Part shown: positions 1 to 64,000 of the stretch, piece after piece | Layout: each line of letters opens with the position of its first letter | How positions within the stretch are numbered: position 1 is the first letter of the stretch | Source of the DNA: Terriglobales bacterium | GTDB lineage: Bacteria; Acidobacteriota; Terriglobia; Terriglobales; Acidobacteriaceae | Assembly (NCBI GenBank): GCA_035573675.1 | Contig: DATMAB010000027.1 | Coordinates: forward strand, 310,001-374,000 | DNA: 64,000 nucleotides | Direction: 5' to 3' | The notes under the pieces: model-generated | What the model was told of the DNA's origin: nothing | Seen by the model: only the letters and a program-made list of their open reading frames with translations | The model's database searches: none | Position numbers and translations under genes: made by a program

Positions 1-197
1 TGCAGGATCTCGCGTTGCAGTCTGCCTGCCATCAAGGAGCATAATAGTCGTTGCAACGACTATCGTCAAGAGGAATAGATGCTGGACGGGCGCCCAGGAT
101 TCAGGACTTGGATGGGAAAGGGACTCAGCCCTGCGTTACAACGGGCTCCAATGTGGGCTCTAGGCCTGGTGAGGAAGTATTGGCTGACCACCAGCCG
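1..197. other. left-edge region without a recognised gene
   Basis: I see no convincing coding region here. The right part (184-210) holds a degenerate 7-nt tandem array (CTGACCA and variants) that overlaps the distal stop codon of the neighbouring minus-strand DedA-rhodanese frame. Confidence 0.5.
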
Positions 198-1175
198 CTA
201 ACCACTCACCACGGCTTTTTCCGCCGGCCGTATCGCCACCAGGTCGAAGTGTTCCAGCTCGTACCCGGCGGTCACCCAGGCGTCGAAGCCGCCCTCCAGC
301 GGCCGGACACGGCTGAATCCGTGATCCATCAGCATGCGCGCCACACGGGCGGCCGAGGCCTCGTTCGGTCAAGTGCAGTAGAGGATGATCTCCCGATCTG
401 CGGGCAGTTCCGGCACCTTGCGTTCCAGTTCGGTCGCATCCAGCAGCAGCGCCCCCGGGATGCGCCGCGGATCGCCCCGCCGCGCCGCGGGCGAGCGCAC
501 GTCCACCACCACCGGCGCCTTCCCTTCCGCGATCAGGCGGTTCAATTCTTCCACCCCGATGCGTGCCAGCCGCAACTCGTTGTAGAACCGCTTCCGCTCC
601 CGCCACTTCACGAAGATGAACACCCCCAGCGCCGCGCCCACAATCACCAGCGCCCATCCTCCCAGGCTTTCCAGGTAGGTGATCACGCGGTCGATGGCGT
701 CATGGAAGATCATTCCCAGCCCGATGCCCAACCCCGCCCAGATCACTGCGCCCATTCCGTCGTAGATGAGGAACGCCGCTGCTCCCAGCCGGGTTGCGCC
801 GGCCACCGGCGGCGCCACCGTCGAGAATCCCGGAACGAACTTGGCCACGATCAGCGAGCGCGCGCCCCAGCGCTCAAACAATGACTCCGTCTGCCGCACG
901 CACGAAACCGGCGAGAGCGACACGCGGCACAGCGCGCTCAGCACCCGATGCCCGTGGTACCGCCCCAGTCCATACCATGCCGTATCCGCGATCAGGCAGG
1001 CCAGCACCGCGGCCGCCAACAGTTCCGGCCCCGAGTGCAGCCCCATGCCCACGAGCGCGCCCGCCACCAGCAGCGTCGGGAACGCCGGAATCGGCAGCCC
1101 GAACTGCTCCCCCAGCACGTTCAGGAATACGAACGGCAGCCCATACTGCGCCACTTTGGAGGAAAGGTCGGTCAC
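198..1175 (-). CDS. DedA-family membrane protein fused to rhodanese domain, with in-frame UGA
   Basis: The N-terminal ~200 residues form a DedA/SNARE-associated (VTT) membrane domain with several hydrophobic helices; the VAKFVPGFSTVAPPVAG stretch is a DedA hallmark. Residues ~215-325 form a rhodanese domain (VVVDVRSP near the start). The frame meets TGA at 369-371, right after LYCT in the rhodanese active-site loop. The same frame then continues for 56 residues (PNEASAARVARMLMDHGF, then GGFDAW) to a TAG at 198-200, and these residues complete a normal rhodanese fold. In relatives, as I remember them, the interrupted position is usually a second Cys (YC-x-C-PNE). It is therefore either a selenocysteine codon, a TGC-to-TGA nonsense change or a base error. 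A strict annotation would end at 369 with 268 residues. Likely role: membrane protein with sulfurtransferase or redox function; substrate unknown. Confidence 0.8.
339..351 (-). promoter_or_regulatory. candidate bacterial SECIS-like hairpin downstream of the in-frame UGA
   Basis: On the minus strand, 18-30 nt after the UGA at 369-371, CGCC pairs with GGCG around the loop CGUGU. Bacterial SECIS elements lie just downstream of the UGA and usually have a G near the 5' side of the apical loop, which this has. The stem is only 4 bp and the region is GC-rich, so it could arise by chance. Confidence 0.25.
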
Positions 1176-1403
1176 GCTTCTGCTCTCTCAGGCTCCTCTC
1201 ATGAGATGGCGTACCCGCCGAAAAGACGCAACCGCCGATGGCCGACCGGCAAACCGCTGGCCACGGATTGACACAGATGACCACGGATCACCGGTAATCT
1301 ACCCTTCGTGCAACCTTCGTGTCCGAAGCCTGCCCTGAGCATCGCCGAAGGGTGGTGCAGTTTTGTTTTTTTGGAATCCGCCCCAATCCGCGTTCCTTCG
1401 TGG
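1176..1403. repeat. intergenic gap with degenerate repeat text
   Basis: This gap between folK and the DedA-rhodanese gene has no supported gene. It contains dispersed motifs seen elsewhere in the window: ACGGATTGACACAG-like text near 1264 and CCTTCGTGCAACCTTCGTG near 1303. Confidence 0.4.
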
Positions 1404-1919
1404 CTACTCGATTTTCCGCACTTTGGCATCGCCCGCCGGCAGCGTGTCCCGCAGCTCTTTCACCGTGCGTCCCAGCACCGGATGCCTCGCCTCCGGCGCG
1501 ATCTCCGCCAGCGGCTCCAGCACGAACCTGCGCGCGTGCATCGCCGGATGCGGGATCACCAGCTCGCCCGTATCCACCACCGCTTCCCCGAACAGCACAA
1601 TGTCGATATCCAGCGTCCGCGGGCCCTTCGCCACCGCTCGCCGCCGCCCCGCTTCCTGCTCGATCATGCGGATTCGTGCCAGGAACTGCTTCGGCATCAG
1701 TTCCGTTTCCAGCGCCACGGCACAGTTCAGGAACCAATCCTGGCGCGTGTATTCGACGGGCTCGGTCTCGTACAACGCGGAGACCGCTCGGATCTCGCCC
1801 AGTTCCCCCAGCCGCCTTATCGCTTGTTCCAAATACTCGCGCCGCTCCCCCACATTCGACCCCAGCGAAAGATAGACCAGCTTCTTCACGATGGGAATCG
1901 TAGCAGCGCCTGATGACAA
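1404..1919 (-). CDS. folK: 2-amino-4-hydroxy-6-hydroxymethyldihydropteridine pyrophosphokinase (HPPK)
   Basis: The enzyme transfers pyrophosphate from ATP to 6-hydroxymethyl-7,8-dihydropterin in cytoplasmic folate synthesis. Family signatures are visible: YLSLGSNVG at the N-terminus, ALYETEPV, NCAVALET, and the catalytic/metal segment GPRTLDIDIVLFG followed by IPHPAMHARRFVLEPLAEIAP. At ~160-171 residues the length is normal. The ATG at 1917-1919 gives 171 residues; a GTG at 1887-1889 (VKKLVYLSLG) fits the usual family start better. It is not next to other folate genes, but a CADD-like gene (possible pABA source) lies ~20 kb away. Confidence 0.93.
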   Translation of the reverse strand: MSSGAATIPIVKKLVYLSLGSNVGERREYLEQAIRRLGELGEIRAVSALYETEPVEYTRQDWFLNCAVALETELMPKQFLARIRMIEQEAGRRRAVAKGPRTLDIDIVLFGEAVVDTGELVIPHPAMHARRFVLEPLAEIAPEARHPVLGRTVKELRDTLPAGDAKVRKIE

Positions 1920-1936
1920 ACTTCTATCTTTGAGGC

Positions 1937-2010
1937 CGTCATCCTGAACGAGGGAGGGCTCCCAAGCGTTCTCACCAGCTTGGGAAACCCGAGTGAAGGA
2001 CCTGGGTCTT
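1937..2010. repeat. palindromic intergenic repeat, GAGGGAGGGCTCCC family, copy 1
   Basis: Begins GTCATCCTGAACGAGG, holds an inverted core (CTCCCAAGC / GCTTGGGA) and ends in CCCGAGTGAAGGACCTGGGT. The same order recurs at 3299-3372 and 10009-10117. It fills the gap between folK and the Zn-ribbon gene and ends two bases before the latter's stop codon. Confidence 0.75.
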
Positions 2011-2012
2011 GC

Positions 2013-2666
2013 TTACGGAATCACTATGCTCCGCCCCGCCTCCGGAGCCACGATATTCGCCTCTTTCTCCGGGAAGCGGCTGAACAGGAAATCCAGGAAC
2101 GCCCGCGACTTCGGCCGGCCCGACGTCCGGGCCAGCGCCATCCGCACCAGGAACACCAGCGCTTCCAGCACTTCGCTGTCGCGCAGGGTGGCGTAGCCCA
2201 CGTGTTTCTGTTCCGTCTCCCGATAGCTGGCGATCATCTTCTCCAGCTCCGCCACGATGGACTGCTGCGTCCCCAGTCCCTGTTCTGTTCCGGTAATTAG
2301 GCCCGAGGAAGTCAGTGTCTGGTAGCGCCGCGTCAGCGCCGAAAGCGCCGCAATCAGGTCGCGATCCACCAGCGCCCGGTCCGTCCGCGCCGCTTTGACC
2401 AGCGCGAACGACAGCCCCACCATCAGCGGCTCGCGCTCGCGCAGCAGCGCCTGCCGGATCTCCACCTCGGCGAACACTTCGGCCGCGGGCAACTCATTCA
2501 GCGGACGGGGTTTCTCGCGCTCCCGCGCCTGCCGCAGGTAGGCACAATCGCTGGGACACTCCAGCGTCACTTCCCTCTCGGTGCCGCAGCACACCGCGCA
2601 AATCCGCCCATGCACCGCCGGGCAGAAGCGCCTTTCCTTCCGCGTCTCGCAGATCTGGCAAGCCAT
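2013..2666 (-). CDS. conserved hypothetical protein with N-terminal cysteine-rich zinc-ribbon
   Basis: The 217-residue product is soluble, with no signal peptide. Its first ~45 residues contain CQIC, CPAVHG, ICAVCCGTERE and CPSDCAYL. These eight cysteines look like one or two structural Zn sites. The rest is predicted alpha-helical with no motif I can assign to a catalytic family. The final residues fall next to an intergenic palindromic repeat. Function unknown; a nucleic-acid or protein-binding role is only a guess from the Zn knuckles. Confidence 0.75.
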   Translation of the reverse strand: MACQICETRKERRFCPAVHGRICAVCCGTEREVTLECPSDCAYLRQAREREKPRPLNELPAAEVFAEVEIRQALLREREPLMVGLSFALVKAARTDRALVDRDLIAALSALTRRYQTLTSSGLITGTEQGLGTQQSIVAELEKMIASYRETEQKHVGYATLRDSEVLEALVFLVRMALARTSGRPKSRAFLDFLFSRFPEKEANIVAPEAGRSIVIP

Positions 2667-2752
2667 GGCTGGTTCGGCATTCTAATGGGCCGGAACCTTG
2701 CTTCCCATTTTGGGAATCAGGCCCCGCTACACCCACCCCTCCCATCCCCGCA

Positions 2753-2772
2753 TTGCACTTGGTTTTGTGCAA
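2753..2772. promoter_or_regulatory. inverted repeat upstream of the HU-like gene
   Basis: TTGCAC and GTGCAA are separated by 8 nt, about 130 bp upstream of the HU ATG. It could be an operator or part of a terminator. A TATTAT at 2837-2842 is a possible -10 element, but no clear -35 accompanies it. Confidence 0.25.
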
Positions 2773-2899
2773 CCCCACCCCTCTCAAACCCGCATAAAAA
2801 GCGGGCCCGAGGCTTCCCATCCCTGCGAAACTGTTGTATTATGCGGCTCGGAACAGGGGAGCACTTCTTACCATCACACCCCCGAGAGGAGAAACACTC

Positions 2900-3187
2900 A
2901 TGGGCATGACCAAGACACAACTCGTCCGTCACATGGCCGAGAAGATCGAAACCAGCAACAAGACCGCGGCCGCGTTCCTCGACGCGCTCTGCGACACCGC
3001 CATCAAGGAGACCAAGAAGAGCGGCGTGTTCGTGCTGCCCGGTCTGGGCCGCCTGAAGAAGGTGCAGCGCAAGGCGCGCATGGGCCGCAACCCGCAGACC
3101 GGCGAGGCCATCAAAATCCCCGCCAAGACCACCGCCAAGTTCTATCTCGCGAAGGCCGTGAAAGACGCCATCGCGCCCAAGAAGTAA
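2900..3187 (+). CDS. HU/IHF-family DNA-binding protein
   Basis: The 95-residue basic protein is the length of HU. MTKTQLVRHMAEKIETSNKTAAAFLDAL is the helical dimerisation part. GVFVLPGLGRLKKVQRKARMGRNPQTGEAIKIPAKTT is the beta-arm region, with the RNPQTGE hallmark. The ATG at 2900 is preceded by a GAGAGGAG ribosome-binding site; a second ATG at 2906 is an alternative. The same frame is open for 66 nt upstream, but that part does not resemble HU. It is monocistronic, with a strong terminator just after it, as expected for an abundant nucleoid protein. Confidence 0.95.
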   Translation: MGMTKTQLVRHMAEKIETSNKTAAAFLDALCDTAIKETKKSGVFVLPGLGRLKKVQRKARMGRNPQTGEAIKIPAKTTAKFYLAKAVKDAIAPKK

Positions 3188-3210
3188 ACTTCTTTACCCC
3201 GCAGTTCCAG

Positions 3211-3244
3211 GGCCGGCTCCCGCGAGCCGGCCTTTCCTTTTTTC
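3211..3244 (+). terminator. Rho-independent terminator of the HU-like gene
   Basis: GGCCGGCTC (3211-3219) pairs perfectly with GAGCCGGCC (3224-3232) around a CCGC loop, followed by TTTCCTTTTTT. Confidence 0.9.
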
Positions 3245-3298
3245 GCCGCCGATGCACGCGGATGGTGTTGTTGGAAAAGCGACGAGCGCTCACCAGCA

Positions 3299-3372
3299 CC
3301 GTCATCCTGAGCGAGGGAGGGCTCCCGCGCGCAGTTTCCAGCGCGGGAAACCCGAGCGAAGGATCTTGGGTC
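3299..3372. repeat. palindromic intergenic repeat, GAGGGAGGGCTCCC family, copy 2
   Basis: Starts GTCATCCTGAGCGAGG, has an inverted core built on CCCGCGCG / GCGCGGG, and ends CCCGAGCGAAGGATCTTGGG. Same order of parts as copies at 1937 and 10009. Confidence 0.8.
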
Positions 3373-3386
3373 CGATTTTTCCGAGG

Positions 3387-3445
3387 GGCACGACTTCAGT
3401 CGTGCCGACACGAATCGGCTGAACATCCGGCTTTAGCCGCTGGGG
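3387..3445. repeat. palindromic repeat GGCACGACTTCAGTCGTGCC plus GGCTTTAGCC module
   Basis: A perfect palindrome at 3387-3406 is followed by ACACGAAT and a second small palindrome, GGCTTTAGCC, at 3429-3438. Relatives lie at 10142-10201, 12903-12922, 23215-23234 and 44776-44835. Confidence 0.85.
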
Positions 3446-3504
3446 ACCTCTTTCTATCCGTGTTCCTCCGTGCAATCCGTGCCTGCCTTTATACTGAAAT
3501 CGTA

Positions 3505-3954
3505 ATGTCGCCCATGCGCTTGGCTGCCCTGCTCGCGTTGTCACTCTCCGCCCTTGCCCAGGATTCCGTTCTCGCCCGCGGCGAGCAGATCGCGCGCACC
3601 AAGTGCGACACCTGTCACACTCTGCGCAACTCTGGCAAACCCGTCGTCGGCTTTCTCGCCGGCGGCAAGACGTTCGGCACCGTGGCGGCGCACAACCTCA
3701 CGCCCGACCCTTCCGGCATCTCCTACTTTGATGAGAAGCTTTTCTTCGACGCACTGCGCAACAACAAGGTGGGCGCGCGCAAGCTTAAGCCCCTCATGAC
3801 TCCCGTCGTCAAGAATCTCTCCGACGACGACCTGCGCGCCCTGTTCGCCTATCTCAAGACCATCCCGCCCGTGCAGCACCGCGTGGACAATACCGAACCG
3901 CCCACTTTCTGCAAGCTCTGCAAGCAGCGCCACGGCGCCGGCGACAGGAACTGA
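3505..3954 (+). CDS. small secreted c-type cytochrome
   Basis: The 149-residue protein starts with a signal peptide (MSPMRLAALLALSLSALAQ). CDTCH at residues ~34-38 is the haem c attachment site, and the methionine in LKPLMTPV is a plausible distal ligand. The C-terminus (LSDDDLRALFAYLKTIPPV) is typical of class I cytochromes that interact with periplasmic or membrane dehydrogenases. A C-terminal CKLC pair is unusual. The partner is unknown; no oxidoreductase gene is adjacent. Confidence 0.88.
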   Translation: MSPMRLAALLALSLSALAQDSVLARGEQIARTKCDTCHTLRNSGKPVVGFLAGGKTFGTVAAHNLTPDPSGISYFDEKLFFDALRNNKVGARKLKPLMTPVVKNLSDDDLRALFAYLKTIPPVQHRVDNTEPPTFCKLCKQRHGAGDRN

Positions 3955-4123
3955 GGACCTCACCTCACCGCCGAGGCTGCTCAGTTCGCCGCCGGCTCGG
4001 CCACAACACGACTGGACCTTAGTGCAGCCTTCGTGTCCTTTGTGAAGGGACGACTGAAGAGTCCTGCTGAAGATTGCAGAGAACCACGAGGCCAGGGGCC
4101 GACAGCTAGTAGCTAGCAGCGCT

Positions 4124-4687
4124 TCACTTCAACACCACCTCAAACTCCACCTTCACCTCATTCTTCACCTTCACCGTCCCCCCGGCCACGCTGACCGGTT
4201 CCATCCCGAACTCTTTCTGCTTTACGCCCGCCGTGCCGGTGTAGCGCCCGTTGCCTCCCTTCACCCGCACCTCCACCGGGCGCGTCTGGCCGTGCAGGGT
4301 CAGTTCGCCGCGCACCGTCCACTCCTCGCCGCTTTTCCGCGCTTCGCTCGAGCGGAAGCGGATCTCCGGATAGCGCGCGCTGTCCAGCACCTTGGGGCCG
4401 TGCATGGTCTCCTGCACTTCCTGGCGCTCTTTCGCGTCCACATCCGGATCGAGCACCAGCAACTGCCGCGCGTCCACCGCGATTTCCACCTTGCCCCTGG
4501 TTTCGTCCACGCTTCCGCTCGTGATCGGCGCTCGGATCTCGTGGTTATGTCCGGCGAAGCTGAACAGCCCGCCGCGCAGCACCCGCACCGTCATGTGCGA
4601 GCGTTCCGTATCCACCGCCCGCGGCTGCTGCGCCACCGCCGCCGCGGCCGCCACGAGGACACACGCCAGGCTGGCCACTCTCTTCAT
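4124..4687 (-). CDS. YceI-family periplasmic lipid/isoprenoid-binding protein
   Basis: The 187-residue product has a signal peptide cleaved near AVAQQ. It then shows YceI beta-barrel features: DTERSHMTVRV, FSFAGHNHEI, DVDAKERQEVQETM, LDSARYPEIRFRS, and GELTLHGQTRPVEV near the end. YceI proteins bind amphiphilic or polyprenyl ligands inside a lipocalin-like barrel. The gene is monocistronic and convergent with the upstream cytochrome c gene. The physiological ligand cannot be told from sequence. Confidence 0.9.
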   Translation of the reverse strand: MKRVASLACVLVAAAAAVAQQPRAVDTERSHMTVRVLRGGLFSFAGHNHEIRAPITSGSVDETRGKVEIAVDARQLLVLDPDVDAKERQEVQETMHGPKVLDSARYPEIRFRSSEARKSGEEWTVRGELTLHGQTRPVEVRVKGGNGRYTGTAGVKQKEFGMEPVSVAGGTVKVKNEVKVEFEVVLK

Positions 4688-4959
4688 GTCCGCTTAGATG
4701 CGCATTCCGGTCCGGAAGAGACGGGCCTATCTGAAAACTTGAAACTCGAGACTGGAAACTCCACGTATGTCGGTGCCCATGTCTGCGCCGCGCTGTTTGG
4801 CGCGAACGTGGGAGACAGCCTCGCACCGACGGATCGCATTAGCCGGCGATGCATCGGTGGGAGGCGTGCCTCGATGAAATCACGGTTTGTATCATGGCGC
4901 TCTTGGTTTCGGAGACATCGTCGTGCGCTGACGCGAGCGTGGGCTCAAGCACGGTCCCA

Positions 4960-5109
4960 GCCCCTGCAAGGGGCGGAAAATCTGTAGCCCAGGGTGCAGA
5001 GCGCAAGGGAGCGCAGCGACCGCGCGCTCGCAACCCTGGGTAGGCTGGCAAGAAACCCTCGCCCGACCGCATGCGACCGCAAACGGAAGGCGGGCGCAAA
5101 CTCCGCATC
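4960..5109 (+). repeat. multi-hairpin dispersed repeat, copy A
   Basis: Hairpin 1 is GCCCC/GGGGC (4960-4974), followed by the spacer AAAATCTGTAG. Hairpin 2 has arms CCCAGGGT (4988-4995) and ACCCTGGG (5033-5040) with an inner GAGCGC/GCGCTC. The right part (GCCCGACCG to ACTCCGC) also aligns with copy B (minus strand, 12573-12732), so A and B match over ~150 nt. Confidence 0.85.
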
Positions 5110-5110
5110 T

Positions 5111-5175
5111 GTTCACAGTTCACAATTCATAGTTCGCAGTTCGCTGGTTTCCTGCCTTCTGCCTCCTGCCTCCTT
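5111..5175. repeat. degenerate heptamer array
   Basis: Five consecutive 7-nt units (GTTCACA, GTTCACA, ATTCATA and so on) are followed by TGCCTTC/TGCCTCC units. It lies 94 nt before the next start codon. Confidence 0.85.
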
Positions 5176-5268
5176 TTTTCCTTTCAACCCGCTCCTTGCT
5201 CCGGGCATCTAATCTGTAAGGAAGCACAGAGGCGAACGAACGTCCTGACCAAGGACGGGAGGTGAGCG

Positions 5269-5706
5269 ATGAGACGCACAGCAGTCATTCGCCGGTCGGC
5301 GCGCAACCACGGTGTGCGCACCGCCGTCATCAGTTCCGTGATCTCTGCCGTGCTGGCTTCGGCTCTGACCGCCTTCGCCATGCCGCGGCTCATGAATCAG
5401 GACAATCCGCTGCTCCAGGACGCGCTCTACAACGGCTCTTATACGTCGCAGCCTTATTCGTACCAGCGTCCGCGCGCGGTTCGCACCGCCCGAACGGCTC
5501 CGGTCGTCTATCAGGAGCCCGCGGTTTATCAGGAACCGGTGCGCAAGCCGCGCTCTACCGGTAAGTCGGTTCTGATCGTGGCCGGATCGGCCGGTGCCGG
5601 CGCCGGCATCGGCGCCCTCGCAGGTGGCAAGAAGGGTGCCGCCATCGGCGCTATCTCCGGCGGCGTGGCCGGCCTCATCTACGACCGCCTCACCGCCAAC
5701 CGCTAA
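5269..5706 (+). CDS. glycine-zipper (YMGG-like) membrane-associated protein
   Basis: The 145-residue product has an N-terminal hydrophobic stretch ([19 protein letters not shown]), a Tyr/Pro-rich middle, and a C-terminal glycine zipper ([22 protein letters not shown] onward) ending in [10 protein letters not shown]. Such GxxxG segments occur in outer-membrane or stress-associated small proteins. A GGGAGGTGAGCG ribosome-binding site precedes the ATG, and a perfect 17-bp terminator follows 20 nt after the stop, so it is a single-gene unit. Precise function unknown. Confidence 0.85.
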
Positions 5707-5726
5707 CCCCCGCCTCCCCCGGGAAA

Positions 5727-5765
5727 CGAAAGCCTCCTTGCCCACTCCGGGCAAGGAGGCTTTCG
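5727..5765 (+). terminator. strong hairpin terminator
   Basis: Perfect 17-bp inverted repeat (arms 5727-5743 and 5749-5765, core AGCCTCCTTGCCC) with loop ACTCC. AAA/TTT at the stem base means it may act in both directions. Confidence 0.85.
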
Positions 5766-5956
5766 CATCAGCGGGAAGAGCTGAGCCGGTGGAGCCAAGG
5801 CAAGGGACTGTCCGAGCCGGCCGATTCGCCGCAGTGCCCGTCCCGAGCCCGGTTCACGGCCGGACGACGTACCCTGGCACTGCGCTTCAAGCGCAAGCCG
5901 GGCGCTCCGCCGGTCACCGGCGCACTGTTGTAACATGCCTTCACTCCGGGGTTGCC

Positions 5957-8326
5957 ATGGTTGGTCAGACCATCTCTCACTACCGCATCCTGGAAAGACT
6001 GGGCGGCGGCGGGATGGGTGTCGTGTACAAGGCCGAAGACCTCCGTCTCGGACGCCACGTAGCTCTCAAGTTCCTGTCCGCCGATGTCTCCCGTGATCCC
6101 ATGGCCATTGAGCGCTTCCAGCGCGAGGCCCGCGCCGCTTCCGCCCTCAACCATCCCCACATCTGTGTGATTTATGAGATCGATCAGCACCAGGGCGAGC
6201 CCTTCCTGGCCATGGAACTGCTCGAGGGCTCTACCCTCAAGCACCGCATCGGTGGGCGGCCCCTCGAACCCGCCCTCGTGGCCCGCTTCGGCCTCGAGCT
6301 CGCCGAAGCGCTTGCAGCCGCGCACGCCAAAGGCATTATTCATCGCGACATCAAGCCCGCGAATATCTTTGTCACGCTGGACCATCGAGTGAAGATTCTG
6401 GACTTCGGGCTGGCCAAGCTGCTCCGCCCGGTCAGTGATCTCTCCGCCACCGAAAGCCTTACGGAAACCGGCGTGACCGCCGGCACCTTACCTTACATGG
6501 CCCCCGAGCAGGTGCTCGGAAAAACCGTGGACGCACGCAGCGACATCTACGCCCTGGGCGCTGTTCTCTACGAGATGGCCACCGGCCGCCGTCCCTTCCC
6601 CGAAACACAGGGCGGTCAGTTGGTCGATGCCATCCTGCACGCCGACTTGCTCCCGCCTTCCCGCTTCCAGCCCGCCCTACCCGCGGAATTGGACCGCATC
6701 ATCCTCAAGTGCTTGTCCAAGGATCCCGAGGATCGCTTCCAGTCCGCCAAAGACCTTGCCGTGGACCTCAGGCGCTTGACCGCGCCTGCGGCCGCGACAG
6801 CCACCCGTCCGGCGGTTCCCAGCCGCAAGCGCCAGGTCGTGGCCGCGGCAATCGTTGTTGCCGTCCTGGTTCTCGCCGTGCTCATCGCCTTTCGGCCCAC
6901 TGCATCCCGCGAGCGCGCTGCTGCGGACGCGCAGCCGCTGCGCATCGAATCCCTCGCCGTCCTCCCGCTCGACAACCTCTCCGGCGATGCTGAGCAGGAC
7001 TACTTGGCTGACGGCATGACCGAAGCGCTTATCACCGAACTCGCGCAGATCGAGCAGCTTCGCGTCATCTCCCGCACCTCCGTCATGCAGTTCAAGGCCA
7101 CCCGCAAGCCCTTGCCCCAGATCGCCAAGGTGCTGGGTGTGGACGCCATCGTCGAAGGCTCCCTGCAGCGCTCCGGGGACCGCGTGGGCATCAACGTGCA
7201 ACTCATCCATGCCCCCACCGACCGCCACCTGTGGGCCCGAGGCTACGAACGCGACCTGCGCGACGTGCTCGCCTTGCAGCGCGAGATCGCGCGCGCCATC
7301 TCCTCCGAAATCCGCGTTAAGCTCACGCCCCAGGTCGAAGCCCGCCTGGCTTCCTCTCAGCCCGTGAACCCCGTCGCCTACGAAGCCACGCTGAAAGGTT
7401 TCTACTACGTCCGCGCTTTGCAGGATGTTGATAAGGCGCCGCAGTACTTCCAGCAGGCTCTGGCCGCAGATCCGCGCTACGCCCGCGCCCACGCCGGCTT
7501 GGCTTACTACTACATGGTCGCCGTCGGCGACTGGGTCATTCCCAACCGCGAAGCATTCCCCAAGGCCAAGCAGGCCGCCCTCAAGGCCATCGACCTCGAT
7601 CCCACCCTTGCCGAGGCCCACACCTACCTGGCCCTCGCCCACTTCATCTACGACCTCGACTGGGCCGCGGCCGACCGCGAGTTCCGCCGCGCCATTGAGC
7701 TGGACCCCCGCTCGCCCGATGCCCACGTCTGGTACGGTGCCTACCTCTCAGCAATGGGAAATTTCCCCGAATCCGAAAACCAAATTCGTCGCGCCCTCCA
7801 GTTCGATCCCCTCTCCTTCGAAGCCAATGTATTTTTGGGCTTTCAGTCCTACTGCGCACGCCGCTACCAGGCGGCCCTCGCGCAATTTCGCAACGCTCTC
7901 GAACTCCATCCAAACTACTTCTGGGCTTATATGCTGATGGGACAGGTTTACCAGCAGACCGGCCAGTATGCGGAGGCCATTCGCGCCTTCGAGCGTGCCC
8001 GCAGTCTGGCCCCCAACGGCCCCCCGGAGATTCTTGCTGGGCTGGCTGGCTCCTACGCTTTAGCCGGAAACCGTGCCGAGGCGCGCACACTCTTCGCCCG
8101 TCTCCAGGCCACCCGCCGGCAGCGCCACGTCCCGCCCCACGATCTCGCCACCGTCGCCCTGGCTCTGGGCGAACAGGAACAGGCTCTGGACCTGCTCGAA
8201 GATGCCTACGACGCTCGCTCCTGGTGGGTCGCCTGGCTTGCTGTCGATCCCCGCTTCGACAGCCTCCGCTCCCATCCCCGCTTCCAGAACTTCATCCGCC
8301 GACTCAACTTCCCCGCCGCGCCCTGA
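5957..8326 (+). CDS. membrane Ser/Thr protein kinase with TolB-N-like and TPR sensor region
   Basis: The 789-residue product begins with a PknB-type kinase domain (~1-270). It has a glycine-rich loop [20 protein letters not shown] lysine, HRDIKPAN at residue 129, DFGLAK at 149 and the APEQ activation segment, so all key catalytic residues are present. One transmembrane helix follows (~294-314). Then come a ~130-residue domain like those in CadC/adenylate-cyclase-TPR proteins ([28 protein letters not shown]) and about 8 TPR units to the end. The ATG at 5957 gives the normal kinase N-terminus; the open frame extends upstream but is not kinase-like. Ligand and targets unknown. Confidence 0.93.
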
Positions 8327-8409
8327 CTCCGAGCCGCCGGTGGCTTTCCAGTTCGCAGATTTGCCGTGCGCAGTTCATCATTGACTATCCTTGTCCTGTG
8401 CCGGCGTCG

Positions 8410-8907
8410 ATGAAACGGTCCAAACCGCGCCCATCGAAAGACCACCTCGCCTTCATGGCTCGAGCCATCGAACTCTCCCTGCGCAGCCTGGAAAGCGGGG
8501 ATGGCGGCCCGTTCGGCGCCCTGGTTGTGAAGGACGGCCGCATCATCGCCGAAGGAACCAACCGGGTAACGCGGAACAACGATCCCACCGCTCACGCCGA
8601 GATCGTCGCCCTGCGCCGGGCCTGCAAGAAGCTGCGCAGCTTCCAGCTAATCGGCTGCGACATCTACGCCTCATGCGAGCCTTGTCCCATGTGCCTGGCG
8701 GCGCTCTACTGGGCCCGCCCCGCCAGGATCTTCTATGCGGGAACCCGCGCCGACGCCGCCCGGGCCGGCTTCCATGACGCTTACATCTACGACCAACTGG
8801 CGCTTCCTATCTCCCGCCGCACCCTCCCCATGACGCAGTTGATGCGCAAGCAGGCTCTCGCAGCCTTCCACGCCTGGGCCCGCAAGCCCGATCGCAAGCT
8901 CTACTGA
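8410..8907 (+). CDS. nucleoside/guanine deaminase (CMP/dCMP-type Zn deaminase fold)
   Basis: The 165-residue protein has both Zn-deaminase signatures: HAEIVAL (Zn ligand plus catalytic Glu) and PCPMCLAALYWA (two Cys ligands). GGPFGALVVKDGRIIAEGTN near the N-terminus and YAGTRADAARAGFHDAYIYDQL fit the guanine deaminase (GuaD/YkoA-like) branch better than TadA. It would convert guanine to xanthine in purine salvage. The ATG at 8410 is chosen because the family starts here; the frame upstream overlaps the kinase gene. Confidence 0.88.
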   Translation: MKRSKPRPSKDHLAFMARAIELSLRSLESGDGGPFGALVVKDGRIIAEGTNRVTRNNDPTAHAEIVALRRACKKLRSFQLIGCDIYASCEPCPMCLAALYWARPARIFYAGTRADAARAGFHDAYIYDQLALPISRRTLPMTQLMRKQALAAFHAWARKPDRKLY

Positions 8908-8978
8908 TTCGCCCGCCCTCCGTGCACCTCCGTGCCTCCGCGTCTCCGTGGTGTTCTTTGCTTTTTTGCCCCCTGCCC
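8908..8978. repeat. CTCCGTG-type intergenic repeat
   Basis: Units such as CTCCGTGCA and CTCCGTGCC are repeated several times between the deaminase and parB. The reverse complement (CACGGAGG, CACAGAGG) recurs at 12175-12205, 16208-16232, 17828-17855 and 22620-22716. Confidence 0.7.
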
Positions 8979-9974
8979 CTAGTGCCTCTTCGCCACGATG
9001 TACGACAGCACCCTGTCAAACTCCGCCAGCGACCGGTAGGTAATGACGATCTTCCCTCGCCCGTTGCGGTCTTTGATCTGCACCCGCGCGCCCAGCATGC
9101 GCGTCAATTCCTGCTCCGCCGCGCGCACGTTCGGGTCGACGTACTTCTGCGGACGCACGGCCGCCGCCTGTCCTTCGATCGGGTTCATCAGGTCGAACAC
9201 CACGTCCTCGAGCTGCCGCACCGAAAGCGCGTCTTTCACGATCTTGGCGCCCACTTTCTTGATCTGTTCGGTGTCGGTCAGCATCATCAGCACCTTGGCG
9301 TGGCCGAAGCTGATGGGCCCGTTCTCGATGTTCATTTGCACTTCGAACGGTAATTTCAGTAACCGCAGAAAATTGGCGATGGTGGAACGCTCCACCCCCG
9401 TCTTGCGCGCCATCTCCTCCTGCGTCAGCCCGAACTCCCGCGAGAGCTTCTCGAACGCCCGCGCCTGCTCCATTGGGTTCAGGTCCTCGCGCTGCAGGTT
9501 CTCGATGATGGTCATCTCCGCTGCCTGCTCGTTCGAGACCTGGCGCACGATGGCCGGCACCGTCGTCTTCCCCGCTCGCTGCGAAGCCAGCCACCGCCGT
9601 TCGCCGGCAATCAGCTCGTAGCGCCCGCCCGCCGTCGGCCGCACCAGCACCGGCTGCACCACGCCCGTCGCGCGGATCGACGCCGCCAGCTCCGCCAGCG
9701 TCTGCTCCGGCATCTTGTGCCGCGTCTGGTACGGGCTGCGGTCGATTTGGTCCACCGGGATCTCGACTACGCCCGGTCCCCCGCCCGCCTCACGCTCCAA
9801 CACTGCTGCCGCGGTTGCCGCCGCCGCGGACGAAGACGAGCCCGTCGCCGCTGTCAACGCTGCTGTGGGCGCTGCCGCCGTAGCGTCCGCCCTTGACGTC
9901 CCGCCTCCCGCCGGCTTCGACGGCAGCAGCGCATCCAACCCACGCCCCAAGGCCTTCCGCTTGTCCATCGTCAT
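8979..9974 (-). CDS. parB: chromosome partitioning protein ParB
   Basis: ParB binds parS and spreads/clamps on DNA with CTP. Visible parts: RKALGRGLDALLP N-terminal motif, an Ala/Thr/Ser-rich linker, IPVDQIDRSPYQTR, the CTP-binding region (GVVQPVLVRPT, GERRW), ENLQREDLNPMEQARAF, and the parS-reading helix-turn-helix (LTQEEMARKTGVERSTIANFLRLLKLP), then a C-terminal dimerisation domain. 331 residues is usual. The ATG at 9974 has an AGGAGG 8 nt upstream. It lies downstream of parA, but the pair is separated by ~200 bp of repeats. Confidence 0.96.
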   Translation of the reverse strand: MTMDKRKALGRGLDALLPSKPAGGGTSRADATAAAPTAALTAATGSSSSAAAATAAAVLEREAGGGPGVVEIPVDQIDRSPYQTRHKMPEQTLAELAASIRATGVVQPVLVRPTAGGRYELIAGERRWLASQRAGKTTVPAIVRQVSNEQAAEMTIIENLQREDLNPMEQARAFEKLSREFGLTQEEMARKTGVERSTIANFLRLLKLPFEVQMNIENGPISFGHAKVLMMLTDTEQIKKVGAKIVKDALSVRQLEDVVFDLMNPIEGQAAAVRPQKYVDPNVRAAEQELTRMLGARVQIKDRNGRGKIVITYRSLAEFDRVLSYIVAKRH

Positions 9975-10008
9975 GCACTTTGCCTCCTAATGTTTCCTCT
10001 CTTCAGAA

Positions 10009-10117
10009 GCTGTCATCCCGGGCGAGGGAGGGCTCCCGCGCGCTTACGCCACGGTCGCACCGCGCATCAGCGCGGTGCGGCTGTCGTGCGCGGGAAACCC
10101 GAGCCGAGGGACCTCGG
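10009..10117. repeat. palindromic intergenic repeat, GAGGGAGGGCTCCC family, copy 3 (expanded core)
   Basis: The flanks match copies at 1937 and 3299 (GTCATCCCGGGCGAGG at the left, GGAAACCCGAGCCGAGGGAC at the right). The inverted core is longer and includes a second palindrome built on CGCACCGCGCATCAGCGCGG, so the core varies between copies. Confidence 0.8.
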
Positions 10118-10141
10118 GTTTTGCTTTTCACTTCGCACCAG

Positions 10142-10201
10142 GGCCGACTTCAGTCGTGCCGAAAACGCCGCCACCGCAAGCTATGGGGCTTCAGCCCCTG
10201 A
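10142..10201. repeat. palindromic repeat overlapping the 3' end of parA
   Basis: GGCCGACTTCAGTCGTGCC is followed by GGGGCTTCAGCCCC, the same two-module order as at 3387. The right module overlaps the last parA codons and its TAG stop, so ParA's C-terminal residues GAEAP are repeat-encoded. Confidence 0.8.
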
Positions 10202-11026
10202 GGTCACCTGCTCCGGTTCGCTCAGCGCCTCTGCCGCCGCTTCGCTCGCGCAAACTTCCCGCTTCCTCCCGCGCTCGATCAGTTCCTTCGCCAGCCGCAG
10301 GTAGCTTTCCGCTCCACGTGACTTTACATCATAAAGTAAGGCCGGCTGCCCGTGGCTCGGCGCTTCCGCCAGCCGCACGTTGCGCGGGATGGTGGCCGCG
10401 CACAGCTTCTCCCCGAAGAACGCGCGCAGCTCCGCCGCCACCTGCTGCGCCAGGTTGGTGCGCTCATCGAACATGGTCAGCAGCACGCCCTCGATCTCCA
10501 GGCGCGGGTTCAGCGTCTCGCGCACGCGCTCCATGGTGTTCAGCAGTTCCGTGACGCCCTCGAGCGCGAAGTACTCCGCCTGCATCGGAATGAGCACCGA
10601 GTCCGCCGCCACCAGCGCGTTCAGCGTCAGCAGATCCAGCGCCGGCGGGCAATCGATCACCGTGAAGGCGAAGCGTTCGCGCAGCGGTGCGAGCGCCTGC
10701 CGTAAGCGATACTCGCGCTGCTCCGCGCTCACCAGCTCCAGGTTGGCGCCGATCAGGTTGCGGTGCGCGGAGATCAGTGTGAGGCCTTCAAGCGCTGTGG
10801 GCTGCAGCGCGTCCTCAGCCGGTGCCGCCGCCATGATCAAGTCGTAGGTGCTGATTCGTTCCGGGTCGCGGGTAAAGCCCAAGCCGCTGGTGGTGTTGGA
10901 CTGGGGATCGCAGTCCACCAGCAGCGTCGCTACTTCCGCCGCCGCAAAGGACGCGGCTAAGTTGATGGCAGTCGTGGTCTTGCCCACGCCGCCCTTCTGA
11001 TTGGCAACCGCGATAACGCGTCCCAT
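10181..11026 (-). CDS. parA: chromosome partitioning ATPase ParA/Soj
   Basis: ParA-type Walker ATPase of 281 residues that forms DNA-bound gradients guiding ParB-parS. MGRVIAVANQKGGVGKTTTAINLAA contains the deviant Walker A motif; LLVDCDPQSNTTSGLG is the A' motif; FTVIDCPPALDLLTLNAL is Walker B. The ~35-residue C-terminal tail (RKREVCASEAAAEALSE onward) is likely disordered and ends inside a palindromic repeat. Its divergent upstream gap to rsmG contains two parS-like sites. Confidence 0.96.
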   Translation of the reverse strand: MGRVIAVANQKGGVGKTTTAINLAASFAAAEVATLLVDCDPQSNTTSGLGFTRDPERISTYDLIMAAAPAEDALQPTALEGLTLISAHRNLIGANLELVSAEQREYRLRQALAPLRERFAFTVIDCPPALDLLTLNALVAADSVLIPMQAEYFALEGVTELLNTMERVRETLNPRLEIEGVLLTMFDERTNLAQQVAAELRAFFGEKLCAATIPRNVRLAEAPSHGQPALLYDVKSRGAESYLRLAKELIERGRKREVCASEAAAEALSEPEQVTSGAEAP

Positions 11027-11145
11027 CAGGTCGTTTGGAGAATCGCTGACCCCAGCCTACCCTACGGTTTCGCACCGCGCAATGCCCCAGATTTGTGCAA
11101 CCATAAAGGGCGGGGCCTGGGTAGCCCTTGGCACCCCAACGAGAT

Positions 11146-11161
11146 TGTTCCACGTGGAACA
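11146..11161. promoter_or_regulatory. parS site 1
   Basis: TGTTCCACGTGGAACA is a perfect 16-bp palindrome matching the bacterial parS consensus (TGTTNCACGTGNAACA), 120 bp upstream of parA. It is the expected ParB loading site. Confidence 0.93.
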
Positions 11162-11207
11162 ATTTCGGCTTCGTGGTGACTGCTTCGGCTATTGACTGTA
11201 GAACGTT

Positions 11208-11223
11208 TGTTCCACGTGGAGCA
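11208..11223. promoter_or_regulatory. parS site 2 (one mismatch in palindrome)
   Basis: TGTTCCACGTGGAGCA differs from site 1 by a single base near the right end. Centre-to-centre spacing from site 1 is 62 bp. Confidence 0.85.
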
Positions 11224-11539
11224 ATTGCCCATGGTCCCTAGATGGATGCAAGTAGTTGTACTAACTACCTTGGTTATCCTACCACTATCATGTTACTTTT
11301 ATCGGCTTTAGTTAGTAATGTATATAGGTTATGCCGTACCAAATGTAGCCATTGTCCCACAGGTTAGGGATTAGGTTCCTGGCCCGAACAGCTAAGGCCA
11401 AAGGACAGCCACTTGTTGTTAACCAGGTAGGTACAAGCTCCACTTTTGTGCCCAAGGGGACTCGCAAGCGGTTGAATCGGGCTGGGTATTCACTGAAAAC
11501 GACGCATCTTTTTCCACTCATGCTCGGAGTGATTCGTAA

Positions 11540-12160
11540 CTAGCTGGGTGCGCTCGCGACCACTAAAACGCGGCTGGCGGATTGAGGAAGCGCGATGGGA
11601 GGCGACCAGGGAAGGGCGGGAAGAAGGCGGGCGGCCCTGGGGAACTGGCCGGCACCGATTAATAGAGCCAGGCGGCCACCGGGCGAGACCAGGCGGGCGG
11701 CAACGGGGAGGATGCGCTCGAACTTTTCGACGGCGCGCAGCGTCACCAGATCGGCGCGGGCGGGGAAGTCCTGAGCGCGGCCGTGGAAGACGGTCGCATC
11801 GACGAGGCCGAGCGCGCGGATGACCTCGCGCAGGAAGGCGGACTTGCGCGCGTGCGACTCGATGAGGGTGAGGCGGAGGGCGGGGGCGTAGATCTTCAAG
11901 GGCAGGCCCGGAAATCCTGCGCCTGAGCCGACATCGATGGCTGTCGATGTATCAGCGGGCGTGAGCAGGTGGCGGGCGGCGAACAACGATTCGCCGAAGT
12001 GCCGGGTGACAATCTGCTCGGGGTCGCGTACCGCGGTGAGATTCACGCGCTGATTCCACCGTAACAATACATCGATGTAGGTCGATATGCCTTGGAGTTG
12101 CGCCGGGGCCAGTGCCTGGATGAAGGGGGAGAGCAGAGCAGAGATGTGGGCGGTGTGCAC
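11540..12160 (-). CDS. rsmG: 16S rRNA (guanine-527-N7)-methyltransferase
   Basis: The product methylates N7 of 16S rRNA G527 using SAM. Family motifs: [25 protein letters not shown], the SAM-binding loop [38 protein letters not shown] and [13 protein letters not shown]. The GTG at 12158-12160 ([10 protein letters not shown]) gives 206 residues, the family length. The open frame runs ~80 codons further upstream, but that part is Arg/Pro-rich and overlaps a CACAAAGGACACCAAGG repeat and an opposite kinase fragment. The rsmG-parA-parB order is typical near replication origins, although mnmG lies 7.6 kb away. Confidence 0.93.
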
Positions 12161-12246
12161 GGCGCGAAGATTTAACCACAAAGGACACCAAGGACCACGA
12201 AGGCGAAAAGGGACGCGATAATGCGCCGCCATCGGGGGCGGGGCGC

Positions 12247-12575
12247 GTGGTCGGCAGGACCATCTTGCACTATCGCATCGTGGAAAAGCTGGGCGGCGGC
12301 GGGATGGGTGTGGTCTACAAGGCCGAGGACACGCGGCTGGGCCGTCCGGTGGCGCTGAAGTTCCTTCCCCAAGAACTTTCCCGCGATGCGCAGGCATTAG
12401 CGCGCTTCGAGCGGAAAGCGCGAGCGGCCTCGGCGCTGAATCATCCCGGCATCTGCACCATCCACGACATCGGCGAGGAGCAGGGCGAGCACTTCATCGT
12501 GATGGAGTACATGGAGGGCTTGACCCTGAAGCATGTGATCGGGGGCGGCCGATGGAGACGGAAACGCTAGAGCGG
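12247..12575 (+). pseudogene. truncated Ser/Thr kinase fragment (N-lobe only)
   Basis: From the GTG at 12247 the frame encodes a kinase N-lobe almost identical in style to the gene at 5957: [40 protein letters not shown]-like text and [16 protein letters not shown] one-base expansion in GGGGGCGG near 12540 shifts the frame into a stop at 12568. The shifted frame continues RPMETETLE for a few codons, and kinase similarity then ends at ~12573, exactly where repeat copy B begins. No C-lobe (HRD, DFG) is found downstream. It is a dead remnant of a paralogous kinase. Confidence 0.85.
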
Positions 12576-12732
12576 CGTTGTGCGCCCTCCTTCCGCCTGC
12601 GTCCGCCGGGGGCGGACTCCGGCTCGGTCGGGCGCGGGATTGTTAAGAGCCTACCCAGGGTTCCGAGCGCGCGGTCGTTGCGCTTCCTTGCGCTCTCCAC
12701 CCTGGGCTACAAATTTGCCGCCCCTGCGGGGC
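12573..12732 (-). repeat. multi-hairpin dispersed repeat, copy B
   Basis: Read on the minus strand it has GCCCC/GGGGC (12720-12732), the AAATTTGTAG spacer, CCCAGGGT/ACCCTGGG arms (12699-12706 with 12654-12661), then GCGCCCGACCG and GCGGAAGGAGGGCGCA. It aligns along its length with copy A. Its right end on this strand coincides with loss of kinase homology. Confidence 0.85.
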
Positions 12733-13083
12733 TGCGGCCGGGGAACATCGGACCGCACGTCAGCGCTCCGGAAACACGGGAGCGACGAGGGGCGGGTTTC
12801 CCCACGTCTGCGCCGAAAGCGTGGCGCAGGCATGGGGCACCAAGGCGGCGAGCACGTCGAAGGCCAGCGGCTAAAGCCAGCTGCTCTGTTGCACAGCCTG
12901 TCGGCACGGCTGAAGCCGTGCCCTGATACGAATCGACTTCGTCTCCTACGCCTGCGTCGAAACGGCGTGGCGCAGACCTGGGGCACAAAGGCTTGTTTCT
13001 GCTTGAGAGGACGTGGCGAGAAGGCTCTCCCGTCCTGTGGCTCCAAAAAACGGAAGCGACAAGGGTAGGGCAGCCGGCTTTGG

Positions 13084-13147
13084 TGAAATGTGAACGATGA
13101 ACTTGTGAACTACGAACTGCGCACTACGAACTGTGAACCGCGAGCCG
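13084..13147. repeat. degenerate heptamer array
   Basis: About nine consecutive 7-nt units of the form YGAACTR (TGAACTA, CGAACTG, CGCACTA, TGAACCG), ending 28 nt before the next start codon. Confidence 0.85.
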
Positions 13148-13175
13148 TACGGCTCAACTATAATGCGCGGCACGG

Positions 13176-15899
13176 ATGGCGCTGCCTTCGGGTACCAAGC
13201 TAGGACCGTACGAGATTGTGGAGCCCATCGGGGCGGGCGGGATGGGCGAGGTGTATCGCGCGCGCGACACGCGGCTGGAGCGCACGGTCGCAATCAAGGT
13301 CCTGCCTTCTCATCTTTCCTCGGATCCGGAGCGCAAGCAGCGATTCGAGCGTGAAGCCAGGGCCATTTCATCTCTCCAGCATCCGCACATCTGCACGTTG
13401 CACGACGTAGGCTCACAGGACGGCATCGACTTCCTGGTGATGGAGCACCTGGAAGGTGAGACCCTGGCCGAGCGCCTGAAGAAAGGGGCGCTGGCGACCG
13501 AGCAGGTGCTGAAGATCGGGATGGAAGTGGCGGATGCGCTGGACAAGGCGCACCGGAAGGGCGTGGTGCACCGCGATCTGAAGCCGGGAAACATCATGCT
13601 GACGAAGTCGGGAGCGAAGCTGCTGGATTTCGGGTTGGCGAAAGGAACGGCGGCGGTGGGGTCGGGCACGCTCGCGACGGCCATCACGGCGCCCACTCCG
13701 GTGAGCCCGGCGAGTCCCGCCACTCCACTGACCCAGCATGGAACGGTGGTGGGCACCTTTCAGTACATGTCGCCGGAGCAGGTCGAAGGGAAGGAAGCGG
13801 ACGCGCGCACGGACATCTTCGCCCTGGGCGCGGTGCTGTACGAGATGGCGACGGGAAAGCGCGCGTTCGAAGGCAAGAGCCAGTTGAGCGTGGCCAGCGC
13901 AATCCTGGAGAAGGATCCGGAACCGATCACCCGGGTGCAGCCGCTGGCTCCGGCGGCGCTGGAGCACGTGGTGAGGACGTGCCTGGCGAAAGACCCGGAG
14001 GAGCGCTGGCAGAGCGCAGCGGATGTGAAGCGGGAGCTGCGGTGGATTGCGGAAGGGGGCTCGACAGCGGCGGCTGCGGCGATGGCCGCTCCCCAGCGCA
14101 AGGCGCGGGAGCGGCTGGGGTGGGGGGTGGCGGCAGCGATGGCGCTGGTGGCGGTCGCGCTGAGCGCAGGCTACCGGTGGGGAGGCAGCGCGCCGGCACC
14201 GGAAGTGGCCAAGCGCTTCGCGGTGACGTTGCCGGCTTCCACGGTGTTGTTCACCGGCTTGACGAATGCGATCGCGGTCTCACCTGACGGCCGGTATTTC
14301 GTCTATCGCGCCGCGCAGAGCACCGGAGGCTGGCAGTTGTTCCTGCACTCGGTGAGCGAACTGGAAGCCAAACCGATCCCGGGCAGTGAGGATGCGCTGA
14401 ATCCGTTCTTTTCGCCGGACGGGAAGTGGGTGGCATTCTTCGCCGGCGGGAAGCTGAAAAAAGCAGCGCTCTCGGGCGGTGCGCCGCTGATCATCAGCGA
14501 TGCGCCGGAGGGGCGTGGGGCGAGCTGGGGGCCGGACGACACGATCGTGTTCGGGCTTCCGGGCAACAACGGCCTGCGGCGCGTTTCGGCGAAGGGGGGA
14601 AAGGCCGAGGAACTGACGCGTCTGGATGCCAGCCAGAGGGAGGTGAGCCATCGCTGGCCGGAGTTCCTGCCGGGAGGAAAGGAAGTGGTGTTCGCGATCC
14701 AGGGCCTCTCGGCGAACTGGGAGGATGCGCGCATCGCCGTGCTCTCCCTGGAGACGGGAAGGTGGCGCACGCTGTTGGAGGGTGGGTCCAATCCCCATTA
14801 CTCGCCGACCGGTCATCTGGTCTATGCGCGCGCCGGGATGCTGATGGCGGTGCCGTTCGACGTGAAGCGGCTGGAAGTTACCGGTTCCCCCGTGCCGGTG
14901 CTGGAGGAAGTGTTCATGAACCGGACGGCGGGAAACGCCGAGGCGGCGTTCTCACCGGAGGGGACGCTGCTGTACGTGGCCGGCCGGGGCACGGAAGAAC
15001 CGCGCGAGCTGGTATGGGTGGATCGCAAGGGAACGACGCAGGCGACAGGACTGGCGTCGGCAGCCTTCGAACAGCCCATGCTTTCGCCGGACGGAAAGAA
15101 GGTGGCGGTGCACATGCTGCCTCCCAGCGACGACATCTGGGTGTACGACCTGGAGCGGGGCACGCTGACACGGCTGACCTTCCAGGCAGGCGAAGACGAG
15201 TCGCCGGCATGGTCGGCGGACGGCAAACATGTGACCTACAGTTCCACAATCAGCGACGCTCCACGCGCCATCCTGTGGAAGAACGCGGACGGAAGCGGGA
15301 CGGAGGAAACGCTGGCCAGCACCGGGCTTCATATCCATCTAGGCACGGTGTCGCGCGATGGCAAGTGGCTGGCGTATACCAATTACGAGTCGGAGACGCG
15401 GGGCGATCTATGGCTGCTGCCGCTCGACGGAGAACGCAAGCCGCAGCCGTTCCTGCAGACGCCCTTCAACGAGCGCGATCCGAAGATCTCACCCGATGGG
15501 CAATGGATCGCCTACACCTCGGATGAGACCGGCCGGGACGAAGTCTACGTGCAGGCGCTAGGGGGCGCGGGAGGGAAGTACCAGGTGTCGTCGGCCGGCG
15601 GCTTCGGGGGGTTGTGGGCACGTAACGGGCGGGAGCTGTTCTACCGCAACGACAACTAGGTGATGGCGGTGGCGGTGACAACGAAGTCGGGCTTCAGCGC
15701 CTCGCCGCCGCGACTGCTGTTCGAAGGATCCTATGACGTGCACCCGCGCCGCGAAGGCGTGTGGGACATCTCTGCGGATGGACAGCGGTTCCTGATGGTG
15801 CGGCCCATGTTCAATCAGGGGCCGCCCATCCAGCTCCGCGTGGTGCTGAACTTCTTCAGCGAATTGCGGCGCCGGACGGAAGCGGGCGGAGCGAAGTAG
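13176..15899 (+). CDS. membrane Ser/Thr protein kinase with PD40/TolB-like propeller, interrupted by in-frame TAG
   Basis: Residues ~1-280 are a PknB-type kinase: [28 protein letters not shown] at 132, DFGLAK at 151, MSPEQ. A transmembrane helix lies at ~313-333. The rest is a beta-propeller of WD40-like/PD40 repeats ([10 protein letters not shown]-, [11 protein letters not shown]-, [10 protein letters not shown]-type units). The frame hits TAG at 15657-15659 after ELFYRNDN, then continues in the same frame for 79 more residues ([23 protein letters not shown]) to 15899. Those residues are the expected final propeller blade. CAG-to-TAG would explain it. The product to 15659 is 827 residues, about 907 if read through. 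Kinase activity could survive, but the propeller would not close. Confidence 0.85.
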
Positions 15900-15971
15900 A
15901 TTTGGCCTGCTTCACGCCGGCCGTTCTCAAAGTTTCGTAAGCGGCTTTCTGATTGCCGTACAGGGGGTTCC

Positions 15972-16193
15972 ATGGGTCGCATCCAGGCAATTGCCAAGTT
16001 CACGTATCAGTGGGGAATGGTGGTGGGCGTGGTGGCCGTGATTTACCGGCTGGTCTCGATCAGCCCGGTGGGGGAGAGCATCGCGAGGAGCACGACCATC
16101 GAGCCGCGGAACGCGCTGCAACTCAGCGTGCTGTTACTGCTGATGTCAATCGCCAGCGCGATGTACGCCGGCGGGGCGGCGAAGACGGGATAG
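15972..16193 (+). CDS. small hypothetical membrane protein (two TM helices)
   Basis: The 73-residue product has two hydrophobic segments (MVVGVVAVIYRLV and LQLSVLLLLMSIASAMYAG) separated by a polar loop (GESIARSTTIEPRN). An AGGGGG lies upstream of the ATG. Coding potential is plausible and it is not a shadow of another gene, but I do not recognise a family. It follows the kinase by 72 nt and could be co-transcribed. Confidence 0.55.
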   Translation: MGRIQAIAKFTYQWGMVVGVVAVIYRLVSISPVGESIARSTTIEPRNALQLSVLLLLMSIASAMYAGGAAKTG

Positions 16194-17061
16194 GAACAGA
16201 CCCGATTAACCCACGGAGGCCACAGAGGACTGCGGACTGTGATGGAAAGCCAACCTTAGCGGTCCCTGCGGCCAACAGAAGGCGCAAGACTGCGGCCTTC
16301 TGCGAGCCGGAGCAGTAGTCGGGTGTGCCGCCCCTTGCGGGGCTCGACATTCTCTCCTTTCCTCACCCAGCGCTGACGAGTGTGCGTGAGAAGTGGTGTG
16401 CCGCCCCCTGCGGTGTTTGTGTCGTAGCCGTTCTGTCGCCCCTCTGGGGCTCGGGTTGTCCCCACTCCCGCCCACGGCTTACGCCGTGGGCTACAAATCT
16501 TGCGCCGCTTCGCGGCTAAGAATGTCCTGTTCGTTCCACACTTGAAAGCCGCCTCCAGGTACGACACAAATACCTACGGGGCTCGTTCATCTTCCACTTT
16601 CTACCCAGCACTTCCGCGCCGGGCTAACGAATGCCGCCCCCCTCGACTTCGCTCGGGGCAGGCTTCGCGGGCTGGAAGATGAAAGCTTTGGGCCACCTCG
16701 AAACCCCGAAGGCAGTTCTCACGCACACTCTGACGCGCCGGGCTCACCCAAAGGCCGCCCTGCGGGCTGAAGCTGTGCGGCTCCACGAATCCGATCGTGG
16801 TCGCGACACAGAATAGCTCGTGTTGACGCCACGTCCTTGTTCTCCCACCCTATTGCTCCCACAGCGGGAGCAACAAGGGTGGGCAACCGCAGAGAGGGGA
16901 GACTAGAGGCGGTGGAAGCGTGGCCCACGTCAGCGCCGAAGAGCGCGGCGCGAACGTGGGCACCATCGGCGGTGTTCCTCCGAAAATCAGCGGGGCACCA
17001 AGGAACGGAAGGAACCAGTAAGGCCCAGGGCTCGCGCTCGGGGCGGTTACAATGAACGGCC
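16194..17061. other. long repeat-rich intergenic region
   Basis: About 870 bp with no supported gene. It contains GCCGCCCCTTGCGGGGC-type hairpins near 16324 and 16403, multi-hairpin repeat copy C (16471-16516), a CTCCCAC/GTGGGAG inverted pair around 16848-16882, and a CCCACGTCAGCGCC/GGCGCGAACGTGGG hairpin (16921-16964). Confidence 0.7.
16471..16516 (-). repeat. multi-hairpin dispersed repeat, copy C (short form)
   Basis: On the minus strand: hairpin GCCGCGAAGCGGC (16504-16516), spacer GCAAGATTTGTAG, hairpin CCCACGGCGTAAGCCGTGGG (16471-16490). The same hairpin-spacer-hairpin order as copies A, B, D and E, with different arm sequences but matched pairing. Confidence 0.8.
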
Positions 17062-17829
17062 GTGAAGATGGCGATCACGCGGGCGGTGAGCCGGGCGATC
17101 GGGCGGTGCGAGCTGACGCACCTGGAGCGCAAGCCCATCGATGCGCAGCGGGCGACGGAGCAGCATGAGCAGTACGAGGCCTGCCTGCGCGGGTTGGGCT
17201 GCGAAGTACAGAGCCTGCCCGAAGAACCCGAGCTGGCGGACTCAGTGTTCGTCGAGGACGCGGCGGTGGTCCTGGATGAAGTGGCGGTGGTGACGCGGCC
17301 GGGGGCGGAGTCGCGGCGGGCGGAGACGGCGAGTGTGGCGCGGGCGCTGGAGCCGTATCGCGAGCTGGTGCGTATTGAAGCGCCGGGCACCCTGGATGGC
17401 GGCGATGTGCTGCAGTCGGGCCGCACGCTCTACGTGGGGCGCACGGCACGGACCAACGACGCGGGCATTCAGCAACTGGCCAAACTGGTGGAACCGCGGG
17501 GATACAAAGTCGTGCCGGTCGAAGTGCGCGGCTGCCTGCACCTGAAGACGGCGGTGACCCAGGTCGGGGAGAATATGCTGCTGGTCAATCCGCAGATGGT
17601 GGAGACGGGAGCGTTCGGGGGCGCGGAGTTTGTCGAGGTGGATGAGTCGGAGCCCACCGCAGGGAACGCGCTGCTGATCGATGGTACGGTGGTCTATCCG
17701 GCGGCGTACGAGAAGACGTTGCGGCGGCTGGAGCAGCAGGGGATCAAGGTCGCGGCGGTGGACGTTTCCGAGTTGCTGAAGGCGGAAGCCGGTGTGACCT
17801 GCTGCAGCCTGGTGTTTGAAAAGCATTAA
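17062..17829 (+). CDS. dimethylargininase / amidinotransferase-superfamily hydrolase (DDAH-like)
   Basis: The 255-residue protein belongs to the guanidino-group-modifying superfamily. DSVFVEDAAVVLDE carries substrate-binding acidic residues, GTLDGGDVLQSG is the conserved GGDV segment, GCLHLKTAVTQVG holds the catalytic His, and VTCCSLVFE near the C-terminus holds the nucleophilic Cys. It would hydrolyse N-omega-methylated arginine to citrulline. Arginine deiminase is less likely given the short length. GTG at 17062 or ATG at 17068 can start it. Confidence 0.87.
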   Translation: MKMAITRAVSRAIGRCELTHLERKPIDAQRATEQHEQYEACLRGLGCEVQSLPEEPELADSVFVEDAAVVLDEVAVVTRPGAESRRAETASVARALEPYRELVRIEAPGTLDGGDVLQSGRTLYVGRTARTNDAGIQQLAKLVEPRGYKVVPVEVRGCLHLKTAVTQVGENMLLVNPQMVETGAFGGAEFVEVDESEPTAGNALLIDGTVVYPAAYEKTLRRLEQQGIKVAAVDVSELLKAEAGVTCCSLVFEKH

Positions 17830-18158
17830 CCACAGAGGGGACAGAGGGACACGGAGCCAGGCGGCAGGAGGCAGGAAAGGCGAACGGTGAACTGCGAACC
17901 ACGAACTGCGATGGCGTCGTGCCTACGGCACTGTGCCCTCGATGGGATTCGCTACCCAGCGCTGCTGGGCTACGATACGTCGTCCTCCTGCAGCGGACTT
18001 ATGCCGAGTGGCATGTGCTGCGGATTCTTGGATGGTTGAGTCATCGCCGAAGCTTGGCAGCAGAGATTGTGGCAGAACTGAGTCCCCTAATTTGAATAGG
18101 TGATTGCAGTAGGGGTCCCGCGCTTCGCTCGGGACTGAGAGTTGCAGGAAGGGAATCA
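17830..18158. other. intergenic region with repeats
   Basis: It holds ACCACAGAGGGGACAGAGGG text, a heptamer array of CGAACTG/CGAACCA units (17881-17914), a CCCAGCGCTGCTGGG hairpin near 17956, and GGGGTCCCGCGCTTCGCTCGGGA near 18111. The last resembles part of the repeat inserted in tgt. No gene seen. Confidence 0.6.
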
Positions 18159-19769
18159 ATGAAAACGATTCTGTGGGTTGTGTGCGTGGCTCTTTTCGTT
18201 CCAGCAGCGCTGGCGGATGAGGGGCACCAGGGGCACGAGCTGACGGCGGAGCAACTGGGCACGGTGAGCTTTCCGACCTCGTGCGCGCCGGCGGTACAGA
18301 AGCAGATGGAGCGCGGCGTGGCGCTGCTGCATTCGTTCTGGTACGGCGAGGCGGAACGGACGTTCGCGGCGGCGCAGAAGCAGGATGCGAAGTGCGCCAT
18401 GGCGCTGTGGGGCCAGGCCATGAGCCTGTGGCATCCGCTGTGGGATCCTCCGGAAAAGGAAAGCCTGAAGCGCGGCCTGGCGCTGGTGGAGAAGGCGGAA
18501 AAGATGGCGGCGACGCCGCGCGAGCAGGCGTACATCGCGGCGCTGAAGACGTTCTACCGTGGCTGGGAGACGAAGGACTTCCACACCCGCGCGGTGGCCT
18601 ACGAGCAGGCCATGGCGGAGATGCACCAGCAGCATCCGGAGGACCGCGAGGCCGCCATCTTTTATGCGCTCTCGCTGCTGGCCACCGCGGACCCGAAGGA
18701 CAAGACCTATGCCAATCAGCAGAAGGCAGGGCGGATCCTGAACGAGCTGTTGCCCGGGATGCCGAACCATCCCGGAATTGCGCACTACCTGATCCACAGC
18801 TTCGATCATCCGGGGATCGCGGAGCAGGGCCTGGCGGCGGCGCGGCGGTACGCGGCCATCGCGCCCGCTTCGGCGCACGCGCGGCACATGCCCAGCCACA
18901 TCTTCACACGGCTGGGATTGTGGCAGGAGTCGGAGGCGTCGAACCTTTCGGCGATCGAGGCGGCCGAGGCCGCGATGGCGCAGGGGAAACAGGGCCTGAG
19001 CGACAAGCTGCATGCCATGGACTACGCGGCGTACGCATCCTTGCAGTGCGGCGAAGAACAGCAAGCGGCGCGGCTGGCGAAGGAAGCGGAGGCCATCGCG
19101 AAGAATCAGAAGGAATGGAGCGGGCGGCGTGGCGCCTTCGGGTACGCGCTGACAGGCTCGCGGTACGTGCTGGAGCGCCGGCAGTGGAGCGAGGCGGCGG
19201 CGCTGTGGGTTCCGCAGAACGCCAGCGCGGAGGCGCAGGCGCTGGTGCACTGGACGCGGACCGTGGGCGCGGCGCGGAGCGGCGACGCGGAAATGGCCAG
19301 AAAGGAACTGGCGAAGCTGAGGGCTGCGGTGCGGGGCATCGGTGGGGATACTTCCGGGTACGGCTGGCATCCGGGAGACCTGGAAGTGGAAACGGCGCGC
19401 GCGTGGGTGGCGCAGGCCGAAGGCAAGGCGGCGGAGGCGGAACAGCGGATGCGGCGCGCGGCCGACCGCGAAGATGACGGCGAGCTGGGAGCGATCGCGT
19501 ATCCGCCCATCGTGCCGGCGCGCGAGATGCTGGCCGACCTGTTGCTGGAACAGCAGCGACCCGCACATGCGCTGGCCGAGTACGAGGCCGTGCTGAAGGA
19601 TTCTCCGGACCGGTTCAACGCGCTGTACGGGGCGGCGCGGGCAGCGGAGTCGGCGGGGAAGAGCGAAACGGCAGCGGAGTATTACGCGCGGCTGCTGAGA
19701 GTCAGCGGCGGGGAGCAGGCGACCAGGCCGGAAGTGGCGAGAGCGAAGAGCGCGGTCAAGGGCGACTGA
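18159..19769 (+). CDS. secreted TPR-repeat protein
   Basis: The 536-residue product starts with a signal peptide (MKTILWVVCVALFVPAALA). Tetratricopeptide-like helical pairs follow (for example GVALLHSFWYGEAERTFAAA, LALVEKAEKM, AAIFYALSLLA and a C-terminal block). The central HYLIHSFDHP and ARHMPSHIFTRLGLW segments are characteristic of a widespread uncharacterised family of periplasmic TPR proteins. Function unknown; probably a protein-binding scaffold. The stop is one base from the convergent mnmG stop. Confidence 0.85.
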   Translation: MKTILWVVCVALFVPAALADEGHQGHELTAEQLGTVSFPTSCAPAVQKQMERGVALLHSFWYGEAERTFAAAQKQDAKCAMALWGQAMSLWHPLWDPPEKESLKRGLALVEKAEKMAATPREQAYIAALKTFYRGWETKDFHTRAVAYEQAMAEMHQQHPEDREAAIFYALSLLATADPKDKTYANQQKAGRILNELLPGMPNHPGIAHYLIHSFDHPGIAEQGLAAARRYAAIAPASAHARHMPSHIFTRLGLWQESEASNLSAIEAAEAAMAQGKQGLSDKLHAMDYAAYASLQCGEEQQAARLAKEAEAIAKNQKEWSGRRGAFGYALTGSRYVLERRQWSEAAALWVPQNASAEAQALVHWTRTVGAARSGDAEMARKELAKLRAAVRGIGGDTSGYGWHPGDLEVETARAWVAQAEGKAAEAEQRMRRAADREDDGELGAIAYPPIVPAREMLADLLLEQQRPAHALAEYEAVLKDSPDRFNALYGAARAAESAGKSETAAEYYARLLRVSGGEQATRPEVARAKSAVKGD

Positions 19770-19770
19770 T

Positions 19771-21780
<2,010 letters not shown>

Positions 21781-21786
<6 letters not shown>

Positions 21787-21815
21787 TCAGCGGTCAGCAC
21801 TCAGTATTCAGCCAA
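21781..21815. repeat. heptamer array upstream of mnmG
   Basis: Five units: CAGCACT, CAGCGGT, CAGCACT, CAGTATT, CAGCCAA, immediately upstream of the MSFTEHYD start codon. Confidence 0.88.
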
Positions 21816-21929
21816 GGCAAGATTTTAGCAGCGGTTCGCAGGCTGGCCGGCCACGACACCCGATTGTCTGACTGTGGCGCGCTCCCGTATAGTTCCTTCT
21901 GCAGTCCTTTGCAACACTGAGGAGTCGCC

Positions 21930-22619
21930 ATGAATAAGGAACAGTTTCTCGCCGAACTGGACGCGCGCATCGCCAAGTACGACCTGCTGTGCCATCCCTT
22001 CTACCAGGCCTGGAGCGCGGGGAAGCTGACGCGCGAGGACCTGCGCGAGTACGCCGCGGACTACTACCATCACGTGGCGGCGTTCCCGCAGTATCTCGGG
22101 GAGCTGGCGGCACGGACGGTGGACGGCGGGTTGCGTGGCGCCATCCTGGCCAATCGCGCCGACGAACTGGGCGCCGACGGCGGGCCGGTCCACCACGAGC
22201 TGTGGCTGGATTTCGCCGAGGGCATGGGGGCGGACCGCCCCACGGTGGCCAGGCGGGAGCCGGTGGCCGCCGTGCGGGAGCTGATGGCGACCTTCCGTCG
22301 CATCGCACAGGAAGGCACCCCGGTGGAAGCGCTGGCCTCGTTCTACGCCTACGAGTCGCAAGTGCCGCGCGTGGCGCAGGCGAAGGCGCGCGGGCTGCGC
22401 GAGTGGTATGGCGCAGATGCGAAGACGTGCGCGTACTTCACGTTGCATACGACGGCGGACGTTCAGCACTCGAAGGTCTGGCGGGAACAGTTGTGGTCTC
22501 AGGTGTCAGGTGTCGGGTCCCAGGAAGAAGCGCTGGAGGCCGCGGAGAAGGCGGCGCGGGCGCTGTGGCAAGCGCTGGACGGGATTGAAAGGGAGCGGCA
22601 GGCGCGGAAGGCCGCTTGA
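21930..22619 (+). CDS. TenA/PqqC-superfamily, CADD-like dimetal protein
   Basis: The 229-residue all-helical protein has HPFYQAWSAGKLTREDLREYAADYYHHVAAFP, ELGADGGPVHHELW, and ALASFYAYESQVPRVAQAKARG with YFTLHTTADVQHSKVW. The spaced His/Glu/Asp set matches iron-containing CADD-like members (chlamydial CADD is linked to p-aminobenzoate formation) rather than thiaminase TenA or PQQ synthase. No pqq or thi genes are nearby. Near the C-terminus, SQVSGVGSQ is encoded by a 4-unit heptamer array (22497-22524), an in-frame repeat insertion. A pABA role is inference. Confidence 0.82.
   Translation: MNKEQFLAELDARIAKYDLLCHPFYQAWSAGKLTREDLREYAADYYHHVAAFPQYLGELAARTVDGGLRGAILANRADELGADGGPVHHELWLDFAEGMGADRPTVARREPVAAVRELMATFRRIAQEGTPVEALASFYAYESQVPRVAQAKARGLREWYGADAKTCAYFTLHTTADVQHSKVWREQLWSQVSGVGSQEEALEAAEKAARALWQALDGIERERQARKAA
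22497..22524. repeat. heptamer array inside the CADD-like gene
   Basis: Units TCTCAGG, TGTCAGG, TGTCGGG, TCCCAGG, read in frame as part of WSQVSGVGSQEE between two conserved C-terminal helices. Confidence 0.9.
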
Positions 22620-22717
22620 CCAGCGAGGACACAGGGAACACAGAGAGCTACGAACTGTGATCTGCGACCTGTGAACTCGAAAAGCCGACCACGAAGGGCA
22701 CAAAGGTCACACGAAGG
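22620..22717. repeat. intergenic heptamer and CACAGAGG-type repeats
   Basis: AGGACACAGGGAACACAGAG is followed by five 7-nt units GAGCTAC, GAACTGT, GATCTGC, GACCTGT, GAACTCG (22645-22679), then ACGAAGGGCACAAAGGTCAC. This fills the entire gap between the CADD-like and thioesterase genes. Confidence 0.85.
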
Positions 22718-23113
22718 ATGGCGAAAGAAGTTCCGATAGGGACGCGGGGCGAGGCGGAAGAAGAAGTGCGCTTCGAGCACACGCTGACCTACCATCATGA
22801 GAGCCTGCCTCCGGTGTATTCCACGCCGGACATGATCCGCCTGATGGAGACGGCGGCGTTCCACGCGCTGCAGCCCTTCTGCGATGAAGGTGAGATTACC
22901 GTGGGCACGGCCATCCACATCGAGCATCGTGCGGCAGTGGGCATCAGTACGCGAGTGCGGGCGGAAGCAGTCGTGGAGGCCTTTGACGGCCGCTTCTACA
23001 CCTTGCGCGTCACCGTGCGCAGCGGGGAGCAGGAACTAGGACGCGGCACGGTGGACCGGGCGGTGGTGCATCTGGGGAAGTTCAAGGAACGATACGAAAA
23101 AAACGGGAAGTAA
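22718..23113 (+). CDS. hot-dog fold thioesterase (FlK-like)
   Basis: The 131-residue product matches single hot-dog domain thioesterases related to fluoroacetyl-CoA thioesterase. It shows PPVYSTPDMIRLMETAAFHAL (catalytic helix with Glu), TVGTAIHIEHRAAVGISTRVRAEAVV (His and sheet) and a C-terminal strand pair. Probably hydrolyses an acyl-CoA; the substrate is unknown. The ATG at 22718 directly follows an intergenic repeat. Confidence 0.85.
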   Translation: MAKEVPIGTRGEAEEEVRFEHTLTYHHESLPPVYSTPDMIRLMETAAFHALQPFCDEGEITVGTAIHIEHRAAVGISTRVRAEAVVEAFDGRFYTLRVTVRSGEQELGRGTVDRAVVHLGKFKERYEKNGK

Positions 23114-23214
23114 TCTGCTGCCTTCCCTCGCTCGCACTCCCTCCAACATCGCCTTCGCTCCGATATCGGTCGCGCTCGCTCGGGAAGGCAGCGCGATGAG
23201 GCGGCTGCCGGTTT

Positions 23215-23234
23215 GGCACGACTGAAGTCGTGCC
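23215..23234. repeat. palindromic repeat GGCACGACTGAAGTCGTGCC
   Basis: Perfect 20-bp palindrome followed by CTGATACGAA, a tail shared with the copy at 12903-12922. Confidence 0.88.
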
Positions 23235-23292
23235 CTGATACGAAGCCCACGCCAGCGGGTCGCTTCGTTACTCTCGTTTAGAATCACAGCCT

Positions 23293-24561
23293 ATCTCGCT
23301 CACATTCCAAATCGAGGCGCGGTCCGGCCCTGCCCGCGCCGGGCGGCTGATCACGCCGCACGGCGAAGTCCAGACTCCGGTGTTCATGCCGGTGGGCACG
23401 CTGGCATCCGTAAAAGGCGTTCCGCAGGAGACGCTGGAGGAGCTGGGCGTCGAGCTGGTGCTGGCCAATACCTATCACCTGTATCTCCGGCCGGGATGCG
23501 AAGTGGTGCGGCAGACGGGCGGCCTGCACGGCTTCATGGGCTGGCGGCGAGCGCTGCTGACCGATTCCGGCGGATACCAGGTCTTCAGCCTGAACGAGCT
23601 GCGCAAGCTGAGTGGGGAGGGCGTGGAATTCCGCTCGCACCTCGATGGCTCCACGCACTTCTTCACCCCGGAGAGTGCGACGGCGGCGCAGATCGCGCTG
23701 GGCGCGGACATCATCATGGCCTTCGACGAGTGCACGGAGTTCCCGGCCGATAAGCGGCGGGCGCGGGAGTCCATGGAGCTGACGCTGCGCTGGGCGGAAC
23801 GGTGTAAGCGGTACTTTGACGAGCATAAGGGCGAGGTGCCGTGGGGTGATGTGGTTTGTGGTGAATCCCGAGCGGCCGAGCAGGGGATAGGGGTCCCTCG
23901 ACTCCGGACTCCGTCGTCTGCGACTCCGTCGTCCTTCGCTCGGGATGACAAGCAAAGGCGCCTCGCTCAGGATGACGGCAGCAGTCTGAGCGGAGCTTCC
24001 CAGGCGCTGTTTGGCATCGTGCAGGGTGGGATGCACGCAGAGCTGCGGCGGGAGTCGGCGGAGAGGACGGTGGGAATCGGTTTTGACGGGTACGCCATCG
24101 GAGGACTGAGCGTAGGCGAGCCGCGGACGGCGACGCGGGAGATGGTGGAGGCCACGCTGCCGTTCCTTCCGGCGGACAAGCCGCGCTACCTGATGGGCGT
24201 AGGGACGCCGGAGGAGATCACCGCCTACGCGCGGCTGGGCATCGACATGATGGATTGCGTGCTGCCCACGCGGGCGGCACGCCACGGTTTGCTATACACG
24301 TCCGAGGGCAAGGTACAGATCAAGAGCGCGCGTTACGCCCGGGACCAGGGGCCGATCGACGCGCGCTGCGGCTGCCGGGTGTGCGCGCGATACTCGCGGG
24401 CGTATCTGCGGCACCTGTACGCGAGCGGCGAGCCGCTGGCGGCGGCGCTCAACACGGTGCACAATCTGGCCTTCTACCTTGACACAATGCGGCGCGTCCG
24501 GCATGCTATAAAACTTGGGGATTTGGCCGGATTTCCGTCCGGTGACTGCACGACAGCCTAA
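23293..24561 (+). CDS. tgt: queuine/preQ1 tRNA-ribosyltransferase
   Basis: Tgt exchanges G34 for preQ1 in tRNAs with GUN anticodons. Motifs: TPVFMPVGTLASVKG, NTYHLYLRPG, DSGGYQVFSL, ECTEFPA, FGIVQGGMHAELRRESAE, GFDGYAIGGLSVGEP, YLMGVGTPEEI, MMDCVLPTRAARHG and the Zn site CGCRVCARYSRAYLRHL. Homology starts at ~23305 (FQIEARSG), but no ATG/GTG/TTG lies in frame before it. The first standard start, GTG 23380, would drop ~25 conserved residues. I place the start at the ATC at 23293 as a guess. Between KGEVPWG and QALFGIVQ sit ~48 extra residues (SRAAEQGIGVPRLRTPSSAT and on), encoded by a dispersed repeat. Confidence 0.92.
   Translation: MSLTFQIEARSGPARAGRLITPHGEVQTPVFMPVGTLASVKGVPQETLEELGVELVLANTYHLYLRPGCEVVRQTGGLHGFMGWRRALLTDSGGYQVFSLNELRKLSGEGVEFRSHLDGSTHFFTPESATAAQIALGADIIMAFDECTEFPADKRRARESMELTLRWAERCKRYFDEHKGEVPWGDVVCGESRAAEQGIGVPRLRTPSSATPSSFARDDKQRRLAQDDGSSLSGASQALFGIVQGGMHAELRRESAERTVGIGFDGYAIGGLSVGEPRTATREMVEATLPFLPADKPRYLMGVGTPEEITAYARLGIDMMDCVLPTRAARHGLLYTSEGKVQIKSARYARDQGPIDARCGCRVCARYSRAYLRHLYASGEPLAAALNTVHNLAFYLDTMRRVRHAIKLGDLAGFPSGDCTTA
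23866..23990. repeat. dispersed palindromic repeat inserted in frame inside tgt
   Basis: The reverse complement contains GTCATCCCGAGCGAAGGA (from 23931-23948) and GTCATCCTGAGCGAGG (from 23962-23977), the head motif of the intergenic family at 1937, 3299 and 10009. It adds ~48 residues to Tgt without breaking the frame. Confidence 0.85.
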
Positions 24562-24736
24562 GGCTCCCCGCGAATCCACGGAACAGGGCAGGTTCGGGAA
24601 AGTCCCATCCACAGAAGCAACAAAGGCTCAAACTGGGCCGGGATGCCGGAGACGGATTCGGATTTCCCAGTGACAGATTCCAGGGAAGGCGTGCTCCGGG
24701 TGCGCTCGGACGCATGGGAAGAGCGGTTGGGGTGTG

Positions 24737-25069
24737 ATGGTCTGGCACAACTTCGGGTTCCTGGTATGGCAGCAGCAGCGCGGCGGGGAAGGCGGCGGCT
24801 GGCTGTTGTGGCTGCCGCTGGTCTTCATCTTCGCCATCTTCTACTTCCTGCTGATCCTGCCGCAGCAGAAGCGGCAGAAGAAATGGCAGGAGATGCTGGG
24901 CAACCTGAAGGCCGGGGACAAGGTGGTGACCAGCGGAGGCATCCGCGGCACCATCATCGGACTGCGCGAGGACTCCATCCACCTGCGGGTGCCGCCGGAC
25001 AATCTGCGGCTGGAGATCGCGCGGTCGGCGGTGGTCTCCGTGGCGCCGGCGGAAGAAAGCAAGAGTTAG
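24737..25069 (+). CDS. yajC: preprotein translocase subunit YajC
   Basis: Small inner-membrane accessory of the SecDF complex. The single TM helix LLWLPLVFIFAIFYFLLILPQQKRQKKW and the downstream domain GDKVVTSGGIRGTIIGL are diagnostic. About 110 residues is normal. The start is ATG 24737 (GTG 24734 is also possible). It is followed after 38 nt by secD, as in most bacteria, and preceded by tgt in the common tgt-yajC-secD-secF order. Confidence 0.95.
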   Translation: MVWHNFGFLVWQQQRGGEGGGWLLWLPLVFIFAIFYFLLILPQQKRQKKWQEMLGNLKAGDKVVTSGGIRGTIIGLREDSIHLRVPPDNLRLEIARSAVVSVAPAEESKS

Positions 25070-25107
25070 ACCGAGGGGCTGCGATTCGGTAGGGCGAAAT
25101 CGTCCTG

Positions 25108-26724
25108 ATGAAAAAGAACCTGCTGGGCAAGACGATCTTCATCGTGGTGGTGGTGCTGGCGTTCGCCTTCGGCATCGTCGGCATCCCCAGGACCTGGGAT
25201 GCCAAGGGCTTGGCGGAGAGCATTCAGAGCCGCATCCACCTGGGGCTGGACCTGAAGGGCGGCACCCACCTGATCCTGCAGGTGGTGGTGAATGACGCGG
25301 TCAAGTCGGAATCGGACCGGGTGATCGAGCGTCTGAAGGAGGAACTGCGGAAGGCGAACATCGTCTACGCCGAGATGCGGCTGCCCGACGAGAAGAACGA
25401 GCCGGAGCGGATCGAGATCGGCGGCGTGGCCCCGGAGTCGAGCGGGGAGCTGCGGCGCATCGTGACCGAGACGCTGCCGGATTGGGACATGACCTCCGGG
25501 GTGGAGAACCGCTGGACCCTGCGCATGAAGCCGCAGCCGCTGGCGCTGTTGAAGGAGCGCAGCGTGCAGCAGGCGATCGAGACCATCCGCAGCCGGGTGG
25601 ATTCGCTCGGCGTCAGCGAACCCGTCATTCAGGAGCATGGCCTGGGGCAGTACCAGATCCTGGTGCAGTTGCCGGGCGTGGATGACCCGGCGCGGGTGAA
25701 AGACATCATGCAGTCCACGGCGCTGCTGGAGATCCGGCAGTCGCTGGGCGGACCCTACGCCAGCGAGCAGGAAGCGGTGGCGGCCAACGGCGGCATCCTG
25801 CCGGCCGACGCGGTGTTGCTGCGGGGCTCGACCAGCGCGCGCCGCGACGGCGGCCCGCAAGAAGAGTGGTACCTGATCTCGCGCGCCTCGGCGGTGGCGG
25901 GCCAGGAACTGCGCGACGCCCGGGCCACCCGCGACGAATACGGACGCCCGGCGGTCAGCTTCGACCTGACCGGCGAGGGCGGCCGCCGCTTCTTTGCCTT
26001 CACCAGCGCCCACGTGGGTGACAACCTGGCCGTGGTGCTGGATAACCGCGTGGTCGAGGTGGCGCGCATCGAGGAGCCCATCCGCGACAGCGGGCGCATC
26101 ACCGGCACTTTCACCGAGCAGCAGACGCGGGACCTGGCGCTCAAGCTGCGCTCGGGCGCGCTGCCGGCCTCCATCCAGTACCGCGAGGAGCGCACGGTAG
26201 GGCCGTCGCTGGGCGCGGATTCCATCAAGGACGGAGTGAAAGCCGCCATCATCGGCCTGGTGGCCGTGATGGGATTCATGCTGCTCTACTACCACTGGGC
26301 GGGCATCAACGCCAACGTCGGCCTGCTGCTGAACCTGGTGATCCTGCTGGGATTCCTGGGATTGAGCGGGGCGACCCTGACCCTGCCCGGCATCGCGGGC
26401 GTGATCCTGACGGTCGGCATGGGCGTGGATTCGAACGTGCTGATCTTCGAGCGCATCCGGGAAGAATTGCGCAGCGGCAAGACGGCGCCCTCGGCGGTGG
26501 AGCAGGGCTTTTCGCGCGCCTGGCTCACCATCGTGGACACGCACGTGACCACCATCGTTTCGGCGGCCATCCTGTTCATCTTCGGCACCGGGCCGGTGCG
26601 CGGGTTCGCGGTCACACTGACCTTCGGCCTGCTGGCCAATCTGTTCACGGCGGTATTCGTCTCGCGGGTGATTTTCGACGCCATCCTGCAGCGCAAGGAA
26701 CGGGGCGCCGCCCTGAGCATCTAG
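25108..26724 (+). CDS. secD: protein translocase subunit SecD
   Basis: SecD, with SecF, uses the proton gradient to complete protein export. The 538-residue protein has TM1 (TIFIVVVVLAFAFGIVGI), GLDLKGGTHLILQV, the large periplasmic domain (QQAIETIRSRVDSLGVSEPVIQEHG) and five C-terminal TM helices with GATLTLPGIAGVILTVGMGVDSNVLIFERIREEL. GTAPVRGFAV-like GTGPVRGFAVTL near the end is conserved. Ends 17 nt before secF. Confidence 0.97.
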   Translation: MKKNLLGKTIFIVVVVLAFAFGIVGIPRTWDAKGLAESIQSRIHLGLDLKGGTHLILQVVVNDAVKSESDRVIERLKEELRKANIVYAEMRLPDEKNEPERIEIGGVAPESSGELRRIVTETLPDWDMTSGVENRWTLRMKPQPLALLKERSVQQAIETIRSRVDSLGVSEPVIQEHGLGQYQILVQLPGVDDPARVKDIMQSTALLEIRQSLGGPYASEQEAVAANGGILPADAVLLRGSTSARRDGGPQEEWYLISRASAVAGQELRDARATRDEYGRPAVSFDLTGEGGRRFFAFTSAHVGDNLAVVLDNRVVEVARIEEPIRDSGRITGTFTEQQTRDLALKLRSGALPASIQYREERTVGPSLGADSIKDGVKAAIIGLVAVMGFMLLYYHWAGINANVGLLLNLVILLGFLGLSGATLTLPGIAGVILTVGMGVDSNVLIFERIREELRSGKTAPSAVEQGFSRAWLTIVDTHVTTIVSAAILFIFGTGPVRGFAVTLTFGLLANLFTAVFVSRVIFDAILQRKERGAALSI

Positions 26725-26741
26725 GAGAGTAGGAACGACCA

Positions 26742-27974
26742 GTGGAACTGTTTCGCAACGCGAATTATGACTTCCTGGGGCGCAAGTGGCTCTTCATGGG
26801 CGGCTCCGTAATCCTGCTGCTGGTGGGGCTGGTCTCGCTGGGGCTGCGGGCGGGCTCGTGGCGCCTCTGGCAGGGCGTTCCCCTGGGCGTGGACTTCAAG
26901 GGCGGCACGCTGGTCTACGTGAAGTTCAGCCACCCGCCGAACGAGGACAAGATCCGCGCCGACATGCAGGCGGCGGGACTCTCGAACGCCCGCATCCAGC
27001 GCTACGGCGCGCCGGGCAACAACGAAGTCATCATCGCGCTGGAGCAGAGGGCCACCACCGAGGAAGCCCTGGACCAGGGCAAACTGGCCATCATCCAGGC
27101 GCTGGGCCAGGACGCGCCGGCCGGCAAGCTAGACCTGAACAACACCGGCACGCGAGCGCTGCAGGATCGCCTGCTGGCGCGCGATCCGCTGCGGGCCGGC
27201 AGCGATGCCGCAGCGCGCTACGCCGAGATCGCGAAATCCATCACCGACTACCGCGACCAAGAGCGCGGCGGCGTGCTCAGCTCCGTGGAAGAGCTGAAGG
27301 GCCGGGTGGATGCCGCGGTGCTGCAGACGCTGCAGGAGGAGTTCTTCGTCTCCGACTTCGGGGTGCGCAATGTGGAGATCGTGGGGGCGCAGGTGGGGGC
27401 GCAGCTCCGGCGGCAGGCCCTGCTGGCGACGCTCTATTCGCTGGCCGGCATGCTGATTTATATTGCGGTGCGCTTCGAGCCGGTGTACGGTGCGGCGGCC
27501 GTCGTGGCGGTGTTTCACGACACGCTGATCACGGTGGGCGCTTTCTCGGTGGCCAACAAGGAGATTTCGCTGACGGTGATCGCCGCCATCCTGACCCTGG
27601 TCGGCTACTCGATGAACGACACCATCGTGATTTTCGACCGCGTGCGCGAGAACCTGAAGCTGATGCGCCGGGCGCCGCTGGCGGAGGTGATGAACCGAAG
27701 CATCAACCAGACGCTGAGCCGGACCATCCTGACTTCGGGCCTGACATTCCTGACGGTGCTATCCTTGTACCTCTTCGGGGGCGAGGTGCTGAACGGGTTT
27801 TCCTTCGCCCTGGTGGTCGGCATCCTGGTCGGGACCTATTCTTCGTTCGGCATCGCGGCGCCGCTGGTGGTGCTGTACTACGAAAGGAAGGCTCAAAAAG
27901 AGGGCCGGGGTCCGGTCGCCGTGGCGGGGGAAGGTTCCAAGCGGGAGCGAGAAAAAATCCGCGCAAAGGCGTAA
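26742..27974 (+). CDS. secF: protein translocase subunit SecF
   Basis: Partner of SecD in the inner membrane. GVDFKGGTLVYVKF, VGAQVGAQLRRQALLATLYSL, the TM block with AILTLVGYSMNDTIVIFDRVREN, and RTILTSGLTFLTVLSLYLFGG are SecF signatures. It begins with GTG 26742 (MELFRNANYDFLGRKW), preceded by TAGGAGAG. At 410 residues it is longer than the usual ~300-320. Extra sequence lies in the periplasmic part (GTRALQDRLLARDPLRAGSD and onward) and a charged C-terminal tail. Confidence 0.96.
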   Translation: MELFRNANYDFLGRKWLFMGGSVILLLVGLVSLGLRAGSWRLWQGVPLGVDFKGGTLVYVKFSHPPNEDKIRADMQAAGLSNARIQRYGAPGNNEVIIALEQRATTEEALDQGKLAIIQALGQDAPAGKLDLNNTGTRALQDRLLARDPLRAGSDAAARYAEIAKSITDYRDQERGGVLSSVEELKGRVDAAVLQTLQEEFFVSDFGVRNVEIVGAQVGAQLRRQALLATLYSLAGMLIYIAVRFEPVYGAAAVVAVFHDTLITVGAFSVANKEISLTVIAAILTLVGYSMNDTIVIFDRVRENLKLMRRAPLAEVMNRSINQTLSRTILTSGLTFLTVLSLYLFGGEVLNGFSFALVVGILVGTYSSFGIAAPLVVLYYERKAQKEGRGPVAVAGEGSKREREKIRAKA

Positions 27975-28071
27975 GATACTGGGCCTCGCCGGAGGCCGGA
28001 GGGGATTGGAGCAAAGCGGGCCCCGGCGGTGTCTAACATCGTGAGGGAGTGCAGGCAAGGGAGAGAAGTGT

Positions 28072-28812
28072 ATGTTTGAAGACAGCCTGATCGAATCCAC
28101 CAGCCGGTTCAAGACCAAGCAGAAATGGACGACGCTGCTGTCGTTCGTGCTGCAGGCGTTCCTGATCATGATCATGATCCTGATCCCCCTCATCTATACC
28201 GAGGCCCTGCCCAAGGCGCAGCTTACGACCTTCCTGGTGGCGCCGCCCCCGCCGCCGCCTCCTCCGCCGCCCCCGGCGGAAGTGATCCGGGCGGTCAAGG
28301 TGGTGCAGACGGACATCATCGACGGGCAGCTTCGCTCGCCGACCAAGATTCCCCAGAAGGTGGCGATGATCAAGGAAGAAGAAGCGCCGCCGCCGGTGTC
28401 GGCGATGGGCGGAGTGGTGGGCGGCGTACCGGGCGGCGTGCCCGGCGGCTCGATGGGAGGCGTGCTGGGCGGCATCATCGGCTCGACCACTGTAGCCGTG
28501 CCCAAGGCCGTGACCCCGCAGCGCATCCGCGTGTCGCAGGGCGTGGTGGAAGGCAACGCCATCAGCCAGCCCAAGCCGTTGTATCCGGCCATGGCCAAGA
28601 TGGCCCGCGTGCAGGGCCAGGTCGTATTGCAGGCCATTATCAGCAAGACAGGGGTCATCGAGAACCTGCGCGTGGTCAGCGGCCACCCCATGCTGCAGCA
28701 GGCCGCGCTGGACGCGGTACGGCAGTGGCGTTACCGCCCGTATCTGCTGAACGGGGAGCCGGTGGAAGTGGAAACCACGATCACCGTCAACTTTACGCTG
28801 GCCGGCGGTTAA
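28072..28812 (+). CDS. tonB: TonB-family energy transducer
   Basis: The 246-residue protein has a TM anchor (SFVLQAFLIMIMILIPLIYT), a proline-rich periplasmic spacer with a run of about 12 prolines, a Gly-rich segment (GGVVGGVPGGVPGGSMGGVLGG) and a C-terminal TonB domain (PLYPAMAKMARVQGQVVLQA, VSGHPMLQQAALDAVRQWRY). It would couple the proton-motive force to outer-membrane TonB-dependent transporters. It starts the tonB-exbB-exbD-exbD cluster, ~100 nt after secF. Confidence 0.95.
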   Translation: MFEDSLIESTSRFKTKQKWTTLLSFVLQAFLIMIMILIPLIYTEALPKAQLTTFLVAPPPPPPPPPPPAEVIRAVKVVQTDIIDGQLRSPTKIPQKVAMIKEEEAPPPVSAMGGVVGGVPGGVPGGSMGGVLGGIIGSTTVAVPKAVTPQRIRVSQGVVEGNAISQPKPLYPAMAKMARVQGQVVLQAIISKTGVIENLRVVSGHPMLQQAALDAVRQWRYRPYLLNGEPVEVETTITVNFTLAGG

Positions 28813-28979
28813 GCGAGTTTGAAACGGGAGGGCAAGCCTTCCCAAGGGAGTTTTGAAGCCGGAACCCGGGCGGGCGGAGGCCCGGAAGCAAAGGGCGCGA
28901 GCCCCCGGCAAGGCAATCTCACGACCGCACCCGAAAAACCCGGTCTTACCGAAGTTTCTGAGGAGGAGAAAACCGAGTC

Positions 28980-29747
28980 ATGGTCCTGACAAATCTAACA
29001 ACCTTTGTTCTTACCCAGTCCCCGCTGGTGGCGATGTGGATGCTCCAGGAAGGCGGCGGCCAGGTGGGATGGGATCCAGTCTCACTGTGGAAGCAGATGG
29101 GCTGGCTGGCGCGCATCGTGGTGGTGATCCTGTTCATCGAGTCGGCGTGGTCGATCGGCGTGATGATCGATCGCTGGATCGCCTACAGCGCGGCCCGCAA
29201 GCAGTCGCGCGTGTTCGCGCCGCAGGTGGCGGGAGCGCTGCGCGAGGGCAAGCTGGATGAAGCCATCCGCGTGGCCGAGCGCAACAAGAAGAGCCACCTG
29301 GCCAAGGTCGTGACCGCGGGCTTGCAGGAGTTCCGCGCGCACCAGGAATCCACGGAACTGGCGGGCGAGCAGATCGAAGCTTCCAAGCGCGCACTGGAGC
29401 GGGCGCAAGCCATCGTGCACGCCGAGCTGAAGCGCGGCCTGGGCGGACTGGCCACTATCGGCGCCACGGCTCCCTTCGTCGGGCTGCTGGGCACCGTGGT
29501 CGGCATCCTCAACGCCTTCAAGCAGATTTCAGAGCAGAAGGCGACCGGTCTGGGCGCCGTGGCGGGCGGCATCTCCGAAGCTCTGGTGGCCACCGCCATC
29601 GGGCTGTTCGTCGCCATCCCGGCGGTGATGATGTACAACTACTTTTCCGCCAAGGTCGAGGCCTTCGACGTGGAGATGGACAACTCCTCGAGCGAGCTGA
29701 TCGACTACTTCCTGAAGCGGCGGCAGGTCGTGAAGCGGGCGTCGTAA
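28980..29747 (+). CDS. exbB: ExbB/TolQ/MotA-family proton channel subunit
   Basis: The 255-residue protein has an N-terminal TM (IVVVILFIESAWSIGVMIDRW) and two C-terminal TM helices around the signature LGGLATIGATAPFVGLLGTVVGILNAF and ISEALVATAIGLFVAIPAVMMYN. It forms the pentameric proton channel with ExbD that energises TonB. It follows tonB by ~170 nt, and an AGGAGGAG ribosome-binding site precedes the ATG. Two exbD genes follow at once. Confidence 0.95.
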   Translation: MVLTNLTTFVLTQSPLVAMWMLQEGGGQVGWDPVSLWKQMGWLARIVVVILFIESAWSIGVMIDRWIAYSAARKQSRVFAPQVAGALREGKLDEAIRVAERNKKSHLAKVVTAGLQEFRAHQESTELAGEQIEASKRALERAQAIVHAELKRGLGGLATIGATAPFVGLLGTVVGILNAFKQISEQKATGLGAVAGGISEALVATAIGLFVAIPAVMMYNYFSAKVEAFDVEMDNSSSELIDYFLKRRQVVKRAS

Positions 29748-29768
29748 GACGGCCGCGGGAGTCCAGGC

Positions 29769-30230
29769 ATGGCAGTCAAGCGCAAGTTGCCGATCAACTC
29801 CGACATCAACGTCACGCCCATGGCGGACGTGATGCTGGTGCTGTTGATCATCTTTATGGTGGTCACGCCCATGCTGCAGAAGGGCGTGAGCGTGGACCTG
29901 GCCAAGACCGACAACCCGGTCCAGATGCCCGATGCCGACAAGGAAGACGCCCTGCTGGTGGCCGTGATGCGCGACGGCAAGGTGTTCTTCGGCACCGAGC
30001 AGATCGGTCCGGATGAGCTGACCCAGCGCGTCAAGGACCGCATCGCCAACCGGGTGGACAAGCGCGTCTACATCCGCGCGGACGCGCGCGCCCGCTACAA
30101 GAACGTGGTCGAGGTGGTGGATAACGTCCGTTCGGCGGGCGTGGACCAGCTCGGCCTCTTGACCGAGCAGCGTCGTCCGCTGGCCGGGAAGGAAGGGGCG
30201 CCGCCCCCCGGAGGCGGCGGCCAGCCGTAG
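29769..30230 (+). CDS. exbD: ExbD/TolR-family protein 1
   Basis: The 153-residue protein has a single N-terminal TM in INVTPMADVMLVLLIIFMVVTPMLQ, with the conserved channel Asp (MADVMLVLLI). A periplasmic domain (MRDGKVFFGTEQIGPDEL to VEVVDNVRSAGVDQLGLLTEQ) follows. Partner of ExbB. The Pro/Gly-rich C-terminal tail is variable in the family. 12 nt separates it from the second exbD. Confidence 0.94.
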   Translation: MAVKRKLPINSDINVTPMADVMLVLLIIFMVVTPMLQKGVSVDLAKTDNPVQMPDADKEDALLVAVMRDGKVFFGTEQIGPDELTQRVKDRIANRVDKRVYIRADARARYKNVVEVVDNVRSAGVDQLGLLTEQRRPLAGKEGAPPPGGGGQP

Positions 30231-30242
30231 AGGAGAAGGCAT

Positions 30243-30683
30243 ATGGCAATTTCTATCGGAGGGCCAGGTGGCGGTCCCAAGTCGGACATCAACATCACGC
30301 CGCTGATCGACGTCATGCTGGTGCTGCTGGTCATCTTCATGGTGATCACGCCGCTGACACCCAAAGGGCTGGAGGCGCTGGTACCTCAGCCGCCGCCGCC
30401 CAACCAGCAACAGCAACCGCCCAGCGTGGATCGCACGATTGTGGTGCAGTTGATCAAGGCGCCGGGCCGCCCGGCGTTGAAGATCAACCAGGATGATGTC
30501 ACCTGGGAGACGCTCAAGACCCGCCTGGAAGACATCTACAAGACGCGCGCCGAGCGGGTGATGTTCGTCAAGGCGGATGATGACGTCGAATTCTCAGAAG
30601 TGGCGCAGGTCATCGACATCGCGCACTCCGCCCAGGTGGACAAGGTGGGCCTGATCACCGCCAAGATCGAGGCCGGCCAGTAG
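30243..30683 (+). CDS. exbD: ExbD/TolR-family protein 2
   Basis: A second ExbD of 146 residues: DINITPLIDVMLVLLVIFMVITPL is the TM with the conserved Asp, then a Pro/Gln-rich linker (PPPPNQQQQPP) and a periplasmic domain (VMFVKADDDVEFSEVAQVIDIAHSAQVDKVGLIT). Two tandem non-identical ExbD subunits suggest a heteromeric ExbD dimer. An AGGAGAAGG precedes the ATG at 30243. Confidence 0.94.
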   Translation: MAISIGGPGGGPKSDINITPLIDVMLVLLVIFMVITPLTPKGLEALVPQPPPPNQQQQPPSVDRTIVVQLIKAPGRPALKINQDDVTWETLKTRLEDIYKTRAERVMFVKADDDVEFSEVAQVIDIAHSAQVDKVGLITAKIEAGQ

Positions 30684-30709
30684 ACTCCTCAGGGAGAGAA
30701 CCGACCAAG

Positions 30710-31522
30710 ATGAGAACCGCACAACGCATCCTGCTGCTGGTGGCCCTGGCCGGGCTGGCGCTGGGCGCTTCCGGCTGCAACAAGCTCAAGGCCCGGGACC
30801 GCCTCAACAAGGGCGTGCAGGCCTACAAACAGGCCAAGTACGAGGACGCGATCGAGCGCTTCAAGGAAGCCGTCGAGCTCGACCCGCAGCTCAAGAACGC
30901 CAAGCTGTACCTGGCCACGGCCTACGCGCAGCAGTTCATTCCCGGAGTAGAAAGCCCGGAGAACATGCGCACGGCGGAACTCGCCATCGAGCAGTATTCC
31001 AAGGTACTGGAGGGCGACCCGCGCGACCTGACAAGCCTGAAGGGCATCGCCTCGCTGTACTTCAACATGAAGAAGTTCGACAAGTCGAAGGAATACCACC
31101 GCAAGGTGATGGAAGTGGATCCCAACGATCCCGAGACCTACTATTCCATCGCCGTGATCGACTGGACGGAGAGCTACGCGCTCCGTCAGGAGAAGCGGGC
31201 AGCCATCGGCCTGCAGCCCACCGAGCCGCTGAAAGACAAGAAAGTGTGTGCGGAGCTGGTGCAGGCGAACTCGACGCGGGTGGAGGAAGGGATCGATTTG
31301 CTGAAAAAGGCCATCGACCTGCGCCCCGACTACGACGACGCCATGGCCTACCTGAACCTGCTCTACCGGGAAAAAGCCGACATCCAGTGCGACAACCCGG
31401 AACTGCGGGCCGAGTTGCTCAAGCTGGCCGACGAAATGGTGGAGAAGACCATGGCCGTGAAACAGAAACGGGCCGCGGAAGCCGAAAAACACGCGCCTGG
31501 CGGCGTGACCCTCGGCCAATAG
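30710..31522 (+). CDS. TPR lipoprotein of the Ton operon
   Basis: The 270-residue protein has a lipoprotein signal peptide with lipobox LGASGC (Cys ~23). TPR units follow: GVQAYKQAKYEDAIERFKEAVELDPQ, LAIEQYSKVLEGDPRDL, KEYHRKVMEVDPNDPETYYS and EEGIDLLKKAIDLRPDYDDA. Its fixed place after exbD suggests an envelope scaffold working with the TonB machinery, but this is inference. A strong terminator follows. Confidence 0.88.
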   Translation: MRTAQRILLLVALAGLALGASGCNKLKARDRLNKGVQAYKQAKYEDAIERFKEAVELDPQLKNAKLYLATAYAQQFIPGVESPENMRTAELAIEQYSKVLEGDPRDLTSLKGIASLYFNMKKFDKSKEYHRKVMEVDPNDPETYYSIAVIDWTESYALRQEKRAAIGLQPTEPLKDKKVCAELVQANSTRVEEGIDLLKKAIDLRPDYDDAMAYLNLLYREKADIQCDNPELRAELLKLADEMVEKTMAVKQKRAAEAEKHAPGGVTLGQ

Positions 31523-31545
31523 CTGTAGTCCTCCTCAGAAAAGCG

Positions 31546-31577
31546 AGGCCCCTCGAAGCGAGGGGCCTTTCCTTTTA
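31546..31577 (+). terminator. Rho-independent terminator ending the tonB operon
   Basis: AGGCCCCTCG (31546-31555) pairs with CGAGGGGCCT (31559-31568) around AAG, followed by TTCCTTTT. Confidence 0.92.
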
Positions 31578-31617
31578 GAATCGAGATGTCGCCTGGGTTG
31601 CACCGAAGCATCCGTCC

Positions 31618-33162
31618 ATGTTCCGCAAGATCCTGATCGCCAACCGGGGTGAGATTGCGGTGCGCGTGCTGCGCGCCTGCCGCGAGATGGGCATCGCCAC
31701 GGTGGCCGTGTACTCGGAGGCCGACCGTGCCTCCCTGCACGTCCGGCGAGCCGACGAAGCCTGCTGCATCGGAGGGGCCGCGGCGACGGAGTCCTACCTG
31801 AACATGGCGAAAATCCTCGAGGCCGCGCGGCGCAGCGGGGCCGAGGCCATCCATCCCGGCTACGGCTTTCTCTCTGAGAATGCAAGATTCGCGCGCGCCT
31901 GCGTCGAAGCGGGGGTGAAGTTCATCGGGCCGCCCGCGGAGGCCATGGAACGCATGGGCTCGAAGACGCGCGCCCGGCAGGCCATGGAGCAGGCGGGCGT
32001 ACCGCTGGTGCCGGGGACGGCGCGCGGCCTGGCATCGGTCGAGAAAGCAGCACAGGTTGCGGCCAGAATCGGCTACCCGCTACTGCTCAAGGCTTCCGCT
32101 GGTGGAGGCGGCAAAGGCATGCGCCGCGTGGACACTCCCCAGGAACTGGCGGCCGCGTTCCGCGACGCCCAAAGTGAAGCCGAGCGCGCCTTCGGGGATG
32201 CCGAGGTGTACATCGAGAAGCTGCTCGAGCGGCCGCGTCATATCGAAGTCCAGGTGCTGGGCGATGAGCACGGCCATCTGATCCACTTGGGCGAGCGCGA
32301 GTGCTCCCTGCAACGGCGCCACCAGAAGGTCCTGGAGGAATCGCCTTCATCCCTGGTGGACGCCGAAATGCGGCGCCGCATGGGCGAAACAGCAGTGCGT
32401 GTAGCCCGCGCCGCCGGCTACGCCAGCGCCGGCACCGTCGAGTTCCTGGTGGACGCCGACCGCAACTTCTACTTCCTGGAGATGAACACCCGCCTGCAAG
32501 TGGAGCACCCGGTGACGGAGATGGTCACCGGGCTCGACCTGGTGCAGTGGCAGATCCGTATCGCGGCGGGCGAGCGCCTGCCCTTCAGGCAGGACGACAT
32601 CCAGATGCGGGGGCACGCCATCGAGTGCCGCATCTACGCCGAGGATCCGGACAACAACTTCTTTCCATCACCCGGCAAGATCACCCGGCTGCTGGCGCCT
32701 TCGGGCCCGGGCATCCGGGAGGACAGCGGCATCTACGAAGGCTGGACCGTGCCTCTGGAGTACGACCCGCTGCTTTCGAAGCTGGTGGCACACGCGCCGA
32801 CGCGCGCCGAAGCCGCGGCCCGCCTGTCCCGCGCCTTGGACGAGTACTTCGTGGGCGGCATCAAGACCACGTTGCCGCTGTTCCGGCGCCTACTGCGTCA
32901 TCCGGATTTCCTGGCGGGAAGGCTCGACACGGGCTTCCTCGACCGGCTTCTGGAAAAGGCCGAGGAAACTCCCGCGACGACCGATGGCCTGACCGCGGAT
33001 CACATTGCGGCCATCGCTGCGGCCGTGTTTCAGGCCGAAGGACACTCGGCGGCCCAGGTGCCGACCGGTGTCAGGACGAATGGAGCGCGTCCCTCGGCTC
33101 CGGAGCGGCCCTCGGGATGGAAGCAGGCGGCGCGACGGGAGGCGCTGCGCCAACAGGAATGA
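31618..33162 (+). CDS. accC: biotin carboxylase subunit of an acyl-CoA/acetyl-CoA carboxylase
   Basis: ATP-grasp enzyme that carboxylates biotin. MFRKILIANRGEIAVRVLRACREMGI, HPGYGFLSENARFA, KASAGGGGKGMRRV (ATP loop), VEFLVDADRNFYFLEMNTRLQVEHPVTE and AEDPDNNFFPSPGKI are all present. At 514 residues it exceeds the ~450 of AccC. The C-terminal extra ~65 residues (from LEKAEETPATTDGL) resemble the alpha-subunit extension of propionyl/methylcrotonyl-type carboxylases. It overlaps the next gene by ATGA, so the two are translationally coupled. No carboxyltransferase gene is adjacent. Confidence 0.94.
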   Translation: MFRKILIANRGEIAVRVLRACREMGIATVAVYSEADRASLHVRRADEACCIGGAAATESYLNMAKILEAARRSGAEAIHPGYGFLSENARFARACVEAGVKFIGPPAEAMERMGSKTRARQAMEQAGVPLVPGTARGLASVEKAAQVAARIGYPLLLKASAGGGGKGMRRVDTPQELAAAFRDAQSEAERAFGDAEVYIEKLLERPRHIEVQVLGDEHGHLIHLGERECSLQRRHQKVLEESPSSLVDAEMRRRMGETAVRVARAAGYASAGTVEFLVDADRNFYFLEMNTRLQVEHPVTEMVTGLDLVQWQIRIAAGERLPFRQDDIQMRGHAIECRIYAEDPDNNFFPSPGKITRLLAPSGPGIREDSGIYEGWTVPLEYDPLLSKLVAHAPTRAEAAARLSRALDEYFVGGIKTTLPLFRRLLRHPDFLAGRLDTGFLDRLLEKAEETPATTDGLTADHIAAIAAAVFQAEGHSAAQVPTGVRTNGARPSAPERPSGWKQAARREALRQQE

Positions 33163-33662
33163 CCTACGAAGTGCGCATCGACGGCCAGAGCTACCGCGTG
33201 GAGCTGGAGCGCGGAGACCAGCCCAACGACTGGCGCTGCCGGCTGGACGGTCGCGAACTGGCGCTGGACGCCGTGTTCCCCGAGCGCGACCTGCTCTCGC
33301 TGCTGGTGGGCGGGCGTTCCTATGAGATCAAGCGGGAAGTGGTGGGCCGCGACCTGCACATGGTGCTGGCCGGCGTGCGCCGTCAGGCGGAAGTGCGCGA
33401 CCCGCGAACGCTCAAGTCGCGCCGTGCCGGAGAAGCCGCCGGCGGCGGCCCCAGGAAGCTGGTCGCGCCCATGCCGGGCAAGGTGGTGCGGCTACTGGTG
33501 GCGGAGAACGACGCCGTCGAGGCCGGGCAGGGAATAGCGGTGATTGAGGCCATGAAGATGCAGAACGAGCTCAAGTCACCGAAGAAAGGCGTGGTGCGGA
33601 AGATCCTGGCCAGCGAAGGCGCGGCAGTGAATGCGGGAGAGACGCTGGCGGTGGTGGAGTGA
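33159..33662 (+). CDS. biotin carboxyl carrier protein
   Basis: The 167-residue partner of the upstream carboxylase. The C-terminal biotinyl domain (LVAPMPGKVVRLLVAENDAVEAGQGIAVIEAMKMQNEL) has the EAMKM biotinylation motif. The N-terminal ~80 residues (YEVRIDGQSYRVELE, SLLVGGRSYEIKRE) are like the beta-rich BT-type region of acyl-CoA carboxylase alpha subunits. Together the two genes look like a split acyl-CoA carboxylase alpha chain. ATG at 33159 lies within the TGA overlap of the previous gene. Confidence 0.92.
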   Translation: MTYEVRIDGQSYRVELERGDQPNDWRCRLDGRELALDAVFPERDLLSLLVGGRSYEIKREVVGRDLHMVLAGVRRQAEVRDPRTLKSRRAGEAAGGGPRKLVAPMPGKVVRLLVAENDAVEAGQGIAVIEAMKMQNELKSPKKGVVRKILASEGAAVNAGETLAVVE

Positions 33663-33668
33663 GAACCA

Positions 33669-33704
33669 TCTGGTCATGTCATATTCTGGTCATCTGGTGA
33701 TCTG
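33669..33704. repeat. octamer array after the BCCP gene
   Basis: Units TCTGGTCA, TGTCATAT, TCTGGTCA, TCTGGTGA start 7 nt after the BCCP stop codon. Confidence 0.8.
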
Positions 33705-33773
33705 AGCGGAGGGTGGCCCGGCCGTGAAGAGTCGTCGTCCGCCGCGGCGGACCCGGAATGACGCGGGCTGCGA

Positions 33774-35156
<1,383 letters not shown>

Positions 35157-35160
35157 GACT

Positions 35161-35188
35161 TCAGTTCTCAGTTCCCAGTCCTCAGCGG
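35161..35188. repeat. heptamer array between hslV and hslU
   Basis: Four units TCAGTTC, TCAGTTC, CCAGTCC, TCAGCGG begin 4 nt upstream of the hslU start and fill most of the hslV-hslU gap. Confidence 0.9.
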
Positions 35189-35197
35189 ACCAGGTCC

Positions 35198-35740
35198 CTA
35201 GAGCTCCTCCACGGTAATGTGCTCATTGGTATAGATGCAGATTCGGGCGGCGATCTTCATGGCTTCTTCCACGATTTTTCGCGCCGGCAACTGGGTGTGG
35301 TCGTAGAGAGCGCGGGCAGCGGAGAGCGCATAAGGTCCGCCGCTGCCGATGGCGGCGATGCCGTCGTCGGGCTCGATGATGTCTCCGGTGCCGCTGATCA
35401 GGTAGGTAGTGGTCTTGTCCGTGACCAGGAGCAGCGCTTCCAGGTGGCGCAGGATCTTGTCCGTGCGCCAGTCCTTGGCCAGCTCTACAGCCGCCCGCCC
35501 CAGGTTGCCGTGGAACTGTTCGAGCTTCGATTCAAATCGACTGAAGAGCGAGAAGGCGTCGGCGGTGGAGCCCGCAAAACCGGCCAGGATCTTGTCCTGA
35601 TAAAGCCGCCGGATCTTCTTGGCCGTGTGCTTGAGGACGTCGTGGCCGACGGTGACCTGGCCGTCGGCCGCCATCACCACGGCGCCGTCGCGGCGCACGC
35701 ACAGGACAGTGGTGGAACGCACTGGTAGTGTCTTCTTCAT
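35198..35740 (-). CDS. hslV: HslV peptidase subunit of the HslUV protease
   Basis: The N-terminal-nucleophile peptidase. [24 protein letters not shown] is the mature start region with Thr nucleophile and conserved Asp/Lys network. [60 protein letters not shown] and [14 protein letters not shown] follow. A ~9-residue propeptide (MKKTLPVRS) precedes TTV, longer than the lone Met in E. coli HslV. First gene of hslV-hslU. Confidence 0.96.
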
Positions 35741-35773
35741 GAGCGCAATCTTCGATTATACGAGGTTTTGTTA

Positions 35774-35801
35774 ACTGACCACTGGCCACTGACCACTGAC
35801 A
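35774..35801. repeat. heptamer array between the CBS gene and hslV
   Basis: Four units ACTGACC, ACTGGCC, ACTGACC, ACTGACA, ending 9 nt before the CBS-gene stop codon. Confidence 0.9.
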
Positions 35802-35810
35802 ACCGGGTTC

Positions 35811-36248
35811 TCACCCGCCCTGGGCGTCGTTGGTCAGCGAGGTCTCCAGCGCATCCAGTTGATGGGAAAGGTCGTCCACCAGCGATTGCAGCAGGTTGCG
35901 GATGGAGAGGATGCCAAGCAGTTTGCCGTTGGCGTCCGTGATGGGCAGGTGGCGGATGTGGCGCTCCAGCATGATGTTCAGCGCCTCGCTGGCGGTCATC
36001 TCCAGGCCCGCCATCTCCACCGGCGTGGTGGCGATGTCCTTCACAGGCGTGCGGGCGGGGTCCTTGCCGCTGAGGGCGAATTTCTGCAGCACGTCGCGCT
36101 CGGTGAAGATGCCCGCCACCAGTCCGCGGTCGTCCACCAGGGCGACGGCGCCCACGCGGTGTTCGAGCATGCACTGGATGGCATCCTTCACGCTGGCCTG
36201 CACCCCTACGGTCGCCGGGTTCTCGTCACACAGTTCCAGGATGTTCAT
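35811..36248 (-). CDS. two-CBS-domain protein
   Basis: The 145-residue protein consists of a CBS pair: ATVGVQASVKDAIQCMLEHRVGAVALVDDRGLVAGIFTERDVL and TPVEMAGLEMTASEALNIMLERHIRHLPITDANGKLLGILSIRNLL, ending in a short helix. Such stand-alone CBS pairs bind adenine nucleotides and act as regulatory modules. The partner is unknown. Upstream of hslV in the same orientation, separated by a heptamer array. Confidence 0.93.
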   Translation of the reverse strand: MNILELCDENPATVGVQASVKDAIQCMLEHRVGAVALVDDRGLVAGIFTERDVLQKFALSGKDPARTPVKDIATTPVEMAGLEMTASEALNIMLERHIRHLPITDANGKLLGILSIRNLLQSLVDDLSHQLDALETSLTNDAQGG

Positions 36249-36362
36249 CGGGCACCTCCTTCACGCGTTTGGAAGCCTGCATTATGCTCCTGGACGGGCG
36301 CGTGTCAATAGCTCACGACTCCAAAAGGCTTCACCGCCGAGATCGCCGAGCGCGCCGCCATT

Positions 36363-36442
36363 GTCGTTCCGAGCGAAGCGAGGAATCCCCACCCGCGTAG
36401 GACTGTCAGGGTAGAGGGAGGCTTCGCTTCGCTCCGCATGAC
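36363..36442. repeat. palindromic repeat with GAGCGAAGCGAGG / CTTCGCTTCGCTC arms
   Basis: TGTCGTTCCGAGCGAAGCGA at the left and GCTTCGCTTCGCTCCGCATG at the right form imperfect inverted ends in the gap between the amidohydrolase and CBS genes. It is related to the GTCATCCTGAGCGA family. Confidence 0.7.
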
Positions 36443-36473
36443 AACCAGCGTCTGGGAGCCTACGGATCAGGTA

Positions 36474-37787
36474 TCAGTCACTCTTTTTGAAGAGCTTGCC
36501 GTCCTTCATCACGAACGTCACCCGCTCAAGTTCGCGCACATCCTTCAGGGGATCGCCATGGACCGCGATGATGTCGGCGTACGCGCCGGGCGCGATCACC
36601 CCCAGCTTGCCCTGCATGCCGAGCAGCTCCGCGGCGCGCGACGTGGCCGCGCGGATGGCCTCCGCCGGTGTCATGCCGAACTCCACCATATGGCGGAACT
36701 CCTGCGCCATGGGCTCGCTCCAGGGAAAGCCGCCGGCGTCGGTGCCAAAGGCGATCTTCACGCCCGCCTTCATCGCCTTCTGGAACGATGGCCCGTGCAC
36801 TTCGACGCGCTTGCGGTCCAGGCGGCCTTGCGGCGTGTTCTCCGGCTCCCAGTAGAAGTAGTAGGGCGAGAAGGTGGGCACGTACCACGTTCCCTGGCGG
36901 ACCATCTGCTGGATGGCGGCGTCGTCGAGTTCCAGGCCGTGCTCGATGGAGTCGCAGCCTCCGTCGAGAGCTCGGTGCAAGCCTTCGCCGTTGTAGGCAT
37001 GGCAGGCGACCTTCTTCCCCCAGCCGTGGGTCTCATCCACGATGGCGCGCAGCTCCTCCAGCGTGAGCGTGGGTTGCGATTGCAGGCGTCCCTGCTCGTC
37101 CACCCAGGAGCGATGGGTCATGTAGACCTTGATCCAGTCGGCGCCGTGGTCGAGCTGTTCGCGCGCCGCCTTGCGGGCTTCCACCGGCCCGTCCACGATC
37201 TGCACGCCTTTGGGCACGGTGATCTCCGGCGCGTAGCCGCGCAAGAGATAGCCGCCGGTAGAGGAAATGGCGCGGGTCGAGGCGAAGATGCGCGGTCCGG
37301 GAATGTATCCCTGCTCGATGGCCTGCTTGATGCCGACGTCGCCGTAGCCGGCGCCTTCGGTTTCCACGTCGCGGATGGTGGTGAACCCCTGCTCCAGCGC
37401 CCGGCGCGCGGAAACCGTGGCTCGCGCTGCCCGGAACGCCAGCCCGTGCTTGAGCAACTGCACGTCGTAGCCCCCCTCCGCGGGGTCCTCTCCTTGCAGA
37501 AAGATGTGGGTGTGCGTGTCGATCAGGCCGGGCAGGACGGTCGCCGACGAAAGATCGATGACCTGAGCGCCCGGCGGCAAGGTCACCTTCGCAGCTTCGC
37601 CTACGGCCTCAATGCGGCCGCCGCGGACGACGATGACGACGTTGCGGCGCGGCCCGGCCTCGGTGCCGTCGATCAGCGTCCCGGCACGGATGACCACCAC
37701 CGGTTCCGCTCCGGCTGCAGCCGTTTGCGCCACGGCGCCTGCCGTGCAGACCGCCGCTGCCAGAATCACTCCAGTGAACCAGCGCAT
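36474..37787 (-). CDS. secreted metal-dependent amidohydrolase (imidazolonepropionase/prolidase-like)
   Basis: The 437-residue product has a signal peptide (WFTGVILAAAVCTAGAVAQ) and an amidohydrolase TIM barrel: GTLIDGTEAG, LPGLIDTHTHIF (HxH metal site), DWIKVYMTH (likely bridging Lys), ACHAYNGEGLHRAL and CDSIEHG (His ligands), FGTDAGG (catalytic Asp), then the C-terminal beta-sandwich (PGAYADIIAVHGDPL). Such secreted members often cleave dipeptides or cyclic amides; the substrate is not predictable. Confidence 0.9.
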   Translation of the reverse strand: MRWFTGVILAAAVCTAGAVAQTAAAGAEPVVVIRAGTLIDGTEAGPRRNVVIVVRGGRIEAVGEAAKVTLPPGAQVIDLSSATVLPGLIDTHTHIFLQGEDPAEGGYDVQLLKHGLAFRAARATVSARRALEQGFTTIRDVETEGAGYGDVGIKQAIEQGYIPGPRIFASTRAISSTGGYLLRGYAPEITVPKGVQIVDGPVEARKAAREQLDHGADWIKVYMTHRSWVDEQGRLQSQPTLTLEELRAIVDETHGWGKKVACHAYNGEGLHRALDGGCDSIEHGLELDDAAIQQMVRQGTWYVPTFSPYYFYWEPENTPQGRLDRKRVEVHGPSFQKAMKAGVKIAFGTDAGGFPWSEPMAQEFRHMVEFGMTPAEAIRAATSRAAELLGMQGKLGVIAPGAYADIIAVHGDPLKDVRELERVTFVMKDGKLFKKSD

Positions 37788-37950
37788 CGAAGCCTCCTCG
37801 TTGACCAGGGCGTATAGGAATACGCCCCGGCGCCCGGACTTGCCAAGTGGGTAATCGCAGGGCGATTACGTTGGTTTGGCCCCGCCGGTGAGCCGGACGT
37901 CCCGCGCAAGACGCCTTCGCAGCCCGCATGCGATAATAGAAGCTCATTCG

Positions 37951-38922
37951 ATGCTCAGGCGGCTAACTATGTGGATGTTCCGTTCTTCGGTGGCGCTGGC
38001 GCTGTTGGTGTGCGTGGGGTGCTCGGCGCAATCGGCCACCAATGAAACCAACCGGCGCCTGGAGCGCCAGGTGCGCGTGTACTTCAAGGTCCCGGCCACG
38101 GTAAACGTCGCGGTCAAGGAACGCAAGCCCAGCGACTTCCCGGGTTTCGAAAAGGTGACCGTAACGCTCTCCGACGATACGCGTTCCAGCAGCTACGACT
38201 TCCTGCTCTCCCAGGACGAGAAAACGCTCTACCGCCTGACGACTGTGGACATCAGCAAGGATCCGTTCGCCGAGAACGTGAAGAAGATCGACACCACCGG
38301 CCGGCCCGTCCGCGGCAACAAGGACGCCAAGGTCGAGATCGTCGTCTACGACGACTTCCAGTGTCCCTACTGCGCGCGCATGCACGGCTATCTCTTCCAG
38401 GACATCATTAAGACGCACGGCGACCGCATCCGCGTGCTGTACAAGGACTATCCGCTGCAGAGCATCCATCCCTGGGCCACGCACGCCGCCATCAACGCCA
38501 ACTGCCTGGCGGCGCAGAACCATGACGCGTATTGGGACTTCGCCGACCGCATCCATCTGAACCAGAAGGAAGTCACGGGCGAGAACCGTCCGCTGCCGGA
38601 GCAACTGGCCGTCCTGGACAGGATCGCGATGGAGTACGGCGGCAAGCACAAGCTGGACGCGAGCCGGCTGGAGGCCTGCATCAAGAAGGCGGATGATTCC
38701 GCCGTCCGCGCCTCCATCGCGGAAGGCGACGCCCTCGGCGTGGACTCGACCCCGCAACTGTTCATCAACGGGGAGCTGGTCGCGGGAGCGGTGCCGCCCA
38801 AGGACCTGCGCGCGGTGCTGGACCGCATTCTGGTGGAGAACGGCCAGCAGCCGCCGGCTGCGGCAGCGCAGAACGCGGGCGCGCCTTCGTCGGCGCCCGC
38901 GCAAAGTGTTCCGAACAACTGA
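37951..38922 (+). CDS. DsbA-like thiol:disulfide oxidoreductase lipoprotein/secreted protein
   Basis: The 323-residue protein has a signal sequence with a possible lipobox (LVCVGC) and an N-terminal ~110-residue domain of unknown role. Its thioredoxin/DsbA domain carries YDDFQCPYCARMHGYLF (CPYC active site), YKDYPLQSIHPWA, and DSTPQLFINGELVAG (cis-Pro loop with TPQLFING). A disordered Ala/Pro-rich tail follows. It would catalyse periplasmic disulfide formation. The ATG at 37951 starts the signal peptide. It precedes a SurA-like chaperone, a natural pairing for envelope folding. Confidence 0.92.
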   Translation: MLRRLTMWMFRSSVALALLVCVGCSAQSATNETNRRLERQVRVYFKVPATVNVAVKERKPSDFPGFEKVTVTLSDDTRSSSYDFLLSQDEKTLYRLTTVDISKDPFAENVKKIDTTGRPVRGNKDAKVEIVVYDDFQCPYCARMHGYLFQDIIKTHGDRIRVLYKDYPLQSIHPWATHAAINANCLAAQNHDAYWDFADRIHLNQKEVTGENRPLPEQLAVLDRIAMEYGGKHKLDASRLEACIKKADDSAVRASIAEGDALGVDSTPQLFINGELVAGAVPPKDLRAVLDRILVENGQQPPAAAAQNAGAPSSAPAQSVPNN

Positions 38923-38998
38923 GACGGGAAGCCTTCCCGCCGGCGTGCAGCGTGCGCAGCGGCCGGGCGAGGCCTCCCTGGTGGAGGAAGTGACCCTC

Positions 38999-40063
38999 TT
39001 GAACCCGACTCGCTTTCGCATCTGCACCCCAGTGGTTTTCCTGCTGGCACTGACTCTTTTGGCCGGATGCAAGAAGACGGAAAGCTCCGCCGATACTGCC
39101 GCTACCGTCAACGGCCGCAAGATCCTGCGCAGCGAAGTGGACAAGTACTTCGCCAACCAGACTTCGGGCGCGCCGCAGCCGCCCAAGGGCGAGCAGGCCA
39201 CCAGCCTGCGCCTGAGCATCCTGCGCGACCTCATCGATCAGGAGATCATGATGCAGCGCGCCGAGAAGCTCGGCCTGCTGGCGACCGATGCCGAAGTGGA
39301 CAGCAAGCTCACCGAGTTCAAGGCCCCCTACACCCAGGAGGAGTTTGACAAGCGCCTGAAGGAGCGCAACCTCACCCTCGACGATCTGAAGCGCGACCTC
39401 CGCCGCAACCTGACCATCCAGAAGGTCCTCAACAAGGACATTTCCTCCAAGATCACCATCTCCGACGCCGACGTCTCCGGTTACTACGAGGAGCACAAGG
39501 CTGAGTTCAACCTCATCGAGCCGCGCGTGCACCTGGCCCAGATCGTGGTCACCACCGCGCCCAACCCGCAGGTCCGCAATCAGAAGAACTCCAAGGCGCA
39601 GAACGAAGCCGAGGCCCGCAAGAAGATTCAGGAGATCATGAACCGCCTGGAAAGCGGCGAGGACTTCGCCACCCTGGCCATGAACTGGTCCGAGGACCCG
39701 CAGACCGCCTCCAACGGCGGCGACCTGGGTTTTGTGCCGGAGTCGGCGCTGAAGCAGGGCGAGGAGCCCGCCACCCGCGACGCCGTCATGCGGCTCAAGC
39801 CGGGCGAGACCAGCGGCATCATCCCGGTGGTGAACCCGCGCACCCGTGAGCTGTGGGGCTTCCGCATCATCCGGGTGCTGGCCAAGGAACCCGCCGGGCA
39901 GCGCGACCTCAACGATCCCCGCGTGCAGGAGATCATCCGCGGTCAGCTCCGCGAACGCCGTGAGCAGCTTCTCAAGGCCGCCTACTACGAGGTGGTCCGC
40001 AACGAGGCCCGCATCGAGAACCTGCTGGCCAAGGAAGTGCTGGGCAGCGCCGAGAACAAGTGA
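38999..40063 (+). CDS. SurA/PpiC-type peptidyl-prolyl isomerase lipoprotein
   Basis: The 354-residue product has a lipoprotein signal (VFLLALTLLAGCKK, lipobox LLAGC). A SurA_N-like helical region (VNGRKILRSEVDKYF, LRDLIDQEIMMQRAEKLGL) is followed by one parvulin domain (VHLAQIVVTT, GEDFATLAMNWSEDPQTASNGGDLGFVP) and a C-terminal helix. It is a periplasmic chaperone/isomerase. The TTG at 38999 has a GGAGG at suitable distance; GTG 38990 is too close to it. Confidence 0.9.
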   Translation: MNPTRFRICTPVVFLLALTLLAGCKKTESSADTAATVNGRKILRSEVDKYFANQTSGAPQPPKGEQATSLRLSILRDLIDQEIMMQRAEKLGLLATDAEVDSKLTEFKAPYTQEEFDKRLKERNLTLDDLKRDLRRNLTIQKVLNKDISSKITISDADVSGYYEEHKAEFNLIEPRVHLAQIVVTTAPNPQVRNQKNSKAQNEAEARKKIQEIMNRLESGEDFATLAMNWSEDPQTASNGGDLGFVPESALKQGEEPATRDAVMRLKPGETSGIIPVVNPRTRELWGFRIIRVLAKEPAGQRDLNDPRVQEIIRGQLRERREQLLKAAYYEVVRNEARIENLLAKEVLGSAENK

Positions 40064-40100
40064 GCGCATGGCGTGCCGGTTCGCTCGGCCTCGCTGGTCG

Positions 40101-40155
40101 AGGACCTGAGACCTTGACCCGACACCTGACACCTCGCACCCGACCTGTTACCCTG
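40101..40155. repeat. heptamer array
   Basis: Units GACACCT, GACACCT, CGCACCC, GACCTGT and neighbours, ending 11 nt before the next ATG. Confidence 0.8.
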
Positions 40156-40165
40156 TAACGCTCGC

Positions 40166-41272
40166 ATGAACCGGCTTTCCGCCTTCCCGGCCGCGGGGTT
40201 GCTGTTGTTGTGTGCGGCGTGCGCGGTGCCCGGGGCGCCCCAGCCTCCTTCTCTGGAGCTTCCGCGCCCGGTTCGCGACCTTGAGGCGCGGCGCAAGGGC
40301 GACCGTGTCCTGCTGGCCTGGACGCCCCCCGCCGAAACCACGGACGCCACCCGCATCGCCCGCCCGGGCGTGACGCGCGTGTGCCGCTTGCCGGATGCGC
40401 AAGCCACCACGTGTGCCCCGGCGGGCGAACTTGTCGCCGGTCGCTGGGCAGGCGTCCCACGCGCGGAGTTCACCGACCGCATCCCGCCGGAGGAGCAAAG
40501 TGCGAACCCGGCCGGATTCCGCTACTACGCCGTTGAAACCCTGAACGACCGCGGCCAGAGCGCCGGACTCTCCAACCGCGTCCAGGTTCCGCTCGCGCCC
40601 ACGCTCGAGCCCCCGAGCGACCTGCGGGCCGCACTCAGCGCCGAAGGCATTACGCTCACCTGGACCGGTCGCATCCATCAGCACGCAGAGCCGCAGATGC
40701 GCCATCGGTATCGCCTGTACCGTCGCAGTCCCGGCGGGCCGGATGCGGTCATCGCCGAGTTCCTGCTCACCACCGCGCCCGAAGCGCGCATTGTCGACCG
40801 CGCCTTCGACTGGGAAAAGACGTACCAGTATCGCGTCGCCGTGGTCACGGTTTTTCCGCGGGATGGCGAAGCGCCCATCGAAGTGGAGGGCGAGGACTCG
40901 GCGGCGGTAGAAGTCGTAGCCCACGATACCTTCCCGCCTGCAGCACCCACCGGCCTGCAAGCGGTTTCTTCCGCGAGCGGTGCCGAGCGATTCGTGGACC
41001 TCATTTGGACCGCGAACACCGAGGCCGACCTCGCGGGCTATCACGTCTATCGCCGCGACCCCACGCCGCCGCACCGGCGCGCAGCCGGCACCGGCGATCC
41101 TGGTGAATTCCTGCCGCCCCGCCGCATCACCTCCGAATTGGTGAAAGCCCCCGCCTTCCGCGACTCCCAGGTCGAGCCCGGGAAGCGATATCTTTACTCG
41201 GTCACCGCCGTAGACGTGCGCGGCAACGAGAGCCCGCCCTCGGCGGAAGCGTCCGAGACGGTGCCCGAGTAG
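40166..41272 (+). CDS. fibronectin type III-like lipoprotein
   Basis: The 368-residue product has a lipoprotein signal peptide (GLLLLCAAC lipobox). Three Ig-like/FN3 beta-sandwich segments follow, recognisable by PPSDLRAALSAEGITLTWTG, YRLYRRSPGG, YQYRVAVVTV, PTGLQAVSS, DLIWTANTEADLAGYHVYRR and YLYSVTAVDVRGNESPPS. No catalytic motif. Probably a surface or periplasmic adhesion/scaffold protein. It abuts the next gene (2 nt gap). Confidence 0.85.
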   Translation: MNRLSAFPAAGLLLLCAACAVPGAPQPPSLELPRPVRDLEARRKGDRVLLAWTPPAETTDATRIARPGVTRVCRLPDAQATTCAPAGELVAGRWAGVPRAEFTDRIPPEEQSANPAGFRYYAVETLNDRGQSAGLSNRVQVPLAPTLEPPSDLRAALSAEGITLTWTGRIHQHAEPQMRHRYRLYRRSPGGPDAVIAEFLLTTAPEARIVDRAFDWEKTYQYRVAVVTVFPRDGEAPIEVEGEDSAAVEVVAHDTFPPAAPTGLQAVSSASGAERFVDLIWTANTEADLAGYHVYRRDPTPPHRRAAGTGDPGEFLPPRRITSELVKAPAFRDSQVEPGKRYLYSVTAVDVRGNESPPSAEASETVPE

Positions 41273-41274
41273 CC

Positions 41275-42066
41275 ATGCGATTCTGCCGCTTCCAATCCGC
41301 CGAGGGTCCGCGCTACGGCCGCATCGACGCCGTCGCCGGGCGCGATTGCATCATCGAGATCATCGCGCCGCCCTTCCCGCCCGCGGGCGTCGAGCCGGCG
41401 CAGCCGCTGCCCCGTCCGCTGCCCGTCGAGTACGCGCAACTGCTGGTTCCCGTCGAGCCCTCGAAGATCGTCTGCATCGGCCGCAACTATCGCGAGCACG
41501 CCAAAGAACTGGAGCACGAGATTCCGACCGAGCCCATGTTCTTCCTCAAGCCGCCGTCCTCGCTTCTTGCGCACGCAGGAGTCATCCGCTGCCCGCGGGA
41601 ATCCCAGCGCGTGGACCACGAGGGCGAGCTGGCCCTGGTCATCGCCCGCACCTGCTCCCGACTGGCCGAGGGCGAGGACGTGCGGCCGTTCATCCTCGGC
41701 TACACCTGCCTCAACGACGTGACCGCCCGCGACCTGCAGCCCAAGTCCGGCCCCTGGACCCGGGCCAAGGGTTTCGACACTTTCTGTCCCGTGGGCCCGC
41801 TGGTGAGCGATGGGCTGGATCCCTGGGCTGGGGTGGCGGTCGAAACCCGGGTGAACGGTCAGGTGCGCCAGCAGGGAAACACACGCGATTTCCTGTTTCC
41901 CCTCGATGCTATAATCCGTGCCATCTCCCGCGTCATGACCTTGCTTCCCGGCGACCTCGTCGCTACGGGCACGCCCGCGGGCGTGGGCCCGCTCCAGACC
42001 GGGGACACAGTGGAGGTGAGCGTGGAGGGCGTGGGCACCTTGCGCAACACCGTCATGGACGAGTGA
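41275..42066 (+). CDS. fumarylacetoacetate hydrolase-family enzyme
   Basis: The 263-residue FAH-fold protein has [43 protein letters not shown] (acidic metal ligands), [25 protein letters not shown] and [18 protein letters not shown]. These Mg-dependent enzymes cleave or decarboxylate acylpyruvates or 2-oxo-4-ene diacids. The exact substrate is uncertain. Next gene follows after 16 nt. Confidence 0.92.
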
Positions 42067-42082
42067 TACAGGTGCAACCAAG

Positions 42083-42727
42083 ATGAAATTCTTCCTCGAC
42101 ACCGCCAACCTGAACGAGATTCGCGAGGCCGCCGCCCTCGGCATCCTCGACGGCGTCACCACCAACCCGTCTCTGGTGGCCAAGGAGGGCAAGCCCTTCA
42201 AGGAGACCATCCTCGAGATCTGTTCCGTCGTGGATGGCCCGGTGAACGTTGAGGTGGTCGCCACCGATGCCGGCGGAATGTGCAGGGAAGCGCACGACTA
42301 CGTCACCTGGCACAAGAGCGTGGTGGTCAAGCTGCCCACCACGCGCGAAGGATTGAAGGCCTGCAAGTGCCTTTCCGGGGAGGGCATCCGCACCAACCTG
42401 ACGCTGTGCTTCTCACCCAACCAGGCGCTGCTGGTGGCCAAGGCCGGAGCCACCTATGTAAGCCCCTTCGTGGGCCGCCTCGATGACATCAGCCACGTGG
42501 GCATGGACGTGGTCCGCACAACGGTGCAGATCTACCGGAATTACGGCTACGCGACGCAGGTGCTGGCGGCGTCCCTGCGGCATCCTCTGCACGTGGTGGA
42601 GGCCGCGCTGGCCGGCGCGCACGTGGCCACCATGCCTTTCAAGGTTTTCGAGCTCATGCTCAAGCATCCGCTGACCGATCGCGGCCTGGAACAGTTCCTC
42701 AAGGATTGGGAGAAAGCGAAGAAATAG
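42083..42727 (+). CDS. tal: transaldolase / fructose-6-phosphate aldolase-type enzyme
   Basis: The 214-residue protein is of the small Fsa/TalC class: [58 protein letters not shown] (Schiff-base Lys), [13 protein letters not shown] and [29 protein letters not shown]. It transfers a dihydroxyacetone unit in the pentose phosphate pathway. The stop codon TAG is the first three bases of a heptamer array. Confidence 0.95.
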
Positions 42728-42759
42728 TGGCTAGTGGTCGGTGGCCAGTGGTCAGTTTC
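42725..42759. repeat. heptamer array starting at the transaldolase stop codon
   Basis: Five units: TAGTGGC, TAGTGGT, CGGTGGC, CAGTGGT, CAGTTTC. The first TAG is the stop codon itself. Confidence 0.9.
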
Positions 42760-42831
42760 AGAATCCCCAAGGTCCTTTCTTCCCGCCATCCTGAGCGCAG
42801 GATCTCGGTTTTCTTCCCGCGACTTTAGCCA

Positions 42832-43218
42832 ATGGATCGTACGCTTCTCTACATCACCTCCGCGGCTGTCGCCATCGCCGGCTCGGCTGCCGCCGTCTCC
42901 TGGTTCCGTCGCCGTAAGACTCCCGAGCAGCGCGAGCGCGAACGGCGCCAGCGCCTGGTGGCGACCGGCCGCATCATCGACGGCACCATCCTCGATGTGC
43001 ACGAGGTTCCTTCGACCGCAGGTCCGCTGCAACTGCTCGTCTACCGCTACGACGTGCGCGGCGTTTCCTACGAAGCCTCGCAGGACGTCACCCATCTGCG
43101 TCAATACCTGGACCTCCACTCCTGCCGTATCGGCGTGCCCGCCGCCGTGAAGTACGACCCCCACAATCCCGGCGACTCCATCGTCATCGCCGAGGGCTGG
43201 TCGGGCCTCCGGTCATAA
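42832..43218 (+). CDS. DUF3592-like single-TM protein
   Basis: The 128-residue product has an N-terminal TM (LLYITSAAVAIAGSAAAVSWF) followed by a charged stretch and a small beta-rich domain (GRIIDGTILDVHEVPS, YRYDVRGVSYEASQDV, VPAAVKYDPHNPGDSIV). The final VKYDP.NP segment is typical of DUF3592. Function unknown. Preceded by a CATCCTGAGCGCAGGATCTC repeat fragment. Confidence 0.75.
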   Translation: MDRTLLYITSAAVAIAGSAAAVSWFRRRKTPEQRERERRQRLVATGRIIDGTILDVHEVPSTAGPLQLLVYRYDVRGVSYEASQDVTHLRQYLDLHSCRIGVPAAVKYDPHNPGDSIVIAEGWSGLRS

Positions 43219-43225
43219 CCCTTGC

Positions 43226-43275
43226 GGTGCCCCGCCTCAGGTCTGCGCGATGCTCTTCCGCGCAGACGTGGGGAA
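43226..43275. repeat. hairpin repeat GGTCTGCGCG / CGCGCAGACGTGGGG
   Basis: GTGCCCCGCCTCAGGTCTGC with the inverted GCGCAGACGTGGGG; same family as 4773, 12799, 16921 and 44894. Confidence 0.75.
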
Positions 43276-43428
43276 AGGCCGCGCTGACGCCATGCCCCGG
43301 GGCTACAGAGTGTCCCGGATTCCGCGTAACCGTCGGCCGTACCAGGCATCTACATGATTTGGCGGCACTAACTGAAATCCGGCTGTGCTCCCGTGGTTTT
43401 GCAACTGCGTTGATACAATAAACTGCAG

Positions 43429-44169
43429 ATGTCGAGTCTTCCGCTTCCCATCGCGGCGTTCGTGGCAGGGCTGGTGTCGTTCCTTTCGCCCTGCGTGCTG
43501 CCGCTGGTCCCCGGCTATGTTTCGCTCATCTCCGGCGTGGGTGTGGAAGAGCTCAAGACCCGCGAGCAGCGCCTGCTGGGCGCCTTGATGCGCAACTCGC
43601 TGATGTTCATCCTGGGCTTCTCGGCAGTGTTCATCGCGCTGGGTGCGGTTGCGACCACGGTGGGGCAGATGGCCCGCGACTATTACCCCATCCTGACCCG
43701 CGTGGCCGGCCTGGTAATCATCGTGTTCGGCCTGCATCTCACCGGGTTGATGAAGATCAAGGCCCTCTACGCGGATAAGCGCCTGCACAGCGTCAAGGGC
43801 GGCTCCACCATGGCGGGCGCCTTCCTGGTGGGATTCGCCTTCGCCTTCGGCTGGACGCCCTGCATCGGGCCCATCCTGGCTACCATCCTGGCGCTAGCGG
43901 GCTCGCAGGAGCAGGTCATCCAGGGCGTCGCTCTGCTGGCCGTGTACTCGCTGGGACTGGCGGTGCCGTTCCTGCTGACTTCGCTGGGCATCGACCGCTT
44001 CCTCGAGTTCTACGCGCGCTTCCGGCGGTACTTGAATGCGGTGGAGGTCGGCAGTGGCGTTCTGCTCATCCTCATCGGTACTCTGGTGTTCACGCGCAAG
44101 CTGACCCTGCTGGCGGGATGGTTGAACCAGATGCCCGTCTTCCGCTGGCTGGTTGAGGGATATCTGTGA
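43429..44169 (+). CDS. ccdA: CcdA-type membrane thiol:disulfide transporter
   Basis: The 246-residue polytopic protein has six TM helices and two intramembrane Cys: FLSPCVLPLVPGYVSLISG in TM1 and FAFGWTPCIGPILATIL in TM4. It carries reducing equivalents from cytoplasmic thioredoxin to periplasmic acceptors. It overlaps the next gene by 4 nt (GTGA), so it is coupled to the ResA-like partner. Confidence 0.95.
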   Translation: MSSLPLPIAAFVAGLVSFLSPCVLPLVPGYVSLISGVGVEELKTREQRLLGALMRNSLMFILGFSAVFIALGAVATTVGQMARDYYPILTRVAGLVIIVFGLHLTGLMKIKALYADKRLHSVKGGSTMAGAFLVGFAFAFGWTPCIGPILATILALAGSQEQVIQGVALLAVYSLGLAVPFLLTSLGIDRFLEFYARFRRYLNAVEVGSGVLLILIGTLVFTRKLTLLAGWLNQMPVFRWLVEGYL

Positions 44170-44759
44170 AGCGCAACGCAATCGTGCTTTCGGTAGTGAC
44201 GCTGGCGGTGGCCCTGATGCTCTATGCCGGCAGCCGCCTGGCCGTGCCCCACGACAAGCCTGCCGCAGGCGGCAAACTGCGCGGCAATCCGCAGGGCGCG
44301 CTGGCGCCCGACTTCACCTTGCAGTCACTCGACGGGCGCACCGTGCGCCTGGCCGATCTGCGCGGCAAGGCCGTGGTGCTGAACTTCTGGGCCACCTGGT
44401 GCGGGCCCTGCAAGATCGAAATGCCCTGGCTGGACGAGTTCCAGAAGAAATACAGCGCCCAGGGCGTGGAGGTCATCGGCGTCTCCATGGATGAGGACCG
44501 CAGCAAGGTGGGCCCCTTCATCCAGGAGCTGGGCGTCGGGTACACCATCCTGCATGGCACCGAGGAAGTCGGTGACGCCTACGGCGGCGTGCAGTTCCTG
44601 CCCGCCACCTTCTATATCGATCGCGAAGGCAAGATTGTGGACCGGGTCTTCGGCCTGGTGAGCCACAGCGAGATCGAGGGCAATATCAAGAAGTCCATGG
44701 GCACGGTCGCCGCCGTCCCACCGGCGCAGGAGCATGCAGACACGCACGAGGGACATTGA
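44166..44759 (+). CDS. ResA/TlpA-like membrane-anchored thioredoxin
   Basis: The 197-residue product has an N-terminal anchor (VLSVVTLAVALMLYAGSRL), then a thioredoxin fold: APDFTLQSLDGRTVRLADLRGKAVVLNFWATWCGPCKIEMPWLDEF with the WCGPC active site and VQFLPATFYIDREGKIV. It would receive electrons from the CcdA protein for cytochrome c maturation or other periplasmic thiol reduction. GTG at 44166 overlaps the ccdA stop. Confidence 0.93.
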   Translation: MKRNAIVLSVVTLAVALMLYAGSRLAVPHDKPAAGGKLRGNPQGALAPDFTLQSLDGRTVRLADLRGKAVVLNFWATWCGPCKIEMPWLDEFQKKYSAQGVEVIGVSMDEDRSKVGPFIQELGVGYTILHGTEEVGDAYGGVQFLPATFYIDREGKIVDRVFGLVSHSEIEGNIKKSMGTVAAVPPAQEHADTHEGH

Positions 44760-44775
44760 GCCGATGTTCGGGTTC

Positions 44776-44835
44776 GTATCAGGGGACGACTTCAGTCGTG
44801 CCGATACGCAGCCATTAACCATGGGGCTTTAGCGC
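44776..44835. repeat. palindromic repeat CGACTTCAGTCG with GGGGCTTTAGCGC module
   Basis: GTATCAGGGGACGACTTCAG, TCGTGCCGATACG, then a GGGGCTTTAG module. Same order of parts as at 3387 and 10142. Confidence 0.8.
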
Positions 44836-44893
44836 GTGAGGTAAGGCGAGATGAATTCAGGACCAACCCGCGAAGCGCGCGGCAGTATGAGAA

Positions 44894-44937
44894 GGTGCCC
44901 CATGTCTGCGCCTTGGCGTTCGGCGCAGACGCGGGAA
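44894..44937. repeat. hairpin repeat GTCTGCGCC / GGCGCAGAC
   Basis: GGTGCCCCATGTCTGCGCC and GGCGCAGACGCGGG pair; same family as 4773, 12799, 16921 and 43226. Confidence 0.8.
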
Positions 44938-44952
44938 AAATGGGCTCTACAG

Positions 44953-45040
44953 CAGTCGCGAAGCGACGGCAAATCGATAGCCCAGCACGTAAGTGCTGGG
45001 TGGCAGAAGCGAGTGGCGCCCGAGTCCCGTAGGGACGGCA
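44953..45040 (+). repeat. multi-hairpin dispersed repeat, copy D (three hairpins)
   Basis: Hairpin 1 GTCGCGAAGCGAC (44955-44967), spacer GGCAAATCGATAG, hairpin 2 CCCAGCACGTAAGTGCTGGG (44981-45000), hairpin 3 GTCCCGTAGGGAC (45024-45036). It ends 17 nt before the ATG at 45058 and is matched by copy E on the other side of that gene. Confidence 0.9.
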
Positions 45041-45057
45041 CCCAGGGAAGAGAAACG

Positions 45058-45552
45058 ATGTTCGCGAAACTAACCTCCGGATTCTTATTGATGGCCCTGT
45101 TCACCCTCCCGCTCGCCGCGCAATGGAGCAATCCGCCGACGGCACCGACGGTGAACGTCGCGCCGGTCGCGCCCATCACCGTAGCCGCGGGAAAGGCCAC
45201 GCAGGTGCCCATCCGCTTCACGCTCACCAAGGGCTTCCACGTGAATTCCAACGTCCCCCGGTCGGAGCTGCTTATCCCCACCGTGCTCATGCTCAACGCT
45301 CCCGCACCTGCGATTACCTTCGATATCGCCTATCCCAAGGGCGAGGACGTGGCCTTCGACTTCGCGCCCAAGGAGAAGCTGAATGTCTACACGGGCGAGT
45401 TCATCCTGAACGTGCGTGTGAAGGCGGCGCGTTCTGCAGCTGCGGGCACCCACAAAGTCGCAGGCGACCTGCGCTACCAGGCCTGTAACGACCGTGCCTG
45501 CTTCCCGCCGAAGAAAGTTCCCGTGGCCTTCGATCTCGTAGTGACTAAATAG
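45058..45552 (+). CDS. DsbD N-terminal-domain-like secreted thiol protein
   Basis: The 164-residue protein has a signal peptide (SGFLLMALFTLPLAAQW) and an Ig-like domain matching nDsbD: VPIRFTLTKGFHVNSN and LRYQACNDRACFPPKKVPVAFDLVV, whose Cys pair (CNDRAC) corresponds to the nDsbD redox cysteines. With CcdA and the ResA-like protein just upstream, the three genes make a split DsbD. The ATG at 45058 is preceded by GGGAAGAG. Repeat copies D and E flank it directly. Confidence 0.85.
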   Translation: MFAKLTSGFLLMALFTLPLAAQWSNPPTAPTVNVAPVAPITVAAGKATQVPIRFTLTKGFHVNSNVPRSELLIPTVLMLNAPAPAITFDIAYPKGEDVAFDFAPKEKLNVYTGEFILNVRVKAARSAAAGTHKVAGDLRYQACNDRACFPPKKVPVAFDLVVTK

Positions 45553-45632
45553 CTCTGGGTACGACTGACATCGTGCCGAACAGGCAGACGACCCCTAGGC
45601 AGCGGATACCATGTTGACGATCAGCAATTCGT

Positions 45633-45720
45633 CAGTCGCGAAGCGACGGAAACTCGAAAGCCCAGCACGTTAGTGCTGGGTGAAGATTGGAGAACGGTCC
45701 GAGTCGCGTAGCGACGGCAC
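45633..45720 (+). repeat. multi-hairpin dispersed repeat, copy E (three hairpins)
   Basis: Hairpin 1 GTCGCGAAGCGAC (45635-45647), hairpin 2 CCCAGCACGTTAGTGCTGGG (45661-45680), hairpin 3 GTCGCGTAGCGAC (45703-45715). Hairpin spacings match copy D to within 1 nt. Hairpin 3 changes paired bases on both arms relative to copy D. Confidence 0.9.
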
Positions 45721-45745
45721 CTGAGAGAAATCTGACCAACCTTAA

Positions 45746-46132
45746 TCACTCCGTCCGTATCTGCATCGTGTCGTCGATGCTGAGCTGGCGCGGCACGCCC
45801 CGCTCAGGCGTCCCCGTATGCGTGGCCACGATGCGGAACCCGCCCTCGGTAATCTCCGCCGAATACTGATACGGCCCGCGGCTGTTCGTCGGCATGGAGA
45901 TGTCACCGGCCGCGCGCAGCTCGTCGATGGTGGCGTACTTGCCCTCGGTGGCGAAGTGGCGCCGCTCAGCATTGGCCAGCGCGATCAGGTCGTTCTTCAC
46001 GCCCGCCACATCGATGGTCGCCCGCGGGCTGCCTCCCTCCGTCGGCGCCACGTTCTGCGCCTGGCGCGTGAAGATGTAGAAGCCAACCGCTACCACCACC
46101 AACAGCCCGACGAATCCCAGCGCCCGTCCCAT
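45746..46132 (-). CDS. small membrane-anchored protein with pilin-like architecture
   Basis: The 128-residue product has an N-terminal TM (LGFVGLLVVVAVGFYIF), a short linker, then a helix and beta-rich domain: NDLIALANAERRHFATEGKYATIDEL and SRGPYQYSAEITEGGFRIVATH. That order (helix with ANAER..F, then YATIDEL, then GYRF-like strands) resembles type IV pilin-like/pseudopilin soluble domains, but the N-terminal cleavage/Glu5 signature is absent. Function uncertain. Confidence 0.7.
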   Translation of the reverse strand: MGRALGFVGLLVVVAVGFYIFTRQAQNVAPTEGGSPRATIDVAGVKNDLIALANAERRHFATEGKYATIDELRAAGDISMPTNSRGPYQYSAEITEGGFRIVATHTGTPERGVPRQLSIDDTMQIRTE

Positions 46133-46214
46133 GATGCCCTCCGCTCGGGCATTCTAATGCTGTATGGCTCACGTTTGTCGTGTCTGGAAGACATGCAACT
46201 TTTCCCTCATGGGT

Positions 46215-47945
46215 TCACAGCGCTTTTTCGATCTTCGCCCAGGTGTCCTTCAGCGCCACCGTCCGGTTGAACACCGGCTTCCCCGGCTTGGAATCGGGAT
46301 CGACGCAGAAGTACCCTAGGCGCTCGAACTGGTAGCGTGCGCCGACCGCCGCCCCGGCCAGTGAAGGCTCCAGCTTGCAGCCGCTGAGAATGACCAGCGA
46401 GTTCGGATCAAGATTAGCGGTGAAGTCCTGGCCGTCCTCCGTCTGGTTGGGGTCGGGCTTGGTGAACAGCTTGTCGTAGAGCCGCACTTCGGCGTCAAGC
46501 GCATGCGCCGCTGACACCCAGTGGATGGTCGCTTTGACCTTGCGTCCGTCCGGAGCATTCCCGCCCCGCGTGGCAGGATCGTAGGTACAGCGCACCTCGA
46601 CCACTTCGCCCTTGGCGTCCTTCACCACGCTCTTGCAGGTTACGAAGTAGCCGTAGCGCAGCCGCACTTCGCGGCCGGGCGCCAGCCGGTGGTAGCCCTT
46701 GGGCGGGTCTTCCCGGAAGTCGTCCTGCTCGATGTAAAGCTCCCGTGAGAAAGGAACCTTGCGAGTTCCCGCAGCGGGATCTTCCGGGTTGTTGACGGCT
46801 TCGACTTCCTCCACCTGCCCTTCGGGGTAGTTCTCGATCACCAGCTTCAGGGGGCGGAGCACGGCCATCACCCGCGGCGCGCGCGCGTTCAGCTCCTTGC
46901 GCACAAAGTGCTCCAGCATCGCGTAGTCGGTCGTCCCGTTGGTGCGCGAGACGCCCACCGCGGCGCAGAAATTGCGGATGGCCTCCGGCGGAAAGCCGCG
47001 CCGCCGCAGCCCGCAAAGCGTGGGCATGCGCGGATCGTCCCAGCCGCTCACATGACCTTCCTGCACCAGTTGCAGCAGCTTGCGCTTGCTCAGCACCGTG
47101 TAGGTGAGGTTGAGGCGGTCGAACTCGATCTGCTGCGAAGGAAAGATGCCCAGGTTCTCGATGAACCAGCGGTAGAGCGGCTGATGGTCGGCGAACTCCA
47201 GCGTGCACATCGAGTGCGTGATTCGCTCGATGGAATCGCTCTGGCCGTGCGCATAATCGTAGGTCGGATAGATGCACCACTTGTTCCCGGTGCGATGGTG
47301 CGCTGCATGCACGATGCGGTACATCACCGGATCACGCAGGTTCAGGTTGGGTGAAGCCATGTCGATCTTCGCGCGCAGCGTCCGCGACCCGTTGGGGAAC
47401 TCGCCCTTGCGCATGCGCCCGAACAGGTCGAGGTTCTCCTCGACCGAGCGGTTGCGATACGGGCTTTCGCGGCCGGGCTCGGTCAACGTGCCGCGATATT
47501 CGCGGACTTCATCGGCGCTCAGATCGTCCACGTAGGCCTTGCCCGCCTTAATGAGTTGAACGGCCCACTCGTAGAGCTGATCGAAGTAGTCGGAGGCGTA
47601 GAACAGGCCGTCCCACTCGTAGCCCAGCCAGCGCACATCTTCTTGGATGGACTCGACGTACTCGGTTTCCTCCTTTTCCGGATTGGTATCGTCGAAGCGC
47701 AGGTTGGTGCGGCCGCCGAATTCGTCGGCGAGGGAAAAGTCGAGGTAGATGGCTTTGGCGTGCCCGATGTGGAGATACCCGTTGGGCTCGGGAGGGAACC
47801 GCGTCTGGATAACGGCGTCGCCGAACTTCCGCGTCCGCAGATCCTCGACGATGATGTCGCGGATGAAGTTCGAGGGCTTCACCTCGGCCGAGGCGGCCGC
47901 TCCGGCGTCCACGGCAGGCTTCGGGTTCTTGGCGGCTTCGGGCAT
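46215..47945 (-). CDS. glnS: glutaminyl-tRNA synthetase
   Basis: Class I aminoacyl-tRNA synthetase charging tRNA-Gln directly. [18 protein letters not shown] holds the HIGH motif, [12 protein letters not shown] follows, [17 protein letters not shown] is the GlnRS-type signature, and TVLSKRKL is the KMSKS equivalent. Two C-terminal anticodon-binding beta-barrels follow ([23 protein letters not shown]). MPEAAKNP at 47945 is the likeliest start; the ATG at 47972 adds 9 residues. Confidence 0.96.
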
Positions 47946-48155
47946 GGGCGGAGCCAATCTCCATCTTAGCAACTGGGCCTACTCCTGCAGTTGGAACGCC
48001 CGCAACCGGCCCCACATGCCGCCCAACCGGGTACCTTAGTAACCTCGGAACGCATTGACGGAGGCTGGGTTCGGCCCTATAGTGCAGACAAAACCGTTTG
48101 CCGCATCGAGGCCGGTTCGCGCGTCCCTGGCCATCCCCGGGCGAGATGCCGCGCG

Positions 48156-51014
48156 GTGGGACACTGGGTGGATATCAATCTGATTCGGACGCTGGCGGAA
48201 GCAGCCTTCGCCCTGCTGCTGCTCGCTTCGTTTTCTCTCTACCTCCGCCGCCGCACTACCCGCCTGCACGGGCAGATCCACGAAAACCTGCTGGCGTTTT
48301 CCAGTCTGGACGTGGATCCGCGGCGCATGATGGACGCCACTGACCTCGTCCCCAGCCTGCAGAAGTTCCTGGACCGGCTGGCCACGCTGCTCCGGGTGGA
48401 GAGCATCGCCATCTCGATCGAAGGCCCACTGCGCAGCACGCTGCCTTCAGTGCAGCGCGGCTTCACCAAGGACTTCCTGGAGCGCGGGGAGCGCTACGGC
48501 GGCCTGGCGGCGCTGGCGCAGTTAGCGCGTGCCCGCGGAGGGATTTACTCGACGCTCGACCTGCAGGCAGAAGCGCGCCTCGATCCGGAACGGGCGGCGG
48601 CAGCCTGGAGTGTTTTCCAACCGGACAAAGTGTGGTCCGTGACCGCCGTCCGCCTGGAGACGCATGAGCGCGAGATGGGCCTGCTGGTGTTCGGGCATCC
48701 GCGCGGCCAGACCTTCAGCCAGGAGCAGCTCCGCCTGCTCAAGGGCGTGGCCATGCAGATCGCCCTGACGCTGGAGAACTACGTCTTCATGCATGACGCT
48801 CAGCGGCGCACGCGCGAGTTCGAATTGATGACGCAGATCGGGCAGGTAGTGAGTTCGCGCCTCGATCCCGATGAAGTGCTGCTGGCCGTGCAGCGTGAGC
48901 TGGGCCGCCTGTTCGACACCTCGACCTTCTACGTAGCGTTCCAGTTCGGCGACCAGATCCGCTTCGAGCTGGAGGTCGATGAAGGGGAGATCCGGCCCAA
49001 GCGCTCCACCAAGGCCGGCAACGGTCTGACCGAGTACATCGTGCGCACCGGACGTCCGCTGCTGGTGGAAGCGGACATGGAGACGGTTCGTACGCGCCTG
49101 GGGCTCGATGGCAGCCTGCGCCCGTCAAAGTCGTTCTGCGGCGTGCCCATCCTGATGTACGGACGGCCGGTGGGCGCCATGGCCGCCATGCACTACGCCA
49201 AGGAGTACGTCTACGGGCAGCGCGACCTGGACGTGATGACCACGGCTTCCGGCTACGTGGCCGTGGCCATCGAGAACGCGCGCATGTTCGCTGAGGAGCA
49301 GCGCCGCTCGCGCTACCTGGGCTTTTTGAACAACATCTCCAAGACCGCCATCTCCAGCCAGGACGCCGACCAGATGATGGCGGAGATCGTGGGCGAGATC
49401 CAGAAGAACTTCCACTACGACCACATCGGCATTGGCTTGCTGGACTACGCCACCAAGGACATTGAGATCAAGGCCGAAGCCGGCTCCACGGCGCAGGCGC
49501 TGGGCAAGCGCGTGCCGCTGGGCGTAGGCATTCTGGGCCGCGCCGCGCGCACCTCCGAGATGGTGCTGGTGCAGAACACCGGTGAGAGCCATTTGCTGGG
49601 CATCCTGCCGGAATCGAAATCGGTGCTGTGCGTCCCCATCGCCTACAGCGAGACCATGCTGGGCGTGCTGAACGTGGAGAGCCGCCGGGAGAACGCCTTC
49701 AGCGAGCAGGAAGTGCTGATCCTGCGCACGCTTGCCGACCTGCTGGCGACCGCGCTGCACAACGCCTTCGTCTTCCAGAAAATGCAGCAGCAGTCCATCA
49801 CCGACGGCCTGACCGGGATCAAGACAAGGCGCTTCTTCGTGGAAGCCCTGCAGGCAGAGTGGAAGCGCGCCTCGCGTACCGGGCGCCCGTTCTCGGTTGT
49901 GCTGATCGACCTGGACAAGTTCAAGGAAGTGAACGACTCGATGGGGCACCTGGAAGGCGACCTGGTGCTGGCGCGCATCGGGCGCCTGCTGGAGCAGAAG
50001 GTGCGGCAGTCGAACGTGGTGGCCCGCTACGGCGGGGACGAGTTCATCATCCTGATGCCGGAAACCGGAATGGAACAGGCGCAGATCCTTTCCGAGCGCC
50101 TGCGGCTGTGGATCGCCACCGATCCCATGCTGAACGAGCGCCACATCACCGGCAGCTTCGGGGTGGCCACCTTTCCGCTCCACGGCGCGACGGTGGAGGA
50201 CGTGGTGCGCGTGGCCGACGCGGGCATGTACGTCTCCAAGCGCAAGGGCGGCAACCACGTCTCCATCGCGGGCGAGTTCGCCGAAGGCGGGCAGCAGCCC
50301 CACCAGCAGCTCATCTCCAGCTACGTGGAGGGCTTCCTGCAGCGTGAACACACGGGACCGTCGGCGGCCGAGGAACTGGTGAGCACCCTGCGACAGTTGA
50401 GCTCCGAGTGCAGCGAAGGGGACCGCGCCGAAGTGCTGATGAACGCGCTGCGCACGCTGACGCGCGCCGCCGAGTCGCGCGAGATCGCCGCCTCCGGGCA
50501 CGGCGAATCCGTGGCGCGAATCGCCGAGGCCATTGGCCGCGAATTGATGCTCAAGCCGGAGGACCTGGCGGACCTGGTCTACGCCGCGCGTATCCACGAC
50601 GTGGGCAAGATCGTGATTCCCGAGCGCTTCCTCAACAAGCCGGACCTGCTCAACGACAGCGAGTACACCGTGGTGAAGGAGCACGTACGCTTGGGAGCGC
50701 AACTGCTGGAGCTGGTTCCCGGCGCCATGCGCGTGGTGCGTTTTGTGCGCCACCATCACGAACGCTTCGACGGCACTGGCTACCCCGACGGGCTCAAGGG
50801 CGAAGAGATCCCGCTGGGCGCGCGCATCATCGGCGTGGCCGAGGCCTATGCCCTCATGACCACGGAGCGGCCGTACGCCCAGGTGCGCAGCCAGCAGGAA
50901 GCCATCGCGGAGATGGAGTCGCTGAGCGGCACGCAGTTCGACGGCATGCTGGTGCGCCTGCTCGTCCACCACCTGAAGACCAAGGCCGAAGCTCCGGCGC
51001 GCAAGGGCCGGTAG
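48156..51014 (+). CDS. GAF-GAF-GAF-GGDEF-HD-GYP cyclic di-GMP turnover protein
   Basis: The ~950-residue product has an N-terminal TM helix (AEAAFALLLLASFSLYL), three GAF-like domains (~65-215, 225-385, 390-545), a GGDEF diguanylate cyclase domain (YGGDEF at ~625; LTGIKTRRFF entry motif) and a C-terminal HD-GYP phosphodiesterase domain (HDVGK at ~814, HHHERFDGTGYPDG at ~866). Both catalytic signatures are intact, so it may make and degrade c-di-GMP under GAF control. Starts GTG 48156 or 48168; the upstream open frame is not protein-like. Divergent from glnS. Confidence 0.93.
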   Translation: MGHWVDINLIRTLAEAAFALLLLASFSLYLRRRTTRLHGQIHENLLAFSSLDVDPRRMMDATDLVPSLQKFLDRLATLLRVESIAISIEGPLRSTLPSVQRGFTKDFLERGERYGGLAALAQLARARGGIYSTLDLQAEARLDPERAAAAWSVFQPDKVWSVTAVRLETHEREMGLLVFGHPRGQTFSQEQLRLLKGVAMQIALTLENYVFMHDAQRRTREFELMTQIGQVVSSRLDPDEVLLAVQRELGRLFDTSTFYVAFQFGDQIRFELEVDEGEIRPKRSTKAGNGLTEYIVRTGRPLLVEADMETVRTRLGLDGSLRPSKSFCGVPILMYGRPVGAMAAMHYAKEYVYGQRDLDVMTTASGYVAVAIENARMFAEEQRRSRYLGFLNNISKTAISSQDADQMMAEIVGEIQKNFHYDHIGIGLLDYATKDIEIKAEAGSTAQALGKRVPLGVGILGRAARTSEMVLVQNTGESHLLGILPESKSVLCVPIAYSETMLGVLNVESRRENAFSEQEVLILRTLADLLATALHNAFVFQKMQQQSITDGLTGIKTRRFFVEALQAEWKRASRTGRPFSVVLIDLDKFKEVNDSMGHLEGDLVLARIGRLLEQKVRQSNVVARYGGDEFIILMPETGMEQAQILSERLRLWIATDPMLNERHITGSFGVATFPLHGATVEDVVRVADAGMYVSKRKGGNHVSIAGEFAEGGQQPHQQLISSYVEGFLQREHTGPSAAEELVSTLRQLSSECSEGDRAEVLMNALRTLTRAAESREIAASGHGESVARIAEAIGRELMLKPEDLADLVYAARIHDVGKIVIPERFLNKPDLLNDSEYTVVKEHVRLGAQLLELVPGAMRVVRFVRHHHERFDGTGYPDGLKGEEIPLGARIIGVAEAYALMTTERPYAQVRSQQEAIAEMESLSGTQFDGMLVRLLVHHLKTKAEAPARKGR

Positions 51015-51079
51015 CCGCCTTCAGCGCGCCAGCCGGACGAAGAACGCGAATGCTCTCATAAGCCGTCGGACCAGGACGG

Positions 51080-51580
51080 TCAACGGCGTTGCCGCGGGCG
51101 GCGGGTGAGCAAGACCACCACCTGCGCCATGGCGGTGTTGCGCAGGCCCAGGCCCTCCGGCGTCTTTGCCTTCAGGCTGACAGCCGAGACAGCAACGCCG
51201 AGGAGTCCGGCCACGTGTTTGCGGATGCGCAGGGCATGCGGGCCGACTTTGGGCTCTGCCAGCACCAGGGTAGAATCCACGTTGGCGACGCGGAAGCCTG
51301 TGCGTGCGACCTGCTTCAACGCTTCGCCCAGGAAGATGGCGGAGTCCGCGCCCTTCCATTTCTTCTCCGAGGGCGGAAAGTAGGAGCCGATGTCACCGGC
51401 GGCCACGGCGCCCAGCAGGGCGTCGGTCAGGGCGTGCAGCAGGACGTCGCCGTCGGAATGCCCGGCCAGGCCGCGCGGGTGCGCCAGCCTCACCCCGCCC
51501 AGCTTCAGCGGGATGCCGCGACGAAAAACGTGCGAATCAAAACCGTAGCCGATTCTCATGCTCTTCCGCCGCGGATTCAC
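51080..51580 (-). CDS. ispF: 2-C-methyl-D-erythritol 2,4-cyclodiphosphate synthase
   Basis: MEP-pathway enzyme. MRIGYGFDSHVFRRG, LGGVRLAHPRGLAGHSDGDVLLHALTDALLGA (Zn ligands), GDIGSYFPPSEKKWKGADS and SLKAKTPEGLGL (substrate loop) are conserved. The ATG at 51559 (MRIGYGFD) is the expected start, giving ~159 residues; the ATG at 51580 adds 7. Downstream of ispD, but separated from it by remnant and repeat DNA. Confidence 0.95.
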   Translation of the reverse strand: MNPRRKSMRIGYGFDSHVFRRGIPLKLGGVRLAHPRGLAGHSDGDVLLHALTDALLGAVAAGDIGSYFPPSEKKWKGADSAIFLGEALKQVARTGFRVANVDSTLVLAEPKVGPHALRIRKHVAGLLGVAVSAVSLKAKTPEGLGLRNTAMAQVVVLLTRRPRQRR

Positions 51581-51764
51581 GCGGATGAACGCGGATTCTT
51601 CTTTCTCTCATTTGCAAAGACAAAGCGATTGAACTGAGGCTTCGGTTCAAAATTGAGGAGCAGGCCCACTTCGACTGGAGTCGCACGCAGGTAGTTGTCC
51701 CGCCTATCGCCAAAGTATTGATTCTCCATTTTCTTATCCGCGTGTATCCGCGGAAATCCGCGGT
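51555..51764. repeat. ACGCGGAT-type repeats flanking the GxxExxY remnant
   Basis: GCGGATTCACGCGGATGAAC with ACGCGGATTC on the left and CGCGTGTATCCGCGG plus AAATCCGCGG on the right, in opposite orientation around the remnant. Similar text (CACGGATTACACGGG) lies at 52564. Confidence 0.75.
51601..51696 (-). pseudogene. remnant of a GxxExxY-family protein (C-terminal end)
   Basis: On the minus strand the stretch NYLRATPVEVGLLLNFEPKP, followed by QFNRFVFANERK, matches the C-terminal end of GxxExxY proteins (PD-(D/E)XK-like superfamily). The upstream catalytic part is missing, replaced by ATCCGCGGAAATCCGCGG repeat text. The remnant is bounded on both sides by ACGCGGAT-type repeats. Confidence 0.65.
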
Positions 51765-52490
51765 TCAAGCGTTTTTCTTTTCCTGGGCCAGATAAAACTC
51801 AGCCAGCTCCAAATCCGCCGGGCTGGTGATCTTGAGGTTGCGGGCGGAGCCCATGACCACCGCCACCTCATGTCCCGAGCGTTCGACCAGGGAGGCCTCG
51901 TCGGTGCCGGTGAAGCCGTCCGCCTGGGCTTCATCGAAGGCTTTCTTCACTACATCGTAGCGGAAGCCCTGCGGGGTCTGAGCCATGACCACGCGCTCAC
52001 GCGGGATGGTGGTGATGACGATAGCACCCTCGGCGGTGCGGTCGACTTGCTTGATGGTGTCTACAGCAGGGACGCCCGCGATGGCTGCGCCATGCCTGGC
52101 GGCGGCAGCGATCACGTTGCCGATGGTCTCCCTGTCCACGAAGGGGCGCACGGCATCATGCACCAGCACGATATCGTCCGGGGCCGGCTGCGAGCGGCGC
52201 TCAAGCTCCGCCAGGGCGTTGGCCACCGACTGCTGGCGGTTTTCGCCACCCTCCACCAGGCGGACCGGGCGCGCCGGGCGCTCCTGGTCCAGGCGCGGGG
52301 CGAAGCGCTCGCTGTCCAGTGAACGCAGCGCCACATAGATCTCGGCAACCTCGGCCAGGGCGGTGAACTTGCGCAGGGTATGTATGAGGATGGGGACGCC
52401 GGCCATCTCGGTGAACTGCTTGGGCGCACCCGCCACGGGCGCCATGCGCGTGCCCAGCCCAGCGGCGGGGATGATGACGAAGACCCTCAT
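51765..52490 (-). CDS. ispD: 2-C-methyl-D-erythritol 4-phosphate cytidylyltransferase
   Basis: MEP-pathway nucleotidyltransferase. IIPAAGLGTRMAPVAGAPKQF is the CTP-binding loop; VAEIYVAL, VEGGENRQQSVANAL, ILVHDAVRPFV-like IVLVHDAVRPFVDRE, TIPRERVVMAQTPQGFRYDVV and FTGTDEASLVERSGHEVAVVMGSARNLKIT are all present. 241 residues is usual. An ispD-ispF order is common; here ~170 nt of repeat/remnant separates them. Confidence 0.96.
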   Translation of the reverse strand: MRVFVIIPAAGLGTRMAPVAGAPKQFTEMAGVPILIHTLRKFTALAEVAEIYVALRSLDSERFAPRLDQERPARPVRLVEGGENRQQSVANALAELERRSQPAPDDIVLVHDAVRPFVDRETIGNVIAAAARHGAAIAGVPAVDTIKQVDRTAEGAIVITTIPRERVVMAQTPQGFRYDVVKKAFDEAQADGFTGTDEASLVERSGHEVAVVMGSARNLKITSPADLELAEFYLAQEKKNA

Positions 52491-52516
52491 CGGGGGCGAA
52501 AAGTATAGAACAGGTG

Positions 52517-52544
52517 TCAGTGGTCAGTGGCCAGTTGCCAGTTG
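52517..52544. repeat. heptamer array upstream of ispD
   Basis: Four units TCAGTGG, TCAGTGG, CCAGTTG, CCAGTTG. Confidence 0.92.
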
Positions 52545-52640
52545 AAAAAAGCCAAGAGGCAGCCACGGATTACACGGGTGAGCACGAATGACTTCTATGG
52601 CTGAGTGCGGAACGCGGAATGCGCCATGCGCGCGGCCTTA

Positions 52641-52675
52641 ACTGACCACTGATCCCTGGCCACTGGCCACTGCCG
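52641..52675. repeat. heptamer array abutting the PIN-TRAM stop codon
   Basis: Five units ACTGACC, ACTGATC, CCTGGCC, ACTGGCC, ACTGCCG end exactly at the base before the TAA (minus strand, 52676-52678) of the PIN-TRAM gene. Confidence 0.92.
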
Positions 52676-53770
52676 TTACGGCTCGACCGGCGGCCGCTCG
52701 ACCACGATGGGCTGAGGGCGGCGGGCTTCCTGGGCCGGCGAACGCGGCTCGGACGGTCGGATCTCGGCGGGGCGGATGGCGGCCGTCGAATCGGTGAGCT
52801 TGCCGAAGATCATCTTGCCGGCCGTGGTCTGGAGGACCGAGGTCACGGAAATCTCCACGTTCTTGCCGATCATGCGGCGGGCATTATCCACCACGACCAT
52901 GGTGCCGTCGTCGAGGTACGCCACGCCCTGGTTGTACTCCTTGCCCTCCTTGAGGATAAAGACCTTCATGGCCTCGCCCGGCAGCACGATGGGCTTCAGG
53001 GAATTGGCCAGTTCGTTGATGTTGAGCACGGGCACGCCCTGGAGCTGGGCGACCTTGTTGAGGTTGAAGTCGTTGGTGACGATCTTGGCCTCGTAAACTT
53101 TGGCCAGTTCGATGAGCTTCAGGTCCACCTCGCGGACCGTAGGAAAGTCGTCGTCGACGATCTGCACGTCGAGCGAGGCGATCTTCTGGATGCGTTGCAG
53201 GATGTCCAGGCCCCGGCGGCCACGGTTGCGCTTGAGCGAATCGGCCGAATCCGCCACCAACTGCAGCTCACGCAGCACAAAACGCGGAATCACGATGACG
53301 CCGTCGAGGAAGCCGGTTTCGGCGATATCTGCGATACGGCCGTCGATGATCACGCTGGTGTCAAGAATCTTGTAGCTCTTCTTGCCCTGCTTCTCGCCCC
53401 CGAACACGCCGCCCAGGGCGTTCAGATTCAGCAGGTCGCCCTTGTTGGCCCCAAGGATGAGGCCGACGTAGGCCATAAGCAGGACGACCATGAGCTGCAG
53501 GAAGCTCTGGGTGGAACCGGGAGCGATGCTGTTGCGGATGACCAGGCTGAACAGGTAGGCACCGAGGATGCCCAGGATGCTGCCGATGGCCGCCCCGATG
53601 AGCCGGCGCAGGCTGATGACGCGCAGGCGCACCTCGAACAGGATGACCCCCACACCGAGGAGGAACCCGAGGACGGCGGCATAGGCTGCGGGCAGCCCGA
53701 AGGGCTTCAGGGCGACGGCCGCCACCGCCACCACCACGATAAAAATCAGGCGGATGAGGACTAAATCCAT
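52676..53770 (-). CDS. membrane PIN-TRAM domain protein (YacL-like)
   Basis: The 364-residue protein has four N-terminal TM helices (MDLVLIRLIFIVVVAVAAVA, AAYAAVLGFLLGVGVILF, LIGAAIGSILGILGAYLF, LMVVLLMAYVGLILGA). A PIN nuclease domain (YKILDTSVIIDGRIADI, IVTNDFNLNKVAQLQGVPVLNI; acidic residues conserved) and a TRAM domain (VAYLDDGTMVVVDNARRMIGK) follow. Probably an RNase or RNA-binding protein. The Pro-rich C-terminus ends against a heptamer array. In many bacteria it lies upstream of ispD, as here. Confidence 0.93.
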   Translation of the reverse strand: MDLVLIRLIFIVVVAVAAVALKPFGLPAAYAAVLGFLLGVGVILFEVRLRVISLRRLIGAAIGSILGILGAYLFSLVIRNSIAPGSTQSFLQLMVVLLMAYVGLILGANKGDLLNLNALGGVFGGEKQGKKSYKILDTSVIIDGRIADIAETGFLDGVIVIPRFVLRELQLVADSADSLKRNRGRRGLDILQRIQKIASLDVQIVDDDFPTVREVDLKLIELAKVYEAKIVTNDFNLNKVAQLQGVPVLNINELANSLKPIVLPGEAMKVFILKEGKEYNQGVAYLDDGTMVVVDNARRMIGKNVEISVTSVLQTTAGKMIFGKLTDSTAAIRPAEIRPSEPRSPAQEARRPQPIVVERPPVEP

Positions 53771-54044
53771 GTCGGGACCTCCTTCCTAAGGCCGCCGGCA
53801 CTGCTAATGATGCGGCTCCTACCACTTCGGTCCCGTGCAACTTTCCACGCTCGGAGCCTATGAAAGATGACGTCGCTCCGACCCGGGACGACAATCCAAA
53901 CCCCTGCTCCCGGGAATACCTAGCGCCAACCTATAACAACCTCGCTGCCAAGAGCTATGGCACGGAAGTGCCAATTCCGCGCAGTTATCACAAGAATAAA
54001 CATAGCACAGCATATTGTTATTGACCAAGTTACTAAAAGGAAGC

Positions 54045-54232
54045 ATCGTAGGGTGCGGCAGCGAACGGGCTGCCCCAAGGTCCACAGCGGCGCAGGCGAA
54101 CCAGCCTGCGCCGAAAAAACAGACTCAGCCCACCCGAAAGGGAGATGAGCGGGCTTGCCTCCACCGGACGAGAGGCGGGGGCTGGAAAAACCGGCGCAAA
54201 AATTCTCGGGGGAGAACGCGCCGGTTTTTTCC
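54045..54232 (+). ncRNA. candidate structured RNA or leader ending in a terminator
   Basis: Successive stems: GGCAGC/GCTGCC near 54056-54074, a perfect 9-bp GGCGCAGGC/GCCTGCGCC (54089-54097 with 54104-54112, loop GAACCA), GCCC/GGGC near 54128-54156, GCCTC/GAGGC near 54157-54176, then the terminator. There is no plus-strand gene upstream for the terminator to serve, so it most likely ends a free-standing small RNA or an attenuated leader of the peptidase gene. It does not match riboswitch classes whose consensus I can recall. Confidence 0.55.
54186..54232 (+). terminator. strong terminator hairpin with orphan position
   Basis: CCGGCGC (54191-54197) pairs with GCGCCGG (54218-54224), with a nested TTCTC/GAGAA stem capped by GGGG, followed by TTTTTT. 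A-run on the left makes it possibly bidirectional. Confidence 0.88.
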
Positions 54233-54340
54233 TTTCTAGGCGACTCCTTTTCAAGCCCTGCGTCTTCACTTTACGGCGCGATTGCCCGCCCGGTACAATC
54301 CGCCGTTCCGGCGTCCGGGCCGGGACTGAGGGAGGCAGAA

Positions 54341-56497
54341 GTGCCCAGGCAAGGCATCGAAGCCACGCTGCTCGCAGTGCTGATGACCGCCACGCTGCCG
54401 GCGTGGGCCAAGTACATCCCCGACCCCATTGTGAAGTACCAGATCAGCGCGCGGCTCGACCCCCGCACCAAGATGGTGCACGGCAGCGAGACCATCGAGT
54501 GGCGCAACGCTTCCGGCGACACCATCACCGACTTGCAGTTCCATCTGTATCTGAACGCCTTCAAGAACACCCAGACCACATTCATGCGGGAAGGAGGCGG
54601 CACGCAGCGGCGGGTGAAGTTCCGCGCGCGTGAGGACGCCTGGGGCTACATGCAGGTGCGCCGCATCCTCGTGGACGGCGAGGACCTGACCATCGCGATG
54701 GAGTACATCCAGCCGGACGACGGCAACAAACAGGACCAGACGGTGATGCGGCTGCCGCTTACGCATGCCATCGGGCCGGGCGGGCGGGCCAAGATCGAGA
54801 TCGAGTGGGTGTCAAAGCTGCCGCGGGTGTTCGCGCGCACGGGATTCCAGGACGACTTCTTTTTCGTGGCCCAGTGGTATCCCAAGCCGGGAGTCTATGA
54901 AGCGGCCGGGGAGCGGCATCGCGGCCGGGGCGGGTGGAACTGCCATCAGTTCCACGCCCAAAGCGAGTTTTACGCGGATTTCGGCACCTTCGACGTGGAC
55001 CTGACGGTGCCGCGCGACTTTGCCGTGGCCGCCACCGGAATGCGCCGCAGCCGCACCGAGAATCCCGATGGCACCGCCACGTACAACTACTACCAGGAGG
55101 ACGTGCACGATTTCGCCTGGGTGGCGCAGCCGCTGTCCCAGGTGGTGATCGACGAACGCACGTTCGTGGCCAACGAGCGCGTTACGGAAGATGAGTATCG
55201 TGAGTGGGCGGAGAAGACCGGGGTCTCGCCCGACGAGCTGCGGCTGGACGACGTGCGAATCATCCTGTTCATGCAGAAGGAGCACGCGGCCCAGGCGACC
55301 CGGCACTACTGGGCGGTAGCCCACGCCATCAAGTGGTACGGGCTCTGGTACGGGAAGTACCCCTACGAGACGATCACGGTGGTCGATCCGCCGTGGAGCG
55401 GGTCCGGGGCCGGGGGCATGGAGTATCCGACCTTGATTACCGCCGGAACGGTGTTCTGGCCGGGCAAGGCCGACCTCCACGAAGGGCCTGAGTCGGTCAC
55501 CGTGCATGAGTTCGGCCACCAGTACTGGTACGGGCTGGTGGCCAACAACGAGTTCGAGGAAGCCTGGCTCGACGAGGGCTTCAACACCTACTCGACCGGC
55601 AAGGTGCTGGAGCGCACCTTCGGACCCGACTATTCGTACGAGTACATTCTCGGAGTGCCGGTGCCGGCGCGGCCGTGGGTGAAGATCTGGGCGCCCCGCT
55701 ATCCGTGGAAGGGCGTGAAGCAGGTGGGCATCGGGCAGTACTGGGAGTGGGTGCCGCTGTTCCAGCAATACGGCCGGACGCGCGCCTTTTGGGAGTACGC
55801 AGCCACGGATCAGGTGCAGCGCAACGCCTGGGAGTTCTTCAACCGCGAGAGCTACTCGGCACAGTCCTATGCCAAGACCGAGCTGACCCTGCGCACGCTG
55901 GAGGAAATGCTGGGAGACCGCTGGCCGCGGGTGATGCGCACCTACTTCCAGCGCTGGCGCTTCCGGCATCCCGATGCGCAGGACTTCATGGCCGTAGTGC
56001 GGGAAGTCTCCGGGCGCGACATGGGCTGGTTCTTCGACCAGTCGCTGAACTGGTCCAGCACCCTGGAATACTCGGTGACCTTTCATACGGGCAAGCGCAC
56101 GCCCAAGGAGGGCTACTTCGACGACAACGGCGAGCCGAAACTGGTCACGGCCTCACCCGCGCCGGCGCCGGGAACGCCGGACAACGTGGAGTCGGAAGTG
56201 ATCGTGCGCCGCCTGGGCAACATGCGGTTTCCGGTGGTGCTGCACGTGAGATTCGCCGACGGAAAGGAAGTGCGGGAGCGATGGGACGGGAACTATCGCT
56301 GGGCGAAATTCCAGTACCGCAACCGGCCGGCGATCGTCTCGGCGGAGATCGATCGCGATTTTACCTGGAAGCTGGAAGTCCCGCGGACCGACAACAGCGC
56401 GCTGGCCGAGCCCGTGCGCCTGGCGGCCGACAAGTGGTATCTGCGCTGGGTGGTGTGGATCCAGAACGTCCTGATGACTTTTTCTTTTTTTGCGTGA
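54341..56497 (+). CDS. secreted M1-family (gluzincin) metallopeptidase 1
   Basis: The 718-residue product has a signal peptide (GIEATLLAVLMTATLPAWA) and an N-terminal beta-domain (KYQISARLDPRTKMVHGSETIEW). The catalytic domain has GAGGMEYPTL (exopeptidase motif variant) and VTVHEFGHQYWYGLVANNEFEEAWLDEGF (HExxH-18x-E Zn site). A C-terminal tail ends in VVWIQNVLMTFSFFA, hydrophobic and perhaps membrane-associated. The GTG at 54341 has a GGGAGGCAG ribosome-binding site; an open frame upstream crosses the terminator and is not used. The next gene follows after 3 nt. Confidence 0.9.
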   Translation: MPRQGIEATLLAVLMTATLPAWAKYIPDPIVKYQISARLDPRTKMVHGSETIEWRNASGDTITDLQFHLYLNAFKNTQTTFMREGGGTQRRVKFRAREDAWGYMQVRRILVDGEDLTIAMEYIQPDDGNKQDQTVMRLPLTHAIGPGGRAKIEIEWVSKLPRVFARTGFQDDFFFVAQWYPKPGVYEAAGERHRGRGGWNCHQFHAQSEFYADFGTFDVDLTVPRDFAVAATGMRRSRTENPDGTATYNYYQEDVHDFAWVAQPLSQVVIDERTFVANERVTEDEYREWAEKTGVSPDELRLDDVRIILFMQKEHAAQATRHYWAVAHAIKWYGLWYGKYPYETITVVDPPWSGSGAGGMEYPTLITAGTVFWPGKADLHEGPESVTVHEFGHQYWYGLVANNEFEEAWLDEGFNTYSTGKVLERTFGPDYSYEYILGVPVPARPWVKIWAPRYPWKGVKQVGIGQYWEWVPLFQQYGRTRAFWEYAATDQVQRNAWEFFNRESYSAQSYAKTELTLRTLEEMLGDRWPRVMRTYFQRWRFRHPDAQDFMAVVREVSGRDMGWFFDQSLNWSSTLEYSVTFHTGKRTPKEGYFDDNGEPKLVTASPAPAPGTPDNVESEVIVRRLGNMRFPVVLHVRFADGKEVRERWDGNYRWAKFQYRNRPAIVSAEIDRDFTWKLEVPRTDNSALAEPVRLAADKWYLRWVVWIQNVLMTFSFFA

Positions 56498-56500
56498 GAC

Positions 56501-57385
56501 ATGCCGCCGGTCCGAAGCGCGAAAACGGCGATGACGGCGGGACTGCGGGCCGCCTGGCGCGCGCCCTGGATGGTGCTGGTGTTCTTCGGCGCCAACCTGC
56601 TGCTGGCCGCCGCCGTGGCCGCGCCCATGCACCTGGCCATCTCCGAACACGTCGGCCGCAGCATGGTGGGGGAGGAACTGGCACGGGGCTTCAGCGCCGC
56701 CTGGCTCACCGAGTTCCAGATCGCGTACGAAGGATTCCTCGAGGGTTTTTCCGTCGCCATCGTATACGGAGGGCTGCTTTTTCTGGCGCTCAACACGGTG
56801 CTGGCCGGAGGGGCGCTTGAGGTGTTTGCGGAAGGCGAAGGGGCGCGCATGGACGCCTTCGGACGCGGCATGGGAAAGTACTTTGCGCGATTCGCCCGGC
56901 TGGCGCTGATCGGGTCGGCGCTCTACTTCCTGGCTTTCCTGGTGTGGCAGGACCAGGCCTCCAAGCTGCTGGACCGGGTGTTCCGCGGCTCCGTCACCGA
57001 GTACTGGCATTTCTATCTCAACTGGGTGCGGGCGGCCCTGCTGTTCCTGTGCGTCATGCTGATCAACGTGACGCTGGAATACGCGCGCGCCGACGTCGTG
57101 ACCTGCGACCGCCAGTCGGCGCTGGCGGCGCTCGGCCAGGCTGCGGGATTCGTGCTGCGGCACTGGCCGCGGGTGCTGGCCATCTATTTCGGCCTGGGGA
57201 CGCTGACGCTGCTGGCGATCCTGCTCTACGCCGTTTTTGCCCGCTTCTTCCCGCAGTCCTCCGTGGTGACCGTGCTGGTGTGGTTCGTGGTGGCGCAGGC
57301 CCTGCTGTGGGCACGCTGGCTGTTCCGTCTGGCCTCGTGGGGCGCTGCGGTGAACTTCTACGAGCAAATCAGAATTCGTTCCTAA
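56501..57385 (+). CDS. polytopic membrane protein of unknown function
   Basis: The 294-residue product has about six hydrophobic segments (PWMVLVFFGANLLLAAAVAA, FSVAIVYGGLLFLALNTVLA, LALIGSALYFLAFLVW, AALLFLCVMLINVTLEYA, VLAIYFGLGTLTLLAILLYAVF, VVTVLVWFVVAQALLWARWL). There is no motif I recognise. It starts 3 nt after the peptidase stop, so it is probably co-translated with it and may act as its membrane partner. Confidence 0.82.
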   Translation: MPPVRSAKTAMTAGLRAAWRAPWMVLVFFGANLLLAAAVAAPMHLAISEHVGRSMVGEELARGFSAAWLTEFQIAYEGFLEGFSVAIVYGGLLFLALNTVLAGGALEVFAEGEGARMDAFGRGMGKYFARFARLALIGSALYFLAFLVWQDQASKLLDRVFRGSVTEYWHFYLNWVRAALLFLCVMLINVTLEYARADVVTCDRQSALAALGQAAGFVLRHWPRVLAIYFGLGTLTLLAILLYAVFARFFPQSSVVTVLVWFVVAQALLWARWLFRLASWGAAVNFYEQIRIRS

Positions 57386-57870
57386 CGAAATTCCTGCCGG
57401 CTCCGACTTCCGCAGCTCATCTGGACGACTTGGACGGCCGAAGCTTGTCTGCGTGACGAAGCGGTTGTTCGCCGTGACGAAACGGCAAGCGCTTTTCCCT
57501 CAGCCCGCGTCCAACAAGGAGCATGACAGGTTCATGTAAAACGTCGCGCGAGGCCACGCAGCGAACCGTGAACTTTTTGGGAGCGGGCCGCGTACGCAAG
57601 AGTAGGCCGGCTGAACCTGGCAGGCCTGTAGAGGTTGTTGGGAAAAAGCAGTAGCAAGAAAAAGTAGACGGGGTTAAACGGGTAGTCTCGCTTGTGGTTT
57701 GGCGGCCTCGGCGAGGACGATCCCAAGGAGGGCACCCGGCCCGCGATGGGCCGAGGCTCTGCGTTTAACCCCGGACTCATTGTAGGTCGTTTTTCGCCAT
57801 TTGCAAGCCCGCAGGCGGGCTTGGCGAAGCGACACAGCCACCGCCAGAAACTTCCTCAAGGAGGAGATCC
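57386..57870. other. intergenic region without recognised gene
   Basis: The region includes a GTGACGAAGCGGTTGTTCGC / GTGACGAAACGGC direct repeat near 57452-57485, otherwise unstructured DNA, and a nested hairpin close to the next gene (57791-57830). Short frames on both strands look noncoding. Confidence 0.5.
57791..57830 (+). promoter_or_regulatory. nested hairpin in the leader of the small secreted protein gene
   Basis: TTCGCC (57793-57798) pairs with GGCGAA (57823-57828) around an inner AAGCCCGC/GCGGGCTT stem. It sits ~30 nt before the AGGAGG ribosome-binding site at 57859-57864. It could be an mRNA-stability or regulatory element. Confidence 0.45.
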
Positions 57871-58227
57871 ATGAAGCGTTCCAGAATCCTGACGATTCTG
57901 ACAGCCGTAGCCGTGCTGGCCGTGTCGCTGAGCGCCTTCGCTGCCACCGGCAAGACCACCATCAAGCTCTATGAACCCAAGCTGCTCAACGGCCAGGAAC
58001 TGAAAGCCGGCGAGTACAACGTGAAGTGGGAGCGCAACAGTTCCGAAGCCGAAGTCACGTTCCTGCAGGGCAAGAAGGTCGTGGCCACGGCGAAGGGGAA
58101 GTTCGTGGACCGCGGCCAGGCCTCGCAGAACGACGCGCTGGTGACCAAGCGGAACGGCAGCGCCCACGAGCAAATCACCGAACTGCGCTTCGCGGGAAAG
58201 TCGGAAGTGCTGCTGCTCGCCGAATAA
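57871..58227 (+). CDS. small secreted protein of unknown function
   Basis: The 118-residue protein has a signal peptide (RILTILTAVAVLAVSLSAFA) and a beta-rich mature part (TTIKLYEPKLLNGQELKAGEYNVKW, VTFLQGKKVVATAKGKFVD, ITELRFAGKSEVLLL). Such short secreted proteins are frequent in Acidobacteriota; the role is unknown. A strong AGGAGG site and a clear terminator suggest a well-expressed single gene. Confidence 0.8.
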   Translation: MKRSRILTILTAVAVLAVSLSAFAATGKTTIKLYEPKLLNGQELKAGEYNVKWERNSSEAEVTFLQGKKVVATAKGKFVDRGQASQNDALVTKRNGSAHEQITELRFAGKSEVLLLAE

Positions 58228-58252
58228 GCGCTGTGCGCCGGTGTTACGGAAA

Positions 58253-58282
58253 GGGGAAGCCCACGGGCTTCCCCTGGTTTTT
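58253..58282 (+). terminator. Rho-independent terminator
   Basis: GGGGAAGCCC (58253-58262) pairs with GGGCTTCCCC (58265-58274), followed by TGGTTTTT. Confidence 0.9.
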
Positions 58283-58299
58283 CTGCGGCGGCGTGGCGG

Positions 58300-60843
58300 C
58301 TACTTCACGTTCTCCTGAGTGCAGAGCACGTCGTTGTAATAGTTAAGGAGAGCGCGTTTGGGCTTGTCTTTCATGCCGCCGAGGGGGACCTGGGCGTCGC
58401 GGGTCGAGTTGCCGATCATCGGCATGGTGCCGAGGCGTGTTATCCGTCCGCTGGAAAGCTCCAGGTACACCGGCACCAGCATCTGGAAATTCGCATCCAC
58501 ATTGGACTGGGTGATCTTGAAGCTCAGCACCGGATTTCCATCTGCACCCTGAGTCAGGCTGTGCGAGAACTGATAGTGGGGCAGCGCGGTGCCATAGACG
58601 TACTGGTTGAAGAACCAGTCCATGCGGCGATTCTGCGTGATGTCGATCTCCGGCGGCATGTGCTTCTCCACCACGGCTTTGAAATCCTCGGTGGTGGCCG
58701 GCTGGTTGGCGTAGGTGCGCACAAAGTCCTGCATCATGGCCTGGAAGGCCTGGTCGCCCTTCTGCGGTGTCCACATCAGCATGCGCAGCATATGCAGGAT
58801 ATAGGCGCCCTTGGGATACACCAGGTCGCGATAGACGTTCGTTCCCATCTTCCGCTTGATCGCGCGGATCCCCAGCGTGACGGGCGCCGCGTCGATGCTG
58901 CGATAGCCCTCGGCATTACGATCGGTCAACTGCTTGCGCAGGTCATTCCAGAACTGGATGAACTCCTTATCATTCTTCTGAATGAGCTGCAGGAAGAGTG
59001 AAGCGGACATGTGGGCGAAGCCCTCGCTCATCCACTGGTCGCGGTAGCCTCCCCAGCCGACGGTGTGGCCCCACCACTGATGAGCCACCTCATGCGCGGT
59101 GACCACCTTGAAATACGTGACCAGCTCAGGAGGCAGGGTTCCAAAAAGGGAGTGCCGCGTGGTGGAGTCAAGAAAGGAGCACAAGGGAAGGTAGACCAGC
59201 GCCGGCCACGCCTGTCCGAAGCTGCAAGCCGTCTGCTGGGTGATGGCCACATGCTTGTACGGAGCGGCGCCGAAGTAGTGGTTGAACAACTGGACGGAAA
59301 GCTGCCCCTCGGCCAGCGCTTTGTCCATCAGGGTAATCGTGCTCATCGTGCCCGTGGGCGGAATGTATTGCTCGATGCGGTCCGTTCCTTGCGCCGGAAG
59401 GGCGCCAATATTCTGGATGGAGCGCACCCAATCGGGCTGGATCTGGTTGGCATAGGTCTCGACGGAATAGGCCTCCTTGTCGAGCTTGGCTTGCTTGCGC
59501 TTAAACAATCCAAAGTTAAAGCCTGCGACAGCTTGTGGAACCTCACTGCGCCACTCGGAGATGCTCTGGTTGCCCTCCACGTATTCGCGCACCATGGTCC
59601 CGGTACCTGCGGTCTGCATCCCCTTGGGAACGCGGAAAGTCAGTTCATAGGTCGCGTAATCGCCAAACGTGCTATTGGGGTACCAGTTGTGCCGGGCCAC
59701 AGGGAAGTAGTTTCCGCCTCCTTCATTGGTCACAGCATCTTTGCCCTCGTAGATGGTGCGAAGGGTGAAGCGTTCGCCCGCCGCCAAGGGCTTGGGCAGA
59801 ACGACGAAAAACTGGGGGTCTTGGTGGTGGGCCTCCTGGATGAACACCAGGAGCTGACCATCCTGCCCGGTAACGCTTTCCACCCGCAGCTTGCGAAACA
59901 AATCAAAGGGGACGACGCGAAGCCCGTTCACCTGCGAGACGATGGTTGTGGTCGCGTCGCCGCGCAGCCGTCCGCTTTTCTCCAGCAAGGCATCCAGCTT
60001 CTGGGACTCGATGTCAAAGGGCGCATTCTTCTGTTTGCCGCTGGCCTTGCCGGCGGCGTATTCGGGGGAGAAGTGGAAGGCCGCCCAGACGCCCCAGTTG
60101 TCGTCGTCCCAGGTGATGAGGGCAACTTCCTCGGGTGCGGTGCCGAATATCGGGGGGCCGGTTTCCGGGCTCCCCATGTCCGGCACACCGAACGGATCGA
60201 TGAAGTAAATCATCTTGCCGCTGTACTTCTTGCCGCGGATGAAGGCCACGAACAACTTGCCGGGCTCGGGGCTGAGGACGTCCTGCAGGATGCGCCCGTG
60301 GAGGTTGTAGGCCAGGCGGCCGCGCAGTGCGTCCTGGATCTCCTGCAGTGCTGAAGCCGCCCCGCCTCCGCCCCCGCCCGGCGAGGCGCCGGCGGCCTTC
60401 TTGATCTCGCTGTCGGTTCCGTCGGTGAAACGCAGGACGAGCTGACTGAAGTCCTCGCTGAACGGCTGCCCCTTGGTCAGCAGGGCCAGGCTGTTGCGCT
60501 CCATTTCGATCGGAGGGGTGAGTGAGAAGCTGCCCTCGCCCAGGAACACGGCGCCGGTGACCTTGCCGTTCACCGCCGCCAGGAAGTGGAAGGTTCCCAC
60601 CTTGAAGGTGAAGGTGCCGGCGTCGCGTTTCAGCACCAGGTTGCTGACCGACGCCACTTCACCACTGAGGGCGATGTTGCGCAGCGCCTGGTAGGTGGGA
60701 TCCGTGTTCGGCGTTTGCGGTGCCGGGGTCGAGGGTGGCGCGGGCGCGGCGGGACGCGGCGTGACCTCCTGCGCAAAGGCGGCGCACCCGATGCCCAGAC
60801 AAGCAAGGACCACAACGGCGCTGAAAGGCCTGATGGGACGCAT
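58300..60843 (-). CDS. secreted M1-family (gluzincin) metallopeptidase 2
   Basis: The 847-residue product starts with a signal peptide (FSAVVVLACLGIGCAAFAQ) and a Pro-rich linker, then a long N-terminal beta region. The catalytic segment VTAHEVAHQWWGHTVGWGGYRDQWMSEGFAHMSASLF has the HExxH-18x-E Zn site. I do not see a typical GAMEN motif; the corresponding region reads FGQAWPALVYLPLCSFLD, so it may not be a true aminopeptidase. A poly-Gly stretch (ASPGGGGGGAASA) interrupts the N-terminal domain. It is convergent with the small secreted gene across the terminator. Confidence 0.88.
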   Translation of the reverse strand: MRPIRPFSAVVVLACLGIGCAAFAQEVTPRPAAPAPPSTPAPQTPNTDPTYQALRNIALSGEVASVSNLVLKRDAGTFTFKVGTFHFLAAVNGKVTGAVFLGEGSFSLTPPIEMERNSLALLTKGQPFSEDFSQLVLRFTDGTDSEIKKAAGASPGGGGGGAASALQEIQDALRGRLAYNLHGRILQDVLSPEPGKLFVAFIRGKKYSGKMIYFIDPFGVPDMGSPETGPPIFGTAPEEVALITWDDDNWGVWAAFHFSPEYAAGKASGKQKNAPFDIESQKLDALLEKSGRLRGDATTTIVSQVNGLRVVPFDLFRKLRVESVTGQDGQLLVFIQEAHHQDPQFFVVLPKPLAAGERFTLRTIYEGKDAVTNEGGGNYFPVARHNWYPNSTFGDYATYELTFRVPKGMQTAGTGTMVREYVEGNQSISEWRSEVPQAVAGFNFGLFKRKQAKLDKEAYSVETYANQIQPDWVRSIQNIGALPAQGTDRIEQYIPPTGTMSTITLMDKALAEGQLSVQLFNHYFGAAPYKHVAITQQTACSFGQAWPALVYLPLCSFLDSTTRHSLFGTLPPELVTYFKVVTAHEVAHQWWGHTVGWGGYRDQWMSEGFAHMSASLFLQLIQKNDKEFIQFWNDLRKQLTDRNAEGYRSIDAAPVTLGIRAIKRKMGTNVYRDLVYPKGAYILHMLRMLMWTPQKGDQAFQAMMQDFVRTYANQPATTEDFKAVVEKHMPPEIDITQNRRMDWFFNQYVYGTALPHYQFSHSLTQGADGNPVLSFKITQSNVDANFQMLVPVYLELSSGRITRLGTMPMIGNSTRDAQVPLGGMKDKPKRALLNYYNDVLCTQENVK

Positions 60844-61045
60844 ACGGACCCTCCGAAAGGCCCATTATAGGAGCGCGGGCGGGATGTCAAGCGTGCTGCG
60901 CCCGGGATTTCCGAAAGCGGAACAGGCGGCACAGAACAGAGGTTTGGCAAAGAGGCGATTTTTCCGCTGTGTGCCGAGCCACCAAAGCCGGTCGCGTGCG
61001 AGTCGCCGAGCGGCAGAGCTGGGTCTATCGGCTCCACCGTAAGCT

Positions 61046-62218
61046 TCAGTACTTGGGCATGCCGGGATCGATCTTGTCGGCCCAGGCGAGGATGCCGCCG
61101 GCCAGGTTCTTCACCTTGCGGAAGCCGGCGGTGCGCAGGAAGTCGACCGCTTTGGCGGAGCGCACGCCTGAGCGGCAGTGGGCCACGATCTCGCGGCTGG
61201 AGTCCAGTTCGTGCACGCGCTTGGGCAGGTCGCCCAGCGGGAGCAGATAGCCCTTGAGGTTGCAGATCTGGTATTCGTGCGGCTCGCGCACGTCGAGGAT
61301 GAAGATGTCGTCACCCGCGTCGAGCCGCCGCTTGAGCTCTTCCACCGTGATCTGGGGGACGTTGGTGGTGAGTGGCGCTTCTTCCTCTCCGCGGATGCCG
61401 CAGAACTCCTGGTAGTCGATTAGCTCCTTCACCGTCGGGTTGGGGCCGCAGGCAGGGCACTCCGGGTTCTTGCGCAGCTTGAGCTGGCGGAAGTTCATGC
61501 CCATGGCGTCCACCAGGAGCAGGCGTCCGATGAGCGGCTCGCCCTTCCCCAGGATGAGCTTGATGGTCTCCGTTGCCTGAATGACGCCGATCAGCCCAGG
61601 CAGGATGCCCAGCACGCCGCCTTCGGCGCAGGACGGCACCAGGCCGGGCGGCGGCGGCTCCGGATACAGGCAGCGATAGCAGGGGCCGTCCTTGGTGGCG
61701 AACACGCTGGCCTGGCCTTCGAAGCGGAAGATGGAACCGTAGACGTTGGGCTTTCCGGTGAGCACGCAGGCGTCGTTCACCAGGTAACGGGTGGGGAAGT
61801 TGTCGGTGCCGTCGGCGATGACGTCGAAGTCGCGGAAGATCTCGAGCGCGTTCTGGCTGGTGAGCCTGGTTTCGAACTTGCGGATCTCCACGAAAGGATT
61901 GATGCTCTTCAGCGTTTCTTCCGCCGATTCCAGCTTCTTGCGGCCTACGTCCTCGGTGCCATGGATGATCTGGCGCTGCAGATTGGTAAAGTCCACCACG
62001 TCGAAGTCCACGATGCCCAGCGTGCCCACGCCCGCCGCCGCCAGGTACATGGCCAGCGGCGATCCCAGGCCGCCCGCGCCGATGCACAGAACCTTCGCCG
62101 CCTTCAGCTTCTGCTGCCCTTCCATGCCCACTTCGGGCATGATGAGATGGCGCGAGTAGCGCAGGATCTCCTCGTTGGAGAGCGCTTCGCCGGCGGGTTT
62201 GAGAGTCACGGTCGCCAT
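61046..62218 (-). CDS. moeZ: MoeZ-like sulfur-carrier adenylyltransferase/sulfurtransferase (ThiF-rhodanese)
   Basis: The 390-residue E1-like enzyme has an N-terminal ThiF/MoeB domain with YSRHLIMPEVGMEGQQKL, GAGGLGSPLAMYLAAAGVG, VDFTNLQRQI, ADGTDNFPTRYLVND and Zn cysteines CYRC and CPAC. The C-terminal rhodanese domain has active-site AHCRSGVRSA. It adenylates and then sulfurates the C-terminal glycine of ubiquitin-like carriers. Downstream of the CysO-like carrier and JAMM genes, so it most likely charges that carrier for cysteine synthesis. Confidence 0.94.
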   Translation of the reverse strand: MATVTLKPAGEALSNEEILRYSRHLIMPEVGMEGQQKLKAAKVLCIGAGGLGSPLAMYLAAAGVGTLGIVDFDVVDFTNLQRQIIHGTEDVGRKKLESAEETLKSINPFVEIRKFETRLTSQNALEIFRDFDVIADGTDNFPTRYLVNDACVLTGKPNVYGSIFRFEGQASVFATKDGPCYRCLYPEPPPPGLVPSCAEGGVLGILPGLIGVIQATETIKLILGKGEPLIGRLLLVDAMGMNFRQLKLRKNPECPACGPNPTVKELIDYQEFCGIRGEEEAPLTTNVPQITVEELKRRLDAGDDIFILDVREPHEYQICNLKGYLLPLGDLPKRVHELDSSREIVAHCRSGVRSAKAVDFLRTAGFRKVKNLAGGILAWADKIDPGMPKY

Positions 62219-62300
62219 GAGAATTGAATCATTAAATCATTGCGGGAGCGGTTCCGGAAATGCGTCGAATCGTCAGTGAACAAATGAATCAAATCATCAA
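62219..62300. repeat. octamer-type repeat between carrier gene and moeZ
   Basis: TGAATCATTAAATCATTG at the left and ATGAATCAAATCATCAATCC at the right. The right part overlaps the stop codon and last codons of the carrier gene. Confidence 0.75.
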
Positions 62301-62582
62301 TCCGTATTCTACCGCTCCACCCGCGATCGAGGGGACGATGGAGAGTGAATCCTCTTCGCGCACGGGCGTATTCTCCTTCTCCAGATAGCGGATGTCCTCG
62401 TCGTTCAAGTAGACGTTCACAAAGGCGCGCAGGCGGCCGTCCTCGGTGAAAAGCTGCTTGCGCAGCTCGGCGTGCTGCGCGGTGAGGTTGGCGAGCGCCT
62501 CGCCCACGGTGCGCCCCGGCACCTCCACCACGTCCTGCTTCCCGGCATACTGCCGCAGCGGAGTTGGAATATGGACCTTCAT
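62289..62582 (-). CDS. cysO: MoaD/ThiS-like sulfur carrier (CysO-like) with C-terminal tail
   Basis: The 97-residue ubiquitin-fold protein has MKVHIPTPLRQYAGKQDVVEV, VGEALANLTAQHAELRKQL, FVNVYLNDEDIRYLE and DSLSIVPSIAGG. The GG at 88-89 is normally the C-terminus, to be thiocarboxylated by MoeZ. Here 8 more residues, AVEYGLMI, follow and overlap an octamer repeat. The carrier would therefore need trimming before activation; the adjacent JAMM protein (ATGA overlap) is a natural candidate. Confidence 0.92.
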   Translation of the reverse strand: MKVHIPTPLRQYAGKQDVVEVPGRTVGEALANLTAQHAELRKQLFTEDGRLRAFVNVYLNDEDIRYLEKENTPVREEDSLSIVPSIAGGAVEYGLMI

Positions 62583-63061
62583 CGCCTCTCTCCGGTTTCA
62601 GATGCCGCCACCGGCACTTTCGATTCACCCGGCACTACCTCCACCGGCTCCGGCTCGAAGCGTTTGTCCTCTTCGCCCGTGCCCGCCAGGAGGAAACTGT
62701 TCGTGGCGCCGGCCCCTCCTTTCTCGACGCTGGTGATGACGTAAGAGCAGCCGTACCAGTGCGCCTCGGCCAGATCGGTCTGGGACCACTGTGGCGGATG
62801 ATCGGGATGCGAATGGTAGAAGCCGATGATATCCAGGCCCTGCTCCCGCGCCTGCCGCTGCACCCGCACCAGTTCACGTGGGTCGATGTGGTACCGGTTC
62901 TGCGGAGAATCAAGGCGCGTGTTGCCGCAGCGGACAACGGCCTCGACCTGCCGCACGTCACCCTCCACCCGCCCCACCAGCACTCCGCAGCACTCGTGGG
63001 GATAGGTCTGTTCGCCGTGAAGGCGAAGACCGTCAAAGGCGGATTGGGAGAGTCGAAGCAT
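62579..63061 (-). CDS. mec: JAMM/MPN+ metalloprotease (Mec+-like)
   Basis: The 160-residue protein has the JAMM signature: the Glu in PHECCGVLVGR and FYHSHPDHPPQWSQTD (HxHx10D Zn site). In Mycobacterium Mec+ releases cysteine from CysO-cysteine. The gene order here (CysM, JAMM, CysO, MoeZ) matches that system. The ATG at 63061 (MLRLSQSAF) is the likely start; the frame continues upstream into octamer repeats. The TGA overlaps the carrier ATG. Confidence 0.93.
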   Translation of the reverse strand: MLRLSQSAFDGLRLHGEQTYPHECCGVLVGRVEGDVRQVEAVVRCGNTRLDSPQNRYHIDPRELVRVQRQAREQGLDIIGFYHSHPDHPPQWSQTDLAEAHWYGCSYVITSVEKGGAGATNSFLLAGTGEEDKRFEPEPVEVVPGESKVPVAASETGERR

Positions 63062-63063
63062 TG

Positions 63064-63170
63064 TGAATTTAGAATTTGTTAATTGGGTAATCTGGTAATT
63101 GAAGAAATTTGATGATCGGGCTGTTGTGGTGAAGGGTCCAATTACCAAATTACTCAATTACCCAATCCGC
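63064..63170. repeat. inverted pair of octamer arrays
   Basis: TAATTGGG/TAATCTGG/TAATTGAA units (63080-63105) face CAATTACC/AAATTACT/CAATTACC units (63139-63170) in inverted orientation. The right array ends exactly at the base before the CysM stop codon (63171-63173). Confidence 0.88.
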
Positions 63171-64000
63171 TCATTCCTCCCAGAACCTTTCGCTCAAGTA
63201 TTTGTCGCCCGAATCCGGGAACACTGTGACTATCATCGCTTCCTGCTTATGAGCCACCAGCTCACGCGCCACCTGCCGGCAGCCGACCACGGCGGCGCCG
63301 GACGAGACACCGACCAGCAGGCCCTCTTCCCGTGCCAGCCGCTTGACCATCGCGTACGCGTCCTCGGTGGAGATGCCAAGGTCGCGGTCGGCGAGGCTCG
63401 GATCATAGATCTTCGGCACAATGGCCGTGGCCATGTGCTTGGCGCCCTCGATGCCATGGAAGGCCGAGTCCGGCTGCAGCGAGATGCACTCGATCTTCGG
63501 GTTCAGCTCTTTCAGGCGGCGCGCCGTGCCCACGAACGTTCCGCTGGTTCCCAGCATGGCAACAAAGTGCGTGACGCGGCCGCCCGTCTGCTGCCAGATC
63601 TCATTTGCGGTGCCGCAATAGTGGGCGCGCCAGTTGGCGTCGTTCGAGTACTGGTCGGCATAGAAGTAACGCTCGGGCGCCGCCGCGTGCATCTCCTGCG
63701 CCTTGCGGATGGCGCCATCGGAGCCTTCGCCCGGGTCGGTAAACACGATCTCGGCCCCGTAGGCGCGCAGAATGCGCTTGCGCTCCACCGAAACGTTCTC
63801 CGGCATGCACAGGGTCACCGGGAAGCCGCGCGCCGCGCCGATCATCGCGTAGGCGATGCCGGTGTTGCCGCTGGTGGAATCCAGCAGCGTCTTGCCCGGA
63901 CCCAACTCTCCGGTGCGAAACGCATCATTCACGATGCTCAGCGCCGCCCGGTCTTTGACCGAGCCGCCTGGGTTCAGCCATTCCGCCTTACCCAGGAGGA
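63171..64000 (-). CDS. cysM: cysteine synthase, CysM/CysK-type PLP enzyme (5' end beyond the window)
   Basis: Fold-type II PLP enzyme. At the window edge the frame reads LNPGGSVKDRAALSIVNDAF (PLP Lys in SVKDR), then LLDSTSGNTGIAYAMIGAARG, GTSGTFVGTARRLKE and VGVSSGAAV (phosphate loop). The C-terminus is short, consistent with a CysM that uses the CysO thiocarboxylate as sulfur donor. At least 276 residues are present; the start is outside the window. Confidence 0.94.
   Translation of the reverse strand, partial: LLGKAEWLNPGGSVKDRAALSIVNDAFRTGELGPGKTLLDSTSGNTGIAYAMIGAARGFPVTLCMPENVSVERKRILRAYGAEIVFTDPGEGSDGAIRKAQEMHAAAPERYFYADQYSNDANWRAHYCGTANEIWQQTGGRVTHFVAMLGTSGTFVGTARRLKELNPKIECISLQPDSAFHGIEGAKHMATAIVPKIYDPSLADRDLGISTEDAYAMVKRLAREEGLLVGVSSGAAVVGCRQVARELVAHKQEAMIVTVFPDSGDKYLSERFWEE

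Follow-up and report, generated by a model that had tools for sequence, protein, structure and literature searches.

A gene that encodes a DedA/VTT membrane protein fused at its C terminus to a rhodanese domain is located on the minus strand (positions 198 to 1175) of the window, the 64,000-nucleotide stretch of Terriglobales DNA analyzed here, and the in-frame UGA at positions 371 to 369 almost certainly encodes selenocysteine (Sec), as judged from comparative sequence evidence. The window corresponds to C27:310001-374000 of a 3.16-Mb assembly with 28 contigs and a completeness of 99%. Under the standard code, the open reading frame starts with GTG at 1175, stops at the TGA, and encodes 268 amino acids ending in ...EIILYCT, in agreement with a preceding sequence-only reading, which had placed the stop directly after LYCT. 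When the TGA is read through, 56 further residues (PNEASAARVARMLMDHGF...GGFDAW...) follow up to a TAG at 200 to 198, the real stop as indicated by full-length relatives, and complete the rhodanese domain of a 325-amino-acid protein with U269. The VTT/DedA domain (PF09335; residues 29 to 154, positions 1091 to 714) scored 45.3 bits, above the Pfam gathering cutoff of 33.9, and the rhodanese domain (PF00581; residues 209 to 302, positions 551 to 270) scored 49.5 bits, above the cutoff of 22.2. The latter crosses the TGA, consistent with the earlier claim that the 56 in-frame residues finish this domain. SelB and a Sec-tRNA(UCA) would decode the UGA as selenocysteine, a stem-loop just 3' of the UGA would direct the insertion, and the product would be a 325-residue DedA/VTT membrane protein whose C-terminal rhodanese carries the active-site loop C267-T-U269.

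The codon was compared across 300 genomes of the window's family and then in a phylum-wide search of Acidobacteriota. The best matches in the family search contained one in-frame TGA, and most of the weaker ones contained none. At this codon, TGA is present in 70 genes, distributed over 68 Acidobacteriota genomes with 12 family codes; 55 related genes have TGC or TGT, and only four divergent paralogues (of 129 genes) have Ser or Arg. One scan leans toward Cys forms because one of its six peptide patterns contained Cys. In all TGA genes, the TGA is placed exactly at the YCT-x-PNE position (369 to 371 in the window), and the Cys-form relatives read YCTCPNE, which bears out both the motif of the sequence-only reading (YC-x-C-PNE) and its proposal of a C-x-U pair in which UGA takes the place of Cys. 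The first Cys of this loop, C267 (positions 375 to 377), is invariant (129 of 129 proteins). The nearest relatives have TGA, not TGC: a same-genus genome (G025) has the same TGA in a protein that is 91% identical, and the four nearest relatives outside the family (G590, G515, G392, and G431), with identities of 57% to 59%, all have TGA. As in other bacterial selenoproteins, the in-frame UGA is aligned with Cys or Sec and has homology on both sides.

Several variants were observed in the same comparison. Seven further divergent Sec DedA-rhodanese proteins (L139, L140, and L143 to L147) have P, L, Q, or A after the YCTU of the loop, and two genomes, G050 and G511, contain two TGA copies each. 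L148 to L151 form a divergent paralogue group with a CxS or CxR loop, in which Leu replaces R227 in all four members. The in-frame TAA or TAG codons seen in a few relatives are normal stops near the C terminus, and the in-frame stop in the divergent paralogue L151 lies far upstream of the loop.

The sequence-only reading had left room for a nonsense mutation or base error, by which the DedA protein would be truncated or the gene a pseudogene, with the remaining rhodanese sequence as a relic. Although the standard code does end the frame at this TGA, a chance stop or base error is refuted by the same-genus genome and 68 further genes, all of which share this TGA. The codons 3' of the UGA are also conserved under purifying selection, with a dN/dS of 0.30 between the window genome and its genus-mate (53 codons, few changes). 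This value is higher than the 0.11 of the codons 5' of the UGA, a point against the selenocysteine reading that rests on few differences. With Sec machinery present in the TGA genomes as well, the probability of a nonsense mutation or base error is negligible.

The window genome encodes SelA (457 bits), SelB (358 bits), and SelD (369 bits), together with selC, a tRNA-Sec with a UCA anticodon (tca; 69 bits), so that all four components sought for bacterial selenocysteine synthesis and insertion were found. The SelD gene (L017, G000:C27:396936-397865), which lies outside the window, contains an in-frame TGA of its own, and SelD is thus probably a selenoprotein here too. Every TGA genome contains at least one component of the Sec machinery, and SelA is missing from many Cys-form genomes. 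Within the window's family, a strong SelA match was obtained for 44 of 46 genomes with the TGA form and for 15 of 39 with the Cys form (Fisher P = 6e-9; genome lists matched by hand). The two TGA genomes of the family without SelA (G119 and G184) possess selB and tRNA-Sec. Outside the family, selB scored above the cutoff in 21 of 22 TGA genomes, and the remaining genome (G392), with a weak selB, has tRNA-Sec. These three genomes were rejected as exceptions to the link with the machinery since tRNA-Sec was found in each, and absences of machinery genes are soft in general because most of the genomes are drafts.

Readthrough of the UGA by means other than selenocysteine, either by a near-cognate tRNA inserting Trp or Cys or by leaky termination, would yield both a DedA-only and a full-length product. 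Partial termination at Sec-UGA codons is usual, and a short DedA product may therefore exist, which accords with this explanation. However, the homologues align Cys and never Trp at this site, the stop is always TGA and never TAA or TAG, the Sec machinery is present in the TGA genomes, and a hairpin following the codon is specific to the TGA genes, so readthrough of this kind is very improbable. Selenocysteine, as first suggested by the sequence-only reading, is supported instead by the Sec genes, the conserved TGA, and the family-wide hairpin, and none of the refuting outcomes named in that reading was observed.

The bSECIS-like hairpin of the window is located at positions 354 to 336, which are alignment columns 18 to 36 counted from the T of the TGA. 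Columns 18 to 24 pair with columns 30 to 36, with a 5-nucleotide loop between them; counted from the last base of the UGA, the family stem spans nucleotides 15 to 33 and the loop nucleotides 22 to 26. Of the 70 Sec genes, 68 to 70 keep the four apical pairs and all have a G at loop position 26; this is the hairpin shape expected for a bSECIS element, with an early G in the apical loop. The strongest sign of the hairpin is that synonymous sites are fixed in the Sec genes and free in the Cys genes: the Ala codon at +7 is GCC in 69 of 69 Sec genes (background, 0.35) and the Val codon at +9 is GTG in 57 of 57 (background, 0.45), whereas the Cys genes are mixed at both. In the first set of genes, stems of 5 bp or more were predicted for 41 of 43 Sec genes versus 3 of 50 Cys genes, and synonymous recoding gave a mean of about 1.6 bp. 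Covariation in the stem exceeded that of 500 shuffles but is modest because the stem is nearly invariant; both sides change in only two pairs, and RNAalifold retains the four apical pairs only.

The hairpin of the window itself is shorter. Positions 351 to 348 pair contiguously with 342 to 339, the loop at 347 to 343 (CGUGU) has its invariant G at position 346, and C338 is bulged; the window's own clade has a shorter stem with a bulge. The stability of this stem of 4 contiguous bp plus a bulge is unexceptional relative to synonymous recoding (z = -0.26), and the argument for the hairpin consequently rests on the clade-wide pattern. The small hairpin with a G in its loop that the sequence-only reading had noted holds at the family level, but its span is 15 to 33 rather than 18 to 30 nucleotides after the UGA, and the window's stem is short.

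Phylogenetic trees, unrooted and with the Sec/Cys column masked, required about 11 to 13 changes between Sec and Cys (11 in the first tree and 12 to 13 in the enlarged tree), of which at least 7 are on well-supported branches; counts from unrooted trees do not by themselves give the direction of exchange. The window gene and that of its genus-mate cluster with seven Sec genes of other Acidobacteriota families with modest support (SH-aLRT 86), and this Sec group adjoins proteobacterial Cys genes. The first tree had pointed to an independent origin of Sec in the window gene from among the proteobacterial Cys genes; this was unsupported once other Acidobacteriota families were added. Two pairs of Cys forms, L059/L111 and L062/L113, are nested within Sec clades. 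In L059 a 7-bp stem survives, but its loop no longer has the G; L062 retains 5 bp together with the loop; and the genomes of L111 and L113 (G192 and G152) still encode SelA and SelB. Nesting, hairpin relics, and retained machinery together make these Cys forms look like products of a recent Sec-to-Cys change.

The solved structures that match the rhodanese part are sulfurtransferases and the rhodanese domains of NAD(P)H-dependent persulfide and coenzyme A-persulfide reductases. A structure model of it (mean pLDDT of 80; 14-sequence alignment) has the rhodanese fold, with Z scores of up to 18.1 (3tp9) to solved rhodaneses; phmmer with the rhodanese part alone matched no solved structure, whereas a profile search did. 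The canonical catalytic Cys position corresponds to U269 in the ungapped alignment with 6mxv and to C267 in the gapped alignment with 6pfz, and the rhodanese nucleophile may be either residue because the two structures align differently. Redox or persulfide chemistry at the CxU motif, by way of a persulfide or a thiol-selenol pair at the membrane, has an even chance of being its function.

Two Cys residues of the membrane domain, C83 (positions 927 to 929) and C92 (positions 900 to 902), are unexpectedly invariant across all 125 CxU and CxC proteins, and both are missing from the three other VTT proteins of the window genome. At least one of them is lost in three of the four CxS/CxR paralogues. 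Their invariance and this loss suggest a functional link between the membrane cysteines and the CxU loop. A relay by which the C-x-U pair would exchange electrons or sulfane sulfur, in either direction, with C83 and C92 is plausible, though less likely than not. Slightly less probable is the wider proposal of a membrane redox enzyme, in which C267-x-U269 would exchange with C83/C92 within the DedA lipid-transporter fold, selenium or redox state would control DedA activity, and selenium shortage would cause premature termination and leave a DedA-only protein. The protein may instead be a selenoprotein whose rhodanese is a sulfurtransferase and whose DedA part does no more than hold it at the membrane, and neither C83/C92 nor lipid transport would be functionally tied to it. 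The alternative concerns the functional part only and not the selenocysteine, and its probability is appreciable, somewhat short of even. It agrees with the rhodanese fold, which matches simple sulfurtransferases and persulfide reductases, and with the DedA part, which does not have some of the undecaprenyl-phosphate flippase residues of the genome's canonical paralogue, but leaves the pattern of C83 and C92 unaccounted for.

Both halves of the protein have known counterparts. A table published in 2026 lists 119 prokaryotic selenoprotein families, including five rhodanese forms (PMC13188914). Among these, NF041203 (rhodanese_LYCAU; "Rhodanese-like domain-containing protein form 3", CxU) shares the Y-C-x-U loop, YCTU in the window protein, and is the best NCBIfam match of every Sec form tested. 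However, its model describes a 126-position stand-alone rhodanese without a membrane domain, and the scores of the window protein (78.9 bits) and of the Sec forms tested (73 to 94 bits) are below its cutoff of 115 bits. TsoB (NF045694), a rhodanese/DsbD fusion-like selenoprotein, is likewise a rhodanese selenoprotein in a fusion, but its partner is DsbD-like rather than DedA, it has two Sec residues in UxxxxU, and the window protein scores 10.4 bits against its cutoff of 805. DedA-rhodanese fusions of subfamily COG0586 are known (PMC10127716), for example, Pseudomonas aeruginosa PA1209 (PMC12893004), and they have the same arrangement of an N-terminal DedA/VTT domain and a C-terminal PF00581 domain, but they were described without Sec; the proteobacterial DedA-rhodanese members in our comparison (L051 to L057) have a Cys codon. 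The VTT domain is shared with the DedA undecaprenyl-phosphate flippases (UptA, NF052604), from which the window protein differs at acidic and Arg positions, as seen against the genome's canonical paralogue, and by a score of 39.7 bits against a cutoff of 250. The role of the rhodanese in DedA-rhodanese fusions was called unclear in PMC10127716, which also cites a possible link of DedA to selenite resistance (Ledgham 2005).

No DedA protein is present in the table of 119 families (PMC13188914), DedA and rhodanese are unmentioned in the deep-Sep study (PMC12013277), and no paper joining selenoprotein, rhodanese, and DedA was found in the open-access literature. CxU rhodaneses and DedA-rhodanese fusions are thus known separately, and the Sec-containing fusion is unreported in the open-access literature found. 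Since no curated NCBIfam model is matched above its cutoff, the Sec form would probably be truncated at the UGA by standard annotation.

With the DedA-rhodanese protein, the catalogue of selenoproteins appears to gain a membrane protein that is widespread in soil Acidobacteriota, with 68 sampled genomes and 12 family codes. Its repeated exchange of Sec and Cys, with hairpin relics in Cys-form genomes that retain Sel genes, offers a natural system for the study of selenocysteine loss, and the co-conservation of C83 and C92 provides a first testable idea for why the fusion of rhodanese and DedA exists.

What the first reader, a model, noticed from the sequence alone, without database searches (positions are those of the whole stretch)
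54045..54232. Orphan structured RNA with its own terminator upstream of an M1 peptidase gene
Four hairpins, one a perfect 9-bp stem, precede a strong terminator in a divergent gap. No plus-strand gene lies upstream, so the terminator must end a small RNA or a regulated leader. The AT-rich stretch at 53985-54040 could hold its promoter. No known riboswitch consensus I recall fits.
Basis: partly seen in the sequence, partly recalled or inferred. Interest (0 to 1): 0.6.

Follow-up and report, generated by a model that had tools for sequence, protein, structure and literature searches.

The report
Undescribed small RNA gene in Acidobacteria
Between two ordinary genes of a soil-type acidobacterium lies a separate gene for a short structured RNA, with its own switch and stop signal, that is shared by a few dozen related bacteria, matches no catalogued RNA family and probably regulates other genes.

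Summary
Window 54045-54232 folds into four hairpins and a compound terminator (z -4.0) and matches no Rfam family. Comparison makes it a real, free-standing small-RNA gene. A terminator model finds it at E <= 1.5e-10 in 31 of 150 family genomes. A model of its 3' half finds it in 39 of 398 family genomes, and in 5 of 297 across the phylum, all of the same family. Upstream lies a conserved promoter block, GTTATC-N6-GTAAACA-N18-TTGACC-N17-CATNTT, recovered in 9 of 11 named relatives not used to build its model. The RNA keeps a divergent PIN-TRAM gene beside it in 28 of 31 genomes, but the M1 peptidase is the next gene in only 5 of 31. In at least five genomes the next gene is convergent, which excludes a leader there. 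It is not 6S, not a CsrA sponge (no CsrA in 35 genomes) and not a small protein. Hfq is strongly matched in 33 of 35 genomes. Best reading: an activator-controlled, trans-acting, probably Hfq-type sRNA. Expression and targets are untested.

The parts
53984..54002 (+). Conserved upstream element GTTATC-N6-ATAAACA (consensus GTTATC-N6-GTAAACA), centred near -64 of the predicted start: probable class-I activator site
   Evidence: Aligned in 31 relatives; alignment A3; recovered by model R2
54021..54026 (+). -35 element TTGACC
   Evidence: TTG in 31 of 31 rows, the scan being anchored on the pattern
54044..54049 (+). -10 element CATCGT (consensus CATNTT), 17-base spacer
   Evidence: A at position 2 and T at position 6 in 31 of 31, C at position 1 in 97%
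54056..54232 (+). Small RNA, about 177 nt, predicted from about 7 nt after the -10 element to the end of the terminator
   Evidence: Promoter position and terminator; the start itself is inferred
54057..54074 (+). 5' hairpin 1 (GGCAGC/GCTGCC)
   Evidence: Fold; a hairpin right after the -10 is seen in many but not all relatives
54088..54113 (+). Hairpin 2, perfect 10-bp stem, not conserved in all relatives
   Evidence: Fold; absent from short members such as G148 and G168
54127..54155 (+). Hairpin 3, 'b-module': short GGCC-type stem closing a loop with the conserved AGAUGAGC; candidate seed
   Evidence: Exact GATGAGCGG in 20 of 31 relatives; stem counted; mean unpaired probability of AGAUGAG 0.62 against 0.37 for whole RNAs
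54157..54182 (+). Hairpin 4, variable in sequence
   Evidence: Fold of the window RNA and individual folds of relatives
54187..54230 (+). Intrinsic terminator, two-storey: outer CCGGCGC/GCGCCGG and A/U pairs, inner UCUCGGGGGAGA (54204-54215), U6 tail
52676..53770 (-). Divergent neighbour: PIN-TRAM membrane protein; adjacent in 28 of 31 genomes with the RNA
   Evidence: Pfam PIN and TRAM; synteny
54270..54299 (+). Promoter-like site (TTTACG-18-TACAAT) between the terminator and the M1 gene: candidate promoter of M1 itself
   Evidence: 1 found; 0.4 expected by chance
54341..56497 (+). M1 family peptidase, incidental downstream neighbour
   Evidence: Peptidase_M1; next gene in only 5 of 31 genomes

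Best explanation
A stand-alone gene for a regulatory small RNA of about 177 nt. Shown by comparison: a conserved promoter block and an intrinsic terminator bracket a structured RNA that travels as one unit through part of one acidobacterial family, independently of the downstream gene. Inferred: an activator bound at GTTATC-N6-GTAAACA (about -64, class-I position) recruits sigma-70 RNA polymerase to the weak TTGACC/CATNTT core. The transcript ends at the two-storey terminator, whose U tail loads Hfq. It then pairs in trans with mRNAs, most likely through the exposed AGAUGAGC of hairpin 3. The invariant UCUCGGGGGAGA cap of the terminator is a second functional contact, either a protein site or a G-rich pairing loop.
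For: Fold z -4.04. Model R1 at E <= 1.5e-10 in 31 of 150 family genomes. Model R3 in 39 of 398. Promoter block scored 15-24 of 24 in 31 RNA-bearing genomes against at most 14 in 23 PIN-TRAM loci without an adjacent RNA. R2 finds the block in 17 of 19 named relatives, including 9 of 11 not used to build it. In 9 of 9 genomes the next-best R2 match has E >= 0.137 (all 9 were training genomes). Neighbours change while the RNA stays. Structure kept in 95.8% of cells, with 4 pairs changed on both sides; slid controls reach 42-53% of cells. Hfq strongly matched in 33 of 35 genomes. AGAUGAG more often unpaired than average.
Against: No expression data. The 5' half is poorly conserved. Fold z of the body without the terminator averages only -2.1, against -1.2 for upstream control DNA. 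Hairpin 3 is missing in about a third of members. Two RNA-bearing genomes (G002, G062) have only weak Hfq matches. No target was identified, and the neighbouring PIN-TRAM leader is not a conserved one. The unpaired probability of AGAUGAG ranges from 0.15 to 0.96.
Confidence: 0.62

Rival explanations
1. A protein-titrating or structural small RNA. The conserved terminator cap and hairpin 3 bind a protein (not CsrA), for instance the neighbouring PIN-TRAM protein, and the RNA acts by sequestration rather than by base pairing.
For: The most strongly conserved sequence, UCUCGGGGGAGA, is a hairpin cap inside the terminator, where sequence is normally free to drift. A divergent gene for a PIN (nuclease-type) and TRAM (RNA-binding-type) protein is adjacent in 28 of 31 genomes.
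Against: CsrA is absent from 35 of 35 genomes. The RNA stays in three genomes where PIN-TRAM is elsewhere. PIN-TRAM is present in many genomes without the RNA.
Confidence: 0.2
2. A conditional terminator or riboswitch leader of the downstream gene: ancestrally a zinc-type (quinone oxidoreductase-like) dehydrogenase, here the M1 peptidase.
For: That dehydrogenase gene lies downstream on the same strand in 15 of 31 genomes, in 12 of them within about 240 nt. In the window, hairpin 2 could pair with the terminator arm over 6 nt.
Against: Convergent next gene in at least five genomes (M1-type in three; ThiF/rhodanese and RelA/SpoT). M1 is the next gene in only 5 of 31. A complement of 6 nt or more to the terminator arm occurs in 9 of 31 members only. 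M1 has a promoter-like site of its own after the terminator.
Confidence: 0.07
3. A divergent form of a known housekeeping RNA (6S, SRP, tmRNA or RNase P).
For: Similar length; one copy per genome.
Against: A gathering-level 6S RNA lies elsewhere in the same genome (G000:C7:926-1116). No Rfam hit. No tmRNA in the window. Patchy presence even among near relatives.
Confidence: 0.02
4. A small-protein gene starting at the AUG in hairpin 3.
For: An ATG just after a GGGAG sequence at 54145 opens a 162-aa frame.
Against: Among the 20 relatives with the motif, the frame between this AUG and the invariant terminator cap takes all three values.
Confidence: 0.02

Closest known systems
Hfq-associated trans-acting small RNAs (recalled general class, as in enterobacteria)
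   Same: Own regulated promoter in an intergenic gap, intrinsic terminator with a U tail, modular hairpins, conserved short unpaired stretch; Hfq encoded in the genome
   Different: No sequence or Rfam relationship to any described family; pairing and Hfq binding not shown; a strongly conserved cap inside the terminator, which I do not recall as typical
Acido-1 (RF01686) and Acido-Lenti-1 (RF01687)
   Same: Listed as probable non-coding RNAs of Acidobacteria in Weinberg et al. 2010 (PMC2864571, passages seen)
   Different: Neither model matches this locus even at E 10; Acido-Lenti-1 matches three other places in the window
6S RNA (RF00013)
   Same: Length of about 180 nt
   Different: No match here; the genome has its own 6S elsewhere
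CsrB/RsmY-type sponges
   Same: Hairpin-rich sRNA under a possible activator
   Different: CsrA not found in 35 of 35 genomes

Membership tests
Trans-acting (Hfq-type) small RNA | Independent transcription unit with its own promoter and terminator | tested here: met
   Conserved promoter block and terminator; unit kept when neighbours change. By comparison only; no transcript data
Trans-acting (Hfq-type) small RNA | Hfq encoded in the genome | tested here: met
   Strong PF17209 match in G000 and in 33 of 35 genomes; only weak matches in G002 and G062
Trans-acting (Hfq-type) small RNA | Binds Hfq and pairs with distant mRNAs | not testable with these tools
   Needs pull-down or target mapping; only accessibility of a conserved stretch was computed
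Any Rfam 15 family | Gathering-score match | tested here: not met
6S RNA (RF00013) | Covariance-model match at this locus | tested here: not met
   6S found at G000:C7:926-1116 instead; no hit at the locus
CsrA-titrating RNA | CsrA present in the genome | tested here: not met
   0 of 35 genomes; the controls E. coli, B. subtilis and T. maritima were found
Riboswitch or attenuator leader | Constant same-strand downstream gene | tested here: not met
   M1 next in 5 of 31, dehydrogenase downstream in 15 of 31, convergent gene in at least 5
Riboswitch or attenuator leader | Conserved alternative pairing that would disrupt the terminator | tested here: not met
   Complement of 6 nt or more to the terminator arm in 9 of 31

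The most novel reading that the evidence does not exclude
A dedicated activator-RNA module in which the terminator itself is the working part. The invariant UCUCGGGGGAGA cap, grafted into an intrinsic terminator, is a specific protein- or RNA-docking site, perhaps for the divergently encoded PIN-TRAM protein. The promoter block would then serve this one gene per genome, which would be a small-RNA mechanism distinct from Hfq- and CsrA-type regulation.
Probability: 0.12. Interest if true: 0.65.

Novelty: new member of a known kind. Interest (0 to 1): 0.42.

Why it matters
My searches of the held library found no description of this RNA, and it is absent from Rfam. If confirmed, it would be a lineage-specific regulatory RNA family with a complete, readable control region in Acidobacteriota, where regulation by small RNAs is, as far as I recall, little studied. 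The single-copy promoter block offers a handle for finding its activator. G032, a single-contig 5.65-Mb genome, looks by size (recalled) like the cultured Koribacter strain Ellin345; if so the gene could be tested directly.

Tried and rejected
Riboswitch or leader for the M1 peptidase: rejected on synteny. 6S: rejected. CsrA sponge: rejected. Small protein: rejected on mixed frames. Conserved antiterminator: not supported. PIN-TRAM leader as a conserved target of AGAUGAGC: 7-nt complements in 3 of 31 only, about what chance gives by my rough estimate. A wider family of sRNAs sharing the terminator cap: the pattern CTCGGGGGAG flanked by GCG/CGC occurs in 88 of 150 family genomes, many of the listed matches lacking a terminator-like repeat. 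One other terminator of this shape (G099:C2:224494-224537) has no promoter block (score 14). Exact-pattern scan of 84,980 genomes: 44 stretches; only the 19 acidobacterial ones that score 40 bits or more with R3 are taken as real, the other 25 as chance.

Literature: searches (listings and abstract starts seen) and passages of PMC2864571 gave no description of this RNA. The library is open-access only, so absence from print is not shown.

Rows dropped: from the and call-24/25 sets, G147, G106 and G116 were left out of the 31 (weak match, no promoter block), and G143's second copy (contig edge). The R2 training set of 17 used only rows with the commonest spacing. G000 and G001 are near-identical relatives of one another, so counts by genome overstate independence; by genus the R3 family search gives 21 of 79.

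Full report
Observation. The RNA folds at -92.9 kcal/mol, z -4.04, with 0 of 200 shuffles as good. The long stem is 10 bp rather than 9. The terminator is a two-storey hairpin, which the simple scan missed. No Rfam family reaches its gathering score at the locus, and a permissive scan gives only chance-level hits (best E 0.54, on the other strand).

Conservation. A DNA search with 53990-54240 found the whole stretch in the sister genome (91% identity) and short pieces, mostly the terminator, in ten further genomes (12 of 61 genomes with a match, the own genome included). The terminator aligns as CCGGCGC, a short variable linker, UCUCGGGGGAGA, a linker, GCGCCGG and U residues, with the inner cap identical in all ten rows. 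A covariance model of the terminator (R1) gives 46 of 150 family genomes at E <= 0.01. In 31 of them the match is at E <= 1.5e-10, and these 31 are the set analysed below. A second model, R3, of the 3' half gives 39 of 398 family genomes at E <= 0.001, 21 of 79 genera, and 5 of 297 phylum-wide, all five in the same family. In the class-wide R1 search (27 of 299 genomes at E <= 0.01) the 13 out-of-family matches are no better than E 3.4e-4. The models were trained on family members, so remote relatives could be missed. In public records the exact terminator pattern occurs in 44 stretches. Nineteen of these score 40 bits or more with R3, all acidobacterial, including records titled Candidatus Korobacter and Candidatus Angelobacter.

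Promoter. In the window it is at 53984-54049. In the 31 genomes the best site scores 15-24 of 24 (spacing variants of one base allowed). In 23 PIN-TRAM loci with no RNA beside them, the best score in up to 900 nt is at most 14 (fixed spacing). A sequence-only model (R2) built from 17 rows finds the block just upstream of the RNA in 17 of the 19 named relatives. In 9 genomes, all of them training genomes, the RNA promoter is the best match and the next has E >= 0.137, so the block appears to serve this one gene. The upstream pair of boxes lies near -64, a class-I activator position; that reading is inference from general knowledge. The C at the first position of the -10 (97%) is unusual and unexplained.

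Independence from neighbours. PIN-TRAM is divergent and adjacent in 28 of 31 genomes. In the other three (genus g71) the RNA lies elsewhere, in front of a zinc-type dehydrogenase gene. That dehydrogenase (Pfam ADH_N and ADH_zinc_N for the G004 protein) is downstream on the same strand in 15 of 31, in 12 of them within about 240 nt. The M1 peptidase of the window is the immediate neighbour in only 5 of 31. The next gene is convergent in at least five genomes: an M1-type gene in G074, G129 and G157, a ThiF/rhodanese protein in G148 and a RelA/SpoT protein in G062. In genomes without the RNA, PIN-TRAM and the dehydrogenase face each other directly across 216-373 nt in eight cases and farther apart in two, so the RNA gene is present or absent as a unit in an otherwise conserved gap. 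In the window, a promoter-like site (54270-54299) between the terminator and GTG 54341 would let the M1 gene be transcribed on its own.

Structure and motifs. In 19 aligned members the named helices form standard pairs in 95.8% of cells, with four pairs changed on both sides; sliding the partners gives 42-53%. Most terminator pairs hardly vary, so covariation support is modest, and the structure was derived from these same sequences. The region between promoter and terminator folds with mean z -2.1 against -1.2 for upstream control DNA (31 and 30 sequences): structured, not strikingly so. The 5' half varies in length and sequence. Twenty of 31 members carry the exact GATGAGCGG of hairpin 3, and AGAUGAG is unpaired with mean probability 0.62 (range 0.15-0.96) against 0.37 for whole RNAs. 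The terminator loop GGGG is essentially always open (0.999 in the 30 RNAs that hold the exact motif). The frame between the AUG of hairpin 3 and the terminator cap is mixed, so this is not a coding sequence.

What it is not. The same genome has a 6S RNA above the gathering score at another place. CsrA is absent from 35 of 35 genomes. Complementarity of 6 nt or more between the terminator arm and the body occurs in 9 of 31 only, so no conserved antiterminator is visible.

How it most likely works. A regulated promoter makes an RNA of about 177 nt that ends at an intrinsic terminator; this much rests on comparison. From there on it is inference: Hfq, strongly matched in 33 of 35 genomes, binds the U tail, and AGAUGAGC pairs with distant mRNAs. 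The extreme conservation of the terminator cap is not explained by termination alone and suggests a second contact. Two RNA-bearing genomes with only weak Hfq matches (G002, G062) argue against strict Hfq dependence.

Novelty. It is a new small-RNA family of a known kind: not in Rfam, and not found by four searches of the held literature or in the passages of PMC2864571 that I saw. Expression, start site, activator and targets remain untested.

Noticed in passing
window 16471-16517 (+), 44954-45000 (-), 45634-45680 (-): Three gathering-level matches to Acido-Lenti-1 RNA (RF01687), two of them about 680 nt apart on the same strand.
   Followed up: no
window 53958-53973: Perfect inverted repeat TGGCAC-GGAA-GTGCCA just upstream of the promoter block; the sister genome has the same arms with another spacer. 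Perhaps a repressor site or part of the PIN-TRAM promoter region.
   Followed up: no
G099:C2:224494-224537 (-), locus L226: A second terminator of the same two-storey design with an ACUCGGGGGAGU cap and a long U tail, but without the promoter block.
   Followed up: partly
31 relatives, -10 element (window 54044): The first base of the -10 element is C in 97% of members, giving CATNTT instead of TATAAT; the sigma factor is unclear.
   Followed up: no
window 54341-56497 and 58300-60843: Two separate M1-peptidase-like genes lie close together (the second named by its HExxH-type sequence, from recall, no Pfam call); the second is the convergent neighbour of the RNA in three other genomes.
   Followed up: partly
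window 51080-53770 (-): IspF, IspD and PIN-TRAM genes run in one direction, an order kept in many relatives; IspF was named from recall and has no Pfam call here.
   Followed up: no
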